Below are positions 1-64,000 of a stretch of DNA of 64,000 nt, piece after piece. The translations under genes were made by a program, and so were the position numbers. Location: the NCBI RefSeq assembly GCF_003716325.1, contig NZ_RDSR01000010.1, positions 1 to 64,000 on the forward strand, read 5' to 3'. The notes beneath the pieces are model-generated. The model ran no database searches, was not told where the DNA came from, and was given only the letters and a program-made list of their open reading frames with translations. Source of the stretch: Cryobacterium tepidiphilum. Its GTDB lineage: Bacteria; Actinomycetota; Actinomycetes; Actinomycetales; Microbacteriaceae. Position 1 is the stretch's first letter, and the number at the start of each line of letters is the position of its first letter.

Positions 1-1166
1 AAGGTGCGTTCCTTGGTGCCGAGTTCGACGATCTTGCCGTTTTTCTTGAGGACGACTTTTTGGAGGCCGCCGGCGCAGATCATCTGCCGCACCGCGTCCA
101 TCGAGATGGGTGTCTCCACTCCGTCGATGTGACCCACACCCCGGTTCGCTGCCAGGTCTTCCTGGCGGACGCTGACCAGCACGGTGGGGGCGTCTCCGGC
201 GATGGTGGGGGTGTCGGCGGCTTTCGCGGCGGTGGCGACGATGACGGCGAAGATGTCGTGCCGCTTCTGGTCGGGCGTGCGCGTGTCGCCCGGGTCGCGG
301 GTCTCACCGCGTGCGGCGAGTTCTTCGTCGATGAACGCCACCGGCGCAGTGCGCGGGCTCATATACGCGTCGATGACGCGTTTCGCGGCAGCGGCGGTCT
401 CAGGCATCAGCATTCCCGTCACCGGGATGAGCCCGCCCTGTTCCCGCCCGAACCGGAAGCCCCGGTTCTGCATGGCCTGTACTTCGCGGGGCTCCGCCCC
501 GTCGGGGTTGAGGTGCGCCAGCCAGAGGCCCGCCTGGACGCGGGAGAGGTCCGCGGACACCGGCACCCCGCTGTCTTCCCCGCTGTCTTCCCCGCTGTCT
601 TCCCCGCTGTCTTCGCTGGTGCCGGTCGCGGCGGCGACGAGGGCCGCCTCGGCCAGGCCGAGCTGGTCGGGGTGCACGCGCGGCAGTGCCGGGGTCAGCA
701 CGGTGATGATCGCGTCCGCCCCATCCAACCCCAGCGCCCCCGCCGCGACCGCCGCGCCGATGACGGGGAACGCGGCGGGGATCGGTTCCCCGGTCAGCGT
801 CATCCCGGGCCGGAAGTTCTTGCCGAGCCGGAGCCTTCGCCGCACCGTCGCCCCCGAGACCAGGGTGACGCGCTCCAACAGTTCGACCTCGTTGCGGCAG
901 CCCTTCCTCGTGGAGAGCTTCTTCTCCAGAAGCTCCGGCCGGGACCGGTGACTGATATCCGACGCCACCGCCACGCGGTGCGCGTCCACCAGCCGGCCCA
1001 GCTTCTCGACCGCCCCGGCAAAGCGCAGCGCCTGCTCGTCGTTCAACCCGCCGGCCGTCCCCACCGGCACCGTCTCCAGCAGCGTCGCGGTCGTGGCCTC
1101 CAACACCCGGATCGGATCAACCCCATCAGGCTGATCGACGTCGGGATCCGAGGCCAGGAGCGTCAT
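1..1166 (-). CDS. DUF222 / 13E12-repeat HNH endonuclease family protein (3' end cut by window edge)
   Basis: The visible 388 residues form the N-terminal DUF222 part of the 13E12-repeat family, which is abundant and multicopy in Actinobacteria and normally ends in an HNH nuclease motif. That C-terminal motif lies outside the window, so nuclease activity is inferred from the family only. An ATG at 1164-1166 follows an in-frame stop a few codons upstream. A TAGGTT box lies 9 nt before it, slightly further than in the leaderless genes of this window. Residues about 184-198 are a fourfold Gly-Glu-Asp-Ser repeat, encoded by a 12-bp tandem repeat, in a likely linker. It has no obvious operon partner. 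The family's biological role is poorly known. Confidence 0.85.
   Translation of the reverse strand, partial: MTLLASDPDVDQPDGVDPIRVLEATTATLLETVPVGTAGGLNDEQALRFAGAVEKLGRLVDAHRVAVASDISHRSRPELLEKKLSTRKGCRNEVELLERVTLVSGATVRRRLRLGKNFRPGMTLTGEPIPAAFPVIGAAVAAGALGLDGADAIITVLTPALPRVHPDQLGLAEAALVAAATGTSEDSGEDSGEDSGEDSGVPVSADLSRVQAGLWLAHLNPDGAEPREVQAMQNRGFRFGREQGGLIPVTGMLMPETAAAAKRVIDAYMSPRTAPVAFIDEELAARGETRDPGDTRTPDQKRHDIFAVIVATAAKAADTPTIAGDAPTVLVSVRQEDLAANRGVGHIDGVETPISMDAVRQMICAGGLQKVVLKKNGKIVELGTKERT
571..617. repeat. 12-bp tandem repeat inside the DUF222 gene
   Basis: About four copies of a 12-bp unit (tcttccccgctg on the plus strand) encode Gly-Glu-Asp-Ser on the minus strand. The unit length keeps the frame, so copy number can change without breaking the gene. 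This is a candidate variable-number locus. Confidence 0.8.
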
Positions 1167-1386
1167 CGCACCCGAAACCTATCCGAGAACAAACCTACGT
1201 TGGTGAACATGCCTCAAGTGTAGCAACGATAGAAGAAGAATGCGAGAGAAGTTCACACAAAGTTGAAGACGTTTTTCGTCGCATCCGTTGTCGACGGGGT
1301 TGTTCCCGCGCGCGTGGAACGATGCCCCGGCCCGCTCACGGCGATGCGCAGCGACGACGCCGCCGAACTGCTTCGCTTCCTCTTTC

Positions 1387-2358
1387 TTACGGCACCAACT
1401 CGGCCCGGTGCACCAGTGCAGCGGCGCCGATGAGCGGCGCTTCGTCGGACAGCGTCGACGGGGCAATTCGCACACGGGTCACGAAGGCGAATTCGGTGCG
1501 TTCGGCGAGCGACTCGCGGGCGAAGTCGAGCAGGTCGGGCGTTACCCGCGAGAATCCGCCGCCGATGACGACCAGGTCGAGGTCGACCAGGTTCGTCGCC
1601 GACGCGATCGCCTGTCCGATCGCACGGCCGCTCCGCTGCACCGCGCGCCGGGCGACGTCATCGCCGGCGGCATACGCCTCCGCCAGTTGCTCCCCGGTGG
1701 ACCCGGTCCAGCCTTCGCCCTGCGCCCACGCCACCGTGCTGGGTCCGGATGCGATGGCCTCGAGGCAGCCGGTTCCACCACACCAGCACGCGTCGTCGAA
1801 TCCGCCCACTTCGACATGGCCGATGTGGCCGGCGTTGCCGGTGGGACCGGTCACGGTACGGCTGCCGAGGATGAGGCCGCCACCGACGCCCGTGGACACG
1901 GTCATGCCCATGAGGTCGTCGACGCCCTGGCCTGCACCCACCCAGTGTTCGGCCAGGGCGATGCAGAGTCCGTCCATGCGCAGCCGAACCGGGGCATCCG
2001 GCACCAGACTTTCGATGTGCGACTGGAGCGGAAATTTGCGCCAAGCGGGGAGGTTGAGCGGGGACACCGTGCCGCCAGCGATGTCGATCGGTCCGGCTGT
2101 ACCGACGCCGATTCCGATGACTTCGGCGTCGAGCGGCAGCGCGGCTCGAGCCTTGCCGACGACGTGCGTGACGCTGCCGGCCAACTGCTCGCTCGACGCG
2201 TCTCGGCCGGTCGGTTCCCGGAAGCGGCTGCCGTTCAGTATCCGGCCGGCGTCGTCGACCAGGGCGGCCTCAATCTTGGTGCCTCCGAGGTCGACGGCGA
2301 GGGCGAACGGGGTCGGTGACGACGTGATGAGGGTCGTCCCGCGGCGTCTCCTGTGCAT
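1387..2358 (-). CDS. ROK family sugar kinase
   Basis: A 323-residue ROK (repressor, ORF, kinase) protein, probably an ATP-dependent kinase of a hexose or related sugar. The N-terminal phosphate-binding motif AVDLGGTKIEAALVDD is intact, and the ROK zinc signature CWCGGTGCLE is visible in the second half. There is no N-terminal helix-turn-helix, so it is a kinase and not a ROK repressor. The start was placed at ATG 2358 because a TATGCT -10 box ends exactly 6 nt upstream (leaderless); an in-frame ATG at 2400 is the alternative. It diverges from the SorC regulator across a palindrome, suggesting common control. The substrate cannot be read from the sequence. Confidence 0.85.
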   Translation of the reverse strand: MHRRRRGTTLITSSPTPFALAVDLGGTKIEAALVDDAGRILNGSRFREPTGRDASSEQLAGSVTHVVGKARAALPLDAEVIGIGVGTAGPIDIAGGTVSPLNLPAWRKFPLQSHIESLVPDAPVRLRMDGLCIALAEHWVGAGQGVDDLMGMTVSTGVGGGLILGSRTVTGPTGNAGHIGHVEVGGFDDACWCGGTGCLEAIASGPSTVAWAQGEGWTGSTGEQLAEAYAAGDDVARRAVQRSGRAIGQAIASATNLVDLDLVVIGGGFSRVTPDLLDFARESLAERTEFAFVTRVRIAPSTLSDEAPLIGAAALVHRAELVP

Positions 2359-2364
2359 TTTCTG

Positions 2365-2370
2365 AGCATA
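2365..2370 (-). promoter_or_regulatory. -10 box of the ROK kinase, leaderless layout
   Basis: TATGCT on the minus strand, followed by 6 nt and the ATG at 2358. The spacing matches the other leaderless genes in this window. Confidence 0.5.
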
Positions 2371-2405
2371 GGGCGTGAACGCGCAGCCGAGCATGGCCAA
2401 CGGCG

Positions 2406-2421
2406 TTGCTCATATGAGCAA
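2406..2421. promoter_or_regulatory. 16-bp perfect palindrome, candidate SorC-family operator
   Basis: TTGCTCATATGAGCAA is self-complementary over all 16 bases and sits between the divergent ROK kinase and SorC regulator genes, 15 nt upstream of the -35 box of the regulator. A site of this form next to a SorC-family gene is a likely autoregulatory operator. Binding is inferred. Confidence 0.6.
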
Positions 2422-2436
2422 GACGACCAACAGGTG

Positions 2437-2465
2437 TTGATTCGGGACATCTGGACCCGTAGGGT
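2437..2465 (+). promoter_or_regulatory. Promoter of the SorC/deo operon
   Basis: A -35 box TTGATT and a -10 box TAGGGT are separated by 17 nt, the best sigma-70-like promoter in the window. Transcription would start near 2472, about 23 nt before the chosen GTG start. Confidence 0.65.
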
Positions 2466-2494
2466 GGGTGCATGACGGCGACAGGGGGAACGAA

Positions 2495-3445
2495 GTGATC
2501 GAAATCGATGAGATGCTCTCCATCCGCGCCGCCGAGCTGTATTACGAGGAGAACAAGACCCAGGACGAGATCGGGTCGATCCTCCGGCTGACCCGCTGGA
2601 AAGTGGGCCGTCTTCTCGCGCAGGCGAAGGCCAACGGCTTCATCCGCATCGAGATTGTGCACCCCCGCGCGCGTCGCCTCGGAATGGAGCGGCGCCTGGT
2701 CGAAGCCACGCGCCTCACCGACGCCATCGTCGTCTCCACCGCCGGCATCCAGGGCGACGACGAACTGCAGGCTCGAACCGCGCAAGCCGCCGCTGACTAC
2801 CTCGCCGGACTTCGCCCGGTGCCGCGCACCCTCGGCATCAGCTGGGGTCGCACTCTGCACGAAGTGTCACTGCACCTTCGGGCCGGGTGGGCGTCCGGTG
2901 TCAACGTGGTGCAGATCAACGGGGGAGTGAGCCTCAATCGGCGCGCGGGCACGGCGGCCAACACCGCAGTGACCATCGCAGAGAAGGCCTCCGGCACCGC
3001 CACTCTGCTGCCGAGCCCGGCCATCCTGGAACGCCTCGAGACCAAGCAGGCCATCGCGGCCGACCGCGCCGTCGCCGCGGTGCTTGAAATGGCGGCCGGC
3101 GCATCCGCTTATCTGTTCAGCGCCGGCCAGGCCGATGAGAACTCCGCGCTCGTCGACAGCGGATACCTCACCGCCGGCCAGATCGCCGACTTGGTCGACA
3201 AGGGGGCGGTGGGCGACGTCGTCGGCCGGTACATCGACGCGACCGGCCGCATCGTCGACCCGGAACTCGACCAGCGCACCATCGGGATCGACCACGACCA
3301 GCTCCGCAAGGCGACCCGGGCCATCGCCGTGATCGCCGGTCCCAACAAGCACGCCATCGCGCGCGCTGTCGTCACGAGCGGCCTGTGCACCACCCTCGTG
3401 ACCGACGAAGACACCGCCCGCGCCCTGCTCGGCCCGGGGGAATGA
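2495..3445 (+). CDS. SorC family transcriptional regulator (DeoR type)
   Basis: A 316-residue SorC-family regulator. An N-terminal helix-turn-helix (residues about 15-45, around QDEIGSILRLTRWKVGRLL) precedes a sugar-phosphate-binding domain related to phosphosugar isomerases. The start GTG 2495 has AGGGGG at the right distance; a GTG at 2468 gives a longer form. It is the first gene of a run with deoC and two aldehyde dehydrogenase genes, so the probable effector is a deoxyribose phosphate, as for Bacillus DeoR of the same family. It probably regulates its own operon through the upstream palindrome. Confidence 0.88.
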   Translation: MIEIDEMLSIRAAELYYEENKTQDEIGSILRLTRWKVGRLLAQAKANGFIRIEIVHPRARRLGMERRLVEATRLTDAIVVSTAGIQGDDELQARTAQAAADYLAGLRPVPRTLGISWGRTLHEVSLHLRAGWASGVNVVQINGGVSLNRRAGTAANTAVTIAEKASGTATLLPSPAILERLETKQAIAADRAVAAVLEMAAGASAYLFSAGQADENSALVDSGYLTAGQIADLVDKGAVGDVVGRYIDATGRIVDPELDQRTIGIDHDQLRKATRAIAVIAGPNKHAIARAVVTSGLCTTLVTDEDTARALLGPGE

Positions 3446-3468
3446 CCACCACAATGCAAGGAAGACTG

Positions 3469-4473
3469 ATGACGAGTACCGAGTTGGCCACCAGGGAGCG
3501 CACCCTGTCGCTCCTGGGCGGTGAAGCCACCGACAGCAACCTGCGCCGCTACCTGCACGGCATTCCCGGGGTCGACGCGGTCGGCCTCGAGCAACGAGCC
3601 GCCGCCCTCGGCACCCGCTCGATCAAAACCAGCTCCAAGAAGTGGGCGATCGACACCATCATCGGGCTGATCGACCTCACCACCCTCGAGGGCGCGGACA
3701 CCCCGGGCAAGGTGCGCTCGCTCGTGGCGAAGGCGATCACGCCCGATCCCGCCGACCCGTCCTGCCCGCGCGTGGCCGCCGTCTGCGTGTACGGCGACAT
3801 GGTCGGCGACGCCGTGCGCGCTCTCGGAGCCGCCCACACCACGCCGGCGCAGCCCGGCATCAACGTCGCCGCCGTCGCCACAGCCTTCCCGAGCGGCCGC
3901 GCCTCCCGCGCAGTGAAGCTCGCCGACACCGCGGACGCGATCGCCGCCGGTGCCGACGAGATCGACATGGTCATCGACCGGGGTGCCTTCCTCTCCGGCC
4001 GTTACGGCGAGGTGTTCGACGAGATCGTCGCGGTCAAGGCCGCCTGTGCGCGCCCCGACGGCACGACCGCGCACCTCAAGGTCATCCTCGAGACCGGCGA
4101 ACTGAACACCTACGACAACGTGCGCCGCGCATCCTGGCTCGCCATCCTCGCTGGCGGCGACTTCATCAAGACCTCCACCGGCAAGGTCTCTCCGGCCGCC
4201 ACGTTGCCCGTCACCCTGTCGATGCTCGAGGTCGTGCGCGACTGGCACCGCCTCACCGGCGAGAAGATCGGCGTCAAGCCGGCCGGCGGCATCCGCACGT
4301 CGAAAGACGCCATCAAATACCTCGTGACCGTCGCCGAGACGGTGGGCGAGGAGTGGCTCGTGCCCGAACTGTTCCGGTTCGGCGCCTCCAGCCTGCTCAA
4401 CGACGTGCTGCTGCAGCGCCAGAAGCTCGCCACCGGGCACTACTCCGGTCCCGCCTACGTGACCATTGACTAA
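3469..4473 (+). CDS. deoC: Deoxyribose-phosphate aldolase
   Basis: Splits 2-deoxy-D-ribose 5-phosphate into glyceraldehyde 3-phosphate and acetaldehyde in deoxynucleoside breakdown; cytosolic. The 334 residues match the longer DeoC class. The Schiff-base lysine lies in FIKTSTGKVSP (residue about 233) and the second conserved lysine in GVKPAGGIRT. ATG 3469 was chosen because AAGGAAG lies 5 nt upstream; an ATG at 3442 that overlaps the stop of the regulator gene is an alternative. It lies between the regulator gene and the aldehyde dehydrogenase, which can oxidise its acetaldehyde product. Confidence 0.95.
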   Translation: MTSTELATRERTLSLLGGEATDSNLRRYLHGIPGVDAVGLEQRAAALGTRSIKTSSKKWAIDTIIGLIDLTTLEGADTPGKVRSLVAKAITPDPADPSCPRVAAVCVYGDMVGDAVRALGAAHTTPAQPGINVAAVATAFPSGRASRAVKLADTADAIAAGADEIDMVIDRGAFLSGRYGEVFDEIVAVKAACARPDGTTAHLKVILETGELNTYDNVRRASWLAILAGGDFIKTSTGKVSPAATLPVTLSMLEVVRDWHRLTGEKIGVKPAGGIRTSKDAIKYLVTVAETVGEEWLVPELFRFGASSLLNDVLLQRQKLATGHYSGPAYVTID

Positions 4474-4483
4474 GGAACCGACC

Positions 4484-5983
4484 ATGAACTTCCTCGACTA
4501 CGCCCCGGCTCCCGAGTCGAAGGCGATCCTCAACCTCCGAAACGACTACGGACTGTTCATCGACGGCGAGTTCGTCGACGGCACCGGCACCCCGTTCGCC
4601 TCCATCTCGCCCGCCACCGAGCAGCAGATCGCCATGATCAGCAACGCCGGCGCAGCGGATGTCGACAAGGCCGTCGCCGCCGCCCGTCGCGCCTACGACA
4701 CCACCTGGTCGCGCCTCTCCGGCAGCGACCGGGGCAAGTACCTCTTCCGCATCGCGCGTCTCGTGCAGGAGCGCGCCCGTGAGCTGGCCGTGGCCGAGAG
4801 CCTCGACAACGGCAAGCCGATCAAGGAGACCCGCGACGTCGACATCCCCCTCGTCGCCGCCTGGTTCTTCTACTACGCCGGCTGGGCCGACAAGCTCGAG
4901 CACGCGGGCCTCGGACCGAACCCCGCCTCGCTCGGCGTCGCCGCGCAGGTCATCCCGTGGAACTTCCCGCTGCTCATGCTCGCGTGGAAGATCGCCCCGG
5001 CGCTGGCCGCTGGCAACACCGTCGTGCTGAAGCCCGCCGAGACCACCCCGCTGACCGCCCTGTTGTTCGCTGAGATCTGCCAGCAGGCCGACCTGCCGCC
5101 GGGCGTGGTGAACATCATCACCGGCGCCGGCGACACCGGCGACCTGCTGGTCAAGCACGCCGATGTCAACAAGGTCGCCTTCACCGGCTCCACCGCGGTG
5201 GGTCGTGCCATCGCCCGCTCGGTGGCCGGAACGGACAAGAAGCTCACCCTCGAGCTCGGCGGCAAGGGCGCGAACATCGTCTTCGACGACGCCCCCATCG
5301 ACCAGGCCATCGAGGGCATCGTGAACGGCGTGTTCTTCAACCAGGGCCAGGTCTGCTGCGCGGGCAGCCGACTGCTCGTGCAGGAGTCGGTCCACGACGA
5401 CGTCGTCGACCGGCTCAAGCAGCGCCTCTCCACGCTCCGGCTCGGCGACCCGCTCGACAAGAACACCGACATCGGCGCCATCAACAGCGCTGCCCAGCTC
5501 AAGCGCATCAGTGCGCTCTCCGACATCGGCGAGCAGGAGGGCGCAGAACGCTGGAGCGCCGACTGTGCGATCCCCGAGAACGGGTTCTGGTTCGCGCCCA
5601 CCATCTTCACCAACGTGTCGACGAGCCACCGAATCGCGCGTGACGAGATCTTCGGCCCGGTGCTCTCGGTGCTCACGTTCCGCACCCCCGCCGAGGCCAT
5701 CGCCAAGGCCAACAACACGCCATACGGCCTCTCCGCGGGAATCTGGAGCGACAAGGGCAGCCGCATCCTCGCCGTCGCCGACAAGCTCCGGGCCGGCGTG
5801 GTGTGGGCCAACACCTTCAACCGGTTCGACCCGGCCAGCCCCTTCGGCGGCTACAAGGAGTCCGGCTTCGGTCGCGAGGGCGGCCGGCAGGGCCTGGCCG
5901 CCTACCTCGCCCCCGCGAGCACGAAAGCGGATGCCCGCACCGACACCCCGAAGATCAGCGCACGAAAGAAGGCAGCCCAGTGA
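4484..5983 (+). CDS. NAD(P)-dependent aldehyde dehydrogenase of the deo operon
   Basis: A full-length aldehyde dehydrogenase of 499 residues. The Rossmann cofactor region, the catalytic general base in LELGGKG (residue about 255) and the nucleophilic Cys in GQVCCAGS (residue about 290) are all present. ATG 4484 is preceded by AAGGA, 10 nt after the deoC stop. Its position after deoC points to acetaldehyde as substrate, giving acetate; that is inference from context. The last 20 or so residues form a charged Lys/Arg-rich tail not typical of the core fold. It overlaps the next gene by 4 nt, implying translational coupling. Confidence 0.92.
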   Translation: MNFLDYAPAPESKAILNLRNDYGLFIDGEFVDGTGTPFASISPATEQQIAMISNAGAADVDKAVAAARRAYDTTWSRLSGSDRGKYLFRIARLVQERARELAVAESLDNGKPIKETRDVDIPLVAAWFFYYAGWADKLEHAGLGPNPASLGVAAQVIPWNFPLLMLAWKIAPALAAGNTVVLKPAETTPLTALLFAEICQQADLPPGVVNIITGAGDTGDLLVKHADVNKVAFTGSTAVGRAIARSVAGTDKKLTLELGGKGANIVFDDAPIDQAIEGIVNGVFFNQGQVCCAGSRLLVQESVHDDVVDRLKQRLSTLRLGDPLDKNTDIGAINSAAQLKRISALSDIGEQEGAERWSADCAIPENGFWFAPTIFTNVSTSHRIARDEIFGPVLSVLTFRTPAEAIAKANNTPYGLSAGIWSDKGSRILAVADKLRAGVVWANTFNRFDPASPFGGYKESGFGREGGRQGLAAYLAPASTKADARTDTPKISARKKAAQ

Positions 5984-6843
5984 CCCGCCTCGCCGTTCCC
6001 AAGACCTACAAGCTCTACATCGGTGGGAAGTTCCCGCGCAGCGAATCAGGACGGGTGTATCCGGTGACCACGAAGCAGGGCGACTTCCTCGCCAACGCGG
6101 CGAAGGCATCCCGCAAAGACGCCCGTCACGCCGTGCTGGCCGCCCGCGCCGCCGTGTCGGGATGGGCGGGCACCACCGCCTACAACCGCGCGCAGGTGCT
6201 GTACCGCATCGCCGAACTGCTCGAAGGCCGCCGCGCGCAGTTCATCGACGAGATCACCGCCTCGGAGGGCTCAAGCCCACAGGCCGCCGCTGCGCAGGTG
6301 GACGAGGCCATCGACCGCTGGGTCTGGTACGCCGGCTGGGCCGACAAGTACGTGCAGGTCGCCGGCAACGCCAACCCCGTCTCGGGGCCGTTCTTCAACC
6401 TGTCGGTTCCCGAGCCCACAGGCGTCGTCGCCATCGTCGCGCCGCAGGCCGGGGGCTCCCTCCTCGGTTTGGTCAGTGCCGTCGCCCCGGCACTCGTCGC
6501 CGGCAACACCGTCGTGGTCATCGCCAACGAGGCCATGCCGCTCTCGGCGATCAGCCTGAGCGAGGTGCTGGCCACGAGCGACGTGCCCGGGGGAGTGCTG
6601 AACGTGCTCACCGGCTCGCCCGCCGAGATCGCGCCATGGCTCGCGAGCCACGCCGACGTCAACGCGCTCGACCTCGTCGGGGCCGGCGCCCTCGACTGGG
6701 TGGACCTGCAGATCCAGGCGGCCGAGACGCTGAAGCGCGTGCTGCCGCCCGAGAACGGGCCAGATGCCGCGGCCCCGTCCCTGCACCGCATCACCGCGTT
6801 CACCGAAACCAAGACTGTCTGGCACACCAAGGCGCTGATCTGA
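5980..6843 (+). CDS. Truncated, cysteine-less aldehyde dehydrogenase homologue
   Basis: 287 residues resembling only the N-terminal cofactor-binding half of aldehyde dehydrogenases, with no cysteine at all, so the catalytic nucleophile is missing. Similarity to the upstream enzyme runs to about residue 235; a different tail ending in SLHRITAFTETKTVWH follows. The reading frame is intact with normal codon use, so it does not look like recent decay. It starts at a GTG overlapping the upstream TGA. From recall, similar short partners follow deoC-linked dehydrogenases in other actinobacteria. A role as a non-catalytic partner or scaffold subunit is possible but unproven. Confidence 0.85.
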   Translation: MTRLAVPKTYKLYIGGKFPRSESGRVYPVTTKQGDFLANAAKASRKDARHAVLAARAAVSGWAGTTAYNRAQVLYRIAELLEGRRAQFIDEITASEGSSPQAAAAQVDEAIDRWVWYAGWADKYVQVAGNANPVSGPFFNLSVPEPTGVVAIVAPQAGGSLLGLVSAVAPALVAGNTVVVIANEAMPLSAISLSEVLATSDVPGGVLNVLTGSPAEIAPWLASHADVNALDLVGAGALDWVDLQIQAAETLKRVLPPENGPDAAAPSLHRITAFTETKTVWHTKALI

Positions 6844-6855
6844 GCCGTTGAGAAC

Positions 6856-7608
6856 ATGGGTCGCATGAGCGCATCCGCTGTCCTTCGTCCCCCCGGTGAA
6901 TCGACCGTCGTCGTCGCTCACCGGGGCGGGCTGCCGGGCCCGGAGAACACCCTGCCGGCGTTCGAACAGGCGCTGCTCACCCGCGCCGCCTTCGTCGAGA
7001 CCGACGTGCGACTGACGCGCGATCAGGTGCCCGTCCTCATCCACGATGCCACGCTCGACCGCACCACGGATGGTCACGGCCCCGTCGCCGAGCACACGTT
7101 CTCCGAGCTGCGCACCCTCGACGCCGGGGCGTGGCACGACCCGCGCTACGCCGGCAGTCGCATCCCCACCCTCGACGAGCTGCTCGCGCTCCTCGCGCCG
7201 ACTGACATGAACGCCCTCCTCGAACTCAAGGGCACCTGGTCGATCGAGCAGGCGTCGCTGCTGGTCGACCTGGTTCACCACCACGGGCTCACCGATCAGG
7301 TGGTGCTGCAGAGCTTCGACGCGGCGACGCTCCACGCGCTCGCGCAGTGCGCACCGCACCTGCCCCGCTTCCTGCTCGCCGAGGAGCTGGACGGCGACCC
7401 GGTCGAGGCGGTCCGTGCCAGCGGATGCGTCGGATTCGGCACCACGCCTGAGCTCCTCGCCGCGCATCCCCAGGCGCTCGCGGCGCTGCACGAGGCCGAT
7501 TTCGTCGTCTTCTGCTTCACCGTGAACAGCCGCGAGGTGGCCGACCTGCTACGCGCCGCCGGCGTCGACGGCATCATCACCGACACTCCGGCCCTCATCG
7601 GGGGCTGA
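6856..7608 (+). CDS. Glycerophosphodiester phosphodiesterase family protein
   Basis: A 250-residue GDPD-fold phosphodiesterase. The catalytic HRGG followed by PENT occurs at residues about 21-30, the metal-binding pair in VETDVRLT follows, and the second histidine lies in LIHDATLDRTTDG. No signal peptide is seen, so it probably acts in the cytosol on glycerophosphodiesters. It starts 12 nt after the truncated dehydrogenase and may be the last gene of the deo transcript. ATG 6865 is an alternative start; neither has a clear Shine-Dalgarno sequence. Confidence 0.9.
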   Translation: MGRMSASAVLRPPGESTVVVAHRGGLPGPENTLPAFEQALLTRAAFVETDVRLTRDQVPVLIHDATLDRTTDGHGPVAEHTFSELRTLDAGAWHDPRYAGSRIPTLDELLALLAPTDMNALLELKGTWSIEQASLLVDLVHHHGLTDQVVLQSFDAATLHALAQCAPHLPRFLLAEELDGDPVEAVRASGCVGFGTTPELLAAHPQALAALHEADFVVFCFTVNSREVADLLRAAGVDGIITDTPALIGG

Positions 7609-7685
7609 GCGTCGCTCCCTGCTCCAACCAGGTGACGCTTCACGAGGCGAGCATCTGAACAGCGGCGCCGGTTGCCATCCAATTT

Positions 7686-7892
7686 GTGGACCCTGTTTGG
7701 GGCGCTTACGGTTGCTTCACCGGCTTGCCGCCTGAGGTCGTTCTTCACCCATCGCGCGGTCTGGTCGTGGTGCCCCCGTCGACGAATGCGCAGCACCGTG
7801 TCCTCGATGCCGTCACGGGTCGTCCGGGAATCGACATCACCGGCTTCGAAGGCTGGGTGAAAACCTGCGAAGATCCCTCGTTCGGGGCATGA
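7686..7892 (+). CDS. Doubtful small ORF in a 307-bp stretch without a recognised gene
   Basis: Nothing familiar lies between 7609 and 7915. The only ORF with reasonable third-position G/C starts at GTG 7686 and would encode 68 residues. No family was recognised, there is no Shine-Dalgarno sequence, and it ends just before the SGNH hydrolase start. It may be an orphan small protein, a gene remnant or chance. No hairpin terminator was seen in the stretch. Confidence 0.2.
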   Translation: MDPVWGAYGCFTGLPPEVVLHPSRGLVVVPPSTNAQHRVLDAVTGRPGIDITGFEGWVKTCEDPSFGA

Positions 7893-7915
7893 TGGACTGC
7901 GGGAGGCGAACAAAG

Positions 7916-8476
7916 ATGTCTGGACTGATCGCGTTTGTTGGCGACGGCCTCACAGCCGACGGCCGCTGGGGAGACTGGTTCCCGGAGTACGAGGTGCAGA
8001 ACCTCGGGGTGAGCGGCGAGACGACCGACGACGTACTGGCTCGATTCGACTCGATCGTCGATCTGGCCCCCGATGCCATTGTCATCGAGATCGGCACCAA
8101 CGACCTCGGCTGGCGCCGCTCCGCGGAGTACATTGTGCGCAACATCGAGAACCTCATGTACGAACTGCGGCGGCACCTGCCCGAGACCCGCATCCTCGTG
8201 CAGTCGGTGCTTCCGCGGGAGGGTGACTACGCCGACACCATCGCCGACGTGAACCGGCACCTCTGGCAGTTCGCGCCTACGCAGCGCGCCGCCTACCTCG
8301 ACCTCTGGCCGGTGCTGGCCGACGACAACAACGAACTCGACCCCGGGTTCAGCGAAGACCACCTGCACCTCACCGACGCCGGCTATGAGGCCTGGGTCGA
8401 TGCGCTGAAGCCCGCCATCCAGAACCTCTTCGAGCACCCGCCGGTGACCTCGGCCATTCCGATCCAGCAGGTCTGA
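7916..8476 (+). CDS. SGNH/GDSL hydrolase family protein with the catalytic Ser replaced by Gly
   Basis: A 186-residue cytosolic protein of the GDSL/SGNH fold. Block I reads VGDGLTADGRW where the family has GDSLT, so the nucleophilic serine is glycine (GGC codon). Block III GTND and block V DHLHLT, which holds the catalytic Asp and His, are intact. GGGAGG lies 9 nt before ATG 7916, which decides the start. Either the enzyme is inactive as an esterase and binds a ligand, or another residue takes over. The remaining protein is well conserved, arguing against simple decay. Confidence 0.85.
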   Translation: MSGLIAFVGDGLTADGRWGDWFPEYEVQNLGVSGETTDDVLARFDSIVDLAPDAIVIEIGTNDLGWRRSAEYIVRNIENLMYELRRHLPETRILVQSVLPREGDYADTIADVNRHLWQFAPTQRAAYLDLWPVLADDNNELDPGFSEDHLHLTDAGYEAWVDALKPAIQNLFEHPPVTSAIPIQQV

Positions 8477-8512
8477 GCCGTCCGCCCGTCCGTCGCCCTT
8501 CCGAGCTGTCGA

Positions 8513-8518
8513 TAGGCT
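8513..8518 (+). promoter_or_regulatory. -10 box of the DUF2207 gene, leaderless layout
   Basis: TAGGCT, then 7 nt, then ATG 8526; no Shine-Dalgarno sequence in between. Confidence 0.5.
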
Positions 8519-8525
8519 CGAGGCT

Positions 8526-10397
8526 ATGGGTCGACGGATGCGCGCTGCGGTCGCGCTGGTCGCCGCACTCCTCGGCGTCGCCCTGGTGGCCCTTCCCGCA
8601 GCGGCCGCCGCGGCCCAGCCACTGCGCCCCGACGCCGGGCATTCCGCCTTCCGGCCGAGCAGCGTCGAGGACTTCAGCTTCGCCTCCTGGCACTCAGACT
8701 TCCGCCTCGGCCTCACCCCGGAGGGCCGGTCGCGGCTCACGACCACGGAGACGATCGTCGCGGACTTCCCGCAGATCGACCAGAACCACGGCATCCGGCG
8801 CGCCATCCCCACACACTACGACGGGCATCCGACGGCGCTCACCATCGAATCCGTCACCGACGGCGAGGGACACGCCCTCGACTTTGAGACCGACGACGAC
8901 AGCACGAACGGCGGGGACGTCCTGGTGGTCACGATCGCGGCCGAGGGGTTCGTGCACGGGCGCCACACCTACGTCATCACCTACACGCAGCAGAACGTGA
9001 CCCTGTACCCCGACGACAGCGACGACGAGGAGTTCTTCTGGCAGGTGAACGGCACGGGATGGGCGCAGCCCTTCGGATCGGTCACCGCGACTCTGCACGT
9101 TGACCCCGAGCTCGCGCCCCGCCTGACCGGCCGAATTGCCTGTATCCAGGGCGCCGCGGACTCCACGGACAGCTGCGACGACATTACGAGCCGCACGGTG
9201 GGCGGCGGTGTGGTCGTGGACGCCACCGCCGCCGACCTCGCCCCCCATGACGGCCTCGCGATCGTCGTGGGCTTCACGCCGGGCACGTTCGTTCCCCGTG
9301 ACGACTCCTTCGCGGCGAACCCGGCCCCCGGCATTTCGCTCGCGGGCGCCATCGCCGCGCTGGTCGCCGCGGTCATCGCCGGCATCGCCCGCCTCACCCG
9401 GTGGAGGAATGCTCCCGGACGGGGCACAGTCATCCCGGAATACCTTCCACCGAAAGGCGTGAACCTGCTGACGGCCGGGAACATCTCCGGAACGAGCTCC
9501 CGGTCAATCCCGGCCCAGTTCCTGAGCTTCGCCGTGCGCGGGAACGTGCGGGTGCTCCAGGAGGGGGAGGACCGCTACCTTCTGGAGCTCCGGCACCTGG
9601 ACGGTGTCGACGACACGGAGCGCTCGATCCTCACCCACCTGTTCCCCGACACCGAACCCGGGTCCCTCCGTGACCTGTCGGTGGCGAGCGAGGGCCTGAC
9701 GACGTCCATGCAGGGGCAGCTCCGTCTGGTGCCACAGCAGATGCTCGAAGCGGGCCTTCGCGTACGCCGGGCGTCGCGGCTGCGCGCGGTCGTCATCGGG
9801 CTGGCCGTTGCCGGCGCGCTGGTCGGCCTGTTTGCCAGCCTGGTTGCATTTGCCACTCAGGTCGGGGGCACATGGCCGGCGCTCACCCTGTTCCTCGCCA
9901 TCGGCGCCTGCGTCGTGACGTTTGTGTTCGCATCCGCTGTGCGACCGCTGACCGCAAGCGGCGCGGAACTGCGTGACTACCTGAAGGGCCTGAAGTGGTA
10001 CATCGAGCTGGCGGAAGCGGATCGCCTGCGCGTGCTGCAGAGCCCCGCCGGCGCGCTGCGTTCTCCGTACCGGCCCGATGACGGCGCACCAGGCACCGGT
10101 CGCCTGCAGATCGTGAAGCTGTACGAACGCGTCCTTCCGTACGCCGTGTTGTTCGGCGAAGAGAAGAAGTGGGTGGACATGCTCGGTGAGTACTACGCCG
10201 AAACCGGCTCTGAACCGGACTGGTACCTGGGCAGCGGTGGTTTCAGTGCCGCATACTTCGCCGCCGGCATCAGCGCCTTCTCGAGCTCGACCACGAGCGC
10301 TTGGGCAGGCAGCACCGCGAGTTCCACGAGCTCCGGGTTCGGCGGGGGCGCGGTCGTCGGCGGTGGCGGCGGCGGTGGCGGCGGGGGAGGAGTGTGA
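8526..10397 (+). CDS. DUF2207 domain-containing membrane protein
   Basis: A 623-residue protein with a signal peptide (about residues 1-30), an extracytoplasmic beta-rich DUF2207 region, a transmembrane helix near 275-290, a cytoplasmic segment, two more helices near 420-470, and a low-complexity C-terminus rich in Ser/Thr and ending in a run of glycines. This architecture is typical of predicted DUF2207 membrane proteins, whose function is unknown. The start ATG lies 7 nt after a -10 box. It overlaps the following membrane gene by one base (TGATG), so the two are probably translated together. Confidence 0.88.
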   Translation: MGRRMRAAVALVAALLGVALVALPAAAAAAQPLRPDAGHSAFRPSSVEDFSFASWHSDFRLGLTPEGRSRLTTTETIVADFPQIDQNHGIRRAIPTHYDGHPTALTIESVTDGEGHALDFETDDDSTNGGDVLVVTIAAEGFVHGRHTYVITYTQQNVTLYPDDSDDEEFFWQVNGTGWAQPFGSVTATLHVDPELAPRLTGRIACIQGAADSTDSCDDITSRTVGGGVVVDATAADLAPHDGLAIVVGFTPGTFVPRDDSFAANPAPGISLAGAIAALVAAVIAGIARLTRWRNAPGRGTVIPEYLPPKGVNLLTAGNISGTSSRSIPAQFLSFAVRGNVRVLQEGEDRYLLELRHLDGVDDTERSILTHLFPDTEPGSLRDLSVASEGLTTSMQGQLRLVPQQMLEAGLRVRRASRLRAVVIGLAVAGALVGLFASLVAFATQVGGTWPALTLFLAIGACVVTFVFASAVRPLTASGAELRDYLKGLKWYIELAEADRLRVLQSPAGALRSPYRPDDGAPGTGRLQIVKLYERVLPYAVLFGEEKKWVDMLGEYYAETGSEPDWYLGSGGFSAAYFAAGISAFSSSTTSAWAGSTASSTSSGFGGGAVVGGGGGGGGGGGV

Positions 10398-10768
10398 TGG
10401 CTAGACCAGCGAACCGGGGGCCACGGCCCCAAGGAACTCCGCGAGAACCATCGTGGACCCGGGCGGCGCTCGCGCCCGGCATCCTCGGCGCCATCGTGCT
10501 GCTGGCGGGACTGGCGCTGCTCGGCAACCCGGGCGGGTTCCTCATCATCCGGTACGTCACGAGCGTCCTCGCCATCATTCTCTGCATCTTCGTCGTGCAG
10601 GCGAGAGCGTGGTGGTGGCTCGCGGGGCTCGTCCCGATCGCCGTGCTGTGGAACCCGGTCGTGGTCATCGACCTGCACGGGCAGGGCTGGGTCTCGGCGC
10701 AATACATCGCCGCGTTGGTGTTCATCGCGGTCGGCGTGGTGACGAAGGTGCCCGCACGTCACAACTGA
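10397..10768 (+). CDS. Small membrane protein, DUF6804-like
   Basis: 123 residues: a basic N-terminal tail of about 25 residues followed by four closely spaced hydrophobic segments. The WWWLAGLVPIAVLWNP stretch resembles DUF6804 small membrane proteins of actinobacteria; that assignment is from recall. The ATG shares a base with the stop of the DUF2207 gene, suggesting coupled synthesis and possibly a shared complex. No catalytic motif is visible. Confidence 0.75.
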   Translation: MARPANRGPRPQGTPREPSWTRAALAPGILGAIVLLAGLALLGNPGGFLIIRYVTSVLAIILCIFVVQARAWWWLAGLVPIAVLWNPVVVIDLHGQGWVSAQYIAALVFIAVGVVTKVPARHN

Positions 10769-10811
10769 GTCGCGGCGCGTAGAAATGCGGGGTTCAGCCC
10801 GCTGCCGGGCG

Positions 10812-10817
10812 TAGACT
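10812..10817 (+). promoter_or_regulatory. Possible -10 box upstream of the SNF2-like helicase
   Basis: TAGACT, giving a predicted untranslated leader of about 135 nt before ATG 10961. No good -35 box is visible. Confidence 0.3.
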
Positions 10818-10960
10818 TGGCGTGCGCCCGGAGAACCCGGTCACCGTTTCGACCGTATCGCTGCAGAATTCCGGCAGCTCCACGATGCTCGATTCAGGGT
10901 TTCGGCGCTACGACCACGCCAGGCATCGACGGATGCCCGGCCGCCTGTGAAGTGAGAAAA

Positions 10961-13150
10961 ATGGCACACACCCGCCTCCACCCGTCAGCCTCCCACGGGC
11001 GCTCCGGCGCCGGCGGTGGCGGCAACCGCAGCCGCACACGCACCCGTTCCCACGACGAGGACGCCCCCATCATCCCGATCCTCGCGCGCAAGGTGCGCGA
11101 GGTGGAGGCGAAGGCACAGGGCAAAGGCAAGCTCGGGCCCACGAACCGCACCAAATTCCAGGTCATCGCCCTCCTGATGAGGGAGGAACGGGCGCGCGTG
11201 AAGACGAGCGCGGATGTCTCCGACGCCGACCGCGCCGAGCTGCTCAAGCGGCTCGACGGCATCGCGCAGATCCTCGCCAAGACCGCGGCACGTGACACCA
11301 GCCTCATCACGCTGCTCGAGCCTGACGCATCCGTCTCCAGTGTCGCCCAGCGATTCCGTCGCGACTGGCTGCTGGAGTCCGGGGCCGAACTCAGCCCCGA
11401 TGAACTCATCATTACCCGCGAGGTCGAGGCCAAGCCGGAGCTGCCGGAGAACCAGGTCATCCCGCAGTCGGTCAAGGCGCGACAGCTCGCGAACCCCTTC
11501 CTCGCCCCCGATTTCAGCCAGGCGGCCCCGCAGCCGGTCGTGCCGGTGCGACGGTTGGCCAACTGGGAGCTGCTCGGGCCGCTGCTGAAGTCGTTCGAAT
11601 ACGGTTCCGGCGGGCAGTCGGCCTCGATGTCGCTTCCGGAAGTGCCGGCCATCGACCGGTTCTCGCCGAAGGGCACCGAGCTGATGCCGCACCAGGCGCG
11701 GTTCATCGAGAGCGCCCGGCTGGGTCACCGCACCTACCTGCTGGCCGACGAACCCGGCCTCGGCAAGACCGCGCAGAGTCTGCTCGCGGCATCCGTTGCC
11801 GGCGCCTACCCGCTGCTGGCCATCGTGCCGAACGTCGTGAAGATGAACTGGGCCCGTGAGGTCGAACTGTGGACGCCGCACCGGCGCGCCACCGTTATCC
11901 ACGGCGACGGCAACACCCTCGACGCTTTCGCCGACGTGGTGATCGTGAACTACGACGTGCTCGACCGCCACCTGGCCTGGCTCGGCACGCTCGGCTTCCG
12001 TGGCATGGTCGTCGACGAGGCACACTTCATCAAGAACCTGCAGTCGCAGCGCTCGCGGCACGTTCTCACGCTCGCTGAGCAGATCCGCCGGCGGACGCCG
12101 GGTGGCAACCCGCTGCTCATGGCGCTCACGGGAACGCCGCTGATCAACGACGTGGACGACTTCAAGGCCATCTGGCAGTTCCTCGGCTGGCTCGACGGCG
12201 ACAGGCCGGCGCCCGCGCTCATGCGCAAGCTCGAAGAGAGCGGGCTCACTCCCGCCGACCACGGGTTCTATCCCGAGGCGCGCGCATCCGTGATCGACAT
12301 GGGCATCGTGCGCCGCCGCAAGGTCGACGTCGCGGCCGACCTGCCCGCCAAGCGCATCGCCGACCTCCCGGTCGAGCTCGACGACGACCTCGGCCGCTCT
12401 ATCCAGAAGGCCGAACGCGAGCTCGCTGCCCGGCTGGTCACGCGGTACCGGGCGCTGGTCGCGGCGCGTTCGACCGGGCCGAAGCCGATGGTGCCCGACG
12501 AGGAACAGCGGGCCGCCTTCGTGCGCGCGGTCGCCCACGCCGAGCTCGAGGAGTCGAAGGGCGCAACCACCGGGGAGAACGTCTTCACCATGGTGCGGAA
12601 GATCGGCCAGGCCAAGGCCGGGCTTGCCGCGGACTACGCCGCCCAGCTCGTGCGCTCAGTGGGCAAGGTCGTTTTCTTCGCCAAGCACATCGACGTGATG
12701 GACACCGCGGAGGACGTCTTCGCCAAGCGCGAGCTGCGCACGGTGTCGCTGCGGGGCGACCAGACTGCGCTCGAGCGCCAGGCGGCCATCGACGCGTTCA
12801 ACAACGACCCGGATGTGGCCGTCGCGGTGTGTTCGCTCACCGCTGCCGGTGTGGGCGTCAACCTGCAGGCATCCTCGAACGTCGTGCTCGCCGAGCTCAG
12901 CTGGACGGCCGCGGAGCAGACCCAGGCGATCGACCGGGTGCACCGTATCGGCCAGGATGAGCCGGTCACCGCGTGGCGCATCATCGCCGCGCACACCATC
13001 GACGCACGCATCGCCGAACTGATCGGCAGCAAGCAGGGCCTCGCCGCCCGCGCACTCGACGGCTCCGACGAGGAGATCGGCAGCGGCGAGTCGGTGCAGG
13101 AGAGCGCGCTGGTGTACCTCCTCAACCAGGCACTCGACGGCGGGCTGTAG
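10961..13150 (+). CDS. SNF2-like DEAD/DEAH-box helicase
   Basis: A 729-residue SF2 ATPase of SNF2/SMARCAL1-like type, expected to translocate on or remodel DNA. Visible motifs: motif I DEPGLGKT (residue about 262), motif II DEAH (about 351), motif III LTGTP, and motif VI with the SNF2 hallmark DRVHRIGQ (about 659). The first 30 residues are Gly/Arg/Ser-rich and likely disordered. ATG 10961 was chosen because the protein resembles its family only from there. No nuclease or zinc-finger domain is fused and no methyltransferase or toxin neighbour is present, so a defence role is not supported here. Confidence 0.9.
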   Translation: MAHTRLHPSASHGRSGAGGGGNRSRTRTRSHDEDAPIIPILARKVREVEAKAQGKGKLGPTNRTKFQVIALLMREERARVKTSADVSDADRAELLKRLDGIAQILAKTAARDTSLITLLEPDASVSSVAQRFRRDWLLESGAELSPDELIITREVEAKPELPENQVIPQSVKARQLANPFLAPDFSQAAPQPVVPVRRLANWELLGPLLKSFEYGSGGQSASMSLPEVPAIDRFSPKGTELMPHQARFIESARLGHRTYLLADEPGLGKTAQSLLAASVAGAYPLLAIVPNVVKMNWAREVELWTPHRRATVIHGDGNTLDAFADVVIVNYDVLDRHLAWLGTLGFRGMVVDEAHFIKNLQSQRSRHVLTLAEQIRRRTPGGNPLLMALTGTPLINDVDDFKAIWQFLGWLDGDRPAPALMRKLEESGLTPADHGFYPEARASVIDMGIVRRRKVDVAADLPAKRIADLPVELDDDLGRSIQKAERELAARLVTRYRALVAARSTGPKPMVPDEEQRAAFVRAVAHAELEESKGATTGENVFTMVRKIGQAKAGLAADYAAQLVRSVGKVVFFAKHIDVMDTAEDVFAKRELRTVSLRGDQTALERQAAIDAFNNDPDVAVAVCSLTAAGVGVNLQASSNVVLAELSWTAAEQTQAIDRVHRIGQDEPVTAWRIIAAHTIDARIAELIGSKQGLAARALDGSDEEIGSGESVQESALVYLLNQALDGGL

Positions 13151-13170
13151 CCGTCTCGCGGCACGCGTTC

Positions 13171-13208
13171 GAGAAGCCGGCCCACGTTGTAACGGGGGCC
13201 GGCTTCTC
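13171..13208. terminator. Hairpin terminator after the helicase gene
   Basis: A perfect 13-bp stem (GAGAAGCCGGCCC with its complement) around a 12-nt loop, 20 nt after the stop codon. It lacks a long T-run, as is common for high-GC actinobacterial terminators. Confidence 0.65.
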
Positions 13209-13338
13209 CAACCCGGGCCGCGACATCCGCCGCATCGTACGCGCCGTGTGATTTGAGTCGCGCCGCTCCACCCATCATGATGTGAGAACGGTAATGGCGC
13301 CGGCATGAGTTGTGTTCGCATGAAGGGGCGTGTGCAGT

Positions 13339-14367
13339 TTGAAGATCGGTATCCTCACCAGCGGCGGCGACTGCCCCGGCCTGAACGCCGTCATCCGCGG
13401 CGCGGTCCTGAAAGGTGTGCGCGTTCACGATGCGGAGTTCGTAGGCATCCGCAACGGCTGGAGGGGACTGGTCGAAGGCGAGTACGTGAAGCTCGACCGC
13501 CACAGCGTGCGCGGACTGTCCCGCCAGGGCGGCACCATCCTCGGCAGCTCCCGCACCAACCCCTTCGAGGGCGAGCACGGCGGCCCGGAGAACATCCAGA
13601 AGCACCTCGACGAACAGGGGATCGACGCCGTCATCGCCATCGGCGGCGAGGGCACGCTCACGGCCGCCCGCCGCCTGACGGATGCCGGACTCCACATCAT
13701 CGGCGTTCCCAAGACGATCGACAACGACCTGGCCGCCACGGACTACTCGTTCGGCTTCGACACCGCCGTCGAGATCGCCACCGAGGCCATCGACCGGCTG
13801 CGCACCACCGCCGACTCGCACGGGCGATGCATGGTCGTCGAGGTAATGGGCCGGCACGTCGGCTGGATCGCCCTGCACTCCGGCATGGCAGGCGGCGCCC
13901 ACGCCATCCTCATCCCCGAGCAGCCCGAGAGCATCGAGCAGATCTGCGAATGGGTCGAGAGCGTGCGCGACCGTGGACGCGCTCCGGTCATCGTGGTGTC
14001 CGAGGGGTTCCTGCTCTCGGGCATGGAAGAGGCCCACTCGCACAAAGGCCTCGACGCCTTCAACCGGCCGCGGCTCGGCGGGATCAGCGAACTGATCGCG
14101 CCGGAGATCGAGGCGCGCACGGGGATCGAATCGCGCGCCACCGTGCTCGGGCACACCCAGCGGGGCGGCGCCCCCTCCGCCTATGACCGCGTGCTGGCGA
14201 CCCGCTTCGGGATGGCCGCGATCGACGCCATCTACGCGAAGGAGTGGGGTTCGATGGTCGCGCTCAACGGCACCGACCTCGAGATCGTCAGCATCGAGGA
14301 GGCGACCGGCGGCCTGAAGACCGTGCCGCGCGAGCGTTACGAGGAAGCCGCCGTTCTCTTCGGCTGA
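13339..14367 (+). CDS. pfkA: 6-phosphofructokinase
   Basis: Phosphorylates fructose 6-phosphate in glycolysis; cytosolic; 342 residues. The N-terminus KIGILTSGGDCPGLNAVIRG is canonical for the family and fixes the start at TTG 13339, with AAGGGG 9 nt upstream. The phosphate-donor region has GGEGT and PKTIDND, the Gly/Lys combination seen in ATP-using actinobacterial group III enzymes and not the Asp/Lys pair of pyrophosphate-dependent enzymes; donor choice is therefore inferred to be ATP. It is transcribed as a single gene after a terminator. Confidence 0.93.
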   Translation: MKIGILTSGGDCPGLNAVIRGAVLKGVRVHDAEFVGIRNGWRGLVEGEYVKLDRHSVRGLSRQGGTILGSSRTNPFEGEHGGPENIQKHLDEQGIDAVIAIGGEGTLTAARRLTDAGLHIIGVPKTIDNDLAATDYSFGFDTAVEIATEAIDRLRTTADSHGRCMVVEVMGRHVGWIALHSGMAGGAHAILIPEQPESIEQICEWVESVRDRGRAPVIVVSEGFLLSGMEEAHSHKGLDAFNRPRLGGISELIAPEIEARTGIESRATVLGHTQRGGAPSAYDRVLATRFGMAAIDAIYAKEWGSMVALNGTDLEIVSIEEATGGLKTVPRERYEEAAVLFG

Positions 14368-14407
14368 TCCTGTGGCGCGCCCCCGCCCGCGGTGGCACCA
14401 TGGGGGC

Positions 14408-14734
14408 ATGGACAACGAGCGGATGAACAACGGCAGTCAGGACACCCCCGTGGAGGACGGTGCACTGGACGCCACGCCCGATGAGAAGAAGCGGGGAATC
14501 CTGCAGCAGGTCGCCGCCGACAGCAACGGCACCTCCGAGGAGGACACCGCACGTGCCCTCGAACAGCGGCTCACCGAAGCCGGCGTCGCCGTCGACGAGG
14601 CGGAACTCCGCGATCTCATGGCCTCGTTGCCGTCGCTCGGCTGGGAACGCGCGGCGCCCGCCATGGACGCCGTGGACCCGGCGATGGGCGTCGGATCGGA
14701 CAGCGACGACCGGCCCAGCCACGACCGGCGCTGA
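14408..14734 (+). CDS. Hypothetical acidic protein
   Basis: 108 residues, acidic, without signal peptide or membrane segment. Codon use fits the genome. No family was recognised. A central region of about 60 residues looks helical, and the ends look disordered. The start ATG 14408 has a CACCAT box 6 nt upstream, the leaderless spacing used elsewhere in the window but with a weaker first base. It converges with the mycoredoxin gene, 18 nt away. Confidence 0.6.
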   Translation: MDNERMNNGSQDTPVEDGALDATPDEKKRGILQQVAADSNGTSEEDTARALEQRLTEAGVAVDEAELRDLMASLPSLGWERAAPAMDAVDPAMGVGSDSDDRPSHDRR

Positions 14735-14752
14735 GCGCCCAGGCGGGAGGCG

Positions 14753-15007
14753 CTAGGCGAGCTTCCGCTGCACCTCGGCGAGGGACGGGTTCGTGGCCGC
14801 CGAGCCGTCGGGGAAGAGGACGGTGGGAACCGTCTGGTTGCCGCCGTTCAGGCTCATGACCAGCTCTGCGGTGCCCGGGGTCTCCTCGATGTTCACCTCG
14901 GCATAGCCGATACCGCTCTTGTCGAGCTGCGACTTGAGGCGCGAGCAGTAGCCGCACCATCCGGTGGTGAACATCGTGATGGTTCCTGATTCGGGCACGT
15001 AATCCAT
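14753..15007 (-). CDS. mrx1: Mycoredoxin (glutaredoxin-like, mycothiol-dependent)
   Basis: 84 residues with the thioredoxin fold and the CxxC active site in TTGWCGYCSRLK (residues about 16-19). The cis-Pro motif TVPTV and a Gly-rich end follow. The length and the WCGYC motif match actinobacterial mycoredoxin-1, which reduces mycothiol-mixed disulphides in the cytosol. The start ATG 15007 has a TACGCT box exactly 6 nt upstream. An NrdH-like redoxin is the alternative, but no ribonucleotide reductase genes are nearby. Confidence 0.85.
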   Translation of the reverse strand: MDYVPESGTITMFTTGWCGYCSRLKSQLDKSGIGYAEVNIEETPGTAELVMSLNGGNQTVPTVLFPDGSAATNPSLAEVQRKLA

Positions 15008-15013
15008 GACCCA

Positions 15014-15019
15014 AGCGTA
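15014..15019 (-). promoter_or_regulatory. -10 box of the mycoredoxin gene, leaderless layout
   Basis: TACGCT on the minus strand, 6 nt before ATG 15007. Confidence 0.5.
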
Positions 15020-15172
15020 ACCGCGCAATCTGAATGACCGCTTCGCGCAAGCATCCGGTGCGAGTTGACCTCGCCGAGCGGAAAGTGACAGTATCAGACG
15101 GGTCAGATAATCGGGCCAAGTACATCGACTGAACGTCCGGCCCTGAGGGCCGGTGACAAAAGAAAGACGCCG

Positions 15173-16366
15173 GTGGATTTCACCCTCATCGTTGTGCTGG
15201 TCATCGTGCTTGCACTCATCTTCGACTTCACCAACGGGTTCCATGACACGGCCAACGCGATGGCCACGCCTATCGCGACGGGCGCCATGCGGCCGAAGGT
15301 CGCCGTCACCGTCGCGGCCATCCTCAACCTCGTGGGAGCCTTCCTCTCGACCGAGGTGGCCCGAACCGTCTCATCCGGGATCATCCGTGAGGGACAGGAT
15401 GGGATCCAGATCACCCCGGCGTTCATCTTCGCCGGGCTCATCGGTGCCATCGTCTGGAACCTCATCACCTGGCTGCTCGGGTTGCCGTCCAGTTCCAGCC
15501 ACGCCCTCTTCGGCGGGCTCATCGGCGCGGCCATCGTCGGTATCGGCATCCACTCGGTCGACTTCAACGAGGTCGTCAACAAGGTCATCCTTCCCGCCAT
15601 CATCGCCCCGCTGATCGCGGGCCTGGTGGCGTACGCGGCGACGAAACTCGCCTACGCCATCACGCGGCGGGAACTCGGCAAGCCCGACGGGCGCGGCGGC
15701 TTCCGGTACGCACAGATCTTCTCCTCCTCCCTCGTGGCGCTCTCCCACGGCACCAACGACGCACAGAAGACCATGGGCGTGATCACGCTCACGCTCATCG
15801 CGGCCGGCCTGCAGCCGGCGGGCAGCGGTCCCGAGCTGTGGGTCGTCGTCGCCTGCGCCCTCGCCATCGCGATCGGTACCTACACCGGCGGATGGCGCAT
15901 CATCAGCACGCTCGGCAAGGGCCTCACCGAGGTGAAGCCCGCCCAGGGCTTCGCGGCCGAGACCAGCACGGCCGCCGCCATCCTCGCCTCCAGCCACCTG
16001 GGCTTCGCCCTGTCGACCACGCAGGTCGCCTCCGGCTCCGTGATCGGCTCCGGGCTCGGTCGACGCGGTTCCAAGGTGCGCTGGCGCACGGCGGGCCGCA
16101 TCGCACTCGGCTGGGTGCTCACTCTTCCCGCCGCTGCCATCATGGGCGCCATCACCGCTGCCATCGCCCAGTTCGGCATCGTGGGCGTCGTGATCGACGC
16201 CGTCGCCGGTGCGCTCGTGATCGCCGGCATCTTCCTCTGGTCCCGGCGCAAGAGCAAGCCCGTCACCGTGGGCATCAACGAGATCGACGGAGCCGGCCGC
16301 GTGGTCAAGATTCGCAAGACGCCGCGCAAACCCCCGCGCAAGGACAGGAAGAAGGTAGCGCTGTGA
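15173..16366 (+). CDS. pit: PiT family inorganic phosphate transporter
   Basis: A 397-residue multi-spanning membrane protein (about 9-10 helices) that imports phosphate, probably with protons or metal-phosphate. The two PiT signatures are present: GFHDTANAMATPIATG near the N-terminus and ALSHGTNDAQKTMG in the middle. The C-terminal tail is cytoplasmic and Lys/Arg-rich. It starts at GTG 15173, about 12 nt after an AAAGAAAG stretch. It overlaps the next small membrane gene by 4 nt, so the two form an operon. Confidence 0.92.
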   Translation: MDFTLIVVLVIVLALIFDFTNGFHDTANAMATPIATGAMRPKVAVTVAAILNLVGAFLSTEVARTVSSGIIREGQDGIQITPAFIFAGLIGAIVWNLITWLLGLPSSSSHALFGGLIGAAIVGIGIHSVDFNEVVNKVILPAIIAPLIAGLVAYAATKLAYAITRRELGKPDGRGGFRYAQIFSSSLVALSHGTNDAQKTMGVITLTLIAAGLQPAGSGPELWVVVACALAIAIGTYTGGWRIISTLGKGLTEVKPAQGFAAETSTAAAILASSHLGFALSTTQVASGSVIGSGLGRRGSKVRWRTAGRIALGWVLTLPAAAIMGAITAAIAQFGIVGVVIDAVAGALVIAGIFLWSRRKSKPVTVGINEIDGAGRVVKIRKTPRKPPRKDRKKVAL

Positions 16367-16695
16367 TCGACTGGGCCGCCTTCCTCATCGTCGCCGTCGT
16401 GTCGCTCGTCTCGGCCGGGCTGGTCGTGAGCCTGTACGCCTTCGGGCTGCGCCTGCTCACCACGGCCGGGCGCCCACCCGTCGTCGAGCCGCTGGAATTC
16501 ACCGGCGCCATCACGGTGCTGACGCCCAAGCGCGCCGCCAAGGAGGCAAAGCGTGCCCGCAAGGCGGCCAAGGCGAACCCGTTGTCGCCGGCTCAGAAGC
16601 GCCTCGCGCTCATCGCCGGGTACGCCTGCTTCGTGGTGTGCGGCGTGGCCGTGCTGTTCGGCGTGTACCTGATCATCCCCGCACTGCACGGCTGA
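16363..16695 (+). CDS. Small membrane protein coupled to the phosphate transporter
   Basis: 110 residues with two transmembrane helices (about residues 6-28 and 83-108) flanking a cytoplasmic stretch rich in Ala, Lys and Arg (AKEAKRARKAAKANP). It starts at a GTG overlapping the transporter stop, with AAGAAGG upstream. No family was recognised. The tight coupling suggests an accessory subunit of the phosphate transporter, but this is inference. Confidence 0.75.
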   Translation: MIDWAAFLIVAVVSLVSAGLVVSLYAFGLRLLTTAGRPPVVEPLEFTGAITVLTPKRAAKEAKRARKAAKANPLSPAQKRLALIAGYACFVVCGVAVLFGVYLIIPALHG

Positions 16696-16811
16696 CCGCC
16701 CCAGTACCCACCGAGACGCACAGTTCCGGTCACCACGGACAGGCGTGCCTGGCCGTCTCGACCGGAAGGCGCCATCTGGGCGGCGGGCGGCTAGAGACGG
16801 CGGGCCGCTGG

Positions 16812-18089
16812 CTAGTCGGTGCCGCGCACCCGCCCGATCCAGGTCATCACGTGGTAGATGACGATCGCCGCCACGGTGCCGAGCGCGATGCCGTTGAAGG
16901 TGAGGGTCCCGGCGCTGAACGTGTAGTCCGCGATGCCGACGATGAGTGCGGTGGCGGCGGTGAACTGGTTCGCCGGCTTGGAGAAGTCCACGCGGTTGTC
17001 CAGCCAGATCTTCACGCCGATGATGCCGATGAGGCCGTAGAGCGCGGTGGTGACGCCGCCGAGCACTCCCGCGGGGATGGTGTTGATGACCGCGCCAACC
17101 TTGGGGGAGAGGCCGAGCAGGATCGCCACGATGCCGGCGACCCAATAGGCGGCGGTCGAGTAGATGCGCGTCGCCGCCATGACGCCGATGTTCTCGCCGT
17201 ACGTCGTGGTGCCCGACCCGCCGCCGAAGCCGGCCAGCATGGTGGCCAGTCCGTCGGAGAACAGCGCGGCGCCCGTGCGGCGGTTCACCGACTGGTCCTC
17301 GACCATCTGGGCGACGCCGCGGATGTGCCCCACGTTCTCGGCGATGAGCACGAGCACGACGGGCAGGAACGCCGGGAGCACGCCCCAGGCATCCGGGTGC
17401 TCGAACGGGTTGACCGGACCGGTGAAGGGCGGCAGGCCCAGCCAGGGGGCGTCGGCGACGGCCCCGAAGTCGACCTCGCCGAGCAGGACCGCCGCGAGGT
17501 AGCCGACCAGCACGCCGAGGAAGATCGACATGCGCCCGAGGATGCCGGTGAACAGGACGGTGCAGAGGATGACGGCTGCGAGCGTGATGAGGGCGCTCAC
17601 CGGGGCGAGGGCGAAGTTGGCCTTCGCGACCGGGGCGAGGTTCAGGCCGATGAGGGCGACGATGGCGCCGGAAACGACCGGCGGCATCAGCGCGTCGATC
17701 CACCGGGTGCCGCTCAGCTGAACGACCACACCGATGATCGCCAGGAGAAGGCCGACGATGAGGATTCCGAACAGCGCGCTGCCCATGCCGGCCGTGGCGG
17801 TCGCGGCCGTGATCGGGGCGATGAAGGCGAACGACGACCCCAGGTAGCTGGGCAGGGTGTTGCGGGTGATCAGGAGGAACAACAGCGTTCCAACGCCGGA
17901 GAACAACAGCGTCGTGCTGGGCGGGAAATCGGTCAGAAGCGGCACCAGGAACGTCGCCCCGAACATGGCGACCACGTGCTGCGCTCCGATGCCGACGGTA
18001 CGCGGCCAAGTCAGCCGCTCGGCGGGCCCGACGACCTCCCGCGCCGACACGCTCTTCCCGTCACCGTGCAGTTTCCATGGCAGTGCCAT
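16812..18089 (-). CDS. NCS2 family uracil/xanthine permease
   Basis: A 425-residue nucleobase:cation symporter of the UraA/UapA group with about 14 membrane segments. The family's proline-containing central motif region and the helix-10 type segment FGGGSGTTTYGENIGVMAAT are clear; the latter is the nucleobase-binding signature. The start ATG 18089 has GAGGGAA just upstream. Uracil is the more likely substrate because of the resemblance to UraA, but xanthine cannot be excluded. No pyrimidine salvage gene is adjacent. Confidence 0.9.
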   Translation of the reverse strand: MALPWKLHGDGKSVSAREVVGPAERLTWPRTVGIGAQHVVAMFGATFLVPLLTDFPPSTTLLFSGVGTLLFLLITRNTLPSYLGSSFAFIAPITAATATAGMGSALFGILIVGLLLAIIGVVVQLSGTRWIDALMPPVVSGAIVALIGLNLAPVAKANFALAPVSALITLAAVILCTVLFTGILGRMSIFLGVLVGYLAAVLLGEVDFGAVADAPWLGLPPFTGPVNPFEHPDAWGVLPAFLPVVLVLIAENVGHIRGVAQMVEDQSVNRRTGAALFSDGLATMLAGFGGGSGTTTYGENIGVMAATRIYSTAAYWVAGIVAILLGLSPKVGAVINTIPAGVLGGVTTALYGLIGIIGVKIWLDNRVDFSKPANQFTAATALIVGIADYTFSAGTLTFNGIALGTVAAIVIYHVMTWIGRVRGTD

Positions 18090-18182
18090 CGGTTCCCTCG
18101 TCTCGTCGCTGTGGCCCCTGCCGATGCTACTGTGCCGAAAGGAGCGGGCCTCCCGGGTCTCCTCGCGCCACTCCGAAGTCAC

Positions 18183-18188
18183 TAGGAT
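18183..18188 (+). promoter_or_regulatory. -10 box of the carboxylesterase gene, leaderless layout
   Basis: TAGGAT, then 6 nt, then GTG 18195. Confidence 0.5.
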
Positions 18189-18194
18189 CAAACG

Positions 18195-19745
18195 GTGAGC
18201 CGATTCGCTGTGAGTGCCGAGCACGCCAGCGAGCTCGAAGTGCAGCTCGATTCCGGCATTATCCGAGGCGTCGCCGAGCGCGGCATCCGGGCCTGGCGCG
18301 GAATCCCCTACGCGGGCCCGGCGGGCGGCGAGAACCGGTTCCGGGCGCCCACACCGGTCGTGCCGTGGCAGGGCGTTCGCGATTGCACGACCTGGGGTCC
18401 CGTCGCCACGCAGCTGCACAAGGGGCAGTTCGTGGGCGCGCCCCCGCACATCCCGCAGGGCGAGGACTGCCTCAACCTCAACGTGCTCGCGCCCGACGAG
18501 CCGCGCGACCCGGACGTGCTGCGCCCGGTGATGGTCTTCATCCACGGCGGCGGCTACAGCGTCGGCTCGTCGCGGGAGGAGCCCCGGCGCGGTGAGGCGC
18601 TGGTCCGGTCCGGCGGCGTCGTCTACGTGAGCCTGAACTACCGGCTCGGCGGCCTCGGCTATCTCGACTTCACCCGCTACTCCACCCCGGGGCGTCCCTT
18701 CGACAGCAACCTCGGCCTCCGTGACCAGGTGGCGGCGCTTCGCTGGGTGCACGACAACATCCGCTCGTTCGGCGGCGATCCCGACGCCGTGACCCTGTTC
18801 GGGGAGTCCGCCGGCGGCAACGCCGTCACCACCCTGATGACGGTGCCCGCAGCGACCGGCCTCTTCCACCGGGCCATCGCCCAGAGCGCGTCTGCGAACG
18901 CCGTGTACGCGCCCGACATCACCGCCACCTGGGCGCGCGAATTCGTGGAGATCCTCCGCGGGCTCGTCGGCGACACCACAACGGATGCCGCGACACTGCT
19001 GGCGACGGCCAAGCCCGAGACCCTGGCTCTGGCCACCTCCCACCTGACCCTCCTCGCCCCCGACCGAGCGCCCGGCACGACGCCGCTCTGCCCGGTCATC
19101 GACGGGGACTTCCTTCCGGAACGGCCGCTGGACGCGTTCCGGGACGGCCGCGCCGAGCCGATCCCGTTGATCATCGGCACGAATGCCCGCGAGGGCTCGC
19201 TCTTCAGCGGCCGCATGGACATCCTGGCCACGACCCCGGAACGCATCCGGGCGATCTTCGCCAAGACCCCGCCGGAGGCGCGCCTGGCCATCTCCGCCCA
19301 CTACCCGGGGATCCCCGATCGTCCGGCAGCCCTCGACTTCGGCGGGGACTACTCGTTCTGGTACCCGAGCGTCAAGGTCGCCGAGAAGCACTCGCGCCAC
19401 GCCCCGGTCTGGTTCTACCGCTTCGATGCCGCGCCGCCGCTCGTGCGCCGCCTCGGCCTGGACGCCACGCACGGGCTGGAGATGTATCCGTTGTTCGACG
19501 GTCTCAACGGCTGGATGGGCCGGGGGATGACCCTTCTCGGCGGCCGACGGCTGTTCAAGTCGATCGGCGCCCGCATGCGCCGCTGGTGGCTCACCTTCGC
19601 CGAGACCGGGGAACCGGACCCGGAGTGGCCCCGGTACGACGAGAAGACCCGGGCGACTCTCATCATCGACAAGGCCGACCGCGTCGAACTCGACCCGTGG
19701 CGCGCGCGCAGGCGAGCATGGCGGGCGTTCGTCCCGCACATCTGA
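18195..19745 (+). CDS. Type B carboxylesterase/lipase family protein
   Basis: A 516-residue alpha/beta hydrolase of the carboxylesterase type B family. The oxyanion-hole motif HGGGY, the family signature EDCLNLNV and the nucleophile elbow GESAGG (Ser about residue 205) are present; the acid and histidine lie further on, with a His in DATHGLEM. No secretion signal is seen, so it is probably cytosolic and acts on small esters. It starts at GTG 18195, 6 nt after a -10 box. The downstream permease gene has its own promoter. Confidence 0.9.
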   Translation: MSRFAVSAEHASELEVQLDSGIIRGVAERGIRAWRGIPYAGPAGGENRFRAPTPVVPWQGVRDCTTWGPVATQLHKGQFVGAPPHIPQGEDCLNLNVLAPDEPRDPDVLRPVMVFIHGGGYSVGSSREEPRRGEALVRSGGVVYVSLNYRLGGLGYLDFTRYSTPGRPFDSNLGLRDQVAALRWVHDNIRSFGGDPDAVTLFGESAGGNAVTTLMTVPAATGLFHRAIAQSASANAVYAPDITATWAREFVEILRGLVGDTTTDAATLLATAKPETLALATSHLTLLAPDRAPGTTPLCPVIDGDFLPERPLDAFRDGRAEPIPLIIGTNAREGSLFSGRMDILATTPERIRAIFAKTPPEARLAISAHYPGIPDRPAALDFGGDYSFWYPSVKVAEKHSRHAPVWFYRFDAAPPLVRRLGLDATHGLEMYPLFDGLNGWMGRGMTLLGGRRLFKSIGARMRRWWLTFAETGEPDPEWPRYDEKTRATLIIDKADRVELDPWRARRRAWRAFVPHI

Positions 19746-19755
19746 GCAGGTCCCG

Positions 19756-19761
19756 TAGACT
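19756..19761 (+). promoter_or_regulatory. -10 box of the AzgA-like permease gene
   Basis: TAGACT; a transcript starting near 19768 would have a leader of about 38 nt containing GGGAGA before the ATT at 19806. Confidence 0.45.
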
Positions 19762-19805
19762 ATCTCCTTGGTAATCCGCTGAATTTCGCGCCCCGGGAGA
19801 ACATC

Positions 19806-21284
19806 ATTTCCAGCACTCAGACGCCTGCGTCGGCTCCGTCCACCGATTCCGGCACCGCCGGAAAGGTCGACCGCTTCTTCGAGATCACCCGTCGCGGGTC
19901 GACGTGGGGGCGTGAGGTGCGCGGCGGCCTGGTGACGTTCGTCACCATGGCCTACATCGTCATCCTGAACCCGCTGATCCTCGGCGGGTTCAGCGCCGAC
20001 CAGGCCGCCGTCGACGTCACCGGAGGATGGCTCCCCAACGCGCAGGTGGCCGCGGTCACGGCGCTCACCGCCGGCGTCATGACCATCCTGTTCGGGCTCG
20101 TCGCCCGCCTGCCCTTCGGGTTCGCCGCGGGCCTCGGCATCAACTCCTTCCTCGCCGCGAGCGTCGTCGGCGAACTGACCTGGGCCGAGGCGATGGGGCT
20201 CGTCGTCATCAACGGCCTCATCATCGTGCTGCTGTCCTCGACGGGCCTCCGCGCCATGATCTTCACCGCGGTGCCGCAGCAGCTGAAGCTCGCGATCACC
20301 GTGGGAATCGGCCTGTTCATCGCGTTCATCGGCCTCGTCGACTCCGGTTTCGTGCGTTCCAGCGGCCACCCCTCACCGCCCGTGCAGCTGGGCGAAAACG
20401 GATCCGTCGTGAGCCTGCCGACCACCGTCTTCGTGATCGGGCTCATCCTCATCGGCATCCTCATGGCCCGCCGGGTCAAGGCGGCACTCCTGATCGGCAT
20501 CGTGGCGACCACGATCATCGCCGTCATCCTCGAGGCGATCTTCAAGGTCGGCCCCTCGCTCGGCACCAATCCGAACGGCTGGAACCTGAACGCACCCGTG
20601 CTGCCGTCGTCGATCGTCGCCGTGCCCGACCTCAGCCTGCTGGGCCAGGTCAGCTTCGGCGCCTTCGACCGCATCGGCGTCCTCGCTGCGGTGATGCTCA
20701 TCTTCACCCTCGTCTTCACCAACTTCTTCGACGCAATGGGCACCATGACGGGCCTCGCGAACGAGGCCGGCCTCACCGACCAGAACGGCAACTTCCCGCG
20801 GCTGAAGTCGGCGCTGATCGTCGAGGGTGTCGGCGCCGTCGCCGGCGGCGCGGCATCCGCGTCGTCGAACACCGTCTTCATCGAGTCCGGCGCCGGCATC
20901 GGCGAAGGGGCGCGAACGGGCCTGGCCAACATGGTCACGGGTGTGCTGTTCCTGGCCGCCATGTTCTTCACACCGCTGACGCAGATCGTCCCGCTCGAGG
21001 TGGCCGGCGCGGCCCTCGTGATCGTGGGTGCGCTCATGGTCACCCAGATCCGCTACATCGACTTCGGCGACTTCTCCGTCGTGCTCCCGGTGTTCCTGAC
21101 GATCCTGATCATGCCGCTCACCTACTCCATCGCGAACGGCATCGGCGCGGGCTTCATCAGCTGGGTGCTGGTGCGGTCGTTCTCGGGCCGCGCGAAAGAA
21201 GTCAGTCCGCTGCTCTGGATCGTCGCCGTGGGCTTCCTGGTCTACTTCGTGCGCGGCCCCGTCCAGGCCCTGCTGGGCGGCTGA
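19806..21284 (+). CDS. NCS2 family adenine/guanine/hypoxanthine permease (AzgA-like), apparently with an ATT start
   Basis: About 492 residues with some 13-14 membrane helices. AzgA/PbuG-type hallmarks are visible: FGFAAGLGINSFLA, TNFFDAMGTMTG and ASSNTVFIESGAGIGEGARTG. The family N-terminus (VDRFFEITRRGSTWGREVRGG) is encoded in frame well upstream of the first GTG (19917). Between that GTG and the in-frame stop at 19743-19745 there is no ATG, GTG or TTG. ATT 19806, 5 nt after GGGAGA, is the best-placed start; ATC 19803 and CTG 19779 are alternatives. The protein imports purine bases by proton symport. Confidence 0.88.
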   Translation: MSSTQTPASAPSTDSGTAGKVDRFFEITRRGSTWGREVRGGLVTFVTMAYIVILNPLILGGFSADQAAVDVTGGWLPNAQVAAVTALTAGVMTILFGLVARLPFGFAAGLGINSFLAASVVGELTWAEAMGLVVINGLIIVLLSSTGLRAMIFTAVPQQLKLAITVGIGLFIAFIGLVDSGFVRSSGHPSPPVQLGENGSVVSLPTTVFVIGLILIGILMARRVKAALLIGIVATTIIAVILEAIFKVGPSLGTNPNGWNLNAPVLPSSIVAVPDLSLLGQVSFGAFDRIGVLAAVMLIFTLVFTNFFDAMGTMTGLANEAGLTDQNGNFPRLKSALIVEGVGAVAGGAASASSNTVFIESGAGIGEGARTGLANMVTGVLFLAAMFFTPLTQIVPLEVAGAALVIVGALMVTQIRYIDFGDFSVVLPVFLTILIMPLTYSIANGIGAGFISWVLVRSFSGRAKEVSPLLWIVAVGFLVYFVRGPVQALLGG

Positions 21285-21303
21285 TCACCGCCGACAACGG
21301 ATG

Positions 21304-21340
21304 CGAAAACGCCCTCCCGCGTTGCGGGAGGGCGTTTTCG
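21304..21340. terminator. Bidirectional terminator
   Basis: A perfect 17-bp stem around the loop GTT, between convergent genes. The left arm carries AAAA and the right arm TTTT, so it can act as an intrinsic terminator in both directions. Confidence 0.9.
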
Positions 21341-21350
21341 ATGCCGTCCG

Positions 21351-22988
21351 TTACAGGTTCACGTCGCCGGCGAGGTGCACCTGCACGCCGAGCTCGTGGA
21401 ACAGGGCGGCCTTGGCCCGGAGAGCCTTGTCGGCGGTCTCGGCGTCGGGTGCGTAGACCACCTGAACGTGGTTGGCCTTGTGGCGTGCCATCAGCTGGTC
21501 GCGGGAGACCCCGTCGAGCACGGCGTGCATGATGGGCCACTGCGGGTCGGTCGCGTTCAGGCGCCGTTGGGTCTCCTCGTCGGGCAGCTCGACGACATGG
21601 CCGCGCCCGAGGTCGACGTGGAGCACGCCGTCCATCACGAACACGCGCGACCAGACGATCTCGCCCGGCTTCGAGACGCCCGAGAGGGTGCCGCCGCCGC
21701 GGGGGAAGAAGTGCGGCACCTGTCGCATGCTGTAGCTCTTGTCGTAGCCGCCGTTGTGCGAGGCGGGCACGGCGCCGGAGATCTCGAAGACCCACACGAA
21801 CTCGCCGTCGTACTCCTCGCCCCAGCGCACATCGTGCAGCGTGTTGGCCGGGTCGAGCCCCATGGCGGTCCAGATGCGGTTGGTCACCAGTGCGTCGACG
21901 GCCACGCCCTCGTCCACCTCGTTGAAGTGGGGGAGCGCCTGCCCGGCGTAGAGCTCCCGGCTGCCGTCGCGCGAGAGCACCGGCGGGCGCTGCACGTTGT
22001 TCAGGAGTCCCTCGGCGAGGTCGCTCGCCGGCACGAGGTCCTTGAGGCCCTGCTGGTACTGGATGCCGACCGCGTCGAGTCCGAAGTCGTCCGCGATGCG
22101 GAGCGCCGCGATGTACATCGCGAACTGGCTGTGCACCTGGGCGGGCGTGAGCTCGGTCGCGTCGTCGGCGCCGAAGTGGAAGGTGAAGCCGACGCCGTCG
22201 AGCCAGGCGCGCACGGCATCCGCTTCGTCGTCGGTCACCTTCAGCATCTCCGCGTACAGGGCGCTCTGCGACAGGCGCTCTTTGTAGATGCCGAGCGGGT
22301 TGAGCAGCTCGTCGTCGATGATGGCGTTGTACATGCCCATGCAACCCTCGTCGAACACGCCGATGATGGCCTTCTCACGCTTGAGCTGGCGGGCGAGGGC
22401 GACGCCGAGCTCGACCTCGGGGGCGGCCGGGTCGAGCGCCGGCAGGTCGCGCACGTGGCTCTGGTCGTGCTCGATGATGCCGGTCTCGAGCCACGATTTC
22501 AGCTTTCCGAGTGCCCAGTCGTCGCTGAAGTCCTTGCTCCAGAGCGCCGAATAGCGGATGCCGGCCTTGGTCAGGCTGCCGGTCAGGTTCAGGAGGCCCA
22601 CGAGACCCGGGAAGTCGCCCGCCCAGTTGGCGACGACGAGGATCGGCCCCTCGTGGCTGCGCAGCCCGGCCAGCACGTGGTGACTGTACTGCCACACCGC
22701 TTCGACGACGACGAGGGGTGCGTCCAACGGGATGTCCTTGAACACCTCGATGCCCATGCGCTGGCTGTCGATGAAACCGTGGCCCTTCACGGCGTCGACG
22801 TCGTGACCCCGGCGCACCTCCCAGCCGAGGCTCCGGACCGCGGTGGAGAAGTCGGACTCGAGCTGCTGCTGGGTCGGCCAGCTGGTCTCGTTGGCGACGG
22901 GCCGCAGGTCGCCGCTGGCAACGGTGTAGACGGTCTTGTCCGGCGCCGGTGCCGGACGCTTCTCGGCGGGGAGGGCGTAGCTGGTCAT
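21351..22988 (-). CDS. L-fucose/L-arabinose isomerase family protein
   Basis: A 545-residue protein of the fucose/arabinose isomerase fold, which interconverts aldoses and ketoses using a divalent metal. Visible features include GVFDEGCMGMYNAIIDDELLN and later acidic and His residues that can bind metal. The exact sugar is unclear because it differs from classical FucI and AraA. ATG 22988 was chosen as the first Met after the operator. It lies 89 nt downstream of a LacI-family gene, with a near-perfect palindrome between, so it is probably that regulator's target. No kinase or transporter for the sugar is adjacent. Confidence 0.75.
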   Translation of the reverse strand: MTSYALPAEKRPAPAPDKTVYTVASGDLRPVANETSWPTQQQLESDFSTAVRSLGWEVRRGHDVDAVKGHGFIDSQRMGIEVFKDIPLDAPLVVVEAVWQYSHHVLAGLRSHEGPILVVANWAGDFPGLVGLLNLTGSLTKAGIRYSALWSKDFSDDWALGKLKSWLETGIIEHDQSHVRDLPALDPAAPEVELGVALARQLKREKAIIGVFDEGCMGMYNAIIDDELLNPLGIYKERLSQSALYAEMLKVTDDEADAVRAWLDGVGFTFHFGADDATELTPAQVHSQFAMYIAALRIADDFGLDAVGIQYQQGLKDLVPASDLAEGLLNNVQRPPVLSRDGSRELYAGQALPHFNEVDEGVAVDALVTNRIWTAMGLDPANTLHDVRWGEEYDGEFVWVFEISGAVPASHNGGYDKSYSMRQVPHFFPRGGGTLSGVSKPGEIVWSRVFVMDGVLHVDLGRGHVVELPDEETQRRLNATDPQWPIMHAVLDGVSRDQLMARHKANHVQVVYAPDAETADKALRAKAALFHELGVQVHLAGDVNL

Positions 22989-23026
22989 GCGTGCTCTGCT
23001 TTCTGCTGGGTCGATAGCAGAAGCGT

Positions 23027-23046
23027 CGCAGAAATCGATTTCAGCG
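23027..23046. promoter_or_regulatory. LacI-type operator
   Basis: CGCAGAAATCGATTTCAGCG is a 20-bp palindrome with one mismatched pair and a perfect 12-bp core around a central CG step, as in LacI/GalR operators. It lies between the LacI regulator stop and the isomerase start. Confidence 0.7.
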
Positions 23047-23077
23047 TCAAGCTCCCCGGGTGCCCTGCCTCGTGTGT

Positions 23078-24037
23078 TCAACGTTCGTTGCTGAGCACGA
23101 CCGTGCGTGGTGGCTCCTCGTCGCCGTTGATGCGCTCGAGCAGCATGCGCGCGGCCGTCTCGCCGAGGCGCCGGGCCGGCAGCGGGACGATCGAGATCCC
23201 GATCGGTGCGAGGGTCGGGAACGGGAGGTCCCCGAAACTGGCGATGCCGATCCCGGCCGTGGCGCGGCCGTTCTCGAAGAGCACCTGCAGGGCCCCGACG
23301 CTCATCAGATTGTTCGCCACGAACACGGCGTCGGGTGGAACCGGAAGGGCCAGCAACTCCGACATGGCCCGGCGGCCGCCCCCCACCCGGAAGTCGGCGT
23401 GGCGAAGGTATGGCCCCGGAATGCCGCCGCGCGCCCGCACGGTCTCCTCCCAGCCGGCCGCGCGCTCCCGGGCGGTCGCCACATCCGCCGGCCCGGTGAT
23501 GCAGGCGACGATGCTGTGGCCGCGCTCGTACAGGGCCGTGGTTGCGGCGCGTCCGCCGCCGATGTTGTCGACGAGCACGGTGTCGACCTCGACCCCGAGC
23601 GGTGCCCGGTCCACTGCCACCACCGGGCGGCCCCGCTCGGTGTGCCGATCCACGTCGGCCTGGTCGCCCGCGGTGGCGAGGATGATGCCTGCCATGTTCT
23701 CGGACGCCGCGATGTCGAGGTAGCGCGCCTCCTTCACCGGGTCGTCGTCGGTGTTGCAGAGGACCACCGAGTAGCCGGCCGCCTGCGCGACGTCTTCGAC
23801 GCCGCGCGCCATGGCGGTGAAGAACGGGTTCTCGATGTCGGGGATGACCAGGGCGATCACCACCGAGCTCTGCATTCGGAGGGAGCGCGCGGTGCGGCTG
23901 GGCGTGAACGACAGCTGCTCGGCGGCGTCGCGCACCAGCCGGGCCTTCTCCGGCGACACGTTCACGCCGTTGAGCACGCGGGACACGGTGGCGGGGGAGA
24001 CGCCGGCGAGCGCCGCAACCTCATAGATGGTCGGCAT
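23078..24037 (-). CDS. LacI family transcriptional regulator
   Basis: A 319-residue LacI/GalR repressor. The N-terminal helix-turn-helix and hinge (IYEVAALAGVSPATVSRVLNG, residues about 3-23) are canonical, followed by a periplasmic-binding-protein-like sugar domain. ATG 24037 has AAGGA upstream. It lies just upstream of the isomerase-like gene on the same strand with an operator between, pointing to control of sugar use by an inducer that cannot be named from the sequence. Confidence 0.92.
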   Translation of the reverse strand: MPTIYEVAALAGVSPATVSRVLNGVNVSPEKARLVRDAAEQLSFTPSRTARSLRMQSSVVIALVIPDIENPFFTAMARGVEDVAQAAGYSVVLCNTDDDPVKEARYLDIAASENMAGIILATAGDQADVDRHTERGRPVVAVDRAPLGVEVDTVLVDNIGGGRAATTALYERGHSIVACITGPADVATARERAAGWEETVRARGGIPGPYLRHADFRVGGGRRAMSELLALPVPPDAVFVANNLMSVGALQVLFENGRATAGIGIASFGDLPFPTLAPIGISIVPLPARRLGETAARMLLERINGDEEPPRTVVLSNER

Positions 24038-24121
24038 CGGGTCCTTGCGGTGATTAGGGGAACGGCAGGGCGGGGTCGCGGTCGGCCGCCACCTCGACGC
24101 TCACCTTACAGCGCCACAGAT

Positions 24122-24127
24122 TAGGCT
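24122..24127 (+). promoter_or_regulatory. -10 box of aspA
   Basis: TAGGCT, giving a short leader with GGAG before GTG 24164. Confidence 0.4.
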
Positions 24128-24163
24128 GGAGGGGTCCTACATCCCCCAGGCGACGGAGCCAGT

Positions 24164-25678
24164 GTGTCAACGAAAGCGTCAGATCTGTCCACTTCAAGCG
24201 ACGGGGAAACCCCCGAGGTCTTCGACAAGCAGGAGGCGGTGGCCGTCACGCCGGGTTTCCGCGTCGAGAGCGACTCGCTCGGACCGCTGGAGGTTCCGGA
24301 GGACGCGTACTGGGGCGTGCACACCAAGCGGGCGATGGACAACTTCCCGATCGCCAAGCGGCCCATCTCCGTCTACCCGGACTTCATCACCGCGCTCGCA
24401 TCGGTGAAGCAGGCGTGCGCGCGCGCCAACGAGGAGATCGGCGCTCTCTCGGCCGAGAAGGCCGGCTGGATCGACGCCGCCTGCCAGGAGATCATCGACG
24501 GGCAGCACCACGAGCAGTTCGTGGTCGGCGTCATCCAGGGCGGCGCTGGCACGTCGACGAACATGAACGCCAACGAGGTCATCTGCAACCTCGCGCTGGA
24601 GCGCGCCGGTTTCGCGAAGGGCCGGTACGACGTGCTCAGCCCGCTCGACCACGTAAACCGGAGCCAGTCCACCAACGACACGTACCCCACCTCGATCAAG
24701 ATCGCGCTGTCGTTCTCGCTGCAGAACCTGCTCACCGAACTCAAGGCGCTGCAGGGCGCGTTCTCGGAGAAGGCCGTGCAGTTCGAGCACGTGCTGAAGG
24801 TCGGCCGCACCCAGCTGCAGGACGCGGTGCCGATGACGCTCGGCCAGGAGTTCCACGGGTTCGCGACGACGCTCGGTGAGGACTACGACCGTCTCACCGA
24901 GACCATCTGGCTGCTCGCCGAGATCAACCTCGGCGCTACGGCCATCGGCACGGGCATCACGACCGACCCCGGATACGCGGCTGCCGCCATCCGTCATCTC
25001 AACGAGATCACCGGGCTCAGCCTCGTGACCGCACCCGACCTCATCGAGTCGACGAGCGACGCCGGCAGCTTCATGTCGTTCAGCGCCAACCTCAAGCGCA
25101 GCGCCATCAAGCTCTCGAAGATCTGCAACGACCTGCGACTGCTGTCGTCGGGCCCGCAGGCGGGACTCGGCGAGATCAACCTCCCGCCCAAGCAGGCCGG
25201 ATCGAGCATCATGCCCGGCAAGGTCAACCCCGTCATCCCCGAGGTCGTCAACCAGGTGGCGTTCGCCGTGGCCGGGTCGGATGTGACGGTCACGATGGCC
25301 GCCGAGGGCGGGCAGCTGCAGCTGAACGCCTTCGAGCCCGTCATCGCACACTCCCTGCTGCAGAGCCTCACCTGGATGACGCAGGCCATGTGGACCCTCA
25401 GGGTGAACTGCATCGAGGGGATCACGGCCAACGAGGACCGCCTGCAGTCGATGGTGGGCTCGAGTGTCGGCGTGATCACCGCCCTGATCCCGCACATCGG
25501 CTACTCCGCGGCCGCCGCCCTCGCCAAGACCGCACTCTTGACCGGCCGGAACGTCGCCGACCTCGTCGTCGAGGCGAGGCTGATGAGCCGGGAGGACGTC
25601 ATGCGTGAGCTCGAGCCGGCGCGGCTTTCGGGTGTCGTGGCGAGCCCGGCGACGAGCTCGGTGCCCATCATCGAGTAG
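24164..25678 (+). CDS. aspA: Aspartate ammonia-lyase
   Basis: Converts L-aspartate to fumarate and ammonia; cytosolic tetramer of the fumarase/aspartase superfamily; 504 residues. The superfamily signature GSSIMPGKVNP occurs at about residue 346 with its catalytic serine, and the family pieces GGAGTSTNMNANEV and NRSQSTNDTYPTS are present. These favour aspartase over fumarase, which it otherwise resembles. It starts at GTG 24164 with GGAG 5 nt upstream; the first 35 residues are a non-conserved extension. Confidence 0.92.
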   Translation: MSTKASDLSTSSDGETPEVFDKQEAVAVTPGFRVESDSLGPLEVPEDAYWGVHTKRAMDNFPIAKRPISVYPDFITALASVKQACARANEEIGALSAEKAGWIDAACQEIIDGQHHEQFVVGVIQGGAGTSTNMNANEVICNLALERAGFAKGRYDVLSPLDHVNRSQSTNDTYPTSIKIALSFSLQNLLTELKALQGAFSEKAVQFEHVLKVGRTQLQDAVPMTLGQEFHGFATTLGEDYDRLTETIWLLAEINLGATAIGTGITTDPGYAAAAIRHLNEITGLSLVTAPDLIESTSDAGSFMSFSANLKRSAIKLSKICNDLRLLSSGPQAGLGEINLPPKQAGSSIMPGKVNPVIPEVVNQVAFAVAGSDVTVTMAAEGGQLQLNAFEPVIAHSLLQSLTWMTQAMWTLRVNCIEGITANEDRLQSMVGSSVGVITALIPHIGYSAAAALAKTALLTGRNVADLVVEARLMSREDVMRELEPARLSGVVASPATSSVPIIE

Positions 25679-25728
25679 CGGATCGCGGCGGCGAGCCGGC
25701 GCCACGTGGATGGCACGGGGCGGGTCCG

Positions 25729-26586
25729 TCAGATCTCGCGGCAGTGGATCGTGAGCATGCCGATCTTGTCGATGGACACCGTGACCGTCGCGCCGTCGCG
25801 CAGGAAGACCGGGGGTTTCCGGCTGTAGCCGGCGCCGCCGGGGCTGCCCGTGGAGATCAGGGTGCCCGGGAGGAGCGTGGAGGTCGTCGACAGCAGGGCG
25901 ATGATCTCGGCGACGGTGCGCACCATGTCGCCGCTGGAGGCATCCTGCAGCAGGCGCCCGTCGACGTGGGTGGTGAGCCACACGTCCTGCGGGTCCCCGA
26001 TCTCATCCGCTGTGACGACGACGGGCCCGGTGGGCGTGAACCCGTCGAACGACTTGCACCGGGACCACTGCGCCTCGGAGAACTGCAGGTCGCGGGCCGT
26101 GATGTCGTTCACGACGGTGTAGCCGAAGACGTGGTCGAGCGCCCGCGAGACCGGCACGTTGCGCGCGGCCCGCCCGATGATCACCCCGAGCTCGGCCTCG
26201 TAGTCCACCTGCTTCGCCAGGTCGCTGGGCCAGGTCACCGTCGATTCGTGCCCGGTGAGCGAATTCGGCCAGAGCGAGAAGACGGTCATCGCCGTCTCTG
26301 AGCGGAGCTTCAGCTCGCTGGCGTGCGCCGCGTAGTTCGCCCCGACCGCGATGATGGCGGGCGGCCGGAGAACGGCAGAGGCGTGGCGCAGCCCCTCCAG
26401 CGGGCGGAGCGCCGCGGGCGCGAGGGTGCGCACGGCGACGAGGGCTTCCGGGCCGCGCTCGATGAGATCCTGCAGGTCACGCGGCGCATCGTGCATCACC
26501 TCGTCGAGGAAGAACGCCTCGTCGTCGGCGACGACGGCCAGGCGCGGTGTGGAGTCACCGTCGACCCTGAGGTGCGCAAGCTTCAC
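25729..26586 (-). CDS. Fumarylacetoacetate hydrolase family protein
   Basis: A 285-residue FAH-family enzyme acting on C-C or C-O bonds of 2-oxo acids in catabolism. The metal site is visible in DYEAELGVIIGR (Glu, Glu) and the following Asp in VVNDITARDLQ; SKSFDGF-type active-site residues appear as CKSFDGFTPTGP. It starts at GTG 26586 with a TAGGGT box 6 nt upstream. It diverges from an FAD-linked oxidase across 54 bp. The substrate could be an acylpyruvate or a 2-keto-3-deoxysugar acid; the sequence does not decide. Confidence 0.9.
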   Translation of the reverse strand: MKLAHLRVDGDSTPRLAVVADDEAFFLDEVMHDAPRDLQDLIERGPEALVAVRTLAPAALRPLEGLRHASAVLRPPAIIAVGANYAAHASELKLRSETAMTVFSLWPNSLTGHESTVTWPSDLAKQVDYEAELGVIIGRAARNVPVSRALDHVFGYTVVNDITARDLQFSEAQWSRCKSFDGFTPTGPVVVTADEIGDPQDVWLTTHVDGRLLQDASSGDMVRTVAEIIALLSTTSTLLPGTLISTGSPGGAGYSRKPPVFLRDGATVTVSIDKIGMLTIHCREI

Positions 26587-26592
26587 GCCTCC

Positions 26593-26598
26593 ACCCTA
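26593..26598 (-). promoter_or_regulatory. -10 box of the FAH-family gene, leaderless layout
   Basis: TAGGGT on the minus strand, 6 nt before GTG 26586. Confidence 0.5.
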
Positions 26599-26628
26599 GC
26601 CTCGGGCCTGCCGGGCCGCCCGGCCGGT

Positions 26629-26634
26629 TACCCT
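26629..26634 (+). promoter_or_regulatory. -10 box of the FAD-linked oxidase, leaderless layout
   Basis: TACCCT, then 6 nt, then GTG 26641. Together with the box at 26593 it makes a compact divergent promoter pair. Confidence 0.5.
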
Positions 26635-26640
26635 TGCCGT

Positions 26641-28065
26641 GTGACTGAAACCGCCGACGTCGTCCGCCTCCTCACCGACGCGCTCCCGCACGCGACGAGC
26701 ACCGACCCGGCCGATCTCGCCGCCAGCCGGGTGGACCAGTCCGGGTGGGTGGCCGACGGCACCCCGCTGGCCGTCGTGCACGCGACTGGCATCGACGACG
26801 TGCAGGCCACCCTGCGCATCGCCTCCCAGACCGGCACACCGGTGGTCACCCGCGGTGCGGGCACGGGGCTGGCCGGGGGAGGCTGCGGCAGCGCCGGGAC
26901 CATCGTGCTGAGCGTGGCCGGCATGAACCGGATCCTCGAGATCCGGCCCGAGGACGAACTGGCCGTTGTGCAACCCGGCGTGGTCAACGGCGACCTGAAT
27001 GATGCGCTCGCCGAATACGGCCTCTGGTTCACGCCCGACCCGGCCAGCCGCGCCATCTCATCCGTCGGCGGGAACATCGCCACGAATGCTGGCGGCCTGC
27101 TCTGCGCCAAGTACGGGGTGACCCGTGAGGCGGTGCTCGGGCTGAAGGTCGTGCTCGCCGACGGGCGGCTGCTGGAGACCGGTCACCGCACGGTGAAGGG
27201 CGTGACCGGCTACGACCTCACCGCCCTCCTCACCGGGTCGGAGGGCACCCTGGGCGTCATCGTGGAGGCGACCGTGCGCGCCCGGTCGCGGCCGGCCGGC
27301 GCCGTGTCGACCCTGGGCGCTGTGTTCCCGGATGCCGCGGCGGCGGCGCACGCGTCGGCCCGCGTCACCGCGGCGGGGCTCCGGCCCGCGGTCATGGAGA
27401 TCATCGATGAGAAGGCGCTCGCGGCCATCGCGGCGCACCTCGGCTCCTCGGGTCTTGACGGCCTTCCGCTGGACGGCGGCGCGTACCTCCTGCTGCAGAC
27501 CGACGGGCCGGCAGCCGCCGACGAGGCCGGGCAGGCGGCCGACGTGCTGCGGGCGGCCGGCAGCGACCCGCAGGTCTCGGCGGATGACGCATCCGCCGAT
27601 CGGCTCCTGGCCATCCGGCGTTCCGTGCATCCGGCTCTCGCCGCCCAGGGGCAGGTGCTGATCGAGGACGTGTCGGTGCCTCGCTCACGGATGGCGGAGA
27701 TGTTCCGGGTGATCGACGACATCAGCGCCCGCACCGGCATCCCCATCCCCACCGTCGCGCACGCTGGTGACGGCAACCTGCACCCGAACTTCGTGATACC
27801 GGTCGACCCGGACGCCCCGGTCGACGCCTCGTTCGTTCCCGACGAGGTCTGGGAGGCGGCGGGGGAGCTGTTCCGGGCGGCGCTCGAGCTCGGCGGCACG
27901 CTCACTGGGGAGCACGGTGTGGGCGTGCTCAAGCGGCGGTGGCTGGCTGACGAGCTCGGCGAGACCGGCTACGACCTGCAGCGGCAGCTGAAGGCCGTGT
28001 TCGATCCGCAGGGCATCCTGAACCCCGGCACGATGTTCCCGCCGGAGGCCGTGCGGCCCGCGTGA
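26641..28065 (+). CDS. FAD-binding oxidoreductase (glycolate oxidase GlcD / D-lactate dehydrogenase type)
   Basis: A 474-residue FAD-linked oxidase of the GlcD/D-2-hydroxyacid dehydrogenase group. The FAD-binding PCMH domain covers about residues 35-215 (PVVTRGAGTGLAGGGCG, ISSVGGNIATNAGG, TGYDLTALLTGSEGTLG) and the C-terminal substrate domain holds HAGDGNLHPN and GEHGVG. It oxidises a 2-hydroxy acid such as glycolate or D-lactate. No iron-sulphur subunit gene is adjacent. GTG 26641 is preceded by a -10 box and no Shine-Dalgarno sequence. Confidence 0.9.
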   Translation: MTETADVVRLLTDALPHATSTDPADLAASRVDQSGWVADGTPLAVVHATGIDDVQATLRIASQTGTPVVTRGAGTGLAGGGCGSAGTIVLSVAGMNRILEIRPEDELAVVQPGVVNGDLNDALAEYGLWFTPDPASRAISSVGGNIATNAGGLLCAKYGVTREAVLGLKVVLADGRLLETGHRTVKGVTGYDLTALLTGSEGTLGVIVEATVRARSRPAGAVSTLGAVFPDAAAAAHASARVTAAGLRPAVMEIIDEKALAAIAAHLGSSGLDGLPLDGGAYLLLQTDGPAAADEAGQAADVLRAAGSDPQVSADDASADRLLAIRRSVHPALAAQGQVLIEDVSVPRSRMAEMFRVIDDISARTGIPIPTVAHAGDGNLHPNFVIPVDPDAPVDASFVPDEVWEAAGELFRAALELGGTLTGEHGVGVLKRRWLADELGETGYDLQRQLKAVFDPQGILNPGTMFPPEAVRPA

Positions 28066-28123
28066 CGCGAGCCGAAACCACCCGGGCGAGGGCGTCATCC
28101 GCTGTACTGCCGCCTGACAGGAA

Positions 28124-28179
28124 GAACTCGCTGCCCGGTGGTGTGACACTGTCGACAACGCTCCCGGTGCAGCGAGTTC
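28124..28179. repeat. 11-bp inverted repeat with 34-nt spacer after the FAD-linked oxidase
   Basis: GAACTCGCTGC and its exact complement GCAGCGAGTTC. It could terminate the oxidase transcript or act in the FKBP promoter region. There is no T-run. Confidence 0.4.
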
Positions 28180-28188
28180 ATCTGTTAA

Positions 28189-28208
28189 TAGGGTGCACCC
28201 CGGGGTGC
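28189..28208 (+). promoter_or_regulatory. FKBP promoter -10 box with an adjoining 14-bp palindrome
   Basis: TAGGGT at 28189-28194 is followed directly by GCACCCCGGGGTGC (28195-28208), a perfect palindrome over the expected transcription start. An operator or a 5'-end hairpin is possible. Confidence 0.45.
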
Positions 28209-28280
28209 CATCCGCGCAAGGAAAATCTTGCCCGGGGTGCATACGGCGCCGGAATCGGCTTGGATGGAGGAATGACCGAC

Positions 28281-28643
28281 ATGAACTCCAAGCCCGAACT
28301 CGACGCTCCCGAGGGCCCCGCGCCCGAAGACCTGGTGATCGAGGACATCGTCGTGGGAACCGGTGAGGACGCTGCTCCCGGATCGACCGTGGACGTGCAC
28401 TACCTCGGCGTCGAGTACGACACCGGCGACGAGTTCGACTCGTCGTGGAGCCGCGGCCAGTCGATCAACTTCCCGCTCCGCTCCCTCATCGCCGGCTGGC
28501 AGGAGGGCATCCCCGGCATGAAGGTCGGCGGCCGCCGCAAGCTCGTCGTTCCCCCCCGCATGGCGTACGGTCCGGCCGGTTCCGGCCACCGGCTCGGCGG
28601 CAAGACCCTCATCTTCGTCATCGACCTGCTGGGCGTCAGCTAG
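28281..28643 (+). CDS. FKBP-type peptidyl-prolyl cis-trans isomerase
   Basis: A 120-residue single-domain FKBP that speeds isomerisation of prolyl bonds; cytosolic. The FKBP elements VDVHYLGV, FDSSWSRG, LIAGWQEGIPGMKVGGRRKLVVPP and the C-terminal LIFVIDLLGV are all present, including the active-site Trp and Val-Pro residues. The start was set at ATG 28281 because GGAGGA lies 9 nt upstream; ATG 28272 sits directly against that GGAGGA. A GC-rich leader of about 80 nt precedes it. Confidence 0.92.
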   Translation: MNSKPELDAPEGPAPEDLVIEDIVVGTGEDAAPGSTVDVHYLGVEYDTGDEFDSSWSRGQSINFPLRSLIAGWQEGIPGMKVGGRRKLVVPPRMAYGPAGSGHRLGGKTLIFVIDLLGVS

Positions 28644-28648
28644 ACCCG

Positions 28649-29071
28649 ATGATCTCCACCGGGCTGGCGCGCGCGCTGCAGGAGGCGGGACTGCACTGGC
28701 ATCCCGCCTCCGGCGATGCCTTCCGCATCGAGCGCCCCGGTTTCGAAGCGGACGTCTTCACGGTCAGTGACATGACCATCGAGCCGCACGAGTTCGACAC
28801 CGGCACCATCCTCGGGTTCAACGGCACCACCGAGTGGGCGCTCGACTCGCTCGCCCTCGAAGACGCGTTGTGGCTGCCGCGGGAGGACCAGCTCCGTGAC
28901 CTCCTCGGCGGCACCTTCCGCCTGCTGCGGCGGCTGCCGCAGGGCGAGTACGCGGTGGAGGCCGAGCTCGGAGGCGACGTGACCGAGTACCGGGGACCGA
29001 ACCCGGCCGACGCCTACGCGGAGGCGCTGCTGGCGCTCGTCGCGCATTCCGGGGGGAACCGGGCCGGATGA
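28649..29071 (+). CDS. Conserved actinobacterial hypothetical protein
   Basis: 140 residues, soluble, with no signal peptide. The motif DMTIEPHEF followed by GFNGTTEWALDSL and LWLPREDQLRDLLG matches, from recall, a small protein family widespread in actinobacteria and sometimes labelled pilus assembly protein CpaE; there is no ATPase motif, so that label has no support here. It starts 5 nt after the FKBP stop and is probably co-transcribed with it. Confidence 0.7.
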   Translation: MISTGLARALQEAGLHWHPASGDAFRIERPGFEADVFTVSDMTIEPHEFDTGTILGFNGTTEWALDSLALEDALWLPREDQLRDLLGGTFRLLRRLPQGEYAVEAELGGDVTEYRGPNPADAYAEALLALVAHSGGNRAG

Positions 29072-29143
29072 CCTTGTCTGTCCCGGTCGGGGGGACTTCA
29101 ATGAGGGCAGACCGCCCCCAAGGAAATCCAGAAGGGAACCACC

Positions 29144-30508
29144 GTGTCCGTTTCGAAACCGCACGTGCTCATCCTCGGCGGAGGCTATGTCGGCCTCTAC
29201 ACCGCGTGGGGGCTGCAGAAACAGCTCTCCGAGACCCCGATGAAGATCACGCTCGTGGAGCCGAACGCGTACATGACGTACCAGCCACTGCTTCCCGAGG
29301 TGGCGGGCGGCGAGATCGAGCCCCGCAATGTGACCGTCCAGCTGCGCCGGGCGCTTCGCAGAACGGATGTCGTGCGCGGCCGGCTCGACGCGCTGGACCG
29401 GCACGCGAAGACGGCGACCATCTCGTCGTTCGACGGTGAGACCCGGCAGATCGCCTACGACCAGGTAGTGTTCGCCCTGGGAGCGGTCACCCGCACGTTC
29501 CCCACGCCCGGCCTCGAGGAGAACGCCGTCGGCTTCAAGACCCTCGAGGAATCGCTGTACCTGCGCAACCGCGTTCTCGACAGCATCGCGCTCGCCGCGA
29601 CCAGCACCGACCCGGCCGAACGTGCCCGGGCGCTCACCTTCGTCTTCATCGGCGGGGGATACACCGGCGTCGAGGCGGTCGCCGAGCTCAGCGACCTCTC
29701 GAAGATCGCCATCCGCCTGTACCCGCGCCTGGACGAGTCCGACCTGAACTGGGTGCTCCTCGAGGCGGCCGACCGGGTGGCCGCTGAGGTCGGGCCGGAG
29801 CTGTCGACCTGGACGCTGCAGCACCTGCGCAGCCGCGGGATCGACGTGCGCCTGAAGACCACGATGAAGTCGTGCATCGACGGGCAGGTAGTGCTGAGCG
29901 ACGGCGACTCCTTCGCCTCCGACACCATCGTCTGGACCGCGGGCATGACCCCGAACCCGGTCCTGGACGACACCGACGTGCCACGCGGCCCCAAGGGGCA
30001 CGTGAACGCGAACGCCAGACTCCAGGTGATCGAGGAAGACGGCACCGTCGTCGAGGGCGCGTGGGCCGCGGGCGACAACGCCCAGGTTCCCGACCTCACG
30101 GCCGACAAGCAACCGGCCTACTACCCGCCGAACGCGCAGAACGCGGTGCGGCAGGCGAAGCTGCTGGCCAAGAACATCGTCGCCTCGCTGCGCGGCGTAG
30201 AGGTCGAGGAGTACCGGCATGAGTCGCTCGGCACCCTCGCCAGCTACGGGGTGGGCAAGGGGGCGGCCGTCGTGCTGGGCGTCAAGCTCCGGGGCCTGCC
30301 GGCGTGGCTTGTCGACCGGGCGTACCACGGCATGGCCATGCCCACGCTCTCCAGAAAGTTCCGGATCTTCTCCGGCTGGGTGATCAACTGCTTCGTGCCG
30401 CGGGACGTGACCCCGATGACGGCCACGGAGACGCCCAGGAAGGCGTTCGTGCGCAGCATGCAGGAGACGCAGAAGCCCGACGACAACGGCGAGAAGCACG
30501 ACCAGTAG
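29144..30508 (+). CDS. ndh: Type II NADH dehydrogenase
   Basis: A 454-residue flavoprotein that passes electrons from NADH to menaquinone without pumping protons, bound to the inner face of the membrane. The FAD Rossmann motif HVLILGGGYVGLYTAWGL is at the N-terminus, the NADH motif FVFIGGGYTGVEAVAEL near residue 165-180, and WAAGDNAQVPD near residue 307. GTG 29144 has AGAAGGGA upstream. The protein ends in a charged tail after an amphipathic region. It is followed by a long inverted repeat. Confidence 0.9.
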   Translation: MSVSKPHVLILGGGYVGLYTAWGLQKQLSETPMKITLVEPNAYMTYQPLLPEVAGGEIEPRNVTVQLRRALRRTDVVRGRLDALDRHAKTATISSFDGETRQIAYDQVVFALGAVTRTFPTPGLEENAVGFKTLEESLYLRNRVLDSIALAATSTDPAERARALTFVFIGGGYTGVEAVAELSDLSKIAIRLYPRLDESDLNWVLLEAADRVAAEVGPELSTWTLQHLRSRGIDVRLKTTMKSCIDGQVVLSDGDSFASDTIVWTAGMTPNPVLDDTDVPRGPKGHVNANARLQVIEEDGTVVEGAWAAGDNAQVPDLTADKQPAYYPPNAQNAVRQAKLLAKNIVASLRGVEVEEYRHESLGTLASYGVGKGAAVVLGVKLRGLPAWLVDRAYHGMAMPTLSRKFRIFSGWVINCFVPRDVTPMTATETPRKAFVRSMQETQKPDDNGEKHDQ

Positions 30509-30537
30509 CGCGGCCCCCGATGTCCCCCCCTCTCCCC

Positions 30538-30597
30538 GTGAGGGGTCACCTTTACCTAGTGCTGACGGGTGTGGACTAGGTAAAGGTGACCCCTCAC
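30538..30597. repeat. 60-bp inverted repeat (23-bp perfect stem, 14-nt loop) after ndh
   Basis: Arms 30538-30560 and 30575-30597 are exact complements; each arm contains TCACCTTTACCTAGT or its complement. The stem is less GC-rich than its surroundings. It may terminate ndh transcription, but its length exceeds a normal terminator. Confidence 0.85.
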
Positions 30598-30688
30598 CGC
30601 GCGGAAGCGGGCCGGCGGCCGGGCGAGACGTGTGGCAGCCGGGGGAGGGGGCGGGAATAGCGCCCTCCGGGAGCCGGTTGCTGCAGGG

Positions 30689-31753
30689 GTGACTTCCGAA
30701 TTAGCCCTGTCGGTACTCGACCTCATTCCCGTTCGCAGCAACCAGTCGTCGGCCGACGCGGTCGCGGCATCCGTTGCCCTGGCCAGACGGGCCGACGAAC
30801 TCGGCTACCGGCGGTACTGGGTGGCCGAGCACCACAACATGGTGTCGGTCGCGTCGACGAACCCGCCGGTGCTGATCGGCATCATCGCCGCGAACACGCG
30901 TGACATCCGGGTGGGCTCCGGCGGAGTCATGCTGCCGAACCACTCGCCGCTCGTCGTCGCCGAGCAGTTCGCCATCCTCGAGGCGGCGTTCCCTGGCCGC
31001 ATCGACCTCGGCCTCGGGCGGGCACCGGGCAGCGACCCAGTCATCACGTCGTTCCTCCGTTCCTCTGGCGCGGTCAGCGACGTCGACGCCTTCCCGAACA
31101 ACGTGCAGGACATTGCCGCCCTGCTCGACCCCGACGGCGCGGCGCTCCGCCTCACCTCCGGCCAGGAATACGGCCTGCGGGCGACACCACGCGCACGGTC
31201 GGCCGCGGCCCTGTGGCTGCTCGGCTCCAGTGACTACTCCGCCCGGCTCGCGGCACGGCTCGGCATGCCGTACGTCTTCGCGCACCACTTCGCCGGCGAG
31301 AACGCCGAGCGCATCATCGGGCTGTACCGCAGCGGGTTCGTCCCGGCGCAGCCCGGCGACGCCCCCCGCACCTTCCTCACCCTCAACGTCTCCGTCGCCG
31401 ACACCGCCGACGAGGCGCTCGCACGTGCGCTCCCGCAGCTGCAGAGCATGGCCCGTCTGCGAAGCGGCGCTCCGATGCTCCCGCTGGCGACCGTGGAGGA
31501 GGCGCAGGCCTCGACGATGACTCCGCAGCAGGAGCAGCTGATGCAGGGCATGCGCGAGAAGTGGGTCATCGGCACGCCGACGGATGCCGCCGCCCGCATC
31601 CGCGAACTGGCCGCCGACTTCGGCGTCGACGAGGTCATGGTGGTGCCTGGCGCGTCAGCGCACGCCACCGACCCGGCGACGTCGTCGCCCGCCCGGGAAC
31701 GGGCCCTGGAGCTGCTGGCAGGCGAGCTGCTCGGCCAGTCGGCGCGGAGTTAG
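30689..31753 (+). CDS. LLM class flavin-dependent oxidoreductase
   Basis: A 354-residue bacterial-luciferase-like TIM-barrel flavoenzyme of the MsnO8-like group. Family motifs include YWVAEHHNM, VGSGGVMLPNHSPL, AEQFAILEAAFPGRIDLGLGR and LWLLGSS. It probably uses FMN supplied by a separate reductase. The substrate is unknown. The start is uncertain: GTG 30689 matches the conserved N-terminus but lacks a well-spaced Shine-Dalgarno sequence. It converges on the emfourin gene with a 4-nt overlap of stop codons. Confidence 0.88.
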   Translation: MTSELALSVLDLIPVRSNQSSADAVAASVALARRADELGYRRYWVAEHHNMVSVASTNPPVLIGIIAANTRDIRVGSGGVMLPNHSPLVVAEQFAILEAAFPGRIDLGLGRAPGSDPVITSFLRSSGAVSDVDAFPNNVQDIAALLDPDGAALRLTSGQEYGLRATPRARSAAALWLLGSSDYSARLAARLGMPYVFAHHFAGENAERIIGLYRSGFVPAQPGDAPRTFLTLNVSVADTADEALARALPQLQSMARLRSGAPMLPLATVEEAQASTMTPQQEQLMQGMREKWVIGTPTDAAARIRELAADFGVDEVMVVPGASAHATDPATSSPARERALELLAGELLGQSARS

Positions 31754-32022
31754 CGGTCGCGGGATCCGGCGGACTTCACCCGGTCGACCAGTTCCCGCCA
31801 CGGCCCTTGCACTTCGGGTTCGGCCAGCACCACCTCGTGCGGCGCACAGCGGATGCGGTAGAGGAACCGATCGGGCGCTGAGGGCCTCTCGCCGACCTCG
31901 TCCCACGGCAGCGAGGTGAGGAACGCGCGCCACTCCTGGGGGTCCGGCTGCTCGTCGACCTGCACTTCCCAGGTGAGACGGATGCCGGCGACACCGCCGC
32001 TGCGCGACACGACCACCTTCAT
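31750..32022 (-). CDS. Emfourin-like protealysin inhibitor
   Basis: A 90-residue protein beginning MKVVVSRSGGVAGIRLTWEV, the characteristic start of emfourin (protealysin inhibitor) proteins. Emfourins are slow, tight inhibitors of the M4 peptidase encoded beside them, keeping it inactive in the cell. Here the gene lies 9 nt downstream of an M4 metallopeptidase gene on the same strand, the known arrangement. No signal peptide is visible. Inhibition of this particular protease is inferred from family and context. Confidence 0.85.
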   Translation of the reverse strand: MKVVVSRSGGVAGIRLTWEVQVDEQPDPQEWRAFLTSLPWDEVGERPSAPDRFLYRIRCAPHEVVLAEPEVQGPWRELVDRVKSAGSRDR

Positions 32023-32031
32023 GCCGTGATG

Positions 32032-33141
32032 CTACTCCGCCGCCCCACCCACGTCGACGCCGACGGTCGTCCACGCCTCCCGGGTGGCGGCGTGCTCCCG
32101 CGAACCGTCGCCGAAGCGGCGGGCGGCTGCGTCGAGGGTGGCGCGGGCGAACCCGGCGAAGTCCACGTCGACGGCGAGCGATCCGCCGGTGAGCGTGTCG
32201 TACCAGATCTGGCCCGGGGACTCCCAGGCGACGCCGCCGAGGGCGTCGGCGAGGAGGAAGAACGCCCGGTTCGGAATGCCGGAGTTGAGGTGCACGCCAC
32301 CGTTGTCATCCGTCGTCTCGACGTAGCCGGCCATTGTCGCGGGCTGCGGGTCCTTACCCAGCACGTCGTCGTCGTACGCCGTGCCCGGCGCCTTCATGGA
32401 GCGCAGGGCCACGCCCTGCACCTGGTCGGTGAAGAGCCCCTCGCCGATCAGCCAGCTCGCCTCGCTCGCCGACTGCCCCTTGGCGTGCTGCTCGACGAGC
32501 GACCCGAAGACATCCGACACGGATTCGTTCAGCGCACCCGACTGCCCCTGGTAGGTGAGGTTGGCGGAGAACTGCGTGACGCCATGGGTGAGCTCGTGGC
32601 CGATGACGTTCATGGAGATCGTGAACCGGTTGAACACCTCGCCGTCACCGTCACCGAACACCATCCGGCTGCCGTCCCAGAAGGCGTTGTCATAGCGCTG
32701 CCCGTAGTGCACCGAGGCGTCGAGGGGGAGCCCCTCACCGTCGATGGAGTTGCGGCCGAAGCGTTCCCAGTAGAGCGCGTACGTCTGGCCGAGCCCGGTG
32801 TAGGCCTCGTTGACGGCCGGATCGCCGACATCGGGCTGCCCTTCCGAGCGGATCAGCCGGCCCGGAAGATTCTCGTCGCCGCCGCAGTCGGAGATGCTGC
32901 GACGCGGCGAACCGGGTTCGGTCGCTTCGTCCGGCAGGAGGTTCGTCCTCGGTGGACGATACGGCCCACGGCCCCGGTCGCGGAGGGGGATGTCGCTCAT
33001 CAGCGAGCGTTTCGCCGCCCGTGAGGCGGCCTGGAAGCGCGGGTCGTCGAGCTGAGCGATGCGCTGCAGCAGGTACGGCGGCACGATGCCGCAGTGTGCG
33101 TGTGGCGGTGAAAAGTGCGTGGGGAGCGTTGCGCCTGACAT
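32032..33141 (-). CDS. M4 family metallopeptidase, protealysin-like
   Basis: A 369-residue thermolysin-family zinc protease. The short propeptide carries the protealysin-type HCGIVPPYLLQRIA box. The zinc motif HELTH (about residues 180-184) and the downstream NESVSDVFG glutamate are present, and the C-terminal helical domain includes GGVHLNSGIPN. No classical signal peptide is seen, as in protealysin. The ATG 33141 has CAGACT 6 nt upstream, a weak leaderless box. It forms an operon with the emfourin gene. Confidence 0.92.
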   Translation of the reverse strand: MSGATLPTHFSPPHAHCGIVPPYLLQRIAQLDDPRFQAASRAAKRSLMSDIPLRDRGRGPYRPPRTNLLPDEATEPGSPRRSISDCGGDENLPGRLIRSEGQPDVGDPAVNEAYTGLGQTYALYWERFGRNSIDGEGLPLDASVHYGQRYDNAFWDGSRMVFGDGDGEVFNRFTISMNVIGHELTHGVTQFSANLTYQGQSGALNESVSDVFGSLVEQHAKGQSASEASWLIGEGLFTDQVQGVALRSMKAPGTAYDDDVLGKDPQPATMAGYVETTDDNGGVHLNSGIPNRAFFLLADALGGVAWESPGQIWYDTLTGGSLAVDVDFAGFARATLDAAARRFGDGSREHAATREAWTTVGVDVGGAAE

Positions 33142-33206
33142 GGCCCGAGTCTGCCACCGGGCACGGACATTGGCACCGGCTCCACGCCGCAATGTGTCTG
33201 CTTCCG

Positions 33207-33212
33207 TAGACT
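33207..33212 (+). promoter_or_regulatory. -10 box of the F420-type oxidoreductase, leaderless layout
   Basis: TAGACT, then 6 nt, then ATG 33219. Confidence 0.5.
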
Positions 33213-33218
33213 CGCGCC

Positions 33219-34103
33219 ATGCGTTTCGGAATTGTCATCCTCCCGCAGGACCCGTGGTCGGTCGCCCGTCGCACCTGGCAGGCGGCCGAGACTCTGGGCT
33301 TCGACCATGCCTGGACCTACGACCACCTGTCGTGGCGCTCCCTCGCCGACCAGCCGTGGCGGGCGACGATGCCCACCCTGACGGCCGCGGCCACCGTCAC
33401 GTCTCGCATCCGCCTCGGCACCTTCGTCGCGTCGCCCAATTTCCGGCATCCGGTTCCGTTCGCGAAGGAGATCGCGACGGTGGACGACATCGCCGGGGGC
33501 CGCTTCCTGCTCGGCGTCGGCTCGGGCGGAACCGGCTTCGACGCCTTCGTGCTGGGGCAGCCTGAGTACACGCCGCCCCAGCGGCACGAACGCTTCGCCG
33601 AGTTCGTCAGCGGCCTGGACCGGCTGCTGCGGCATGAGGAGCCGGGAAGCGGCGGCATCAGCTTCGACGGCGCCTGGTACAGCGCGGTGAACGCCCGCAT
33701 GGTGGGCCGCCCCGCCCAGGAGCCGCGCGTGCCGTTCGTCATCGCCGCGAACGGGCCCAAAGGGCTCAGGCTGGTGACCGAGTTCGGGGCCGGCTGGGTG
33801 ACCACGGGCAAGGACGGCGCCGAGGGGGAGGACTGGTGGACTGCGGTGGCGACGCTTGTCGCCCGACTCGAGGATGCCGCCGAGCGGTCCGGCCGCGACC
33901 CGGGCACCATCGAGCGCCACCTTTCCCTCGACAGCGGCGGTTCGTACTCGCTGGAGAGCGTCGGCGCCTTCGAGGACGCCGTCGGGCGCGCCGAGCAACT
34001 CGGGTTCACCGATGTCATCAGCCACTGGCCCCGGTCGGAGGGCGTCTACGCGGGCCGCGAGGCCGTGCTGGATGAGGTCGCCGCTCGGTTCCTCGCCCGC
34101 TGA
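33219..34103 (+). CDS. LLM class oxidoreductase, probably F420-dependent
   Basis: A 294-residue luciferase-like TIM-barrel enzyme. The N-terminus MRFGIVILPQDPW and the motifs AWTYDHLSW, IRLGTFVASPNFRHPV and RFLLGVGSGGTGFDA fit the F420-dependent branch; cofactor choice is inferred. The substrate is unknown. It diverges from the M4 protease across 77 bp. Confidence 0.88.
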   Translation: MRFGIVILPQDPWSVARRTWQAAETLGFDHAWTYDHLSWRSLADQPWRATMPTLTAAATVTSRIRLGTFVASPNFRHPVPFAKEIATVDDIAGGRFLLGVGSGGTGFDAFVLGQPEYTPPQRHERFAEFVSGLDRLLRHEEPGSGGISFDGAWYSAVNARMVGRPAQEPRVPFVIAANGPKGLRLVTEFGAGWVTTGKDGAEGEDWWTAVATLVARLEDAAERSGRDPGTIERHLSLDSGGSYSLESVGAFEDAVGRAEQLGFTDVISHWPRSEGVYAGREAVLDEVAARFLAR

Positions 34104-34109
34104 GGCCGG

Positions 34110-34337
34110 CTACGCGCCGCCGGCGCCGGTGTCGACGTCGGGACCGGCGTTCAGGTCGGGCCCGTCGCTCTCGGTGATGTTGATGCTGTCGTCGTCCGGG
34201 TCATCGGTTCCGGTGCGGGGAAGCACGGTGTCGGGCAACTTGTCGGGGCCGCCGGTCGCCTGGTAGTCGCCGATGTTCCCCGGCTCGGCGGCCAGGGCAT
34301 CCGTCTCGTCGTTGCCGGATGGAGCGGTGTCGCTCAT
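34110..34337 (-). CDS. Hypothetical acidic, Gly/Pro/Asp-rich small protein
   Basis: 75 residues, very acidic and rich in Asp, Gly, Pro and Thr, with no hydrophobic segment; probably disordered. AGGAGGAA upstream of ATG 34337 is one of the strongest ribosome-binding sites in the window, so the gene is likely real. No family was recognised. Confidence 0.65.
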   Translation of the reverse strand: MSDTAPSGNDETDALAAEPGNIGDYQATGGPDKLPDTVLPRTGTDDPDDDSINITESDGPDLNAGPDVDTGAGGA

Positions 34338-34431
34338 GGTTCCTCCTCGTCATGCCGTCGCGGAGCGCGGCCGTGGGTACGCCTTGTTGCGATCCAACCC
34401 CACGGCACCACGGGGGACAAGGGGGGAGCGT

Positions 34432-35205
34432 TCAGCGCCCCTGCGCCAGGAGGGTGCGCGCCCGCTGGACGCCGCGGGCCATGGTGAGCCCGAGGACGGC
34501 CAGCCCGATCGTGATCGGGTAGGCCATGAGCCGTTCGACGGTCCCGGGTTCGAAGCCTGCACCGAACTGGAAGACGGCCGTGGCCGCCAGGGAGACCAGC
34601 CCGCACGCCAGGAGGGCCCAGCTCGCCCGGCTGACATGGCGCCAACTCCACGCCGCCGCGACGAGTGAGAGCCCGCCTGCGACGAAGAACATGACCGCCC
34701 CCACGTAGTGCAGCAGCGGATTCAGGTCCTCCGGCACGAACCCGACGACGACAATCCCGGTGCCCGCGATGACGATGAGCACGCGGGTGATGACCGTCCA
34801 GAGCGGATGCGCCGCCGCGGCCGGCAGGATCAGCTTCGCGGCCACCCGGAACACGGCAGCATTCAGGAACAGGGCGCCCACGATCATGGCCACGCCCTGG
34901 AGCACGAATGACACATTCATCACCAGGTGCAGGGGAGAACAGACATCCCGCCCGGCGTAGACGCCGCAGTGCAGGGCGCCGAGATCGCTGATGTAGTTGA
35001 GCCTGCGGCTGTACGGCGCTGGCCCGGCCCACGCCGCGATGACGATCGCCTCGGCGATGAAGAACTGAAGCACGCTGACCTTGGCCCACGCGCCCACGAG
35101 TGTGCGGCTCGTGGCGAGGCTGAAGGCGAAAGCGCGGAGGGCGGGCATGGCCAGCGCCGTCGCCGCCGACTGTTCCGCCCCCGTCTGCCTCACCCGGCCA
35201 GTCAA
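34432..35205 (-). CDS. DUF998 domain-containing membrane protein
   Basis: 257 residues with about six membrane helices. The RRLNYISDLGALHC segment near the first loop is typical of the DUF998 family of uncharacterised actinobacterial membrane proteins. The longest form starts at TTG 35205; a Met 20 codons later is an alternative. It diverges from rpsO, so the upstream end lies close to the rpsO promoter. Confidence 0.8.
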   Translation of the reverse strand: MTGRVRQTGAEQSAATALAMPALRAFAFSLATSRTLVGAWAKVSVLQFFIAEAIVIAAWAGPAPYSRRLNYISDLGALHCGVYAGRDVCSPLHLVMNVSFVLQGVAMIVGALFLNAAVFRVAAKLILPAAAAHPLWTVITRVLIVIAGTGIVVVGFVPEDLNPLLHYVGAVMFFVAGGLSLVAAAWSWRHVSRASWALLACGLVSLAATAVFQFGAGFEPGTVERLMAYPITIGLAVLGLTMARGVQRARTLLAQGR

Positions 35206-35236
35206 CCATGACGGTCGTGCCCGGTGGCAACTCTGC

Positions 35237-35242
35237 TAGACT
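35237..35242 (+). promoter_or_regulatory. Likely -10 box of rpsO
   Basis: TAGACT, with a leader of about 80 nt to ATG 35332. No convincing -35 box was found. Confidence 0.4.
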
Positions 35243-35331
35243 CTTGAGGTTGCCGTCGAACGGCCGCGGATAAAGAGAGTTCAGGCATCCGGCCCCGGAC
35301 ACCGCGCAGTGAGAGAAAGGGGATCCCATCT

Positions 35332-35601
35332 ATGGCACTCGAAGCAAATGCTAAGAAGGCGATCATCGAAGAGTACGCTACCCACCCAGGTGACACCGGA
35401 TCCCCCGAGGTCCAGATCGCGATGCTTTCGCAGCGCATCAAGGACCTCACCGAGCACCTCAAGATGCACAAGCACGACCACCACTCGCGTCGTGGACTGC
35501 TGCTTCTGGTGGGCCAGCGTCGCCGTCTGCTCGGCTACCTCGCCGACGTCGACATCAACCGCTACCGTGCGCTCATCGAGCGCCTGGGGCTGCGTCGCTA
35601 G
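35332..35601 (+). CDS. rpsO: 30S ribosomal protein S15
   Basis: An 89-residue ribosomal protein that binds the central domain of 16S rRNA early in 30S assembly. The length and the motifs [35 protein letters not shown] and the end [12 protein letters not shown] are standard. AAAGGGGAT precedes ATG 35332. It is usually next to pnp in actinobacteria; here pnp is 5.7 kb away. Confidence 0.97.
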
Positions 35602-35637
35602 GCACCTCTTCGTTCGACAACGCGAACTTCTTGCGAG

Positions 35638-35667
35638 ACGGGCCGTCACCTTCGGGTGGCGGCCCGT
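35638..35667 (+). terminator. rpsO terminator with a TTCG tetraloop
   Basis: A 13-bp stem with one G-T pair closes on TTCG, followed by TCT. The hairpin lies 36 nt after the rpsO stop. Confidence 0.8.
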
Positions 35668-35696
35668 TCTGCCGTTCCCGGGTGCACAGTAGGGGC

Positions 35697-36458
35697 ATGA
35701 ACCGCCATGTGAAACAACGAGCGGATGCCCCGGCCGGCTTCTTCGAGGCCGAAGCGGCGGGCCTCAGGTGGCTGGCCGACGCGCACGGGGCGAGGGTGGC
35801 ATCCGTCATCGACGTCTCGCCCACCCGCCTGGTGGTGGAAGCGATCGAACCGGCCAGGCCCACGGCCGATGCCGCCGGGCGCTTCGGCCGGGCGCTCGCC
35901 GTCACCCACGCCGCCGGCGCCGCCGCGTTCGGCGCCCCGCCCACGGGCTACGACGGTCCGCTCTTCATCGGCAACCGGCCGCTCCCCGCTGCCCGCGAGT
36001 CAGCCTGGGGCATCTTCTACGCCCGCGACCGGGTGCTGCCCTACCTCGAGGTCGCGCTGCGCGTCGGCGGGGCGACGGATGCCGCGGCGCGGCTCGTGCG
36101 CGCAGCCTGCGACCGCATCGCCGCCGGCGACTTCGACGACGACGAGCCGCCCGCGCGCCTGCACGGCGACCTCTGGAGCGGGAACGTGCTGTGGTCGCCC
36201 GACGGGGTCGTGCTCATCGACCCGGCCGCGCACGGCGGACATCGTGAGACCGACCTCGCCATGCTCGCCTTGTTCGGGTGCCCGTACCTGGACGCCGTGC
36301 TCGACGGGTACGAGGCGGAGCACCCCCTGCGCGCCGGCTGGCGCGACCGCATCCCGCTGCACCAGTTGCATCCGCTCGCCGTGCACGCCGCCGGCCACGG
36401 CCCCGCCTACGGCCGGTCGCTCGAGGCCGCGGCCGATGCGGTGCTCGCCCTGCCCTGA
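35697..36458 (+). CDS. Fructosamine kinase family protein
   Basis: A 253-residue kinase of the fructosamine-3-kinase/APH fold, expected to phosphorylate ketoamines on glycated proteins or small amines and so allow deglycation. The catalytic loop HGDLWSGNVLW (Asp about residue 157) and the metal-binding LIDPAAHGGHRETDLAML are intact. The start ATG 35697 follows AGGGG closely. It ends 15 nt before a very long inverted repeat. Confidence 0.9.
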   Translation: MNRHVKQRADAPAGFFEAEAAGLRWLADAHGARVASVIDVSPTRLVVEAIEPARPTADAAGRFGRALAVTHAAGAAAFGAPPTGYDGPLFIGNRPLPAARESAWGIFYARDRVLPYLEVALRVGGATDAAARLVRAACDRIAAGDFDDDEPPARLHGDLWSGNVLWSPDGVVLIDPAAHGGHRETDLAMLALFGCPYLDAVLDGYEAEHPLRAGWRDRIPLHQLHPLAVHAAGHGPAYGRSLEAAADAVLALP

Positions 36459-36473
36459 GCCATCCGGTCGTCA

Positions 36474-36533
36474 CGCGGGCTGAACGCCGCTGCGCGGGCT
36501 GAACTCAGCCCGCGCAGCGGCGTTCAGCCCGCG
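36474..36533. repeat. 60-bp near-perfect palindrome (29-bp stem, 2-nt centre)
   Basis: Arms 36474-36502 and 36505-36533 are exact complements. Each arm contains GCGGGCTGA twice. It lies between convergent genes (fructosamine kinase and PfpI). In DNA it can form a cruciform; as RNA it would be a strong terminator-like hairpin with no T-run. Confidence 0.9.
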
Positions 36534-36551
36534 CAGCTCTACGCGGTCGGG

Positions 36552-37106
36552 CTATGCGGTCTGGCCCCGGTGCGGTCCCTCGGCGAACTCCTCGACCACC
36601 TTCTCGTTGAAGGCCGGGAGGTCGTCGGGGGTGCGACTTGTCACCAGGCCCTGGTCGACCACCACCTGCTCGTCGACCCAGGTCGCGCCGGCGTTCTTGA
36701 GGTCGGTGGTGAGGCTCGGGTACGACGTGAGGGTCCGGCCATCCGCGACGCCCGCCTCGACCAGCATCCACGGGGCGTGGCAGATCGCGCCCACGGGCTT
36801 GTGCGCTTCGAAGAACGCCTTCGTGAACGCGACGGCGTCCGTGTCCATGCGCAGGTGGTCGGCGTTGACGACGCCGCCGGGCAGCACGAGGGCGTCGAAG
36901 TCCGCCGCCGAGGCGCCCGAGACCGCCAGGTCGACGTCCTGCGCGTACCCGTTCTTGCCGGTCACCTGGCCGGAGGCCGGTGACACGAGAACGGCGGTCG
37001 CACCGGCATCCGTCACCGCCTGCCAGGGGCTCGTGAACTCGCTGTCCTCGAAGCCGTTCGTGAGCAGGAACGCCACGCGCTTGCCGGAGAGATCGTTGTT
37101 CGCCAT
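36552..37106 (-). CDS. DJ-1/PfpI family protein (type 1 glutamine amidotransferase domain)
   Basis: A 184-residue PfpI/YhbO-like protein. The nucleophile elbow GAICHAPW carries the catalytic Cys-His pair, and ALVLPGGVVNADHLR precedes it. The family includes general stress proteins with proposed deglycase or chaperone activity. AAAGGAG upstream of ATG 37106 decides the start. It lies next to a fructosamine kinase gene, a possible functional link through glycation repair. Confidence 0.92.
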   Translation of the reverse strand: MANNDLSGKRVAFLLTNGFEDSEFTSPWQAVTDAGATAVLVSPASGQVTGKNGYAQDVDLAVSGASAADFDALVLPGGVVNADHLRMDTDAVAFTKAFFEAHKPVGAICHAPWMLVEAGVADGRTLTSYPSLTTDLKNAGATWVDEQVVVDQGLVTSRTPDDLPAFNEKVVEEFAEGPHRGQTA

Positions 37107-37204
37107 CGTTGTACTCCTTTGCTCGGGGAGTGCCGCAGGTGCCCGCGGCACTCATTTCACGCTAGCCCGCAACGCCGAGACTGCCCAGAGTCCGTGAGCG
37201 GTCC

Positions 37205-37210
37205 TACCAT
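37205..37210 (+). promoter_or_regulatory. -10 box of the amino acid permease, leaderless layout
   Basis: TACCAT, then 7 nt, then ATG 37218. Confidence 0.45.
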
Positions 37211-37217
37211 GGAGCGC

Positions 37218-38735
37218 ATGAGCCTCTGGAGAACGAAGAGCGTCGAGAACTCCCTGGCGGATTCGCTGGAACAGGGACACAACCTCACCCGGAGCCTCGG
37301 CGTGTGGGACCTCGCGGTCATGGGCGTCGCCGTCGCGGTCGGTGCGGGCATCTTCTCGGTCGGCGCCAAGGCGGCCGGCAGCTACGCCGGGCCGTCCGTC
37401 ACGCTGTCGTTCGTGCTCGCCGCGGTCACCTGCGCGCTCGCGATCATGTGTTACGCGGAGTTCGCGGCCGCTGTGCCGGTTGCCGGTTCCGCCTACACCT
37501 TCACCTACGCCACGCTCGGCGAGCTGCTGGCCTGGATCATCGGCTGGGATCTCATCCTCGAGATGCTCACCGCCGCGGCCGTCATCGCGAAGTACTGGGG
37601 CATCTACCTCTCCAGCGTCTTCTCGCTCTGGCACTGGGACATCCCCGACACCCTCGACCTCGGCGGGCTGAAACTCAGCTGGGGCGCCTTCGTCATCGTG
37701 GCGATCTTCACCGTGCTGCTCGTGCTCGGCACCAAGCTCTCGGCGCGGGTCGCCGGCGTCATCACGGTCATCAAGGTCGGCATCGTCCTGTTCGTCATCG
37801 TCGTCGGCGCGTTCTTCATCAAGCCCGTCAACTTCACGCCGTTCATCCCGCCGGCCCAGCCCACCGCGGCGTCGGGAGGCGACGCCTGGTCCCAGTCGCT
37901 GTTCTCGTTCGCCACCGGCGCCGCACCCGCGCAATACGGCATCTTCGGCCTGCTCGCCGGCGCCTCACTGGTGTTCTTCGCCTTCATCGGCTTCGACGTG
38001 GTGGCGACATCCGCCGAGGAGGTCAAGAACCCGCAGAAGAACCTGCCGCGGGGCATTTTCCTCGGTCTCACCGTGGTCTCGGTGCTGTACATCGCGGTGA
38101 GCTTCGTGCTCACCGGAATGGTGCCATACACGGTGCTCGCGGAAGCCGAGGACCCGTCGCTCGCAACGGCGTTCGTCGCGGTCGGCGCGAACTGGGCCGC
38201 CCAGGTGATCTCCGTCGGAATCCTGATCGGCCTCACCACCGTGATCATGGTGCTGCTGCTCGGTCTCGCCCGCGTCGTGTTCGCGATGAGCCGCGACGGC
38301 CTGCTGCCGCGCTGGCTGAGCCAGACCTCAGCCACCCGGCACACCCCGGTGCGCATCCAGATCATCTGCGGTGCCGTCGTCGCTCTCATCGCCGGCCTGA
38401 CGGATGTCGGGATCCTCGAGGAGATGATCAACATCGGCACCCTCTCGGCCTTCGTGCTGGTGAGCGTAGGCGTCGTCGTGCTGCGGCGCACGCGGCCCGA
38501 GCTGAAGCGTTCCTTCCAGGTGCCGTGGTCGCCGTTCATCCCCATCCTGTCGGCGGTCCTGTGCTTCTGGCTGATGCTGAACCTCACCACCCTCACCTGG
38601 GTGCGGTTCCTCGTCTGGCTCGTCGTCGGTTTCATCCTCTACTTCAGCTACGGGAGGCGGCATTCCGTGGTCGGCCTGCGCGCGAAGGGCGCCTTCGACG
38701 AGACGCTCCGAGAGGGCACCGGTATCCGGGAATAG
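37218..38735 (+). CDS. APC family amino acid permease (cationic amino acid transporter type)
   Basis: A 505-residue transporter with about 12-14 membrane helices. The APC helix-1 motif GVAVAVGAGIFSVGAKAAG and the FFAFIGFDVVATSAEEVKNPQKNLPRG-type region place it with the YfnA/CAT group. It imports an amino acid by proton symport; the substrate is not readable. ATG 37218 was preferred to ATG 37209 because a TACCAT box lies 7 nt upstream. Confidence 0.92.
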   Translation: MSLWRTKSVENSLADSLEQGHNLTRSLGVWDLAVMGVAVAVGAGIFSVGAKAAGSYAGPSVTLSFVLAAVTCALAIMCYAEFAAAVPVAGSAYTFTYATLGELLAWIIGWDLILEMLTAAAVIAKYWGIYLSSVFSLWHWDIPDTLDLGGLKLSWGAFVIVAIFTVLLVLGTKLSARVAGVITVIKVGIVLFVIVVGAFFIKPVNFTPFIPPAQPTAASGGDAWSQSLFSFATGAAPAQYGIFGLLAGASLVFFAFIGFDVVATSAEEVKNPQKNLPRGIFLGLTVVSVLYIAVSFVLTGMVPYTVLAEAEDPSLATAFVAVGANWAAQVISVGILIGLTTVIMVLLLGLARVVFAMSRDGLLPRWLSQTSATRHTPVRIQIICGAVVALIAGLTDVGILEEMINIGTLSAFVLVSVGVVVLRRTRPELKRSFQVPWSPFIPILSAVLCFWLMLNLTTLTWVRFLVWLVVGFILYFSYGRRHSVVGLRAKGAFDETLREGTGIRE

Positions 38736-38799
38736 TTCTGCGCCACCTCCCGTTGTGCCCTATGTACATGCAAACGCATAGAAAGGCGAGAGGCTGAAA

Positions 38800-39957
38800 A
38801 TGCAGTTCGGAATCTTCACCGTCGGCGACGCCACCACCGACCCGACCACCGGCCAGACGCCCACCGACGCCGAGCGCATCAAGGCCATGCTCACCATCGG
38901 CAAGCACGCCGAAGAGGTCGGACTCGACGTCTTCGCCACCGGCGAGCACCACAACCCGCCGTTCGTGCCCTCCAGCCCGACCACGATGCTGGGCTATCTC
39001 GCCGCGCAGACCGAGAGGATCATTCTCTCCACCGCGACGACGCTCATCACCACGAGTGACCCGGTGAAGATCGCCGAAGACTTCGCGATGCTCCAGGTCA
39101 TCGCCGACGGCCGCGTCGACCTCACCCTCGGCCGCGGGAACACCGGCCCGGTGTACCCGTGGTTCGGGCAGGACATCCGCCAGGGCATTCCACTTGCCCT
39201 GGAGAACTACGCGCTGCTGCGCCGTCTCTGGGACGAGGAGTTCGTGGACTGGAACGGGAAGTTCCGCACGCCGCTGCAGGGATTCCAGTCGACGCCGCGC
39301 CCGCTTGACGGTGTGCCGCCCTTCGTCTGGCACGGCAGCATCCGCAGCCCCGAGATCGCCGAACAGGCCGCCTTCTACGGCGACGGCTTCTTCTCCAACC
39401 ACATCTTCTGGCCGCCCGAGCACACCGCGAAGATGGTCGCGTACTACCGCCAGCGGTTCGAGCACTACGGGCACGGCACCGCCGCGCAGGCGATCGTCGG
39501 CCTCGGCGGCCAGGTGTTCATGCGCAAGAATTCGCAGGATGCGGTCGCCGAGTTCCGCCCCTATTTCGACAACGCTCCCGTCTACGGCCACGGTCCGTCG
39601 CTGGAGGACTTCACCTCGCAGACCCCGCTCACCGTCGGCAGCCCGCAGGAGGTCATCGACCGCACCCTCGGTTTCCGTGACTACGTGGGCGACTACCAGC
39701 GCCAGCTCTGGCTGGTCGACCACGCCGGCCTGCCTCTGAAGACCGTTCTCGAGCAACTCGACATCCTCGGCGGCGAGGTCGTTCCCGTGCTTCGCAAGGA
39801 GTTCGCCATGAACCGCCCGGCCGATGTGCCGGACGCGCCCACCCACGCCTCGCTCGTCGCCGCCGCCGGTGCCCGCGAGGACGCCCAGCCTGCCGACCCG
39901 GCGACCGGGGCCGCCTTCGGCCTGGGCGCGGCATCCGCTGCCCGGAAGGGAGCCTGA
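38800..39957 (+). CDS. CE1758 family FMN-dependent luciferase-like monooxygenase
   Basis: A 385-residue luciferase-like TIM-barrel protein. The start MQFGIFTVGDATTDPTTGQTP is characteristic of the CE1758 family. FATGEHHNPPFVPSSP and VDLTLGRGNTGPVYPWFGQD contain the flavin and substrate site. A C-terminal Ala-rich tail of about 50 residues is outside the core. The next gene, 2 nt downstream, encodes its CE1759-type FMN reductase, a standard two-component pair. The substrate is unknown. Confidence 0.9.
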   Translation: MQFGIFTVGDATTDPTTGQTPTDAERIKAMLTIGKHAEEVGLDVFATGEHHNPPFVPSSPTTMLGYLAAQTERIILSTATTLITTSDPVKIAEDFAMLQVIADGRVDLTLGRGNTGPVYPWFGQDIRQGIPLALENYALLRRLWDEEFVDWNGKFRTPLQGFQSTPRPLDGVPPFVWHGSIRSPEIAEQAAFYGDGFFSNHIFWPPEHTAKMVAYYRQRFEHYGHGTAAQAIVGLGGQVFMRKNSQDAVAEFRPYFDNAPVYGHGPSLEDFTSQTPLTVGSPQEVIDRTLGFRDYVGDYQRQLWLVDHAGLPLKTVLEQLDILGGEVVPVLRKEFAMNRPADVPDAPTHASLVAAAGAREDAQPADPATGAAFGLGAASAARKGA

Positions 39958-39959
39958 TC

Positions 39960-40586
39960 ATGGCCGTTCGCAAGCTCGCCGTTCTCTCCGCCGGTCTCAG
40001 TCAGCCGTCTTCCACGCGGATGCTCGCCGACAAGCTCACCTCGGCCACCGTCTCCCGGCTTGAAGAAGCCGGCATCGAGACCGAGGTGACCACGATCGAG
40101 CTGCGCGACATCGCCCACGACATCATGAACAACATGCTCACCGGGTTCCCCAGCCCGAAGCTCGACGCAGCGATCGAGACGGTCACCGGCGCCGACGGCC
40201 TGATCGCAGTGACGCCGATCTTCACCACGAGCTACAGCGGCCTGTTCAAGTCGTTCTTCGACGTGATCGACAACCGCTCGCTCACCGACATGCCAGTGCT
40301 GATCGGCGCGACCGCCGGCACTGCGCGGCACTCGCTCGCGCTCGACTACTCGCTGCGCCCGATGTTCACCTACCTGCACGCCGTCGTCGTTCCCACCTCC
40401 GTCTTCGCCGCCAGCGAGGACTGGGGGAGCGGCGCCGACCAGATCAAGACGCTCCCCGAGCGCATCGAACGTGCGGCGGGCGAGCTCGCTGGTCTCGTCG
40501 CGGTCAGCGACCGCAGCAGTCGAGTCGACGACCCGTTCGCGCTCGACCCGTCGTTCAGCCCCACCGGCGGCTTCCAGGCGGACTGA
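39960..40586 (+). CDS. CE1759 family FMN reductase
   Basis: A 208-residue flavodoxin-fold NAD(P)H:FMN reductase. The phosphate-binding loop SAGLSQPSSTRML and the aromatic/acidic loop TPIFTTSYSGLFKSFFD are visible. It supplies reduced FMN to the upstream monooxygenase, from which it is separated by 2 nt. Confidence 0.9.
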   Translation: MAVRKLAVLSAGLSQPSSTRMLADKLTSATVSRLEEAGIETEVTTIELRDIAHDIMNNMLTGFPSPKLDAAIETVTGADGLIAVTPIFTTSYSGLFKSFFDVIDNRSLTDMPVLIGATAGTARHSLALDYSLRPMFTYLHAVVVPTSVFAASEDWGSGADQIKTLPERIERAAGELAGLVAVSDRSSRVDDPFALDPSFSPTGGFQAD

Positions 40587-40601
40587 GCGGCGGGCGGGGC
40601 G

Positions 40602-40988
40602 CTACATCTCCGGGGCGGGGAAGGCCTCGAAGATCTGGATGAAGCCCGACGCGAGGTGTGGATGGCCCTGGACGAGGTCGGTGGCCGCCTCGATGTCGTC
40701 GGCCTGGATGATCGAGTAGCCGGTGATGCCGGAATTCGCGGCCTTCGACCCGGAGGCGTGCACCGCACGGCCGCCGCCGAGGCGGTGACCGAAATCAACG
40801 AGCGCGTCGCCGACCCGCTCCGACCACGCGACCCACTCTCGCAGGCGCGTGTCGGCGGCGGCGTCGTCGTTCGCCTCCTCCTCGACGTGGTCGATGTCAT
40901 CCGTCATGTCTTCCGACAGGACGTCGTCGGGGCCGAAGTCCGGCTCGTCGTGGGGGACGTCGGTGTAGAGAAGGACGAAGGTCGGCAT
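40602..40988 (-). CDS. YciI-family protein
   Basis: A 128-residue protein with the dimeric alpha/beta barrel YCII fold: MPTFVLLYTD at the N-terminus, then a long acidic insertion of about 35 residues, then GYSIIQADDIEAATDLVQGHPHL. The conserved His-containing HPHL end is present. The acidic insertion is unusual for the family. AAGGAGA precedes ATG 40988. The family function is poorly defined. Confidence 0.8.
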   Translation of the reverse strand: MPTFVLLYTDVPHDEPDFGPDDVLSEDMTDDIDHVEEEANDDAAADTRLREWVAWSERVGDALVDFGHRLGGGRAVHASGSKAANSGITGYSIIQADDIEAATDLVQGHPHLASGFIQIFEAFPAPEM

Positions 40989-41061
40989 GGCGTCTCCTTG
41001 GCTCCGGGACATGTGCCGCTCACCCTACGCCCGGGACTCGGGCGCTGCCATGTCGCATCCG

Positions 41062-41088
41062 TTGTTTTCAGGGGCCCTCTGTTAGAAT
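41062..41088 (+). promoter_or_regulatory. Likely promoter of pnp
   Basis: TTGTTT and TAGAAT separated by 15 nt; the -10 box is close to consensus. Transcription would start near 41095, giving a leader of about 250 nt. The stretch 41089-41344 holds no gene. Confidence 0.5.
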
Positions 41089-41093
41089 GGCGG

Positions 41094-41115
41094 CGGTCGA
41101 TCGTATGGTCGACCG
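41094..41115 (+). promoter_or_regulatory. Hairpin at the 5' end of the pnp leader
   Basis: CGGTCGA and its complement TCGACCG flank an 8-nt loop right at the predicted transcript start. It could protect or target the leader for processing, as stem-loops do in the E. coli pnp leader. Confidence 0.4.
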
Positions 41116-41344
41116 AGCACCAATATGGAGCAGGCTGGCAGGAAGCTGGTCCTCGGTGGTGGTTTCCCAGGCGGCGAAGGCCCATGCCTGGTGAATTTCT
41201 ACTGGTGGCCAGCACAAGTCCGGCGTGACGAAACGCGGCTTAGTTCTGCCTGTTCCCTGCTCCCGCGTACGACTCGCGTGCCATACGGGCGCGCGAGATT
41301 TCCCGCCGGACCGGCGCGGAAAGAACACGTAAGGAGATGACCTC

Positions 41345-43618
41345 TTGGAAGGTCCAGAAATCACGTTCGCCGAGACCGTTATCGACAACGGCAAATACGG
41401 CAAGCGCACCATCCGTTTTGAGACCGGGCGACTCGCCCAGCAGGCGCAGGGCTCTGCCGCCGCCTACATCGACGAAGAGACGATGCTGCTCTCGGCGACG
41501 TCCGTCAGCAAGCAGCCGAAGGACAACTTCGACTTCTTCCCGCTCACCATCGACGTGGAAGAGCGCATGTACGCCGCCGGGCGCATCCCGGGCAGCTTCT
41601 TCCGCCGCGAGGGCCGCCCCTCGACCGAGGCGATCCTCACCTGCCGCCTCATCGACCGTCCGCTGCGTCCGTCGTTCGTCGACGGCCTCCGCAACGAGAT
41701 CCAGGTCGTCGTGACCGTGCTGGCGATCCAGCCGGAAGAGTTCTACGACGTGCTGGCGATCAACGCCGCATCCATGTCGACGCAGCTCGCGGGCCTGCCC
41801 TTCTCCGGCCCCATCGGCGGCGTGCGCGTTGCCCTCATGCCGGGCGAGAACGGCAGCAGCCAGTGGGTCGCCTTCCCGAAGTACTCGCAGATCGAAGAGG
41901 CCGTGTTCAGCATGGTCGTCGCCGGCCGGGTCGTGAAGGACGCCCAGGGTGGCGACGACGTCGCGATCATGATGATCGAGGCGGAGGCCACCGACAACGC
42001 GTGGGACCTGATCAAGGGCGGCGCCGTCAAGCCGAACGAGCAGGTCATCGCCGAGGGCATCGAGGCGTCGAAGCCGTTCATCAAGCAGCTCGTCGAGGCG
42101 CAGCAGAAGGTCGCCGCGGCGGCCGCGAAGCCGACCGCTGAGTTCCCGCTGTTCCCGCCGTACGAGCAGGCCACCTACGACGCCGTCGCCTCCCTCGCCG
42201 AGGACAAGCTCGGTGACATCTACCAGATCGCCGGCAAGATCGAGCGTCAGGACGCCGACGACGCCCTGAAGGCGCAGGTCAAGGAAGCCATCGCGGGCAA
42301 GATCGAGGCGGGCGAGCTGCCGACATCCGCTGGCAACCAGGTGTCGGCCGCGTACAAGTCCGTCACCAAGAAGGTCGTGCGCACCCGCGTGCTGAACGAG
42401 GGCATCCGCATGGACGGTCGCGGTCTGGCGGACATCCGCCCGCTCGACGCCGAGGTGCAGGTCATCCCGCGCGTGCACGGCTCTGCGATCTTCCAGCGCG
42501 GCGAGACCCAGATCCTGGGCGTCACCACGCTGAACATGCTCAAGATGGAGCAGACGATCGATAGCTTGAGCCCGGTCACCAAGAAGCGCTACATGCACAA
42601 CTACAACTTCCCGCCCTACTCGACCGGTGAGACCGGCCGGGTCGGAACGCCGAAGCGCCGCGAGATCGGCCACGGCGCGCTCGCCGAGCGTGCCCTGGTT
42701 CCCGTGCTGCCCACGCGCGAGGAGTTCCCGTACGCGATCCGCCAGGTGTCCGAGGCGCTCGGGTCCAACGGGTCCACCTCCATGGGTTCCGTCTGCGCGT
42801 CGACCCTGTCGATGCTGAACGCCGGTGTGCCGCTGCGCGCGCCCGTCGCCGGCATCGCCATGGGCCTGATCTCCGACACCACGGATGGCGAGACCCGCTA
42901 CGCGGCCCTCACCGACATCCTCGGCGCCGAAGACGCCCTCGGCGACATGGACTTCAAGGTCGCCGGCACGAGCGAGTTCGTCACGGCCATCCAGCTCGAC
43001 ACGAAGCTCGACGGCATCCCCGCCTCCGTGCTCGCCGGCGCGCTGAACCAGGCGAAGGATGCCCGCACCACGATCCTCGCCGTGCTGAACGCCGCGATCG
43101 ACGCCCCCGACGAGATGGCGCCCACCGCGCCGCGCGTCATCAGCGTGCAGATCCCCGTCGACAAGATCGGCGAGCTGATCGGCCCGAAGGGCAAGACGAT
43201 CAACGCGATCCAGGACGAGACCGGCGCCGACATCTCGATCGAGGAAGACGGCACCGTGTACATCGGCGCCGTCGACGGCCCGTCGGCCGAGGCCGCGCGC
43301 GCGCAGGTCAACGCCATCGCGAACCCCACCAACCCGGAGGTCGGCGAGCAGTTCCTCGGCACCGTCGTGAAGATCGCCGCGTTCGGCGCCTTCGTGTCGC
43401 TGCTGCCGGGCAAGGACGGCCTGCTGCACATCTCTGAGGTGCGCAAGCTCGCCGGTGGCAAGCGCGTCGAGAACGTCGAAGACGTGCTCGGCGTCGGCCA
43501 GAAGATCCTGGTGGAGATCACCAAGATCGACGACCGCGGCAAGCTCTCGCTCGCCCCCGTGGTCGACGAGTCCGCCGAGGCCGAGGCGTCGCCTGCCGAG
43601 GTCCCCGCCGAGAGCTAA
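41345..43618 (+). CDS. pnp: Polyribonucleotide nucleotidyltransferase
   Basis: PNPase, a trimeric 3'-5' phosphorolytic exoribonuclease; 757 residues. Two RNase PH-like domains flank a helical domain; the [13 protein letters not shown] and later [13 protein letters not shown]-type segments belong to the catalytic core. A KH domain (about residues 590-655, with [16 protein letters not shown]) and an S1 domain (about 668-740) bind RNA. It starts at TTG 41345 with AAGGAG 9 nt upstream. A long leader precedes it and a long inverted repeat follows. Confidence 0.96.
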
Positions 43619-43638
43619 CCCCTCCCGCCGCCACACGC

Positions 43639-43695
43639 CGAAACCGGAGTTGTGGTCGTTATGACTCGATCATTCCGACCACAACTCCGGTTTCG
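43639..43695. repeat. 57-bp inverted repeat (20-bp perfect stem, 17-nt loop) after pnp
   Basis: Arms 43639-43658 and 43676-43695 are exact complements around CCGGAGTTGTGGTCG. The loop contains a smaller ATGA/TCAT stem. It separates pnp from the convergent TetR gene and probably terminates both, though its arms are longer than usual. Confidence 0.85.
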
Positions 43696-43697
43696 CG

Positions 43698-44318
43698 TTA
43701 AGCGGATGCGGCGTGCAGCACGCGCTCGAAGGCGCGGTGCAGGGCGGCGTTGGCCGCCACCGGGTCGCCGAGGTTCGCGAAGGCGAACGCGCCGTCGCGG
43801 GCGAGGAAGAACTCGTCGGCCGCGTCGCCGGCACGTTCATGACCCAGGGTGCGGAACAGCGACTCCACCTTCATCAGGTACCACTCCCGATGGGACTGCA
43901 CGGCGGCGCGCACCGGGTGGTTGGCCTCGGTGAACTGGGCGGCGGCGTTGATGAACGGGCAGCCGCGGAACGCAGGATCCATGAGCTCGGAGGAGATCTC
44001 GGCCACGACGCCGCGCAGCCGTTGTTCGGCACTGCTCTCGCGCTTCTCCAACGCCGACACGAAATCGCGGCTGCGCTTGTCGCGTCCTTGCAGGTAGGCG
44101 ACGATGAGCGAGTCCTTCGACCGGTAGTACTTGTAGAAGGTGGCCTTGGTCACCTGCGCCTCGCTGATGATGCGGTCGACGCCGACGGTGTGCACGCCCT
44201 CGGAGTAGAAGAGCCGGTCGGCGACGCCGAGGATGCGCACCCGGGCGTGGACGCGCGGTGCGGCGGGAACCAGCACGGGAACCGCCGCAGGAGTTGGCCG
44301 GGTATCGGTCAGGACCAT
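43698..44318 (-). CDS. TetR/AcrR family transcriptional regulator
   Basis: A 206-residue TetR-type repressor: N-terminal helix-turn-helix (RILGVADRLFYSEGVHTVGVDR through AQVTKATFYKYYRSKDSL) and a C-terminal ligand-binding domain with AFRGCPFINAAAQF, seen in several TetR groups. AGGAGGAG lies about 8 nt before ATG 44318. It is divergent from the M16 peptidase across 310 bp. Its ligand and targets are unknown. Confidence 0.9.
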   Translation of the reverse strand: MVLTDTRPTPAAVPVLVPAAPRVHARVRILGVADRLFYSEGVHTVGVDRIISEAQVTKATFYKYYRSKDSLIVAYLQGRDKRSRDFVSALEKRESSAEQRLRGVVAEISSELMDPAFRGCPFINAAAQFTEANHPVRAAVQSHREWYLMKVESLFRTLGHERAGDAADEFFLARDGAFAFANLGDPVAANAALHRAFERVLHAASA

Positions 44319-44520
44319 CCGGCCAACTCCTCCTGGGACTGACATCCCGCGGTGCGCGGGTGCTAGGGACACCCATTTTTCTTGTTCTGCGTCGAACAGG
44401 GGTGGAAGCGTGCTTCTTCCCCAACACCGAGCCCCCTGCCAAAAGTACGAGAAGCCCGTCAATGTGCGATGTTTTGGGGTGGTCACCGCACTTCGACAAC
44501 CAGACTGTAGCACAGTGATA

Positions 44521-44536
44521 GACAGGTCGGTCTGTC
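44521..44536. promoter_or_regulatory. Inverted repeat, possible TetR operator
   Basis: GACAGGTCGGTCTGTC: 5-bp arms around a 6-bp centre, a form common for TetR sites, in the 310-bp stretch between the TetR gene and the M16 gene (44319-44628), which otherwise holds no gene. Confidence 0.4.
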
Positions 44537-44616
44537 CACGGCGAAATCACCCCCGAGCAGGGGTTCCGTTCCGTGGCGCTTCCCACCGTTCCCAGCCGGG
44601 CCGACGGATGCCGGGG

Positions 44617-44622
44617 TAGGGT
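44617..44622 (+). promoter_or_regulatory. -10 box of the M16 peptidase gene, leaderless layout
   Basis: TAGGGT, then 6 nt, then ATG 44629. Confidence 0.5.
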
Positions 44623-44628
44623 GGGCGG

Positions 44629-45984
44629 ATGACCGGCGCCGTCGAATTCCCCCTGTCCCAACCGGAACTGGCCTTTCACGCGGCGGGCGGATCGCTGGTG
44701 CGGCGCACCGTTCTGCCCGGTGGAACGCGCATCCTCAGCGAGCACGTCCCGGGATCCCGGAGCCTCACGATCGGCTTCTGGGTGGCCGTCGGGTCACGCG
44801 ACGAGCTGCCGGGGCACTTCGGCTCCACCCACTTCCTCGAGCACCTGCTGTTCAAGGGCACGACGACGCGCTCCGCCCTCGACATCGCGGTCGCCTTCGA
44901 CTCGGTCGGCGGCGAGCACAATGCCATGACGGCCAAGGAGTACACCTGCTACTACGCGAAGGTGCGCGACCGTGACCTGGCGATGGCGGTGGAGGTGCTC
45001 ACCGACATGTTCACCTCCTCCCTGCTCGACCCGGCGGAGTTCGAGACCGAACGCGGCGTCATCCTCGAAGAACTCGCCATGGCCGACGACGACCCGGGTG
45101 ATGTGGCGAACGAACGCCTGTTCTCGGCTGTGTTCGGGGAGCATCCGCTGGGGCGGCCCATCGGGGGAACACCCGACGCGATCCGCGGCGTCTCGCGCGA
45201 CGCCGTCAACGAGCACTACGCCGCGAACTACCGGCCGCAGGACCTCGTGGTCACCGTCGCGGGCGCCGTCGACCACGACGTGCTCGTCTCGCAGGTGACG
45301 CGCTCGCTGGCCCTGGCCGGCTGGGACCTCGGCGAGCCGGCCATCCCGGTGGGCCGCCGGAGCGACGGCGCTGCGGACATCAGCCGCGGCACGGCGCTCA
45401 GCCTCGTGGAGCGTCCCCTCGAGCAGGCCAACCTGCTGATCGGCATGCCGGGCCTCGTCGCCGGCGATGACCGCCGCGTGACCATGAGCGTGCTGAACGC
45501 CGTGCTCGGCGGCGGCATGTCCTCCCGGCTGTTCCAAGAGGTGCGGGAGAAGCGCGGGCTGGCCTACTCGGTGTATTCCTTCGCGCCTGCCTATTCCGAC
45601 GCCGGCCTGTTCGGCATGTACGCCGGCTGCAGCCCGTCGAAAGCGGGCCAGGTCGCGGAACTGATGCTCAGCGAGCTTCACCGGCTCGCCGACGGCGGCG
45701 TCACCGCGGAGGAGATGCGGCGCGCCAACGGGCAGCTCTCCGGCGCGTCGGCCCTCGCCCTGGAAGACTCCGACACGCGGATGTCGCGGCTCGGCCGGTC
45801 GGAGATCACCCTCGGCGAATTCGTGGACCTCGACGAGGCGCTGCGCCGGCTGGCGCTCGTGACGCGCGACGACGTGCGGGCGCTCGCCGCCGACCTGGCC
45901 GCAGCCCCGATGTCGATCTCGGCGGTCGGTGCCCTCCGGCCGGACGTGTTTGCGCCGCTTCTGCCGGCGGGCGTGGGAAGCTAG
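44629..45984 (+). CDS. M16 family (insulinase-like) zinc peptidase
   Basis: A 451-residue M16B peptidase, the actinobacterial type found after pnp. The inverted zinc motif HFLEH (about residues 68-72) and the third ligand in ERGVILEE (about 140-147) are present. The second half is the non-catalytic repeat of the fold (REKRGLAYSVYSF). It acts in the cytosol on peptides. The start ATG lies 6 nt after a -10 box. Confidence 0.92.
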   Translation: MTGAVEFPLSQPELAFHAAGGSLVRRTVLPGGTRILSEHVPGSRSLTIGFWVAVGSRDELPGHFGSTHFLEHLLFKGTTTRSALDIAVAFDSVGGEHNAMTAKEYTCYYAKVRDRDLAMAVEVLTDMFTSSLLDPAEFETERGVILEELAMADDDPGDVANERLFSAVFGEHPLGRPIGGTPDAIRGVSRDAVNEHYAANYRPQDLVVTVAGAVDHDVLVSQVTRSLALAGWDLGEPAIPVGRRSDGAADISRGTALSLVERPLEQANLLIGMPGLVAGDDRRVTMSVLNAVLGGGMSSRLFQEVREKRGLAYSVYSFAPAYSDAGLFGMYAGCSPSKAGQVAELMLSELHRLADGGVTAEEMRRANGQLSGASALALEDSDTRMSRLGRSEITLGEFVDLDEALRRLALVTRDDVRALAADLAAAPMSISAVGALRPDVFAPLLPAGVGS

Positions 45985-46005
45985 GGAGGGCGCCCGGCGC
46001 CCTCC
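45985..46005 (+). terminator. Hairpin after the M16 gene
   Basis: GGAGGGCGC and GCGCCCTCC around a 3-nt loop, starting at the first base after the stop region; no T-run. Confidence 0.6.
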
Positions 46006-46059
46006 ATCTCCGTTCCGCCCGATCCACCCGAGGGTCAGCTACAACCGAAAGGGTCAGCG

Positions 46060-46662
46060 ATGCCCCACTATCTTTACCTGGTGCGGCATGGAGAGCAGCA
46101 GGATGCCGAGCACGGCATGCCAGACGGCCCCCTGTCGGCGCGTGGCATCCGCCAGGCCCAGCTCCTGGCCGAACGGCTCGGCGGCGTGCCGTTCACCGGC
46201 GCGTGGCACTCCCCGTTGCAGCGCGCCGTCGAGACCGCGCGCATCGTCGCCGAGTGGATGCCGGCGCTCACCCCTGAGCCGTCCCCGCTCCTGTTCGACT
46301 GCATCCCGTCGGGGAAGTCGCCGGAGACGCCCGCCGCCTACGACCCCTTCTTCGGCTCCGTCACCGAGGCCGACATCGACGCCGGTCGCGCCCAGATGAG
46401 CGACGCGGCTGCCGAATTCCTGCAGTCGCGCCCCGGCGACCGCCACGACCTCTTGATCACGCACAACTTCGTGATCGCATGGTTCGTGCGCGAGGTACTC
46501 GGCGCCCCCGAATGGCGCTGGGTCAACATCAACCAGGCCAACTGCGGTCTGACCGTGCTGCTGCAGAAGCCCGGCCGCCCATGGAGCCTCGTCACCCACA
46601 ACGACCTCGGGCACCTTCCGGTCGAGCTGCGCACCGGCCTGCCTGACCCGTTGCTCATCTAG
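46060..46662 (+). CDS. Histidine phosphatase family protein
   Basis: A 200-residue phosphoglycerate-mutase-like phosphatase. The catalytic RHG (residues 9-11) sits in LYLVRHGEQQ, with further Arg in ARGIRQAQLLAERL and the second His in LLITHNFV. GAAAGGG precedes ATG 46060. The substrate is unknown. Confidence 0.9.
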   Translation: MPHYLYLVRHGEQQDAEHGMPDGPLSARGIRQAQLLAERLGGVPFTGAWHSPLQRAVETARIVAEWMPALTPEPSPLLFDCIPSGKSPETPAAYDPFFGSVTEADIDAGRAQMSDAAAEFLQSRPGDRHDLLITHNFVIAWFVREVLGAPEWRWVNINQANCGLTVLLQKPGRPWSLVTHNDLGHLPVELRTGLPDPLLI

Positions 46663-46681
46663 CTCCTGGGCCGCCCGAGCC

Positions 46682-47188
46682 TCAGCTGAGCCGTTTCAGG
46701 TACCAGTTCGTGGCGTTGGGGTTGTCGTTGTACGGCGGCACGTCGACGTACCCCGACCTCGTGTACAGCGCCCCGGCCGCCTCCAGGCTCGAGTTCGTGT
46801 CGAGCACGACCTCCTCCGCCCCCATCTCACGGGCGCGGCGCTCGAGCTCCGCGAGCAGCACGCGCCCCCACCGCCGACCGCGCACGTGCGGCTGCAGGAA
46901 CAGGTGCTTGATCTCGAAGCGCACCGGTTCGCCGGGGCCGGTCTCCAGCCGACGGATGCCGCCGCACCCGACGAAGACGGTGTCCCCGGCGTCCGTGCTG
47001 CCCGTCCCACGGTCCTCACTCACCAGCAGGAACAGGCCGGTCGGCGGCACGAACTGCTCCGGGTTGGGGAATGTGGTGCGGTAGGTGCCCTGCGTGCTCG
47101 GAAAGGAGGACTCCCGGTCGCTGAAGTACTGGGTGAGGAGGGCGAGGGCTCCGGCATCCGTCACCGAGACCGGGGTGAATTCTGGCAT
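46682..47188 (-). CDS. GNAT family N-acetyltransferase
   Basis: A 168-residue GCN5-related acetyltransferase. The acetyl-CoA loop QPHVRGRRWGRVLLAELE and the C-terminal EEVVLDTNSSLEAAGALYTRSGY are typical. ATG 47188 lies 6 nt after a TACCCT box. It acts on an unknown amine. It converges on the histidine phosphatase gene, 19 nt away. Confidence 0.9.
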   Translation of the reverse strand: MPEFTPVSVTDAGALALLTQYFSDRESSFPSTQGTYRTTFPNPEQFVPPTGLFLLVSEDRGTGSTDAGDTVFVGCGGIRRLETGPGEPVRFEIKHLFLQPHVRGRRWGRVLLAELERRAREMGAEEVVLDTNSSLEAAGALYTRSGYVDVPPYNDNPNATNWYLKRLS

Positions 47189-47194
47189 GCCCCT

Positions 47195-47200
47195 AGGGTA
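47195..47200 (-). promoter_or_regulatory. -10 box of the GNAT gene, leaderless layout
   Basis: TACCCT on the minus strand, 6 nt before ATG 47188. Confidence 0.5.
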
Positions 47201-47281
47201 CGGTGACTGCGCGCCCGTGTGACGACCCGGATCGGGCGGAGGGGTTGAAATTCCCCGGCGTCGGGCAACACTGGAGACCTC

Positions 47282-47851
47282 ATGAGACTTCTCGGACTGG
47301 CGCTGGTCGTCGTGCTCGGTCTCTCCGGATGCGCGTCGGCACCTGGCTACCCGGCATCCGTTGCGGCCGGGCTGGAGCGACGGGTGATGGCCGTGGCGAC
47401 GGACTGCGCCGACGGGCACTTCACCGACGCCCTGGCGAAGCTGGGCGACCTGCAGGCGGCCGCCGCGAGCGCCCAGGCTGACGGCGACATCAGCGCCGAC
47501 CGGCAGGCGCGCATTTCCACGGCGATCGACCTCGTGCGTCAGGACCTGCAGGCGCGGATCGCCGAAGCACAGCGCACCGCCCTGGACGGCGCCATCAGCT
47601 CCCTCAAGGAGGAGCAGCAGAAACTCGCCGAGCAACAGAAGCAGGCCGAGCAACAGCAGGCCGAGCTCGAGAAGAAGGCGAAGGAGGCCGAGCAGCAGGC
47701 GGTCGACGAGCCGGCGCCCGCGCAGCCCGCCCCCGACGAGCAGAACCCGCCAAAGGACGACACGCACGGCAAGTCCGGCAAGTCCGACGAATCCGGGAAG
47801 CCCGGCAAGTCAGGCAAGTCAGGCAAGTCAGGCAAGTCGGGCAAGGACTGA
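47282..47851 (+). CDS. Lipoprotein with coiled coil and GKS-repeat tail
   Basis: A 189-residue predicted lipoprotein. The lipobox LSGC puts the acylated Cys at residue 17. A helical domain (about 30-100) is followed by a Gln/Glu/Lys-rich coiled coil (about 108-140), a Pro-rich linker, and a tail of Gly-Lys-Ser repeats. The tail should be very basic and flexible, suited to bind cell-wall polymers or nucleic acid. Similar proteins are sometimes labelled mucin-associated surface protein; no function is established. GGAG lies 5 nt before the ATG. Confidence 0.8.
   Translation: MRLLGLALVVVLGLSGCASAPGYPASVAAGLERRVMAVATDCADGHFTDALAKLGDLQAAAASAQADGDISADRQARISTAIDLVRQDLQARIAEAQRTALDGAISSLKEEQQKLAEQQKQAEQQQAELEKKAKEAEQQAVDEPAPAQPAPDEQNPPKDDTHGKSGKSDESGKPGKSGKSGKSGKSGKD
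47804..47848 (+). repeat. 9-bp tandem repeat encoding Gly-Lys-Ser
   Basis: Five near-identical copies of ggcaagtca close the lipoprotein gene; the unit keeps the frame. Confidence 0.8.
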
Positions 47852-47879
47852 CAGCGAAAGGCGCCCGCGCCCGTCTTGG

Positions 47880-47885
47880 TAGATT
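47880..47885 (+). promoter_or_regulatory. -10 box of dapB, leaderless layout
   Basis: TAGATT, then 6 nt, then ATG 47892. Confidence 0.55.
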
Positions 47886-47891
47886 GGCAGC

Positions 47892-48647
47892 ATGACAACA
47901 CGGGTGGCCGTCATCGGCGCAACGGGAAAGATGGGCCGCCTCGTCGCCGACCTCGTGGAGCAGTCCGACGACTTCGAACTCGTCGCGCGGCTGAGTTCGG
48001 CCAGCGAGCTCTCTGACATGCTGCCGGCCGAGATCGCCGTCGATGTGACGCGGCCCGGCGTCAGCCAGGACGTCGTGGAGTACGCCGTCGACCATGGCTT
48101 GAGAGTGCTGGTGGGCACGTCGGGGTGGTCGGAGGAGCGGATCGCCGCGCTGTCGCGCCGGGTGGAGGGGCATGACGACACGGGCGTCGTCATCATCCCC
48201 AACTTCTCGCTCGGGTCGGTCCTCGCCACCTTCTTCGCCACGCTTGCCGCGCCCTTCTTCGACTCGATCGAGATCATCGAGGCCCACCACGCCGGAAAGG
48301 TGGACTCGCCGTCGGGAACAGCCGTCCGCACGGCCGAGCTCGTCTCGGCCGCCCGGGCCGCGCAGGGGCCGGTCTCCGCGCCGCACACCGACCAGCGGGC
48401 CCGCGGCCAGGAGGTGGGTGGCATCCCCGTGCACAGCCTGCGCCTGGCCGGGGTGCAGGCCCGCCAAGACGTCATCTTCGGCGGCGGGGGAGAGACGCTC
48501 ACGATCCGTCACGACACCACCTCCCCGTCGTCGTACGAGCGGGGCATCCTGCTGGCCCTGGCCGCCACGCGCGACGCGGTGGGCGTCACGGTCGGGCTCG
48601 ACAAGCTGATCCCGCTCACGCCGGCGGCGGCCGGGCAGACCCCGTGA
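47892..48647 (+). CDS. dapB: 4-hydroxy-tetrahydrodipicolinate reductase
   Basis: A 251-residue enzyme of lysine and diaminopimelate synthesis; it reduces the DapA product with NAD(P)H. The nucleotide motif AVIGATGKMGRLV is at the N-terminus and the catalytic signature EAHHAGKVDSPSGTA at about residues 128-142. It is transcribed with a small membrane gene that overlaps its stop. In many actinobacteria dapA is close by; here dapA lies 7 kb downstream. Confidence 0.95.
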   Translation: MTTRVAVIGATGKMGRLVADLVEQSDDFELVARLSSASELSDMLPAEIAVDVTRPGVSQDVVEYAVDHGLRVLVGTSGWSEERIAALSRRVEGHDDTGVVIIPNFSLGSVLATFFATLAAPFFDSIEIIEAHHAGKVDSPSGTAVRTAELVSAARAAQGPVSAPHTDQRARGQEVGGIPVHSLRLAGVQARQDVIFGGGGETLTIRHDTTSPSSYERGILLALAATRDAVGVTVGLDKLIPLTPAAAGQTP

Positions 48648-49093
48648 AGGGCCGCATCGCAGCCCTCCTGATGGCCGCGCTGCTGGCCTTCTACCTCGTC
48701 GTCGTCGGCTGGCGCGCGGTGCTCTTCGTGCAGAGCGGCAACCCGATCGGCATCGTCATCGGCATTGCCCTCCTCGTGCTTCCCCTCATCGGTGTCTGGG
48801 CGCTCGCCCGGGAACTCATGTTCGGCGTGCGCTCCGAACGCCTCGTGCACCGGCTCGACGCGGACGGCGGCCTGCCGGTGGAGCAGTTCCCCGTGCGACC
48901 GAGCGGCCGGCCCGAGCGGAGTGCAGCGGATGCCGACTTCCCGCGCTTCCAGGCGGACGTCGAGGCCCACCCCGAGGACTGGCAAGCCTGGTTCCGCCTC
49001 GGCCTCGCCTACGACGCGGCGGGCGACCGGCGGCGGGCGCGCGGCGCCATCCGCACCGCGATCAGCCTCGAGCGGGGCCGGCAGGCGGATTAG
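48644..49093 (+). CDS. Membrane protein with a TPR-like C-terminus
   Basis: 149 residues: two membrane helices (about 5-28 and 35-58), then a cytoplasmic part ending in a TPR-like helix pair (PEDWQAWFRLGLAYDAAGDRRRARGAIRTAI). It starts at a GTG overlapping the dapB stop. It ends in a 4-nt overlap with the convergent NAD-epimerase-like gene. The specific role is unknown. Confidence 0.75.
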   Translation: MKGRIAALLMAALLAFYLVVVGWRAVLFVQSGNPIGIVIGIALLVLPLIGVWALARELMFGVRSERLVHRLDADGGLPVEQFPVRPSGRPERSAADADFPRFQADVEAHPEDWQAWFRLGLAYDAAGDRRRARGAIRTAISLERGRQAD

Positions 49094-49977
49094 TCGCCGG
49101 GTGCAGCCACCGCGTCGGCGGGCGTGCGGTCGCGGAAGTGGAAACCGTCGTCGGCCAGGGTGCGGGAGCTGACGCGCTGGTCGGACAGGAGGAGGTCCTC
49201 CCCGGCGTCCTGCATCGCGAGCCGGATCAGCGGCGCCGGCACGGGCAGAAGGAACGGCCGGTGCATGGCGGAGGCCATGGCCCGCACCACGTCGTCGGCG
49301 GTGGCAGGGGTGGGACCGACGAGATTGACCGGGCCCGACAATGACGACGCCGCGAGCAGGTGCACGATCGCGGCCGCCTCATCGTGGTGCCCGATCCAGG
49401 CCCAGTGCTGGTCGCCACGTCCGAGCGGCCCGGCCAGGCCGAGCGACGCGATCAGGCGCAGGGGCTCGAGGGCCCCGCCGCGGCCGAGGACGAGTCCCGT
49501 GCGCACCACGACGACGCGGGTGTCGCCGGCTGCGCGGTTCGCCTCCCGCTCCCACGCCGCCGCCACGTGCGCGAGGAAGCCCGCGCCTGCCGGGGCGTCC
49601 TCGGTCAGCAGCTCGCCCGGTCGGTTGCCGTAGTAGCCCACCGCTGAGCCGTTCACCAGCACGCGCGGCGGCTGCGGCGCCCGGGCGATCGCATCCGTGA
49701 GGGTGCGCGTCGACAGCACCCGGGACTGCAGGATGGTGCGCCGGTAGCCCGGCGTCCAGGGCAGGCGCGACAGCGAGGCACCCGCGAGGTTGACCACCGC
49801 GTCGACGCCGTCGAGCGCGCCCGGCTCGATGCTGAGCGTGCGCGGCTCCCAGCGGAATTCGTCAGCCGACCGCGTCTCCCGGCGCACAAGCCGTAACGGC
49901 GTGTGCCCGGTGGCGCGGAGCTGCCGGCAGAGCTCGGTTCCGATGAAACCGGAGGCCCCGGAGACGAGAACGCGCAT
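49090..49977 (-). CDS. TIGR01777 family NAD-dependent epimerase-like protein
   Basis: A 295-residue short-chain dehydrogenase-like protein of the TIGR01777 (SulA/YfcH) group. VSGASGFIGTEL is the nucleotide-binding loop, GSAVGYYGNR contains the Tyr region, and a DUF1731-like C-terminus (PVPAPLIRLAMQDAGEDLLLSDQRV) is present. No reaction is established for the family. It lies 9 nt downstream of the OsmC gene. Confidence 0.88.
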   Translation of the reverse strand: MRVLVSGASGFIGTELCRQLRATGHTPLRLVRRETRSADEFRWEPRTLSIEPGALDGVDAVVNLAGASLSRLPWTPGYRRTILQSRVLSTRTLTDAIARAPQPPRVLVNGSAVGYYGNRPGELLTEDAPAGAGFLAHVAAAWEREANRAAGDTRVVVVRTGLVLGRGGALEPLRLIASLGLAGPLGRGDQHWAWIGHHDEAAAIVHLLAASSLSGPVNLVGPTPATADDVVRAMASAMHRPFLLPVPAPLIRLAMQDAGEDLLLSDQRVSSRTLADDGFHFRDRTPADAVAAPGD

Positions 49978-49986
49978 GGGCGCGGA

Positions 49987-50412
49987 TCAGGCCAGTTCGG
50001 CTTCGAGGGTGATCGGGATGCCGGCCAGGGCCTGGGAGATGGGGCAGTTCTTCTTCGCATCCTCGGCGAAGGTGACGAACTCCTCCTCGCTGATCCCGGG
50101 AACGGTGGCGCTCACCAGGAGGTGGCTGCCGACGACCCCGGTGCCGGCGGCGAAGGTGACCGCCGCGGTGGTCTGGATGCTCGTCGGCGGGTGCCCCGCC
50201 TCGGCGAGGGCGAGCGACAGCGCCATCGAGAAGCAGGCGGAGTGCGCGGCCCCGAGGAGTTCCTCCGGGTTGGTCGTGTTCGCCTCCCCTTCGGCGCGCG
50301 CCTTCCAGTTCACGTCGAACTCGCCCGCCTTCGAGGAGTCCAGCGCGACCTTGCCGCTGCCGGACATGAGATCGCCGTTCCAAACGGTTGTTGCTTCACT
50401 CGTGAGTGCCAT
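49987..50412 (-). CDS. OsmC family peroxiredoxin
   Basis: A 141-residue OsmC/Ohr-like hydroperoxide reductase. The two redox Cys lie in GAAHSACFSMALS (Cys about 60) and KKNCPISQAL (Cys about 124). It detoxifies organic peroxides in the cytosol. AGGAGGG precedes the ATG, and a TAGGCT box lies upstream at 50440. It forms an operon with the epimerase-like gene. Confidence 0.9.
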   Translation of the reverse strand: MALTSEATTVWNGDLMSGSGKVALDSSKAGEFDVNWKARAEGEANTTNPEELLGAAHSACFSMALSLALAEAGHPPTSIQTTAAVTFAAGTGVVGSHLLVSATVPGISEEEFVTFAEDAKKNCPISQALAGIPITLEAELA

Positions 50413-50439
50413 GCTGAACCCTCCTGAACTCGGATGCCC

Positions 50440-50445
50440 AGCCTA
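50440..50445 (-). promoter_or_regulatory. -10 box of the OsmC gene
   Basis: TAGGCT on the minus strand, giving a leader of about 20 nt that contains the Shine-Dalgarno sequence. Confidence 0.4.
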
Positions 50446-50503
50446 CCGAGCTTTCACCGATTACAGCAGGGCCCGCACGCACGGGCGGATAGCGTTCGTC
50501 GCC

Positions 50504-51025
50504 TCACGACGCCGTTTCCCACGGCAGCGCCGTGCCCGCGTCCAGCGGGTGGACCGGCACGACCACCACGGGCCGGCGCTGCCGGTGGGCGAGGTTCGCG
50601 GCCATTGACCCGGTGAAGAACTCCTGCAGGCCGCCGCGCACGCCCGGCCGCCGGGTGCCGACGACGATGAGGGACGCGTCGAGGTCCTCGGCGAGCTGGC
50701 CGAGCGCGAGGGCCGGTTCTCCCGACACCTCGCGGGTGCTCCAGCGGATGCCGCTGCCGTCCAGCAGGCCGGCGAGGTGTTGCGCCAGGTCGGCGTCGAA
50801 CTCGGGGGTGTCCATCGCGGGGAGGTCGGGGTCGAACGACAACGACGACACCGTCCCGTCCATCATGGCCTGCACCATGTATCCGCTGTCGTCGGCGTGC
50901 GCGCACACCAGGTCGGTGCCGAGGCGCGCCGCGAGCCGCGCCGCTTCCCGCACAACGGTGTCGGGCTGCCCGGGGAAGACCCCCACCAGGATGCAACCGC
51001 CTCGGTCGTTCGCGTCGTTGTTCAT
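50504..51025 (-). CDS. Universal stress protein family protein
   Basis: A 173-residue UspA-domain protein. The ATP-binding motif of ATP-type Usp proteins is present (VGTRRPGVRGGLQEFFTGSMA). ILVGVFPGQPD forms the first strand and loop. AGAGGT precedes the ATG. It is expected to respond to stress or growth arrest. It is divergent from the DUF4383 membrane gene. Confidence 0.88.
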   Translation of the reverse strand: MNNDANDRGGCILVGVFPGQPDTVVREAARLAARLGTDLVCAHADDSGYMVQAMMDGTVSSLSFDPDLPAMDTPEFDADLAQHLAGLLDGSGIRWSTREVSGEPALALGQLAEDLDASLIVVGTRRPGVRGGLQEFFTGSMAANLAHRQRRPVVVVPVHPLDAGTALPWETAS

Positions 51026-51201
51026 GGGATACCTCTTTCACCTCGTTCGCCGTTGAACGCGACGTGGTCGCTGTCTCCACGTCCTGCTCGTAGTCTGCCA
51101 GATCGCCCGGCTCACAGGAATTTCCAATCCGAATCTGCGATGGCGCCGAATAACGGTGTGAGCACGGGAAACCCGTGCACGTCACCTAGGAGGAACCTGA
51201 A

Positions 51202-51618
51202 ATGAGCACATCCCCGAATCGCCTGCTGGCCACCATCTTCGGAGCGGTCTATCTTCTCGTCGGCCTGCTCGGCTTCACCGTCACCGGTGGCGTCGGCTTC
51301 GTCTCGACCGATGGCGGGCTGCTCCTCGGCATCTTCGCGGTCAACCCGCTGCACAACATGGCGCACCTGCTCATCGGCGCCGCACTGCTGATCGCCGGGC
51401 TGTCGACGGTCGCCGCGTCCAAGACGGTCAACACCACGATCGGCGCGGTGTACCTGCTTCTCGGCATCGTCGGATTCTTCATCGCGGACACCCCGCTGAA
51501 CATCCTCGCGCTGAACACGCCGGACCACTTCCTGCACCTCGGCAGCGCGATCGTGCTGCTGGGCGCCGGACTCGGAGCGGACAAGTCGGTGCGCTCCACG
51601 CACGCCGCCGCCATCTGA
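51202..51618 (+). CDS. DUF4383 domain-containing membrane protein
   Basis: 138 residues with four membrane helices. The motif FAVNPLHNMAHLLIGAALL with its conserved His is the DUF4383 hallmark, and the later LNTPDHFLHLGSAIVLL repeats it. The function is unknown. AGGAGGAA precedes ATG 51202. The next membrane gene starts 29 nt downstream. Confidence 0.88.
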   Translation: MSTSPNRLLATIFGAVYLLVGLLGFTVTGGVGFVSTDGGLLLGIFAVNPLHNMAHLLIGAALLIAGLSTVAASKTVNTTIGAVYLLLGIVGFFIADTPLNILALNTPDHFLHLGSAIVLLGAGLGADKSVRSTHAAAI

Positions 51619-51647
51619 CACCCGTCCACGAGCAGGAGGAGCACACC

Positions 51648-52208
51648 GTGACAGCCACGACCCGGATCTGGTTCGCCTTCGCAGCAGTCGGTGCGGGCAT
51701 GATCCATCTCGCCGTCGCAGCCGGTGCTCCTCTCCTGCTCACCATCGTCCTGGCCGGGTTCGGTATCGCCGAACTCGGCTGGGGCGTCGGCGTGCTCGTG
51801 CGCGGACGGTTGCTCGTGGCGCGGGTCGTGCTCGGCGCGGCCCTGGTGCCGGTGCTCTTCTGGGGCGCGATCGCCACGGTGGGCAGCGGATGGGGCCCGG
51901 TCGCCGGGGACGCACTGCCGCTGTTTCCGATGGCGGTGGCGTCGCTGTTCGACCTCTTCGTCGCCGCTACGCTGGCCGTCCACGGGCGCCGCCACGCGGC
52001 ATCCGACACCCCGGCCCGTGCGCCTGCGGCCACGGCCCGGCAGGACTGGGGTTTCCTGGCGGCGCTCACCGTCGCCGGGGCGCTCTTCTCGGGGCTCGTG
52101 ACCCCGGCGCTCGCCGCCACAGAGGCCGGCAGCAAGGCTGTGCCTCACGGCAGCCACGGGATCCCCGGACTGGAGTTCCTGGACGCCGGTCACGGGCATC
52201 ACCACTGA
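51648..52208 (+). CDS. Membrane protein with a His-rich C-terminus
   Basis: 186 residues with about five membrane helices. The C-terminus contains HGSHG and ends in HGHHH, a possible metal-binding tail. No family was recognised. CAGGAGGAG precedes GTG 51648. It is probably co-transcribed with the DUF4383 gene. Confidence 0.75.
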   Translation: MTATTRIWFAFAAVGAGMIHLAVAAGAPLLLTIVLAGFGIAELGWGVGVLVRGRLLVARVVLGAALVPVLFWGAIATVGSGWGPVAGDALPLFPMAVASLFDLFVAATLAVHGRRHAASDTPARAPAATARQDWGFLAALTVAGALFSGLVTPALAATEAGSKAVPHGSHGIPGLEFLDAGHGHHH

Positions 52209-52215
52209 CCATCGC

Positions 52216-52255
52216 CGATGCGGCCGGCGGGAGATTCCTCCCGCCGGCCGCATCG
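52216..52255. terminator. Bidirectional terminator hairpin
   Basis: A perfect 18-bp stem around the 4-nt loop ATTC between convergent genes; GC-rich, no T-run. Confidence 0.8.
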
Positions 52256-52258
52256 CGC

Positions 52259-53971
52259 TCAGACGACCGGGGCGTCGGGCGTGGGCTTGACCCAGCGGTC
52301 ATCGGCGGCGATCGCCGCCACCTTCGGGTCGTCCTCGTCGGCGCCGTAGTCGCTCTCGGTGGTCTTGTCGATTCCGTCGCGCACCTTCGCGGCCCGGAAG
52401 ACGATCGTGAGCACAACCGAGACGATCGCATTGATCACGAAGGCGCTCACGGCGATGTACACCGGGACACTGGTGAACGGGAACGGTGAGATCGAGCCGC
52501 CGAAGTGGGCGTGCGTCACCGGGTTGACCACGTTGTACGCCGCGATCGTGCCGTAGACGATGCCCGCCGCCCAGCCGATCAGCAGGGCCAGGCGGTGGAA
52601 CCACCGGGTGTACAGGCCGGCGACGATGGCGGGGAACGTCTGGAGGATCCAGATCCCGCCGAGCAGCTGCATGTTGATCGCCGCGGACTGGTCCATGAGC
52701 AGCACGAAGATCAGCGCACCGAACTTCACGATGAGCGACGTCAGCTTCGATACCTTCGCCTCCTGCTCCGGGGTGGCGCCCGGCTTGATCAGGTCCTTGT
52801 AGATGTTCCGTGTGAACAGGTTCGAGGCCGCGATCGACATGATGGCGGCGGGGACCAGGGCCCCGACCGCGATCGCCGCGAGGGCGACGCCGGCGAACCA
52901 CGACGGGAAATTGTCGAGGAACAACTGCGGGACCACGAGCTGCGGGTTGACCTTCCCGTTCAGGTCCACCGGGTTCGTGCCGGCCTTGATCGCCATGTAG
53001 CCGAGCAGCGCGAGGAAGCCGAGCATGAGCGAGTACAGCGGCAGCACGACGGCGTTCCTGCGGATCGTGTTCCGGCTCTTCGTCGACAGCACGCCGGTGA
53101 TCGAGTGCGGGTACATGAACAATGCCATGGCCGACCCGAGTGCCAGCGTCCAGTAGGCGTTGAAGCTGGCCGCCCCGGGAATGACCGATCCGACCGGGTT
53201 TCCGGTCGCCGGGTTGGTGCCGGCCATCTTCGTCTCCGCCGCGTCGAAGATCCCCGCCCAACCACCGAGGTGGGAGGGCAGCCACACGATGGCCACGATC
53301 ACCGCGATGTAGATGAGAAGGTCCTTCACCACCGCGATCACCGCCGGGGCGCGCAGGCCCGCGGTGTAGGTGTACGCCGCCAGCACGACGAACGCGATGA
53401 TCAGGGGAAGGTCCTGCAGGAAGACATTGCTGCCGCTGCCGAGACCGAGCACCGTGAGGACCGCCTTGATGCCCACCAGTTGCAGGGCGATGTACGGCAT
53501 GGTGGCGACGATGCCGGTGACCGCGATCGCCGTCGACAACGACTTGCTGCCGTACCGGCCGCCCACGAAGTCCGCCGGGGTGACGTAACCGTGCCGGTGC
53601 GAGACCGACCAGAGCCGCGCCATCAGCAGGAACACGATCGGGTACAGCACGATCGTGTACGGCACGGCGAAGAATCCGCTCACCGCCCCGGTGCTGTACA
53701 TGGCCGCCGGCACCGCGATGAAGGTGTACGCCGTGTAGAGGTCGCCGCCGAGCAGGAACCAGGTGACCCAGTTGCCGAAGCTCCGGCCGCCGAGGCCCCA
53801 CTCGTCGAGTGTCTTGAGGCCGCGGTCGGCGGGCTTGACCCGCCACCTCACGGCCAGGAAGCCGAGGACGGCGACAGCGACGAAGATGACGATCACGACG
53901 GCGAGGGCGACACCGTCGATCGGGCGGGCGCCGGCGGCGGCCGCGAGGGGAACCATGGTGACGGCGCTCAT
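52259..53971 (-). CDS. mctP: Sodium:solute symporter, monocarboxylate permease type
   Basis: A 570-residue SSS-family transporter with about 13 helices, closest in form to MctP/MctC monocarboxylate permeases: an N-terminal helix, WGLGGRSFGNWVTWFLLGGDLYTAYTF, and the conserved SSS core. It probably imports acetate, pyruvate, lactate or propionate; the substrate is inferred. It overlaps the upstream DUF3311 gene by 4 nt, a standard pairing. The cytoplasmic tail is acidic. Confidence 0.88.
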   Translation of the reverse strand: MSAVTMVPLAAAAGARPIDGVALAVVIVIFVAVAVLGFLAVRWRVKPADRGLKTLDEWGLGGRSFGNWVTWFLLGGDLYTAYTFIAVPAAMYSTGAVSGFFAVPYTIVLYPIVFLLMARLWSVSHRHGYVTPADFVGGRYGSKSLSTAIAVTGIVATMPYIALQLVGIKAVLTVLGLGSGSNVFLQDLPLIIAFVVLAAYTYTAGLRAPAVIAVVKDLLIYIAVIVAIVWLPSHLGGWAGIFDAAETKMAGTNPATGNPVGSVIPGAASFNAYWTLALGSAMALFMYPHSITGVLSTKSRNTIRRNAVVLPLYSLMLGFLALLGYMAIKAGTNPVDLNGKVNPQLVVPQLFLDNFPSWFAGVALAAIAVGALVPAAIMSIAASNLFTRNIYKDLIKPGATPEQEAKVSKLTSLIVKFGALIFVLLMDQSAAINMQLLGGIWILQTFPAIVAGLYTRWFHRLALLIGWAAGIVYGTIAAYNVVNPVTHAHFGGSISPFPFTSVPVYIAVSAFVINAIVSVVLTIVFRAAKVRDGIDKTTESDYGADEDDPKVAAIAADDRWVKPTPDAPVV

Positions 53972-54258
53972 CGCACGACCTCCGATCCATCGGTCGTCCG
54001 GTCGCCGCGCACGACTCCGCGCCGCCGCCGGTCCTCCCGGATGACGATCCCGTAGATGATCCAGAGCAGGAACGCCTCGAGGAACACCTCCAGGATCTGG
54101 AACCAGTAGAAGAACGGCATGCCGAACAGCTCGGGATCCTTGCGCGCGTAGAGCGGCACGATCAGCGGCACGATGATCCCGATGACCAGCAGCACGCCGG
54201 CGATCACATAGGGCGCCGGCTTCGCCGGTCCGCGGGTGGGTGTTGTCGTCGCAGACAT
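53968..54258 (-). CDS. DUF3311 domain-containing small membrane protein
   Basis: 96 residues with two membrane helices (PYVIAGVLLVIGIIVPLIVPLYAR and the second near residues 55-75, FYWFQILEVFLEAFLLWIIYG). DUF3311 proteins precede SSS symporters and are thought to be accessory. AAGGGAG precedes ATG 54258. Confidence 0.88.
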   Translation of the reverse strand: MSATTTPTRGPAKPAPYVIAGVLLVIGIIVPLIVPLYARKDPELFGMPFFYWFQILEVFLEAFLLWIIYGIVIREDRRRRGVVRGDRTTDGSEVVR

Positions 54259-54376
54259 CTTTGTCTCCCTTGCCTCCCGTGCCGGGCAGAACTTCTGCCT
54301 GACCGGGGTTTCAACAGCGCGGAATGCGCCGCCGAATGCCCCTCCGGGGGAATCTCGAACTGAGGATATACCCGTG

Positions 54377-54382
54377 TAGCCT
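54377..54382 (+). promoter_or_regulatory. -10 box upstream of the TauE-like gene
   Basis: TAGCCT; exactly 6 nt before an ATG at 54389, so the transcript would start on a short leader ORF. Confidence 0.45.
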
Positions 54383-54388
54383 GTGCAC

Positions 54389-54418
54389 ATGCAGCTCACC
54401 GGACCAGTGTTCGCGTAG
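54389..54418 (+). CDS. Possible 9-codon leader ORF before the TauE-like gene
   Basis: ATG to TAG encodes MQLTGPVFA. It starts 6 nt after a -10 box, the leaderless spacing seen for real genes here, and ends 11 nt before GTG 54430. It contains no Cys, so it is not the known cysteine attenuator. It may be a translated leader peptide or chance. Confidence 0.3.
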   Translation: MQLTGPVFA

Positions 54419-54429
54419 GACACGCCCCT

Positions 54430-55188
54430 GTGGACATCCTGCACCTCGCACTCATCGCGCTCGCCGGGGCCTGCGCCGGGGCGGTGAACACCCTCGCCGG
54501 CGGTGGCACGCTCCTGGTGTACCCGGCGCTCCTGGCGTCCGGGCTCCCTCCGGTCGCGGCGAACATCACCTCCCTCATCGGGCTTACCCCCGGTTACGTC
54601 GGCGGCGCCTACGCCTACCGGCGGGAGATCCGCGCCGAGAGGCACCGACTGCCGGTCCTGATCCCCGTCGCCCTCGCCGGTGCGGTCGCCGGCGCCCTGA
54701 TCCTGCTCGTCACACCGGGGGACACGTTCGAGGCCGTCATCCCCTTCCTCGTGCTGTTCTCGTCGCTGCTGCTGTTCGTGCAGCCGTGGCTGAAGAAGCG
54801 GCTGAGGCCGGCGGATGCCGCAACCCGGTCACGGGGTCTCGGTCTCGTCGGCGCCGTCGGGGTCTTCATCGCCTCCGCCTACGGGTCGTACTTCAGCGCC
54901 GGTGTCGGCGTGCTCATGCTGGCGCTGCTCGGCGCCACGATCCACGCCGACTTCCAGCGCATCAACGGGCTGAAGAACGTGCTGTCCCTGGTCATCGTGC
55001 TCGCCGGCGTGGCGGTGTACGCCTTCTCCGGGCACACCGACTGGTGGGCGGTCCTGGTGTTGCTTCCGTCCTCCGGCGTCGGCGGGTGGCTCGGCGGCCG
55101 CCTTGCCCGTCGCCTCAACGGCGACGTGCTGCGCTACGCCGTCACGGCCCTCGGCGTGGTGCTGGCGGTGGTGCTCTTCCTCGTCTGA
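54430..55188 (+). CDS. TauE/SafE family sulfite exporter-like protein
   Basis: A 252-residue membrane protein of the TauE/SafE (DUF81) family with about eight helices. AGAVNTLAGGGTLLVYPALLASGLPPVAANITS near the N-terminus and SAYGSYFSAGVGVLMLALLG in the middle are the two family repeats. It exports a small anion, possibly sulfite or a sulfonate. It starts at GTG 54430, after a short leader ORF. No sulfur metabolism gene is adjacent. Confidence 0.88.
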   Translation: MDILHLALIALAGACAGAVNTLAGGGTLLVYPALLASGLPPVAANITSLIGLTPGYVGGAYAYRREIRAERHRLPVLIPVALAGAVAGALILLVTPGDTFEAVIPFLVLFSSLLLFVQPWLKKRLRPADAATRSRGLGLVGAVGVFIASAYGSYFSAGVGVLMLALLGATIHADFQRINGLKNVLSLVIVLAGVAVYAFSGHTDWWAVLVLLPSSGVGGWLGGRLARRLNGDVLRYAVTALGVVLAVVLFLV

Positions 55189-55194
55189 CCGGGG

Positions 55195-55620
55195 CTACAG
55201 CAGGCGGTCCGTCGCGGCATCCGCTGTGCCGTCGAAACGGGCGTCGAGCACGGCCTGGAACACGGTCCCTGCCGGGTCGGCCCGCAGGAACAACGTCATC
55301 GACGACCGGAGCTTCCGAGCGTCGACCGCGCCGAAGATCGCCTCCGCCGATGGTGCCGGCGCCTCGATGACGGCCGTCGCGCACACGACGAGGCGGGGCC
55401 CGAGCAGCGGATGCGCGAGGTAGGCCTGCGCCTCGGCGAGCGAGGCGATCGCGTAGCGCTGCGCCATGGCGCTGTGGCCCAGCCCGGCGAGCTGCGGGAA
55501 GACGAACCACATCCAGTGCGTGACCTTGCGGCCACGGCGCACCTCGGCCAGGGCCCGGTCGTACGTGCCGTCGTCGTCCTGGGCGCTCACGAAGCGCTCG
55601 AGGTCGTAGCGATCGTCCAT
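55195..55620 (-). CDS. DUF1810 family protein
   Basis: A 141-residue protein of the DUF1810 family: YDLERFVSAQ, WMWFVFPQLAGLGHSAMAQRYAI and the LRSSMTLF region are typical. The function is unknown. ATG 55620 lies 7 nt after a TAGCAT box. It converges on the TauE-like gene. Confidence 0.9.
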   Translation of the reverse strand: MDDRYDLERFVSAQDDDGTYDRALAEVRRGRKVTHWMWFVFPQLAGLGHSAMAQRYAIASLAEAQAYLAHPLLGPRLVVCATAVIEAPAPSAEAIFGAVDARKLRSSMTLFLRADPAGTVFQAVLDARFDGTADAATDRLL

Positions 55621-55732
55621 GCAACGGATGCTACCCGCCGTCAACCCGGAGGAGCACGCCGGGCTCCTCGAACGCTTCGGTCTCGACCCGAAAGACCTCA
55701 TGGGCACGTTCGGGGGCATGTTCAAGGGGTGA
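55619..55732 (+). CDS. Doubtful 37-residue ORF, possibly a gene remnant
   Basis: Overlaps the start of the DUF1810 gene on the other strand and reads to a TGA at 55732. Its end, GLLERFGLDPKDLMGTFGGM, looks protein-like and codon use is normal, but no family was recognised and no ribosome-binding site is present. It may be the tail of a deleted gene before dapA. Confidence 0.25.
   Translation: MQRMLPAVNPEEHAGLLERFGLDPKDLMGTFGGMFKG
55628..55633 (-). promoter_or_regulatory. -10 box of the DUF1810 gene, leaderless layout
   Basis: TAGCAT on the minus strand, 7 nt before ATG 55620. Confidence 0.45.
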
Positions 55733-55767
55733 GCCTTCGCTCGTGGGCGCCTCCAGCCGGGAACCGA

Positions 55768-55773
55768 TAGCCT
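55768..55773 (+). promoter_or_regulatory. -10 box of dapA, leaderless layout
   Basis: TAGCCT, then 7 nt, then GTG 55781. Confidence 0.5.
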
Positions 55774-55780
55774 GTAGGTC

Positions 55781-56758
55781 GTGTCTACGTCATCCAACCC
55801 CTTCGGCCAGGTCCTCGTCGCACTCGTGACCCCGTTCACCGCGGACGGGGAAGTGGACTGGCCGGCCGTCGAGAAGCACATGGACGACGTCATCAGCGCC
55901 GGCGCGGACGGCATCGTCGTCAGCGGCACGACGGGGGAGACGTCGACCCTGACCGACCCGGAGAAGATCCGGCTGGTCGAGGTCGGCAAGGATGTCTCGG
56001 CCGGGCGCGCGAAGATCATCACCGGCGGCGGCTCCAACGAGACCGCGCACGCCATCGAGCTGGCGCGCCAGAGCGAGCGGGCCGGCGCCGACGGCAACAT
56101 GATCGTGACGCCGTATTACAACAAGCCAACGCAGGCCGGCGTGCTCACCCACTTCCGCATGATCGCCGACGCGACCGACCTCCCGGTCATCCTCTACGAC
56201 ATCCCGGGACGCACCGGCATCCCGATCGCGTACGAGACGATCCTCCGCGCGGCCAAGCATCCCAACATCCTCGCGATCAAAGACGCCAAGGGCGACTTCG
56301 CGCAGGCCAGCCGCGTGCTCAACCAGACCGACCTGCTCTACTTCTCCGGCGACGACGCGAACGTGCTGCCGCACCTCGCGATCGGCGCCACCGGCCTGGT
56401 GGGGGTGACCGCGAACATCGCGGCCCGGCCCTACCGGCAGATGATCGACGCCGTCAACGCCGGCGACCTGGCCACGGCCACCATGGCGCACCAGCGGCTC
56501 GAGCCCCTGGTGCGCGCCGTCATGACGCACGTGCCCGGCACGGTCGCGGCCAAGTACATCCTGCACGGGCTCGGCCGCATCGGCAGCCCGCGCGTCCGAC
56601 TTCCCCTGGTCGGCCCCGAGGAATGGGAGGCAGCGAAGATCGAAGACGAGATCGACCTGGTCTCCGACATCCCGGGCGTCGACTTCTCCAACTTCCGCCC
56701 CGACCGCAACGCTGCCGCCGGCGGCGCCCTGCCGAAGGTCGCCGGCACAACCCGCTAG
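55781..56758 (+). CDS. dapA: 4-hydroxy-tetrahydrodipicolinate synthase
   Basis: A 325-residue class I aldolase that condenses pyruvate and aspartate semialdehyde, the first committed step of lysine/diaminopimelate synthesis. The Schiff-base Lys lies in LAIKDAKGD (residue about 167), with GTTGETSTL and VTPYYNKPTQAG supplying the Thr and Tyr. It starts at GTG 55781. rnj begins 8 nt downstream, the usual actinobacterial pairing. Confidence 0.96.
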   Translation: MSTSSNPFGQVLVALVTPFTADGEVDWPAVEKHMDDVISAGADGIVVSGTTGETSTLTDPEKIRLVEVGKDVSAGRAKIITGGGSNETAHAIELARQSERAGADGNMIVTPYYNKPTQAGVLTHFRMIADATDLPVILYDIPGRTGIPIAYETILRAAKHPNILAIKDAKGDFAQASRVLNQTDLLYFSGDDANVLPHLAIGATGLVGVTANIAARPYRQMIDAVNAGDLATATMAHQRLEPLVRAVMTHVPGTVAAKYILHGLGRIGSPRVRLPLVGPEEWEAAKIEDEIDLVSDIPGVDFSNFRPDRNAAAGGALPKVAGTTR

Positions 56759-56766
56759 GAGGGCAC

Positions 56767-58443
56767 ATGCCCAACGACGTATACGACCCGCCCGCACTCG
56801 AACCGGGCACGCTGCGCGTCACCCCCATCGGTGGCATCGGCGAAATCGGCCGCAACATGACCACGTTCGAAATCGACGGCAAGATCCTCATCGTCGACTG
56901 CGGCGTGCTGTTCCCCGAAGAGCACCAGCCCGGCGTCGACCTGATCCTCCCCGACTTCACCCCGATCCGGGACCGCATGGACGACGTCCTCGGCGTGGTG
57001 CTCACCCACGGCCACGAGGACCACATCGGGGCGGTGCCGTACCTGCTGAAGCTCCGCCAGGACATCCCGCTGATCGGCTCGGCGCTCACCCTCGCCTTCG
57101 TCGAGGCGAAGCTCAAGGAACACCGCATCAAGCCGTACACCCTGCAGGTGAAGGAGGGGCAGGAGGAACGCCTCGGCCCGTTCGACCTGGAGTTCGTCGC
57201 GGTGAACCACTCCATCCCCGACGCGCTGGCCGTCGCCATCTTCACCGACGGCGGCTCGGTGCTGCACACCGGCGACTTCAAGATGGACCAGCTCCCGCTC
57301 GACGACCGGCTGACCGACCTCCGTGACTTCGCGCGGCTCGGCGAGGAGGGCATCGACCTGTTCCTGGTCGACTCCACCAACGCCGACGTCCCCGGCTTCA
57401 CGCCCACCGAGCGGGCCATCGGCCCGGTGCTCGACGACGTCATCTCCCGCGCTCCTCGCCGCGTCATCGTCGCCAGCTTCTCCAGCCATGTGCACCGCGT
57501 GCAGCAGGTACTGGACGCCGCACACGCCAACGGGCGTCGCGTCGCACTCCTCGGCCGCTCCATGGTGCGCAACATGACCATCGCCGCCGAGCTCGGCTAC
57601 CTCAAGGTGCCCGAGAACGTGCTCGTCGACTTCAAGAAGGCCAAGGACATCCCCGACGACAAGATCGTCTATATGTCGACCGGGTCGCAGGGCGAGCCGA
57701 TGGCCGTGCTCAGCCGCATGGTCAACAAGGACCACCAGATCGACGTCGGCGAGGGCGACACCGTCATCCTCGCCTCCAGCCTCATCCCCGGCAACGAGAA
57801 CGCCGTGTACCGCATCATCGACGGGCTCACGAAGCTCGGCGCCAACGTCGTGCACAAGGCCAACGCGAAGGTGCACGTTTCCGGGCACGCCGCCGCCGGC
57901 GAGCTGCTCTACGTCTACAACATCCTGAAGCCCAAGAACGTGCTGCCCGTGCACGGCGAATACCGCCACCTCGTCGCCAACCAGCGCATCGCGATGTCCT
58001 CCGGCGTGCCCGAGGAGAACACAATCCTCGCCGAGGACGGCACGGTCATCGACCTGCGTGACGGCGTCGCATCCGTCGTCGGCCAGCTCGACCTCGGCTT
58101 CGTCTACGTCGACGGGTCGACCGTCGGCTCCATCACGGATGCCGACCTCAAGGACCGCCGGATCCTGGCGGAAGAGGGGTTCATCTCGATCATCGTCGTC
58201 TTCGACTCGTCGACGGGCAAGATCGTCGTCGGCCCGGAGATCCACGCGAAGGGCTTCGCGGAGGACGAGAAGGTCTTCGACGCGCTGAAGCCCAAGATCG
58301 AACAGGCCCTCGCCGACGCGGCGCACAACGGCACGCGCGACACGCACGCGCTCGCGCAGGTCGTGCGCCGCGTTGTGGGCCGCTGGGTGAGCAGCGGCTA
58401 CCGCCGCAAGCCCATGATCGTGCCGCTCGTCATCGAGGCGTAG
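56767..58443 (+). CDS. rnj: Ribonuclease J
   Basis: A 558-residue metallo-beta-lactamase ribonuclease with endo- and 5'-3' exonuclease activity in mRNA and rRNA processing. The metal motif LTHGHEDHIGAV (about residues 78-89), the beta-CASP region SFSSHVHRVQQ and the later HVSGHAAAGEL are intact, and a C-terminal dimerisation domain follows. AGGAGG lies 4 nt before ATG 56767. Confidence 0.95.
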   Translation: MPNDVYDPPALEPGTLRVTPIGGIGEIGRNMTTFEIDGKILIVDCGVLFPEEHQPGVDLILPDFTPIRDRMDDVLGVVLTHGHEDHIGAVPYLLKLRQDIPLIGSALTLAFVEAKLKEHRIKPYTLQVKEGQEERLGPFDLEFVAVNHSIPDALAVAIFTDGGSVLHTGDFKMDQLPLDDRLTDLRDFARLGEEGIDLFLVDSTNADVPGFTPTERAIGPVLDDVISRAPRRVIVASFSSHVHRVQQVLDAAHANGRRVALLGRSMVRNMTIAAELGYLKVPENVLVDFKKAKDIPDDKIVYMSTGSQGEPMAVLSRMVNKDHQIDVGEGDTVILASSLIPGNENAVYRIIDGLTKLGANVVHKANAKVHVSGHAAAGELLYVYNILKPKNVLPVHGEYRHLVANQRIAMSSGVPEENTILAEDGTVIDLRDGVASVVGQLDLGFVYVDGSTVGSITDADLKDRRILAEEGFISIIVVFDSSTGKIVVGPEIHAKGFAEDEKVFDALKPKIEQALADAAHNGTRDTHALAQVVRRVVGRWVSSGYRRKPMIVPLVIEA

Positions 58444-58487
58444 CCGGCGCATCCGTTTCGCTGACCGGGATACGGCAACTCACTCGG

Positions 58488-58970
58488 TCAGGGCCGCTCG
58501 AGCTGCACCCGGGTCTCGGCGTCGACGAAGCCGAGTGAGCGGTACAACCGGATCGCGGAGTACTCCGGATCGGCCACCATCACGAGCGTCGTCGCGCCGA
58601 GGTCGTCGAGCGCGTACCGGCCTGGCGGCGTGCACGCATGGACGCCGCATAGCGCTGGAGGAACGCGCGGTACTCGGCGGCCGGGAACGTCGTGTTGTTG
58701 GGTTCCATCACGCGCACGGCAGCGTCCCAGTCACTGGCACTGTCCAGGATGCGGATGTCGGCATCGCGGTTCGGACGTGACGGCGGCGACACGGCATGCG
58801 CCGTCATCACCGTGTTCCTGTTCGGCGACAGGCCGGCGTTCCGGGCGTCCTCGGCGGACACCACCTCCTCAGCCGTGTCGTCGATCCCGATGGCGCTCCT
58901 CGACGGAGCTGCCCCGCAGCGTCAGCAGCATCAGGTCGGTGCGATAACCGAGCGAGACCGGGACGGGCAT
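58488..58970 (-). pseudogene. Decayed GNAT acetyltransferase gene
   Basis: Read on the minus strand, three pieces of one GNAT-type protein lie in order but in different frames. From ATG 58970, VSLGYRTDLMLLTLRGSS. After a frameshift near 58886, AEDARNAGLSPNRNTVM through EYRAFLQRYAASM. Then, after an apparent internal deletion near 58625, the C-terminal acetyl-CoA-fold end VMVADPEYSAIRLYRSLGFVDAETRVQLERP in pieces to a TGA at 58488. The core acetyl-CoA motif is missing. The start still has an intact -10 box. Sequencing error could explain one frameshift but not the missing core. Confidence 0.75.
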
Positions 58971-58976
58971 CGGCCC

Positions 58977-58982
58977 AGCCTA
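58977..58982 (-). promoter_or_regulatory. -10 box retained by the GNAT pseudogene
   Basis: TAGGCT on the minus strand, 6 nt before ATG 58970. The stretch 58983-59169 upstream of ftsK holds no gene. Confidence 0.4.
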
Positions 58983-59169
58983 GAGTGTGCCCGCCTGCAC
59001 CGCTGCCCCGGAGGGTCCCGCACCGGGTGCTGCCGTGTGCAGGACGGGAGCCGTGTCGCGCCCGTGCCGGCGGCAGTGGCGACCGCGACACGCCGGTGCG
59101 CTCCTGAATTACGCCCGTTGGCGCCGCAGACACTCGACCCGCCTGCGGCCCAATCGTGCGGCGGGGAAG

Positions 59170-59175
59170 TACCGT
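59170..59175 (+). promoter_or_regulatory. -10 box of ftsK, leaderless layout
   Basis: TACCGT, then 7 nt, then ATG 59183. The 7 nt include GGAAG, so a very short leader with a weak Shine-Dalgarno sequence is also possible. Confidence 0.4.
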
Positions 59176-59182
59176 GGAAGCT

Positions 59183-62011
59183 ATGGCTACGAGCACCAAG
59201 TCGACCGGCCGTGCTTCGGGCGCGTCGGCACGCGGCACCAGCACGCGGAAGCCTGCCGCCAAGAGCACCGCGAAGACGGCCACCCAGAAGACCGTCAAGT
59301 TCCCCGAGAGCGAGCCGAAGCCCGCGCTGTTCGTGCGCGCCTGGATGGGGCTCGCGCACCTCACCGGCGGTGCCGCCCGGGCGCTCGGCCCCGAAGAGCT
59401 CTCGAAGGAGGACCGGCGCGACGGGCTGCCGTTCTTTCTCGTGCTGCTGGCGATCGCCGGCGCCGTGATCGAATGGTTCCTGATCAACAACCCCGTCGCG
59501 CAGACCCTCGACGCCTGGACCTTCGGCGGCCTGTTCGGCCGCGTCGCCTTCGCGCTCCCGGTCATCATGCTCCTCTTCGCCGTGTGGCTGTTCCGCCGGC
59601 CGAGCTCCGTGCACGACAACGGCCGCATCGGCATCGGGCTCGCCCTGCTGCTGGTGACGGTCTCCGGCCTCTGCCACATCTTCGGCGGCCAGCCCGCACC
59701 GAGCGAGGGCATGGAGGTGCTCGCGGTCGCGGGAGGCGTCATCGGCTGGATGATCGCGGCGCCGCTCCTGGCGCTCATCACGACCATCGGCGCATCCATC
59801 GTCGTTATCGTGCTGCTGATCCTCAGCCTGTTCATCATCACCAAGACCCCGCCGAACAAGGTGGGGGAGCGGCTGCGGGAGTTGTACGCGTGGTTGTTCG
59901 GCGCACCGATGCCGGACCCGGAGGAACGGCAGGCGGCCAAGGAGGCGAAGCAGTCGAAGACCAGGCAGCTGGAACTCGACGGCCTCGAAGACGATGACGA
60001 CCAGGCCGACACCGGCACGCTCCCGTGGTGGCGACGCAACCCCGGCAAGCGTGAGGAAGACCCCGACTTCCACGCCGGGGAGTCAGCCGACCCGCTCGCC
60101 GACCTCCTCGGCTTCGGCGCAGACACCGACGACGCGCCCTCCGCCGCGCACGGCGCCTTCGACACGCCCCTCGGCACCGCCGCTCCGGCGAGCCAGGACG
60201 ACTACGGCACCGAGGTGCTCGGCGACCTGCGCCGCGCCGAGGAAGCCGTCAAGCGCTTCACCGGCGAGATCCCGCTGCCCGGCGGCGCCCGGGCGCAGGC
60301 ATCAGCGGATGCCGCGGGCCCGGTGGACGGCTCCGACGACGACTTCGGCGGCAGCACCATCGAGATGCCGAGCGCAGCGCAGCCCACGGCGCCCTACGTA
60401 CTCCCCGCCGCCTCCACCCTCACGGCCGGCCCGCCGGCCAAGGCCCGTTCGGCCGCCAACGACGAGGTCGTCCGCGCCATCACCGAGGTGCTCCGCCAGT
60501 TCAACGTGGATGCCAAGGTCACCGGCTTCTCCCGCGGGCCGACCGTCACGCAGTACGAGATCGAGCTGGGCCCCGGAGTCAAGGTCGAGCGGGTCACGGC
60601 GCTCAGCAAGAACCTCTCCTACGCGGTCGCTTCCAACGAGGTGCGCATTCTCTCGCCCATCCCCGGCAAGAGCGCGATCGGCATCGAGATCCCCAACTCC
60701 GACCGCGAGATCGTGACCCTCGGCGACGTGCTCCGCTCCGGCGCGGCGACGAGCAGCACGCACCCGATGACCATCGGCGTCGGCAAGGACGTCGGCGGCG
60801 GATACGTCGTGGCCAACCTCGCGAAGATGCCCCACCTGCTCGTTGCCGGGTCCACCGGCTCGGGCAAGTCGAGCTTCGTCAACTCCATGATCACGAGCCT
60901 GCTCATGCGGGCGAAGCCGAGCGACGTGCGCATGGTTCTGATCGACCCCAAGCGCGTCGAGCTCGCCCCGTACGCCGGTGTGCCGCACCTGATCACCCCC
61001 ATCATCACGAACCCCAAGAAGGCGGCCGAAGCGCTGCAGTGGGTCGTGAAGGAGATGGACATGCGCTACGACGACCTGGCCAGCTTCGGGTTCCGTCACA
61101 TCGACGACTTCAACAAGGCCGTCACGAACGACGAGATCGTGCTCCCCGCGGGCAGCGAGCGCAAGCTCAAGCCCTACCCGTACCTGCTCGTCGTCGTCGA
61201 CGAGCTCGCCGACCTGATGATGGTCGCACCGCGCGACGTCGAGGACTCGATCGTTCGCATCACCCAGCTGGCCCGCGCCTCCGGCATCCACCTGGTGCTG
61301 GCCACGCAGCGCCCGAGCGTCGACGTGGTCACCGGCCTGATCAAGGCCAACGTGCCCTCCCGCCTCGCCTTCGCCGTCACGAGCGTCACCGACTCCCGGG
61401 TGATCCTCGACCAGCCCGGCGCCGACAAGCTCATCGGCCAGGGCGACGCGCTCTTCCTGCCCATGGGCGCCTCCAAGGCGCTGCGGGTGCAGGGCGCGTG
61501 GGTGAACGAGGCCGAGATCGAGAAGGTGGTGGGGCACGTCACCAGGCAGGCCCGGCCCGAGTACCGACCGGATGTCGCGATGGAGGCCCCGAAGAAGGAG
61601 ATCGACTCCGACATCGGCGACGACCTCGAGGTGCTGCTCGCCGCGGCCGAACTCGTGGTCTCCACCCAGTTCGGCTCAACCTCGATGCTGCAGCGCAAGC
61701 TGCGGGTCGGCTTCGCCAAGGCCGGCCGGCTCATGGACCTCCTGGAATCCCGCGAGATCGTCGGCCCGTCGGAGGGCTCCAAGGCGCGCGACGTTCTCGT
61801 CACGGCGGAGCAGCTCCCGGCGGTGCTCGCGAAACTGCGCGGCTCCGACGCCGAACAGGCTGCCTACCAGGCGGCACCCCAGCCCGGCAGCGACACGCAC
61901 TCCGTCGATCCCCGCTACGCCGACGACCCGGTCGCCCAGATGACGCGGGGCTATCCTGAGGTGGAGGCGGATTCGGACGAAGACGCCTGGCAGCTGACCG
62001 ACCGGGACTAG
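59183..62011 (+). CDS. ftsK: DNA translocase FtsK
   Basis: A 942-residue septal DNA pump that clears chromosomes during division. A basic N-terminal tail (about 1-40), four membrane helices (about 75-220), an acidic low-complexity linker (about 250-410), the RecA-like motor with Walker [10 protein letters not shown] (about 554-562) and Walker [14 protein letters not shown] (about 668), and a C-terminal gamma winged-helix domain (about 820-885) that reads chromosome polarity sequences. pgsA follows after 10 nt. Confidence 0.96.
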
Positions 62012-62021
62012 GAACCGTCCG

Positions 62022-62624
62022 ATGACACGCAACGCACCCATCGGTCCGGAGGTTTCGGTGCCGAGCAATTGGAACCTCCCCAACATCATCACGGTGGTGC
62101 GGATCCTGCTGGCGCCGATCTTCGTCTGGATGCTTCTGGCCGACGCCGGGCAGGACGGCGCCCTGCGCTGGTGGGCGGCGCTCCTCTTCGTCCTCGCCAT
62201 TGCGACCGACGGCGTCGACGGGGCGATCGCGCGACGGCAGGGCCTGGTCACCGAACTCGGCAAGCTCCTCGATCCGATCGCCGACAAGGTGCTGACCGGC
62301 GGCGCCCTCGTGTCCCTGTCCATCCTCGGCGAGCTGTGGTGGTGGGTGACGATCGTCATCCTGCTGCGCGAGATCGGCATCACCGTGTTCCGGTTCGCGA
62401 TGCTGCGTGACCACGTCATCCCCGCCTCCCGTGGCGGAAAGCTCAAGACCATCCTGCAGTCGGTGGCGATCGCGCTCTACCTCTTCCCGCTGTGGCTCGT
62501 CGTTGGCGAGTGGGTGCACATTCTCAATGCCGTCGTCATGGGAGCCGCCCTCGTGCTGACGGTGATCACCGGAATCGATTACCTGGTCAAGGCGGCCGGC
62601 GAGAGAAAGACGACGGATGCCTGA
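62022..62624 (+). CDS. pgsA: CDP-diacylglycerol--glycerol-3-phosphate 3-phosphatidyltransferase
   Basis: A 200-residue membrane enzyme that makes phosphatidylglycerol phosphate. The CDP-alcohol phosphotransferase motif is complete: DGVDGAIARRQG followed by LLDPIADKV. About five to six helices. It overlaps cinA by 8 nt. Confidence 0.94.
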   Translation: MTRNAPIGPEVSVPSNWNLPNIITVVRILLAPIFVWMLLADAGQDGALRWWAALLFVLAIATDGVDGAIARRQGLVTELGKLLDPIADKVLTGGALVSLSILGELWWWVTIVILLREIGITVFRFAMLRDHVIPASRGGKLKTILQSVAIALYLFPLWLVVGEWVHILNAVVMGAALVLTVITGIDYLVKAAGERKTTDA

Positions 62625-63180
62625 GCCCGCCGAGAACGACGAGTCCGCCCTGGCCGACGCCCCCGACGCTGACGAAGCCGAGGCCGCGGATCCGACCGCC
62701 GCCCTCATCGCGGAGCTCAGGTCCCGACGCCTGACCATCGCGGTGGCGGAGTCCCTCACCGGCGGACTGCTGACGGCCGAGCTGATCCGCATCCCCGGCG
62801 CATCCGCCTCGGTCACCGGCGGAATCGTCGCGTACAACACCGAACTGAAGAAGTCGCTGCTCGGTGTGGACAGCAGCGTGCTGAACGTGCACGGGGCGGT
62901 GCACCCGGATGTCGCGGTGCAGATGGCGGTCGGCGTACGCGGCGCCCTGGCCGTGCGCGGCGTGCGTGCCGGCGTCGGCGTCGCCACGACGGGAGCCGCC
63001 GGCCCCGACGCCCAGGACGGCCAGGAGCCGGGAACCGTGTTCATCGGCGTCTCGATCGGCAGCGCCGCCTGGTCGGTTCCGCTCAAGCTGGAGGGCGACC
63101 GCCAGTCCGTGCGGGAGCAGACGGTCGCGCAGGCGATCCAAGCTGTACGTGAGCTGTTAGCGCGGGACGACGCGGAATAG
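62617..63180 (+). CDS. cinA: CinA family protein (nicotinamide-nucleotide amidohydrolase domain)
   Basis: A 187-residue CinA C-terminal-domain protein, without the N-terminal molybdopterin-binding-like domain of full CinA. Motifs: VAESLTGGLLTAEL and VGVATTGAAGPDAQDGQEPGTV. The domain deamidates nicotinamide mononucleotide in NAD recycling. The first 25 residues are acidic and disordered. Its start overlaps pgsA. Confidence 0.93.
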   Translation: MPEPAENDESALADAPDADEAEAADPTAALIAELRSRRLTIAVAESLTGGLLTAELIRIPGASASVTGGIVAYNTELKKSLLGVDSSVLNVHGAVHPDVAVQMAVGVRGALAVRGVRAGVGVATTGAAGPDAQDGQEPGTVFIGVSIGSAAWSVPLKLEGDRQSVREQTVAQAIQAVRELLARDDAE

Positions 63181-63329
63181 CCGCCCGCACCGCCCGGTTA
63201 CATCCAGCAGATTAACAAGCACGGCCCGGAGGTCGACGGTAGTCTGTTGGTGATGGTGGTGACCGTCCCCGACACGACAGCGTCGTTGACAGGGCCCAGT
63301 CGGCTGGAAAGCCCGAGAAGGAGGTTCCG

Positions 63330-63638
63330 ATGATTCTTGTACGTCAGGAAATCGGCGATGTGCTCAGGGACTTCCGCCTGCAGAAGGGGCGCACGCTCCG
63401 ACAGGTTGCCAGCAAGGCCAGTGTGGCCCTCGGTTACCTGAGCGAAGTGGAACGCGGACAGAAGGAAGCGTCGTCAGAGATCCTTGCTTCGCTCGCGGAT
63501 GCGCTGGAGACCCCGATCTCGGTCATCATGCGCGAGGTGGGCGACCGCCTCGCCGTCGTCGAGGGGATCGACAGGTTCCCCGACACTGTTCCCGAGGAAC
63601 TCGTGGCCGGTTTCGACGCCGGCCTCGTGGTGCGGTAG
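63330..63638 (+). CDS. Helix-turn-helix regulator, ClgR-like
   Basis: A 102-residue XRE-type DNA-binding protein; IGDVLRDFRLQKGRTLRQVASKASVALGYLSEVERGQKEAS is the helix-turn-helix. Its size and position between cinA and recA match ClgR, which activates clp protease genes in actinobacteria. GGAGG lies 5 nt before ATG 63330. The C-terminus is longer in classical ClgR, so the assignment rests mainly on context. Confidence 0.88.
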   Translation: MILVRQEIGDVLRDFRLQKGRTLRQVASKASVALGYLSEVERGQKEASSEILASLADALETPISVIMREVGDRLAVVEGIDRFPDTVPEELVAGFDAGLVVR

Positions 63639-63701
63639 TACATCGCGCGATGGGTGTTGTCGCACGCGGCCGAACCGGCCGGGCACGCGCGGGGGTGAGC
63701 T

Positions 63702-63923
63702 GTGCGGCTGAGTGAATTCCGCCAGGCCATCGTCGACGAGTTCGGTGACGGGTACGGCCGCGTGCTGACTCGCGACCTCGTGCTCACGGGTCTCGGCTGC
63801 ACGGCCGACCAGGCATTGGCCCGCGGCGTTCCGGCACGTGAGGTTTGGCTGGCGCTGTGCGTCGAGGCGGACGTCCCGGAGAGTCGCTGGTACGGTGCCG
63901 GGCTGCCCGCGCCGAAGAAGTGA
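63702..63923 (+). CDS. DUF3046 domain-containing protein
   Basis: A 73-residue protein of the DUF3046 family, which lies between clgR and recA across actinobacteria. MRLSEFRQAIVDEFG at the N-terminus and DVPESRWYG near the end are typical. It starts at GTG 63702. The function is unknown. Confidence 0.9.
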   Translation: MRLSEFRQAIVDEFGDGYGRVLTRDLVLTGLGCTADQALARGVPAREVWLALCVEADVPESRWYGAGLPAPKK

Positions 63924-63949
63924 TGCGCGCTCGACACGCCGTGTAACTC

Positions 63950-63965
63950 TCGAATCTGTCTTCGG
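63950..63965. promoter_or_regulatory. Weak candidate LexA box ahead of the expected recA
   Basis: TCGAATCTGTCTTCGG resembles the actinobacterial SOS box TCGAAC(N4)GTTCGA in 9 of its 12 fixed positions. It lies where the recA promoter should be; recA itself is beyond the right edge. Confidence 0.3.
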
Positions 63966-64000
63966 TTGTTGGTATGCTCCTCAACAGCAGGAGTTGGCAG

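Follow-up and report, generated by a model that had tools for sequence, protein, structure and literature searches.

Where does translation begin when the conserved coding sequence of a gene extends upstream of every canonical start codon in its frame? A permease gene of Cryobacterium tepidiphilum raises this question. It lies in the first 64,000 nucleotides of contig NZ_RDSR01000010.1, the whole stretch of DNA analyzed here and hereafter called the window. The original prediction, made from the letters of the window, held that this AzgA-like permease seems to start at ATT, and we followed it up by comparison with related genomes. The features on which the argument turns are as follows.

19743-19745, + strand: in-frame stop TGA, which also ends the preceding esterase ORF (18195-19745)
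19756-19761, + strand: TAGACT, a -10-like element
19795-19799, + strand: putative Shine-Dalgarno sequence GGGAG, with the core GGAG at 19796-19799, 6 nt before ATT
19806-19808, + strand: ATT, proposed start codon of the permease
19806-21284, + strand: AzgA-type purine permease, 492 aa from ATT, stop codon included in the coordinates
19866-19898, + strand: conserved N-terminal VDRFFEITRRG
19917-19919, + strand: GTG, first canonical in-frame codon, judged not to be the start

An AzgA-type permease with a conserved N terminus upstream of any canonical codon

Direct reading of the sequence showed that the permease frame is closed on its 5′ side by TGA 19743-19745 and stays open to TGA 21282-21284. 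Between the stop at 19743 and GTG 19917, we found no in-frame ATG, GTG or TTG, as originally described. The VDRFFEITRRG segment indeed lies upstream of that GTG, and GGGAGA is found 5 nt before ATT 19806, with its GGAG core ending 6 nt before it.

The family assignment was borne out as well. The protein matched the Pfam family Xan_ur_permease (PF00860) at 102.9 bits, above the cut-off of 27, which places it in this sequence family. A profile built from ten permease sequences of the genus gave three matches among solved sequences, all of them the adenine/guanine permeases AZG2 and AZG1 (best two E values, 3.5e-57 for AZG2 and 7.1e-55 for AZG1), and a search of NCBIfam with the permease returned no match. 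On these matches the AzgA-type assignment holds, "AzgA" being what we take to be the name of the bacterial branch of the family, and family membership suggests adenine, guanine or hypoxanthine as the substrate.

Two neighbors of the gene were noted. A carboxylesterase-family gene (PF00135, 325 bits; 18195-19745, + strand) adjoins the permease upstream, and its stop codon is the one that closes the permease frame. A second PF00860 member (256.7 bits) lies at 16926-17996 of the window on the - strand, about 1.8 kb from the AzgA-type permease and opposite to it. Orthologues of the permease were present in all 57 Cryobacterium genomes searched, including the window's own; one copy, in genome G043, is split over two contigs. 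Two genomes of the genus also carry a second permease, 54% identical (G035:C55:73947-75356 and G053:C14:178668-180074).

ATT or ATC behind GGAG in every Cryobacterium orthologue

The original prediction had proposed looking for the same codon in orthologues. We fetched and compared all 57, and the outcome was strongly in favor of ATT. With a rule based on protein motifs, the codon matching ATT 19806 was ATT in 53 orthologues and ATC in three, and one gene could not be parsed; a rule based on GGAG together with the residue that follows gave ATT in 54, ATC in three and a canonical codon in none. The species with ATC are L041, L045 and L049. As both rules presupposed an isoleucine codon, and the second also a nearby GGAG, we repeated the analysis without the isoleucine assumption by listing every in-frame codon 4-9 nt after GGAG, starting at the upstream stop (80 codons away at most) and ending about 11 codons ahead of RGG. 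ATT or ATC was found at a spacing of 6 nt in 57/57 orthologues, and no ATG, GTG or TTG stood in frame 4-9 nt behind GGAG in this interval in any of them. The unusual codon and its Shine-Dalgarno sequence are kept together among relatives, and no usable canonical start precedes the conserved coding sequence. A sequencing error hiding an ATG or GTG was rejected, because an error cannot recur in 57 species.

Depending on the orthologue, 19 to 54 codons separate the proposed start codon from DRYFE, and the frame is kept every time. More than half of the orthologues (30/57) contain no in-frame ATG, GTG or TTG from the upstream stop to DRYFE. The other 27 have some canonical codon in this interval at scattered places, none of them 4-9 nt behind GGAG; a looser Shine-Dalgarno pattern flagged an upstream GTG, 27 codons before ATT, in L160 (same contig as L023).

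We considered whether translation could instead begin at GTG 19917 or at the next canonical codon, leaving the upstream conserved stretch untranslated. This GTG is the first canonical codon in frame and is the start given by a mechanical ORF list. Starting there would nevertheless remove DRYFEITxRGSTW, which is strongly conserved as protein across genus and family. Moreover, 14/57 orthologues lack any ATG, GTG or TTG from the upstream stop through RGGxVTF, so that GTG 19917 is not a shared start and the next candidate would fall inside the conserved TMAYIV stretch. The segment between ATT and DRYFE also changes in length by whole codons only, which argues against its being untranslated. Altogether, a downstream start seems extremely improbable.

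A start further upstream or in another frame was the second alternative, whether at a CTG, at the adjacent ATC 19803 or through a frameshift from an overlapping start. An ATC does directly precede ATT in the window, an in-frame CTG is found at 19779, and some orthologues carry upstream in-frame canonical codons. Yet an in-frame stop lies within 30 codons upstream of ATT in 48/57 orthologues. Between -60 and +40, in any frame, the only canonical triplets occurring at one place in at least 10 of the 57 orthologues are TTG at -35 (12) and TTG at -33 (13), and with just these two recurrent triplets we also rejected a conserved upstream ORF or frameshift. As for the adjacent ATC, the T at -2 that it needs is present in just 15/57 orthologues, which makes ATT the shared codon, and this ATC would stand 3 nt from GGAG. 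We regard a start upstream or in another frame as very unlikely. Initiation at ATT 19806 is thereby supported about as well as comparison alone permits.

A probable short leader with a -10-like hexamer

Counted from the proposed start codon, 51/57 orthologues carry the hexamer TA[AG][AG][AC]T in the interval from -60 to -38, whereas five equally sized control windows placed from -200 to -98 contained no copy. Since it is frequent at this position and absent from the controls, it suggests a leadered transcript; with TAGACT at 19756-19761 as the -10 element, this leader would be some 35-40 nt long. Scans of the leader with a generic sigma-70 promoter model and for terminators found neither.

Two other explanations involving the leader were rejected. 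Folding of the leader in three species gave nothing unusual (z of 0.30, -0.31 and 0.88), which leaves no signal for a folded leader hiding the start in the species tried. A search of Rfam found no family above its gathering score, the lone match (E of 0.59) being far below its own, and we discarded a known RNA element as well.

Recurrence of weak starts in other Microbacteriaceae

We then extended the comparison to the family, where 165 genomes had a match and the start was read in 64 loci beyond the genus, from 43 other genera. ATT or ATC starts were found in 10/64 loci and 6/43 of the other genera sampled, and in one genus (g49) in two of three loci. Starts outside Cryobacterium were read by the presence of a Shine-Dalgarno sequence. 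Those of L129, L193, L192, L199 and L102/L107/L214/L218 were settled by hand, as loci in which a canonical codon without a convincing Shine-Dalgarno sequence also lies upstream; L097, L133 and L135 were flagged by the script and kept as canonical, and L227 was unassignable and left out of the tree. In a set of named loci outside Cryobacterium, whose genomes overlap with the 64-locus set, 9/56 were read as ATT or ATC starts. ATT was read in Leifsonia CL147, L. poae, Leifsonia Leaf336, Leifsonia Root4 and Microterricola pindariensis, and ATC in Herbiconiux SYSU D00978, Planctomonas psychrotolerans, P. deserti and an uncultured near relative. Permease loci read from Frigoribacterium, Clavibacter, Curtobacterium, Agromyces and Microbacterium have ATG or GTG. 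The use of ATG or GTG in most other genera indicates that the permease can do without a weak start.

At the level of the order, 108 genomes had a match and 29 loci were read, 6 within the family and 23 outside. A canonical codon was available upstream in 29/29, and no ATT or ATC start was found in the 23 loci read outside Microbacteriaceae.

To place these starts on a phylogeny, we built a quick protein tree of 76 rows comprising 11 of the 57 genus genes, 10 of the 64 family loci and 55 of the 56 named loci (25 weak and 51 canonical rows, with two pairs of identical rows). The weak-start label required 7 changes on this tree, of which starred branches force 5, gains and losses being counted alike. 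None of 500 label shufflings gave as few as 7 changes; with 5 to 7 changes, the weak start thus appears clustered yet recurrent. Both the genus-wide unusual start and its recurrence in other genera go beyond what the single sequence had shown.

The codon kept at the start departs from the isoleucine usage of the gene

The 57 permease genes strongly prefer ATC for isoleucine: after the first codon, ATC accounts for 92.5% and ATT for 6.9% of 2450 isoleucine codons. Among the 32 columns with isoleucine in at least 50 species, ATT prevails in the start column alone. The other 31 hold 132 ATT, 1584 ATC and 10 ATA codons, with at most 21 ATT per column and no ATT majority anywhere. On a quick gene tree, the start column underwent 3 changes, all between ATT and ATC, and internal isoleucine columns 0 to 11. 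The start column stands out for the identity of the codon it retains and not for how often it has changed.

These observations bear on a third alternative, in which translation does start at ATT but the codon is neutral, having arisen by accident and with no effect on regulation. A gene whose product is needed in small amounts can acquire a weak start by drift, both ATT and ATC occur, most other genera have ATG or GTG, and, because internal ATC columns can be equally invariable, the change count alone is no proof of selection. Several points speak against drift. ATG is a single transversion away, and 0/57 species have taken this step. The third base leaves T only for C, in three species, despite the strong internal preference for ATC. 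The trait recurs in several branches. Finally, switches of this kind are described as extremely rare: in 36 genome triplets, one of 61,358 reconstructed AUG starts had switched to AUU (PMC5622118). On balance, a neutral start is unlikely.

The start of infC and a survey for further weak starts

The gene for IF3, infC, was found in 55/57 genomes of the genus. Its start was ATC in all 30 genus loci examined, preceded by GGAG at a distance of 6 nt in 29 of them and of 7 nt in the remaining one. In the genome of the window, infC lies outside the window (G000:C2:85239-85736, L061) and has an ATC start with GGAG 6 nt upstream. By this comparison, the permease and infC of Cryobacterium appear to share one start design.

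We also surveyed 104 kb of the window's own contig for weak starts by comparing alignment spans with stretches of two relatives. The survey yielded 78 gene-like alignments, some of them shadow frames, of which 14 were flagged. Candidates at 74471, 74810, 76293, 91569, 95049, 40097 and 70078 were dismissed as lying under a same-strand alignment of another frame. The candidate at 61998 is 24 nt long and partly under another same-strand frame, those at 63947 and 78851 are short stretches of 27 and 15 nt, and the one at 37008 is supported by a single one of the two relatives and is overlain by an alignment on the opposite strand. The stretch at 35248, which extends as far as an ATG, was set aside too. 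It belongs to a short gene-like frame at 35248-35598 of the window, in which the 28 residues that precede the first ATG are 86-89% alike in both relatives and probably represent a conserved leader. We judged the permease and infC to be the two clear cases in which conserved coding sequence begins 5′ of every canonical codon, each of them also overlain by a lower-scoring opposite-strand alignment. Identity of the upstream stretch in the two relatives was 52% and 59% for the permease and 90-91% for infC.

A model for limited translation of the permease

Taken together, we consider it highly probable that the permease is truly initiated at ATT 19806 and that this codon is a selected weak start, which limits translation and probably does so in an IF3-sensitive manner. 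The position of the start, its conservation and its recurrence emerge from the comparison of genes. Lowered translation and IF3 sensitivity would follow by analogy with infC, sigR and ccpN/cvfC1, and from the discrimination by IF3 against the third base of the codon. Initiation complexes in which the third base of the codon is mismatched are destabilized by IF3. On a short leader of about 35-40 nt, Shine-Dalgarno pairing with GGAG, 6 nt before AUU, would place the ribosome. The initiator tRNA (CAU) would then pair with the AU of AUU and mismatch at the third base, a configuration that IF3 would disfavor, so that translation of the permease would reach a fraction of the rate obtained with AUG. 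Selection would keep the weak start (AUU, occasionally AUC) genus-wide, with equivalents in other branches of Microbacteriaceae. Its presumed purpose would be a low permease level, or synthesis tied to IF3 and ribosome status as for infC. The physiological reason is a matter of speculation: candidates are the avoidance of excess uptake of purines or toxic analogues, and a link between purine supply and ribosome status.

A broader idea, which we put forward tentatively and think rather unlikely, is that purine uptake in Microbacteriaceae is coupled to the translation apparatus, the permease and IF3 forming a small IF3-governed regulon that arose repeatedly at a transporter gene. If so, a drop in IF3 relative to ribosomes would raise permease and IF3 together, through the common design of GGAG, about 6 nt and AUU or AUC.

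Purposeful retention of a non-canonical start is known for only a small number of bacterial genes. The examples described encode a translation factor, a sigma factor, a transcriptional repressor and a small protein with no assigned role; pcnB is a further one. By its conserved start, the permease appears to join this small class as a new gene, and a nutrient transporter with such a start would extend attenuation by start codons to uptake. The ATG, GTG, ATT and ATC alleles at one orthologous gene also form a natural series for tests of selection. In addition, a gene caller restricted to ATG, GTG and TTG cannot place the start of this permease and would shorten or lengthen the protein.

Comparison with known systems

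A literature search of limited coverage, conducted largely by title, found no permease with an AUU start, no ATT start in Cryobacterium and no account of a bacterial azgA start; among the papers listed for noncanonical starts, IF3 and transporters together, none was relevant by its title. The protein family itself, that of the AzgA/AZG purine permeases, is common to the Cryobacterium gene and its relatives; unlike in Cryobacterium, an upstream canonical codon is available in 23/23 of the AzgA/AZG loci outside Microbacteriaceae in the order sample.

Another gene described as having an AUU start that limits translation is pcnB of E. coli, which encodes poly(A) polymerase and is unrelated to the permease. 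The closest parallel in design is infC, which likewise keeps an AUU or AUC start behind GGAG (at 6 nt in 29 of the 30 genus loci) and for which IF3 sensitivity is expected. The permease differs in being a membrane transporter with no autogenous loop, and in using AUU where infC of Cryobacterium uses AUC; infC is reported to start with ATT in E. coli and with ATC in Streptomyces (PMC5472188). In vitro, AUU is reported to be read by the CAU initiator, with the share of full-length product falling as IF3 is raised (PMC10158994).

Streptomyces sigR is similar in being an actinobacterial gene with a genus-wide non-canonical start, and its repression by IF3 is reported as shown (PMC5472188). In contrast, its codon is GTC, it encodes a sigma factor whose ratio to the antisigma factor matters and that study is reported to have seen no use of the GTC start in other genera of actinobacteria (PMC5472188).

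Staphylococcal cvfC1 and ccpN provide the nearest precedent for a conserved weak start with a strong Shine-Dalgarno sequence. Their conserved starts, AUU for cvfC1 and AUA for ccpN, are reported to lower expression in S. aureus, with reporters at about 10% of AUG expression and ccpN at up to 30% in rich medium (PMC13009471). Neither gene encodes a transporter: cvfC1 specifies a small protein of unknown role and ccpN a transcriptional repressor. Their weak starts, which are experimentally backed, come with an extended Shine-Dalgarno sequence (PMC13009471).
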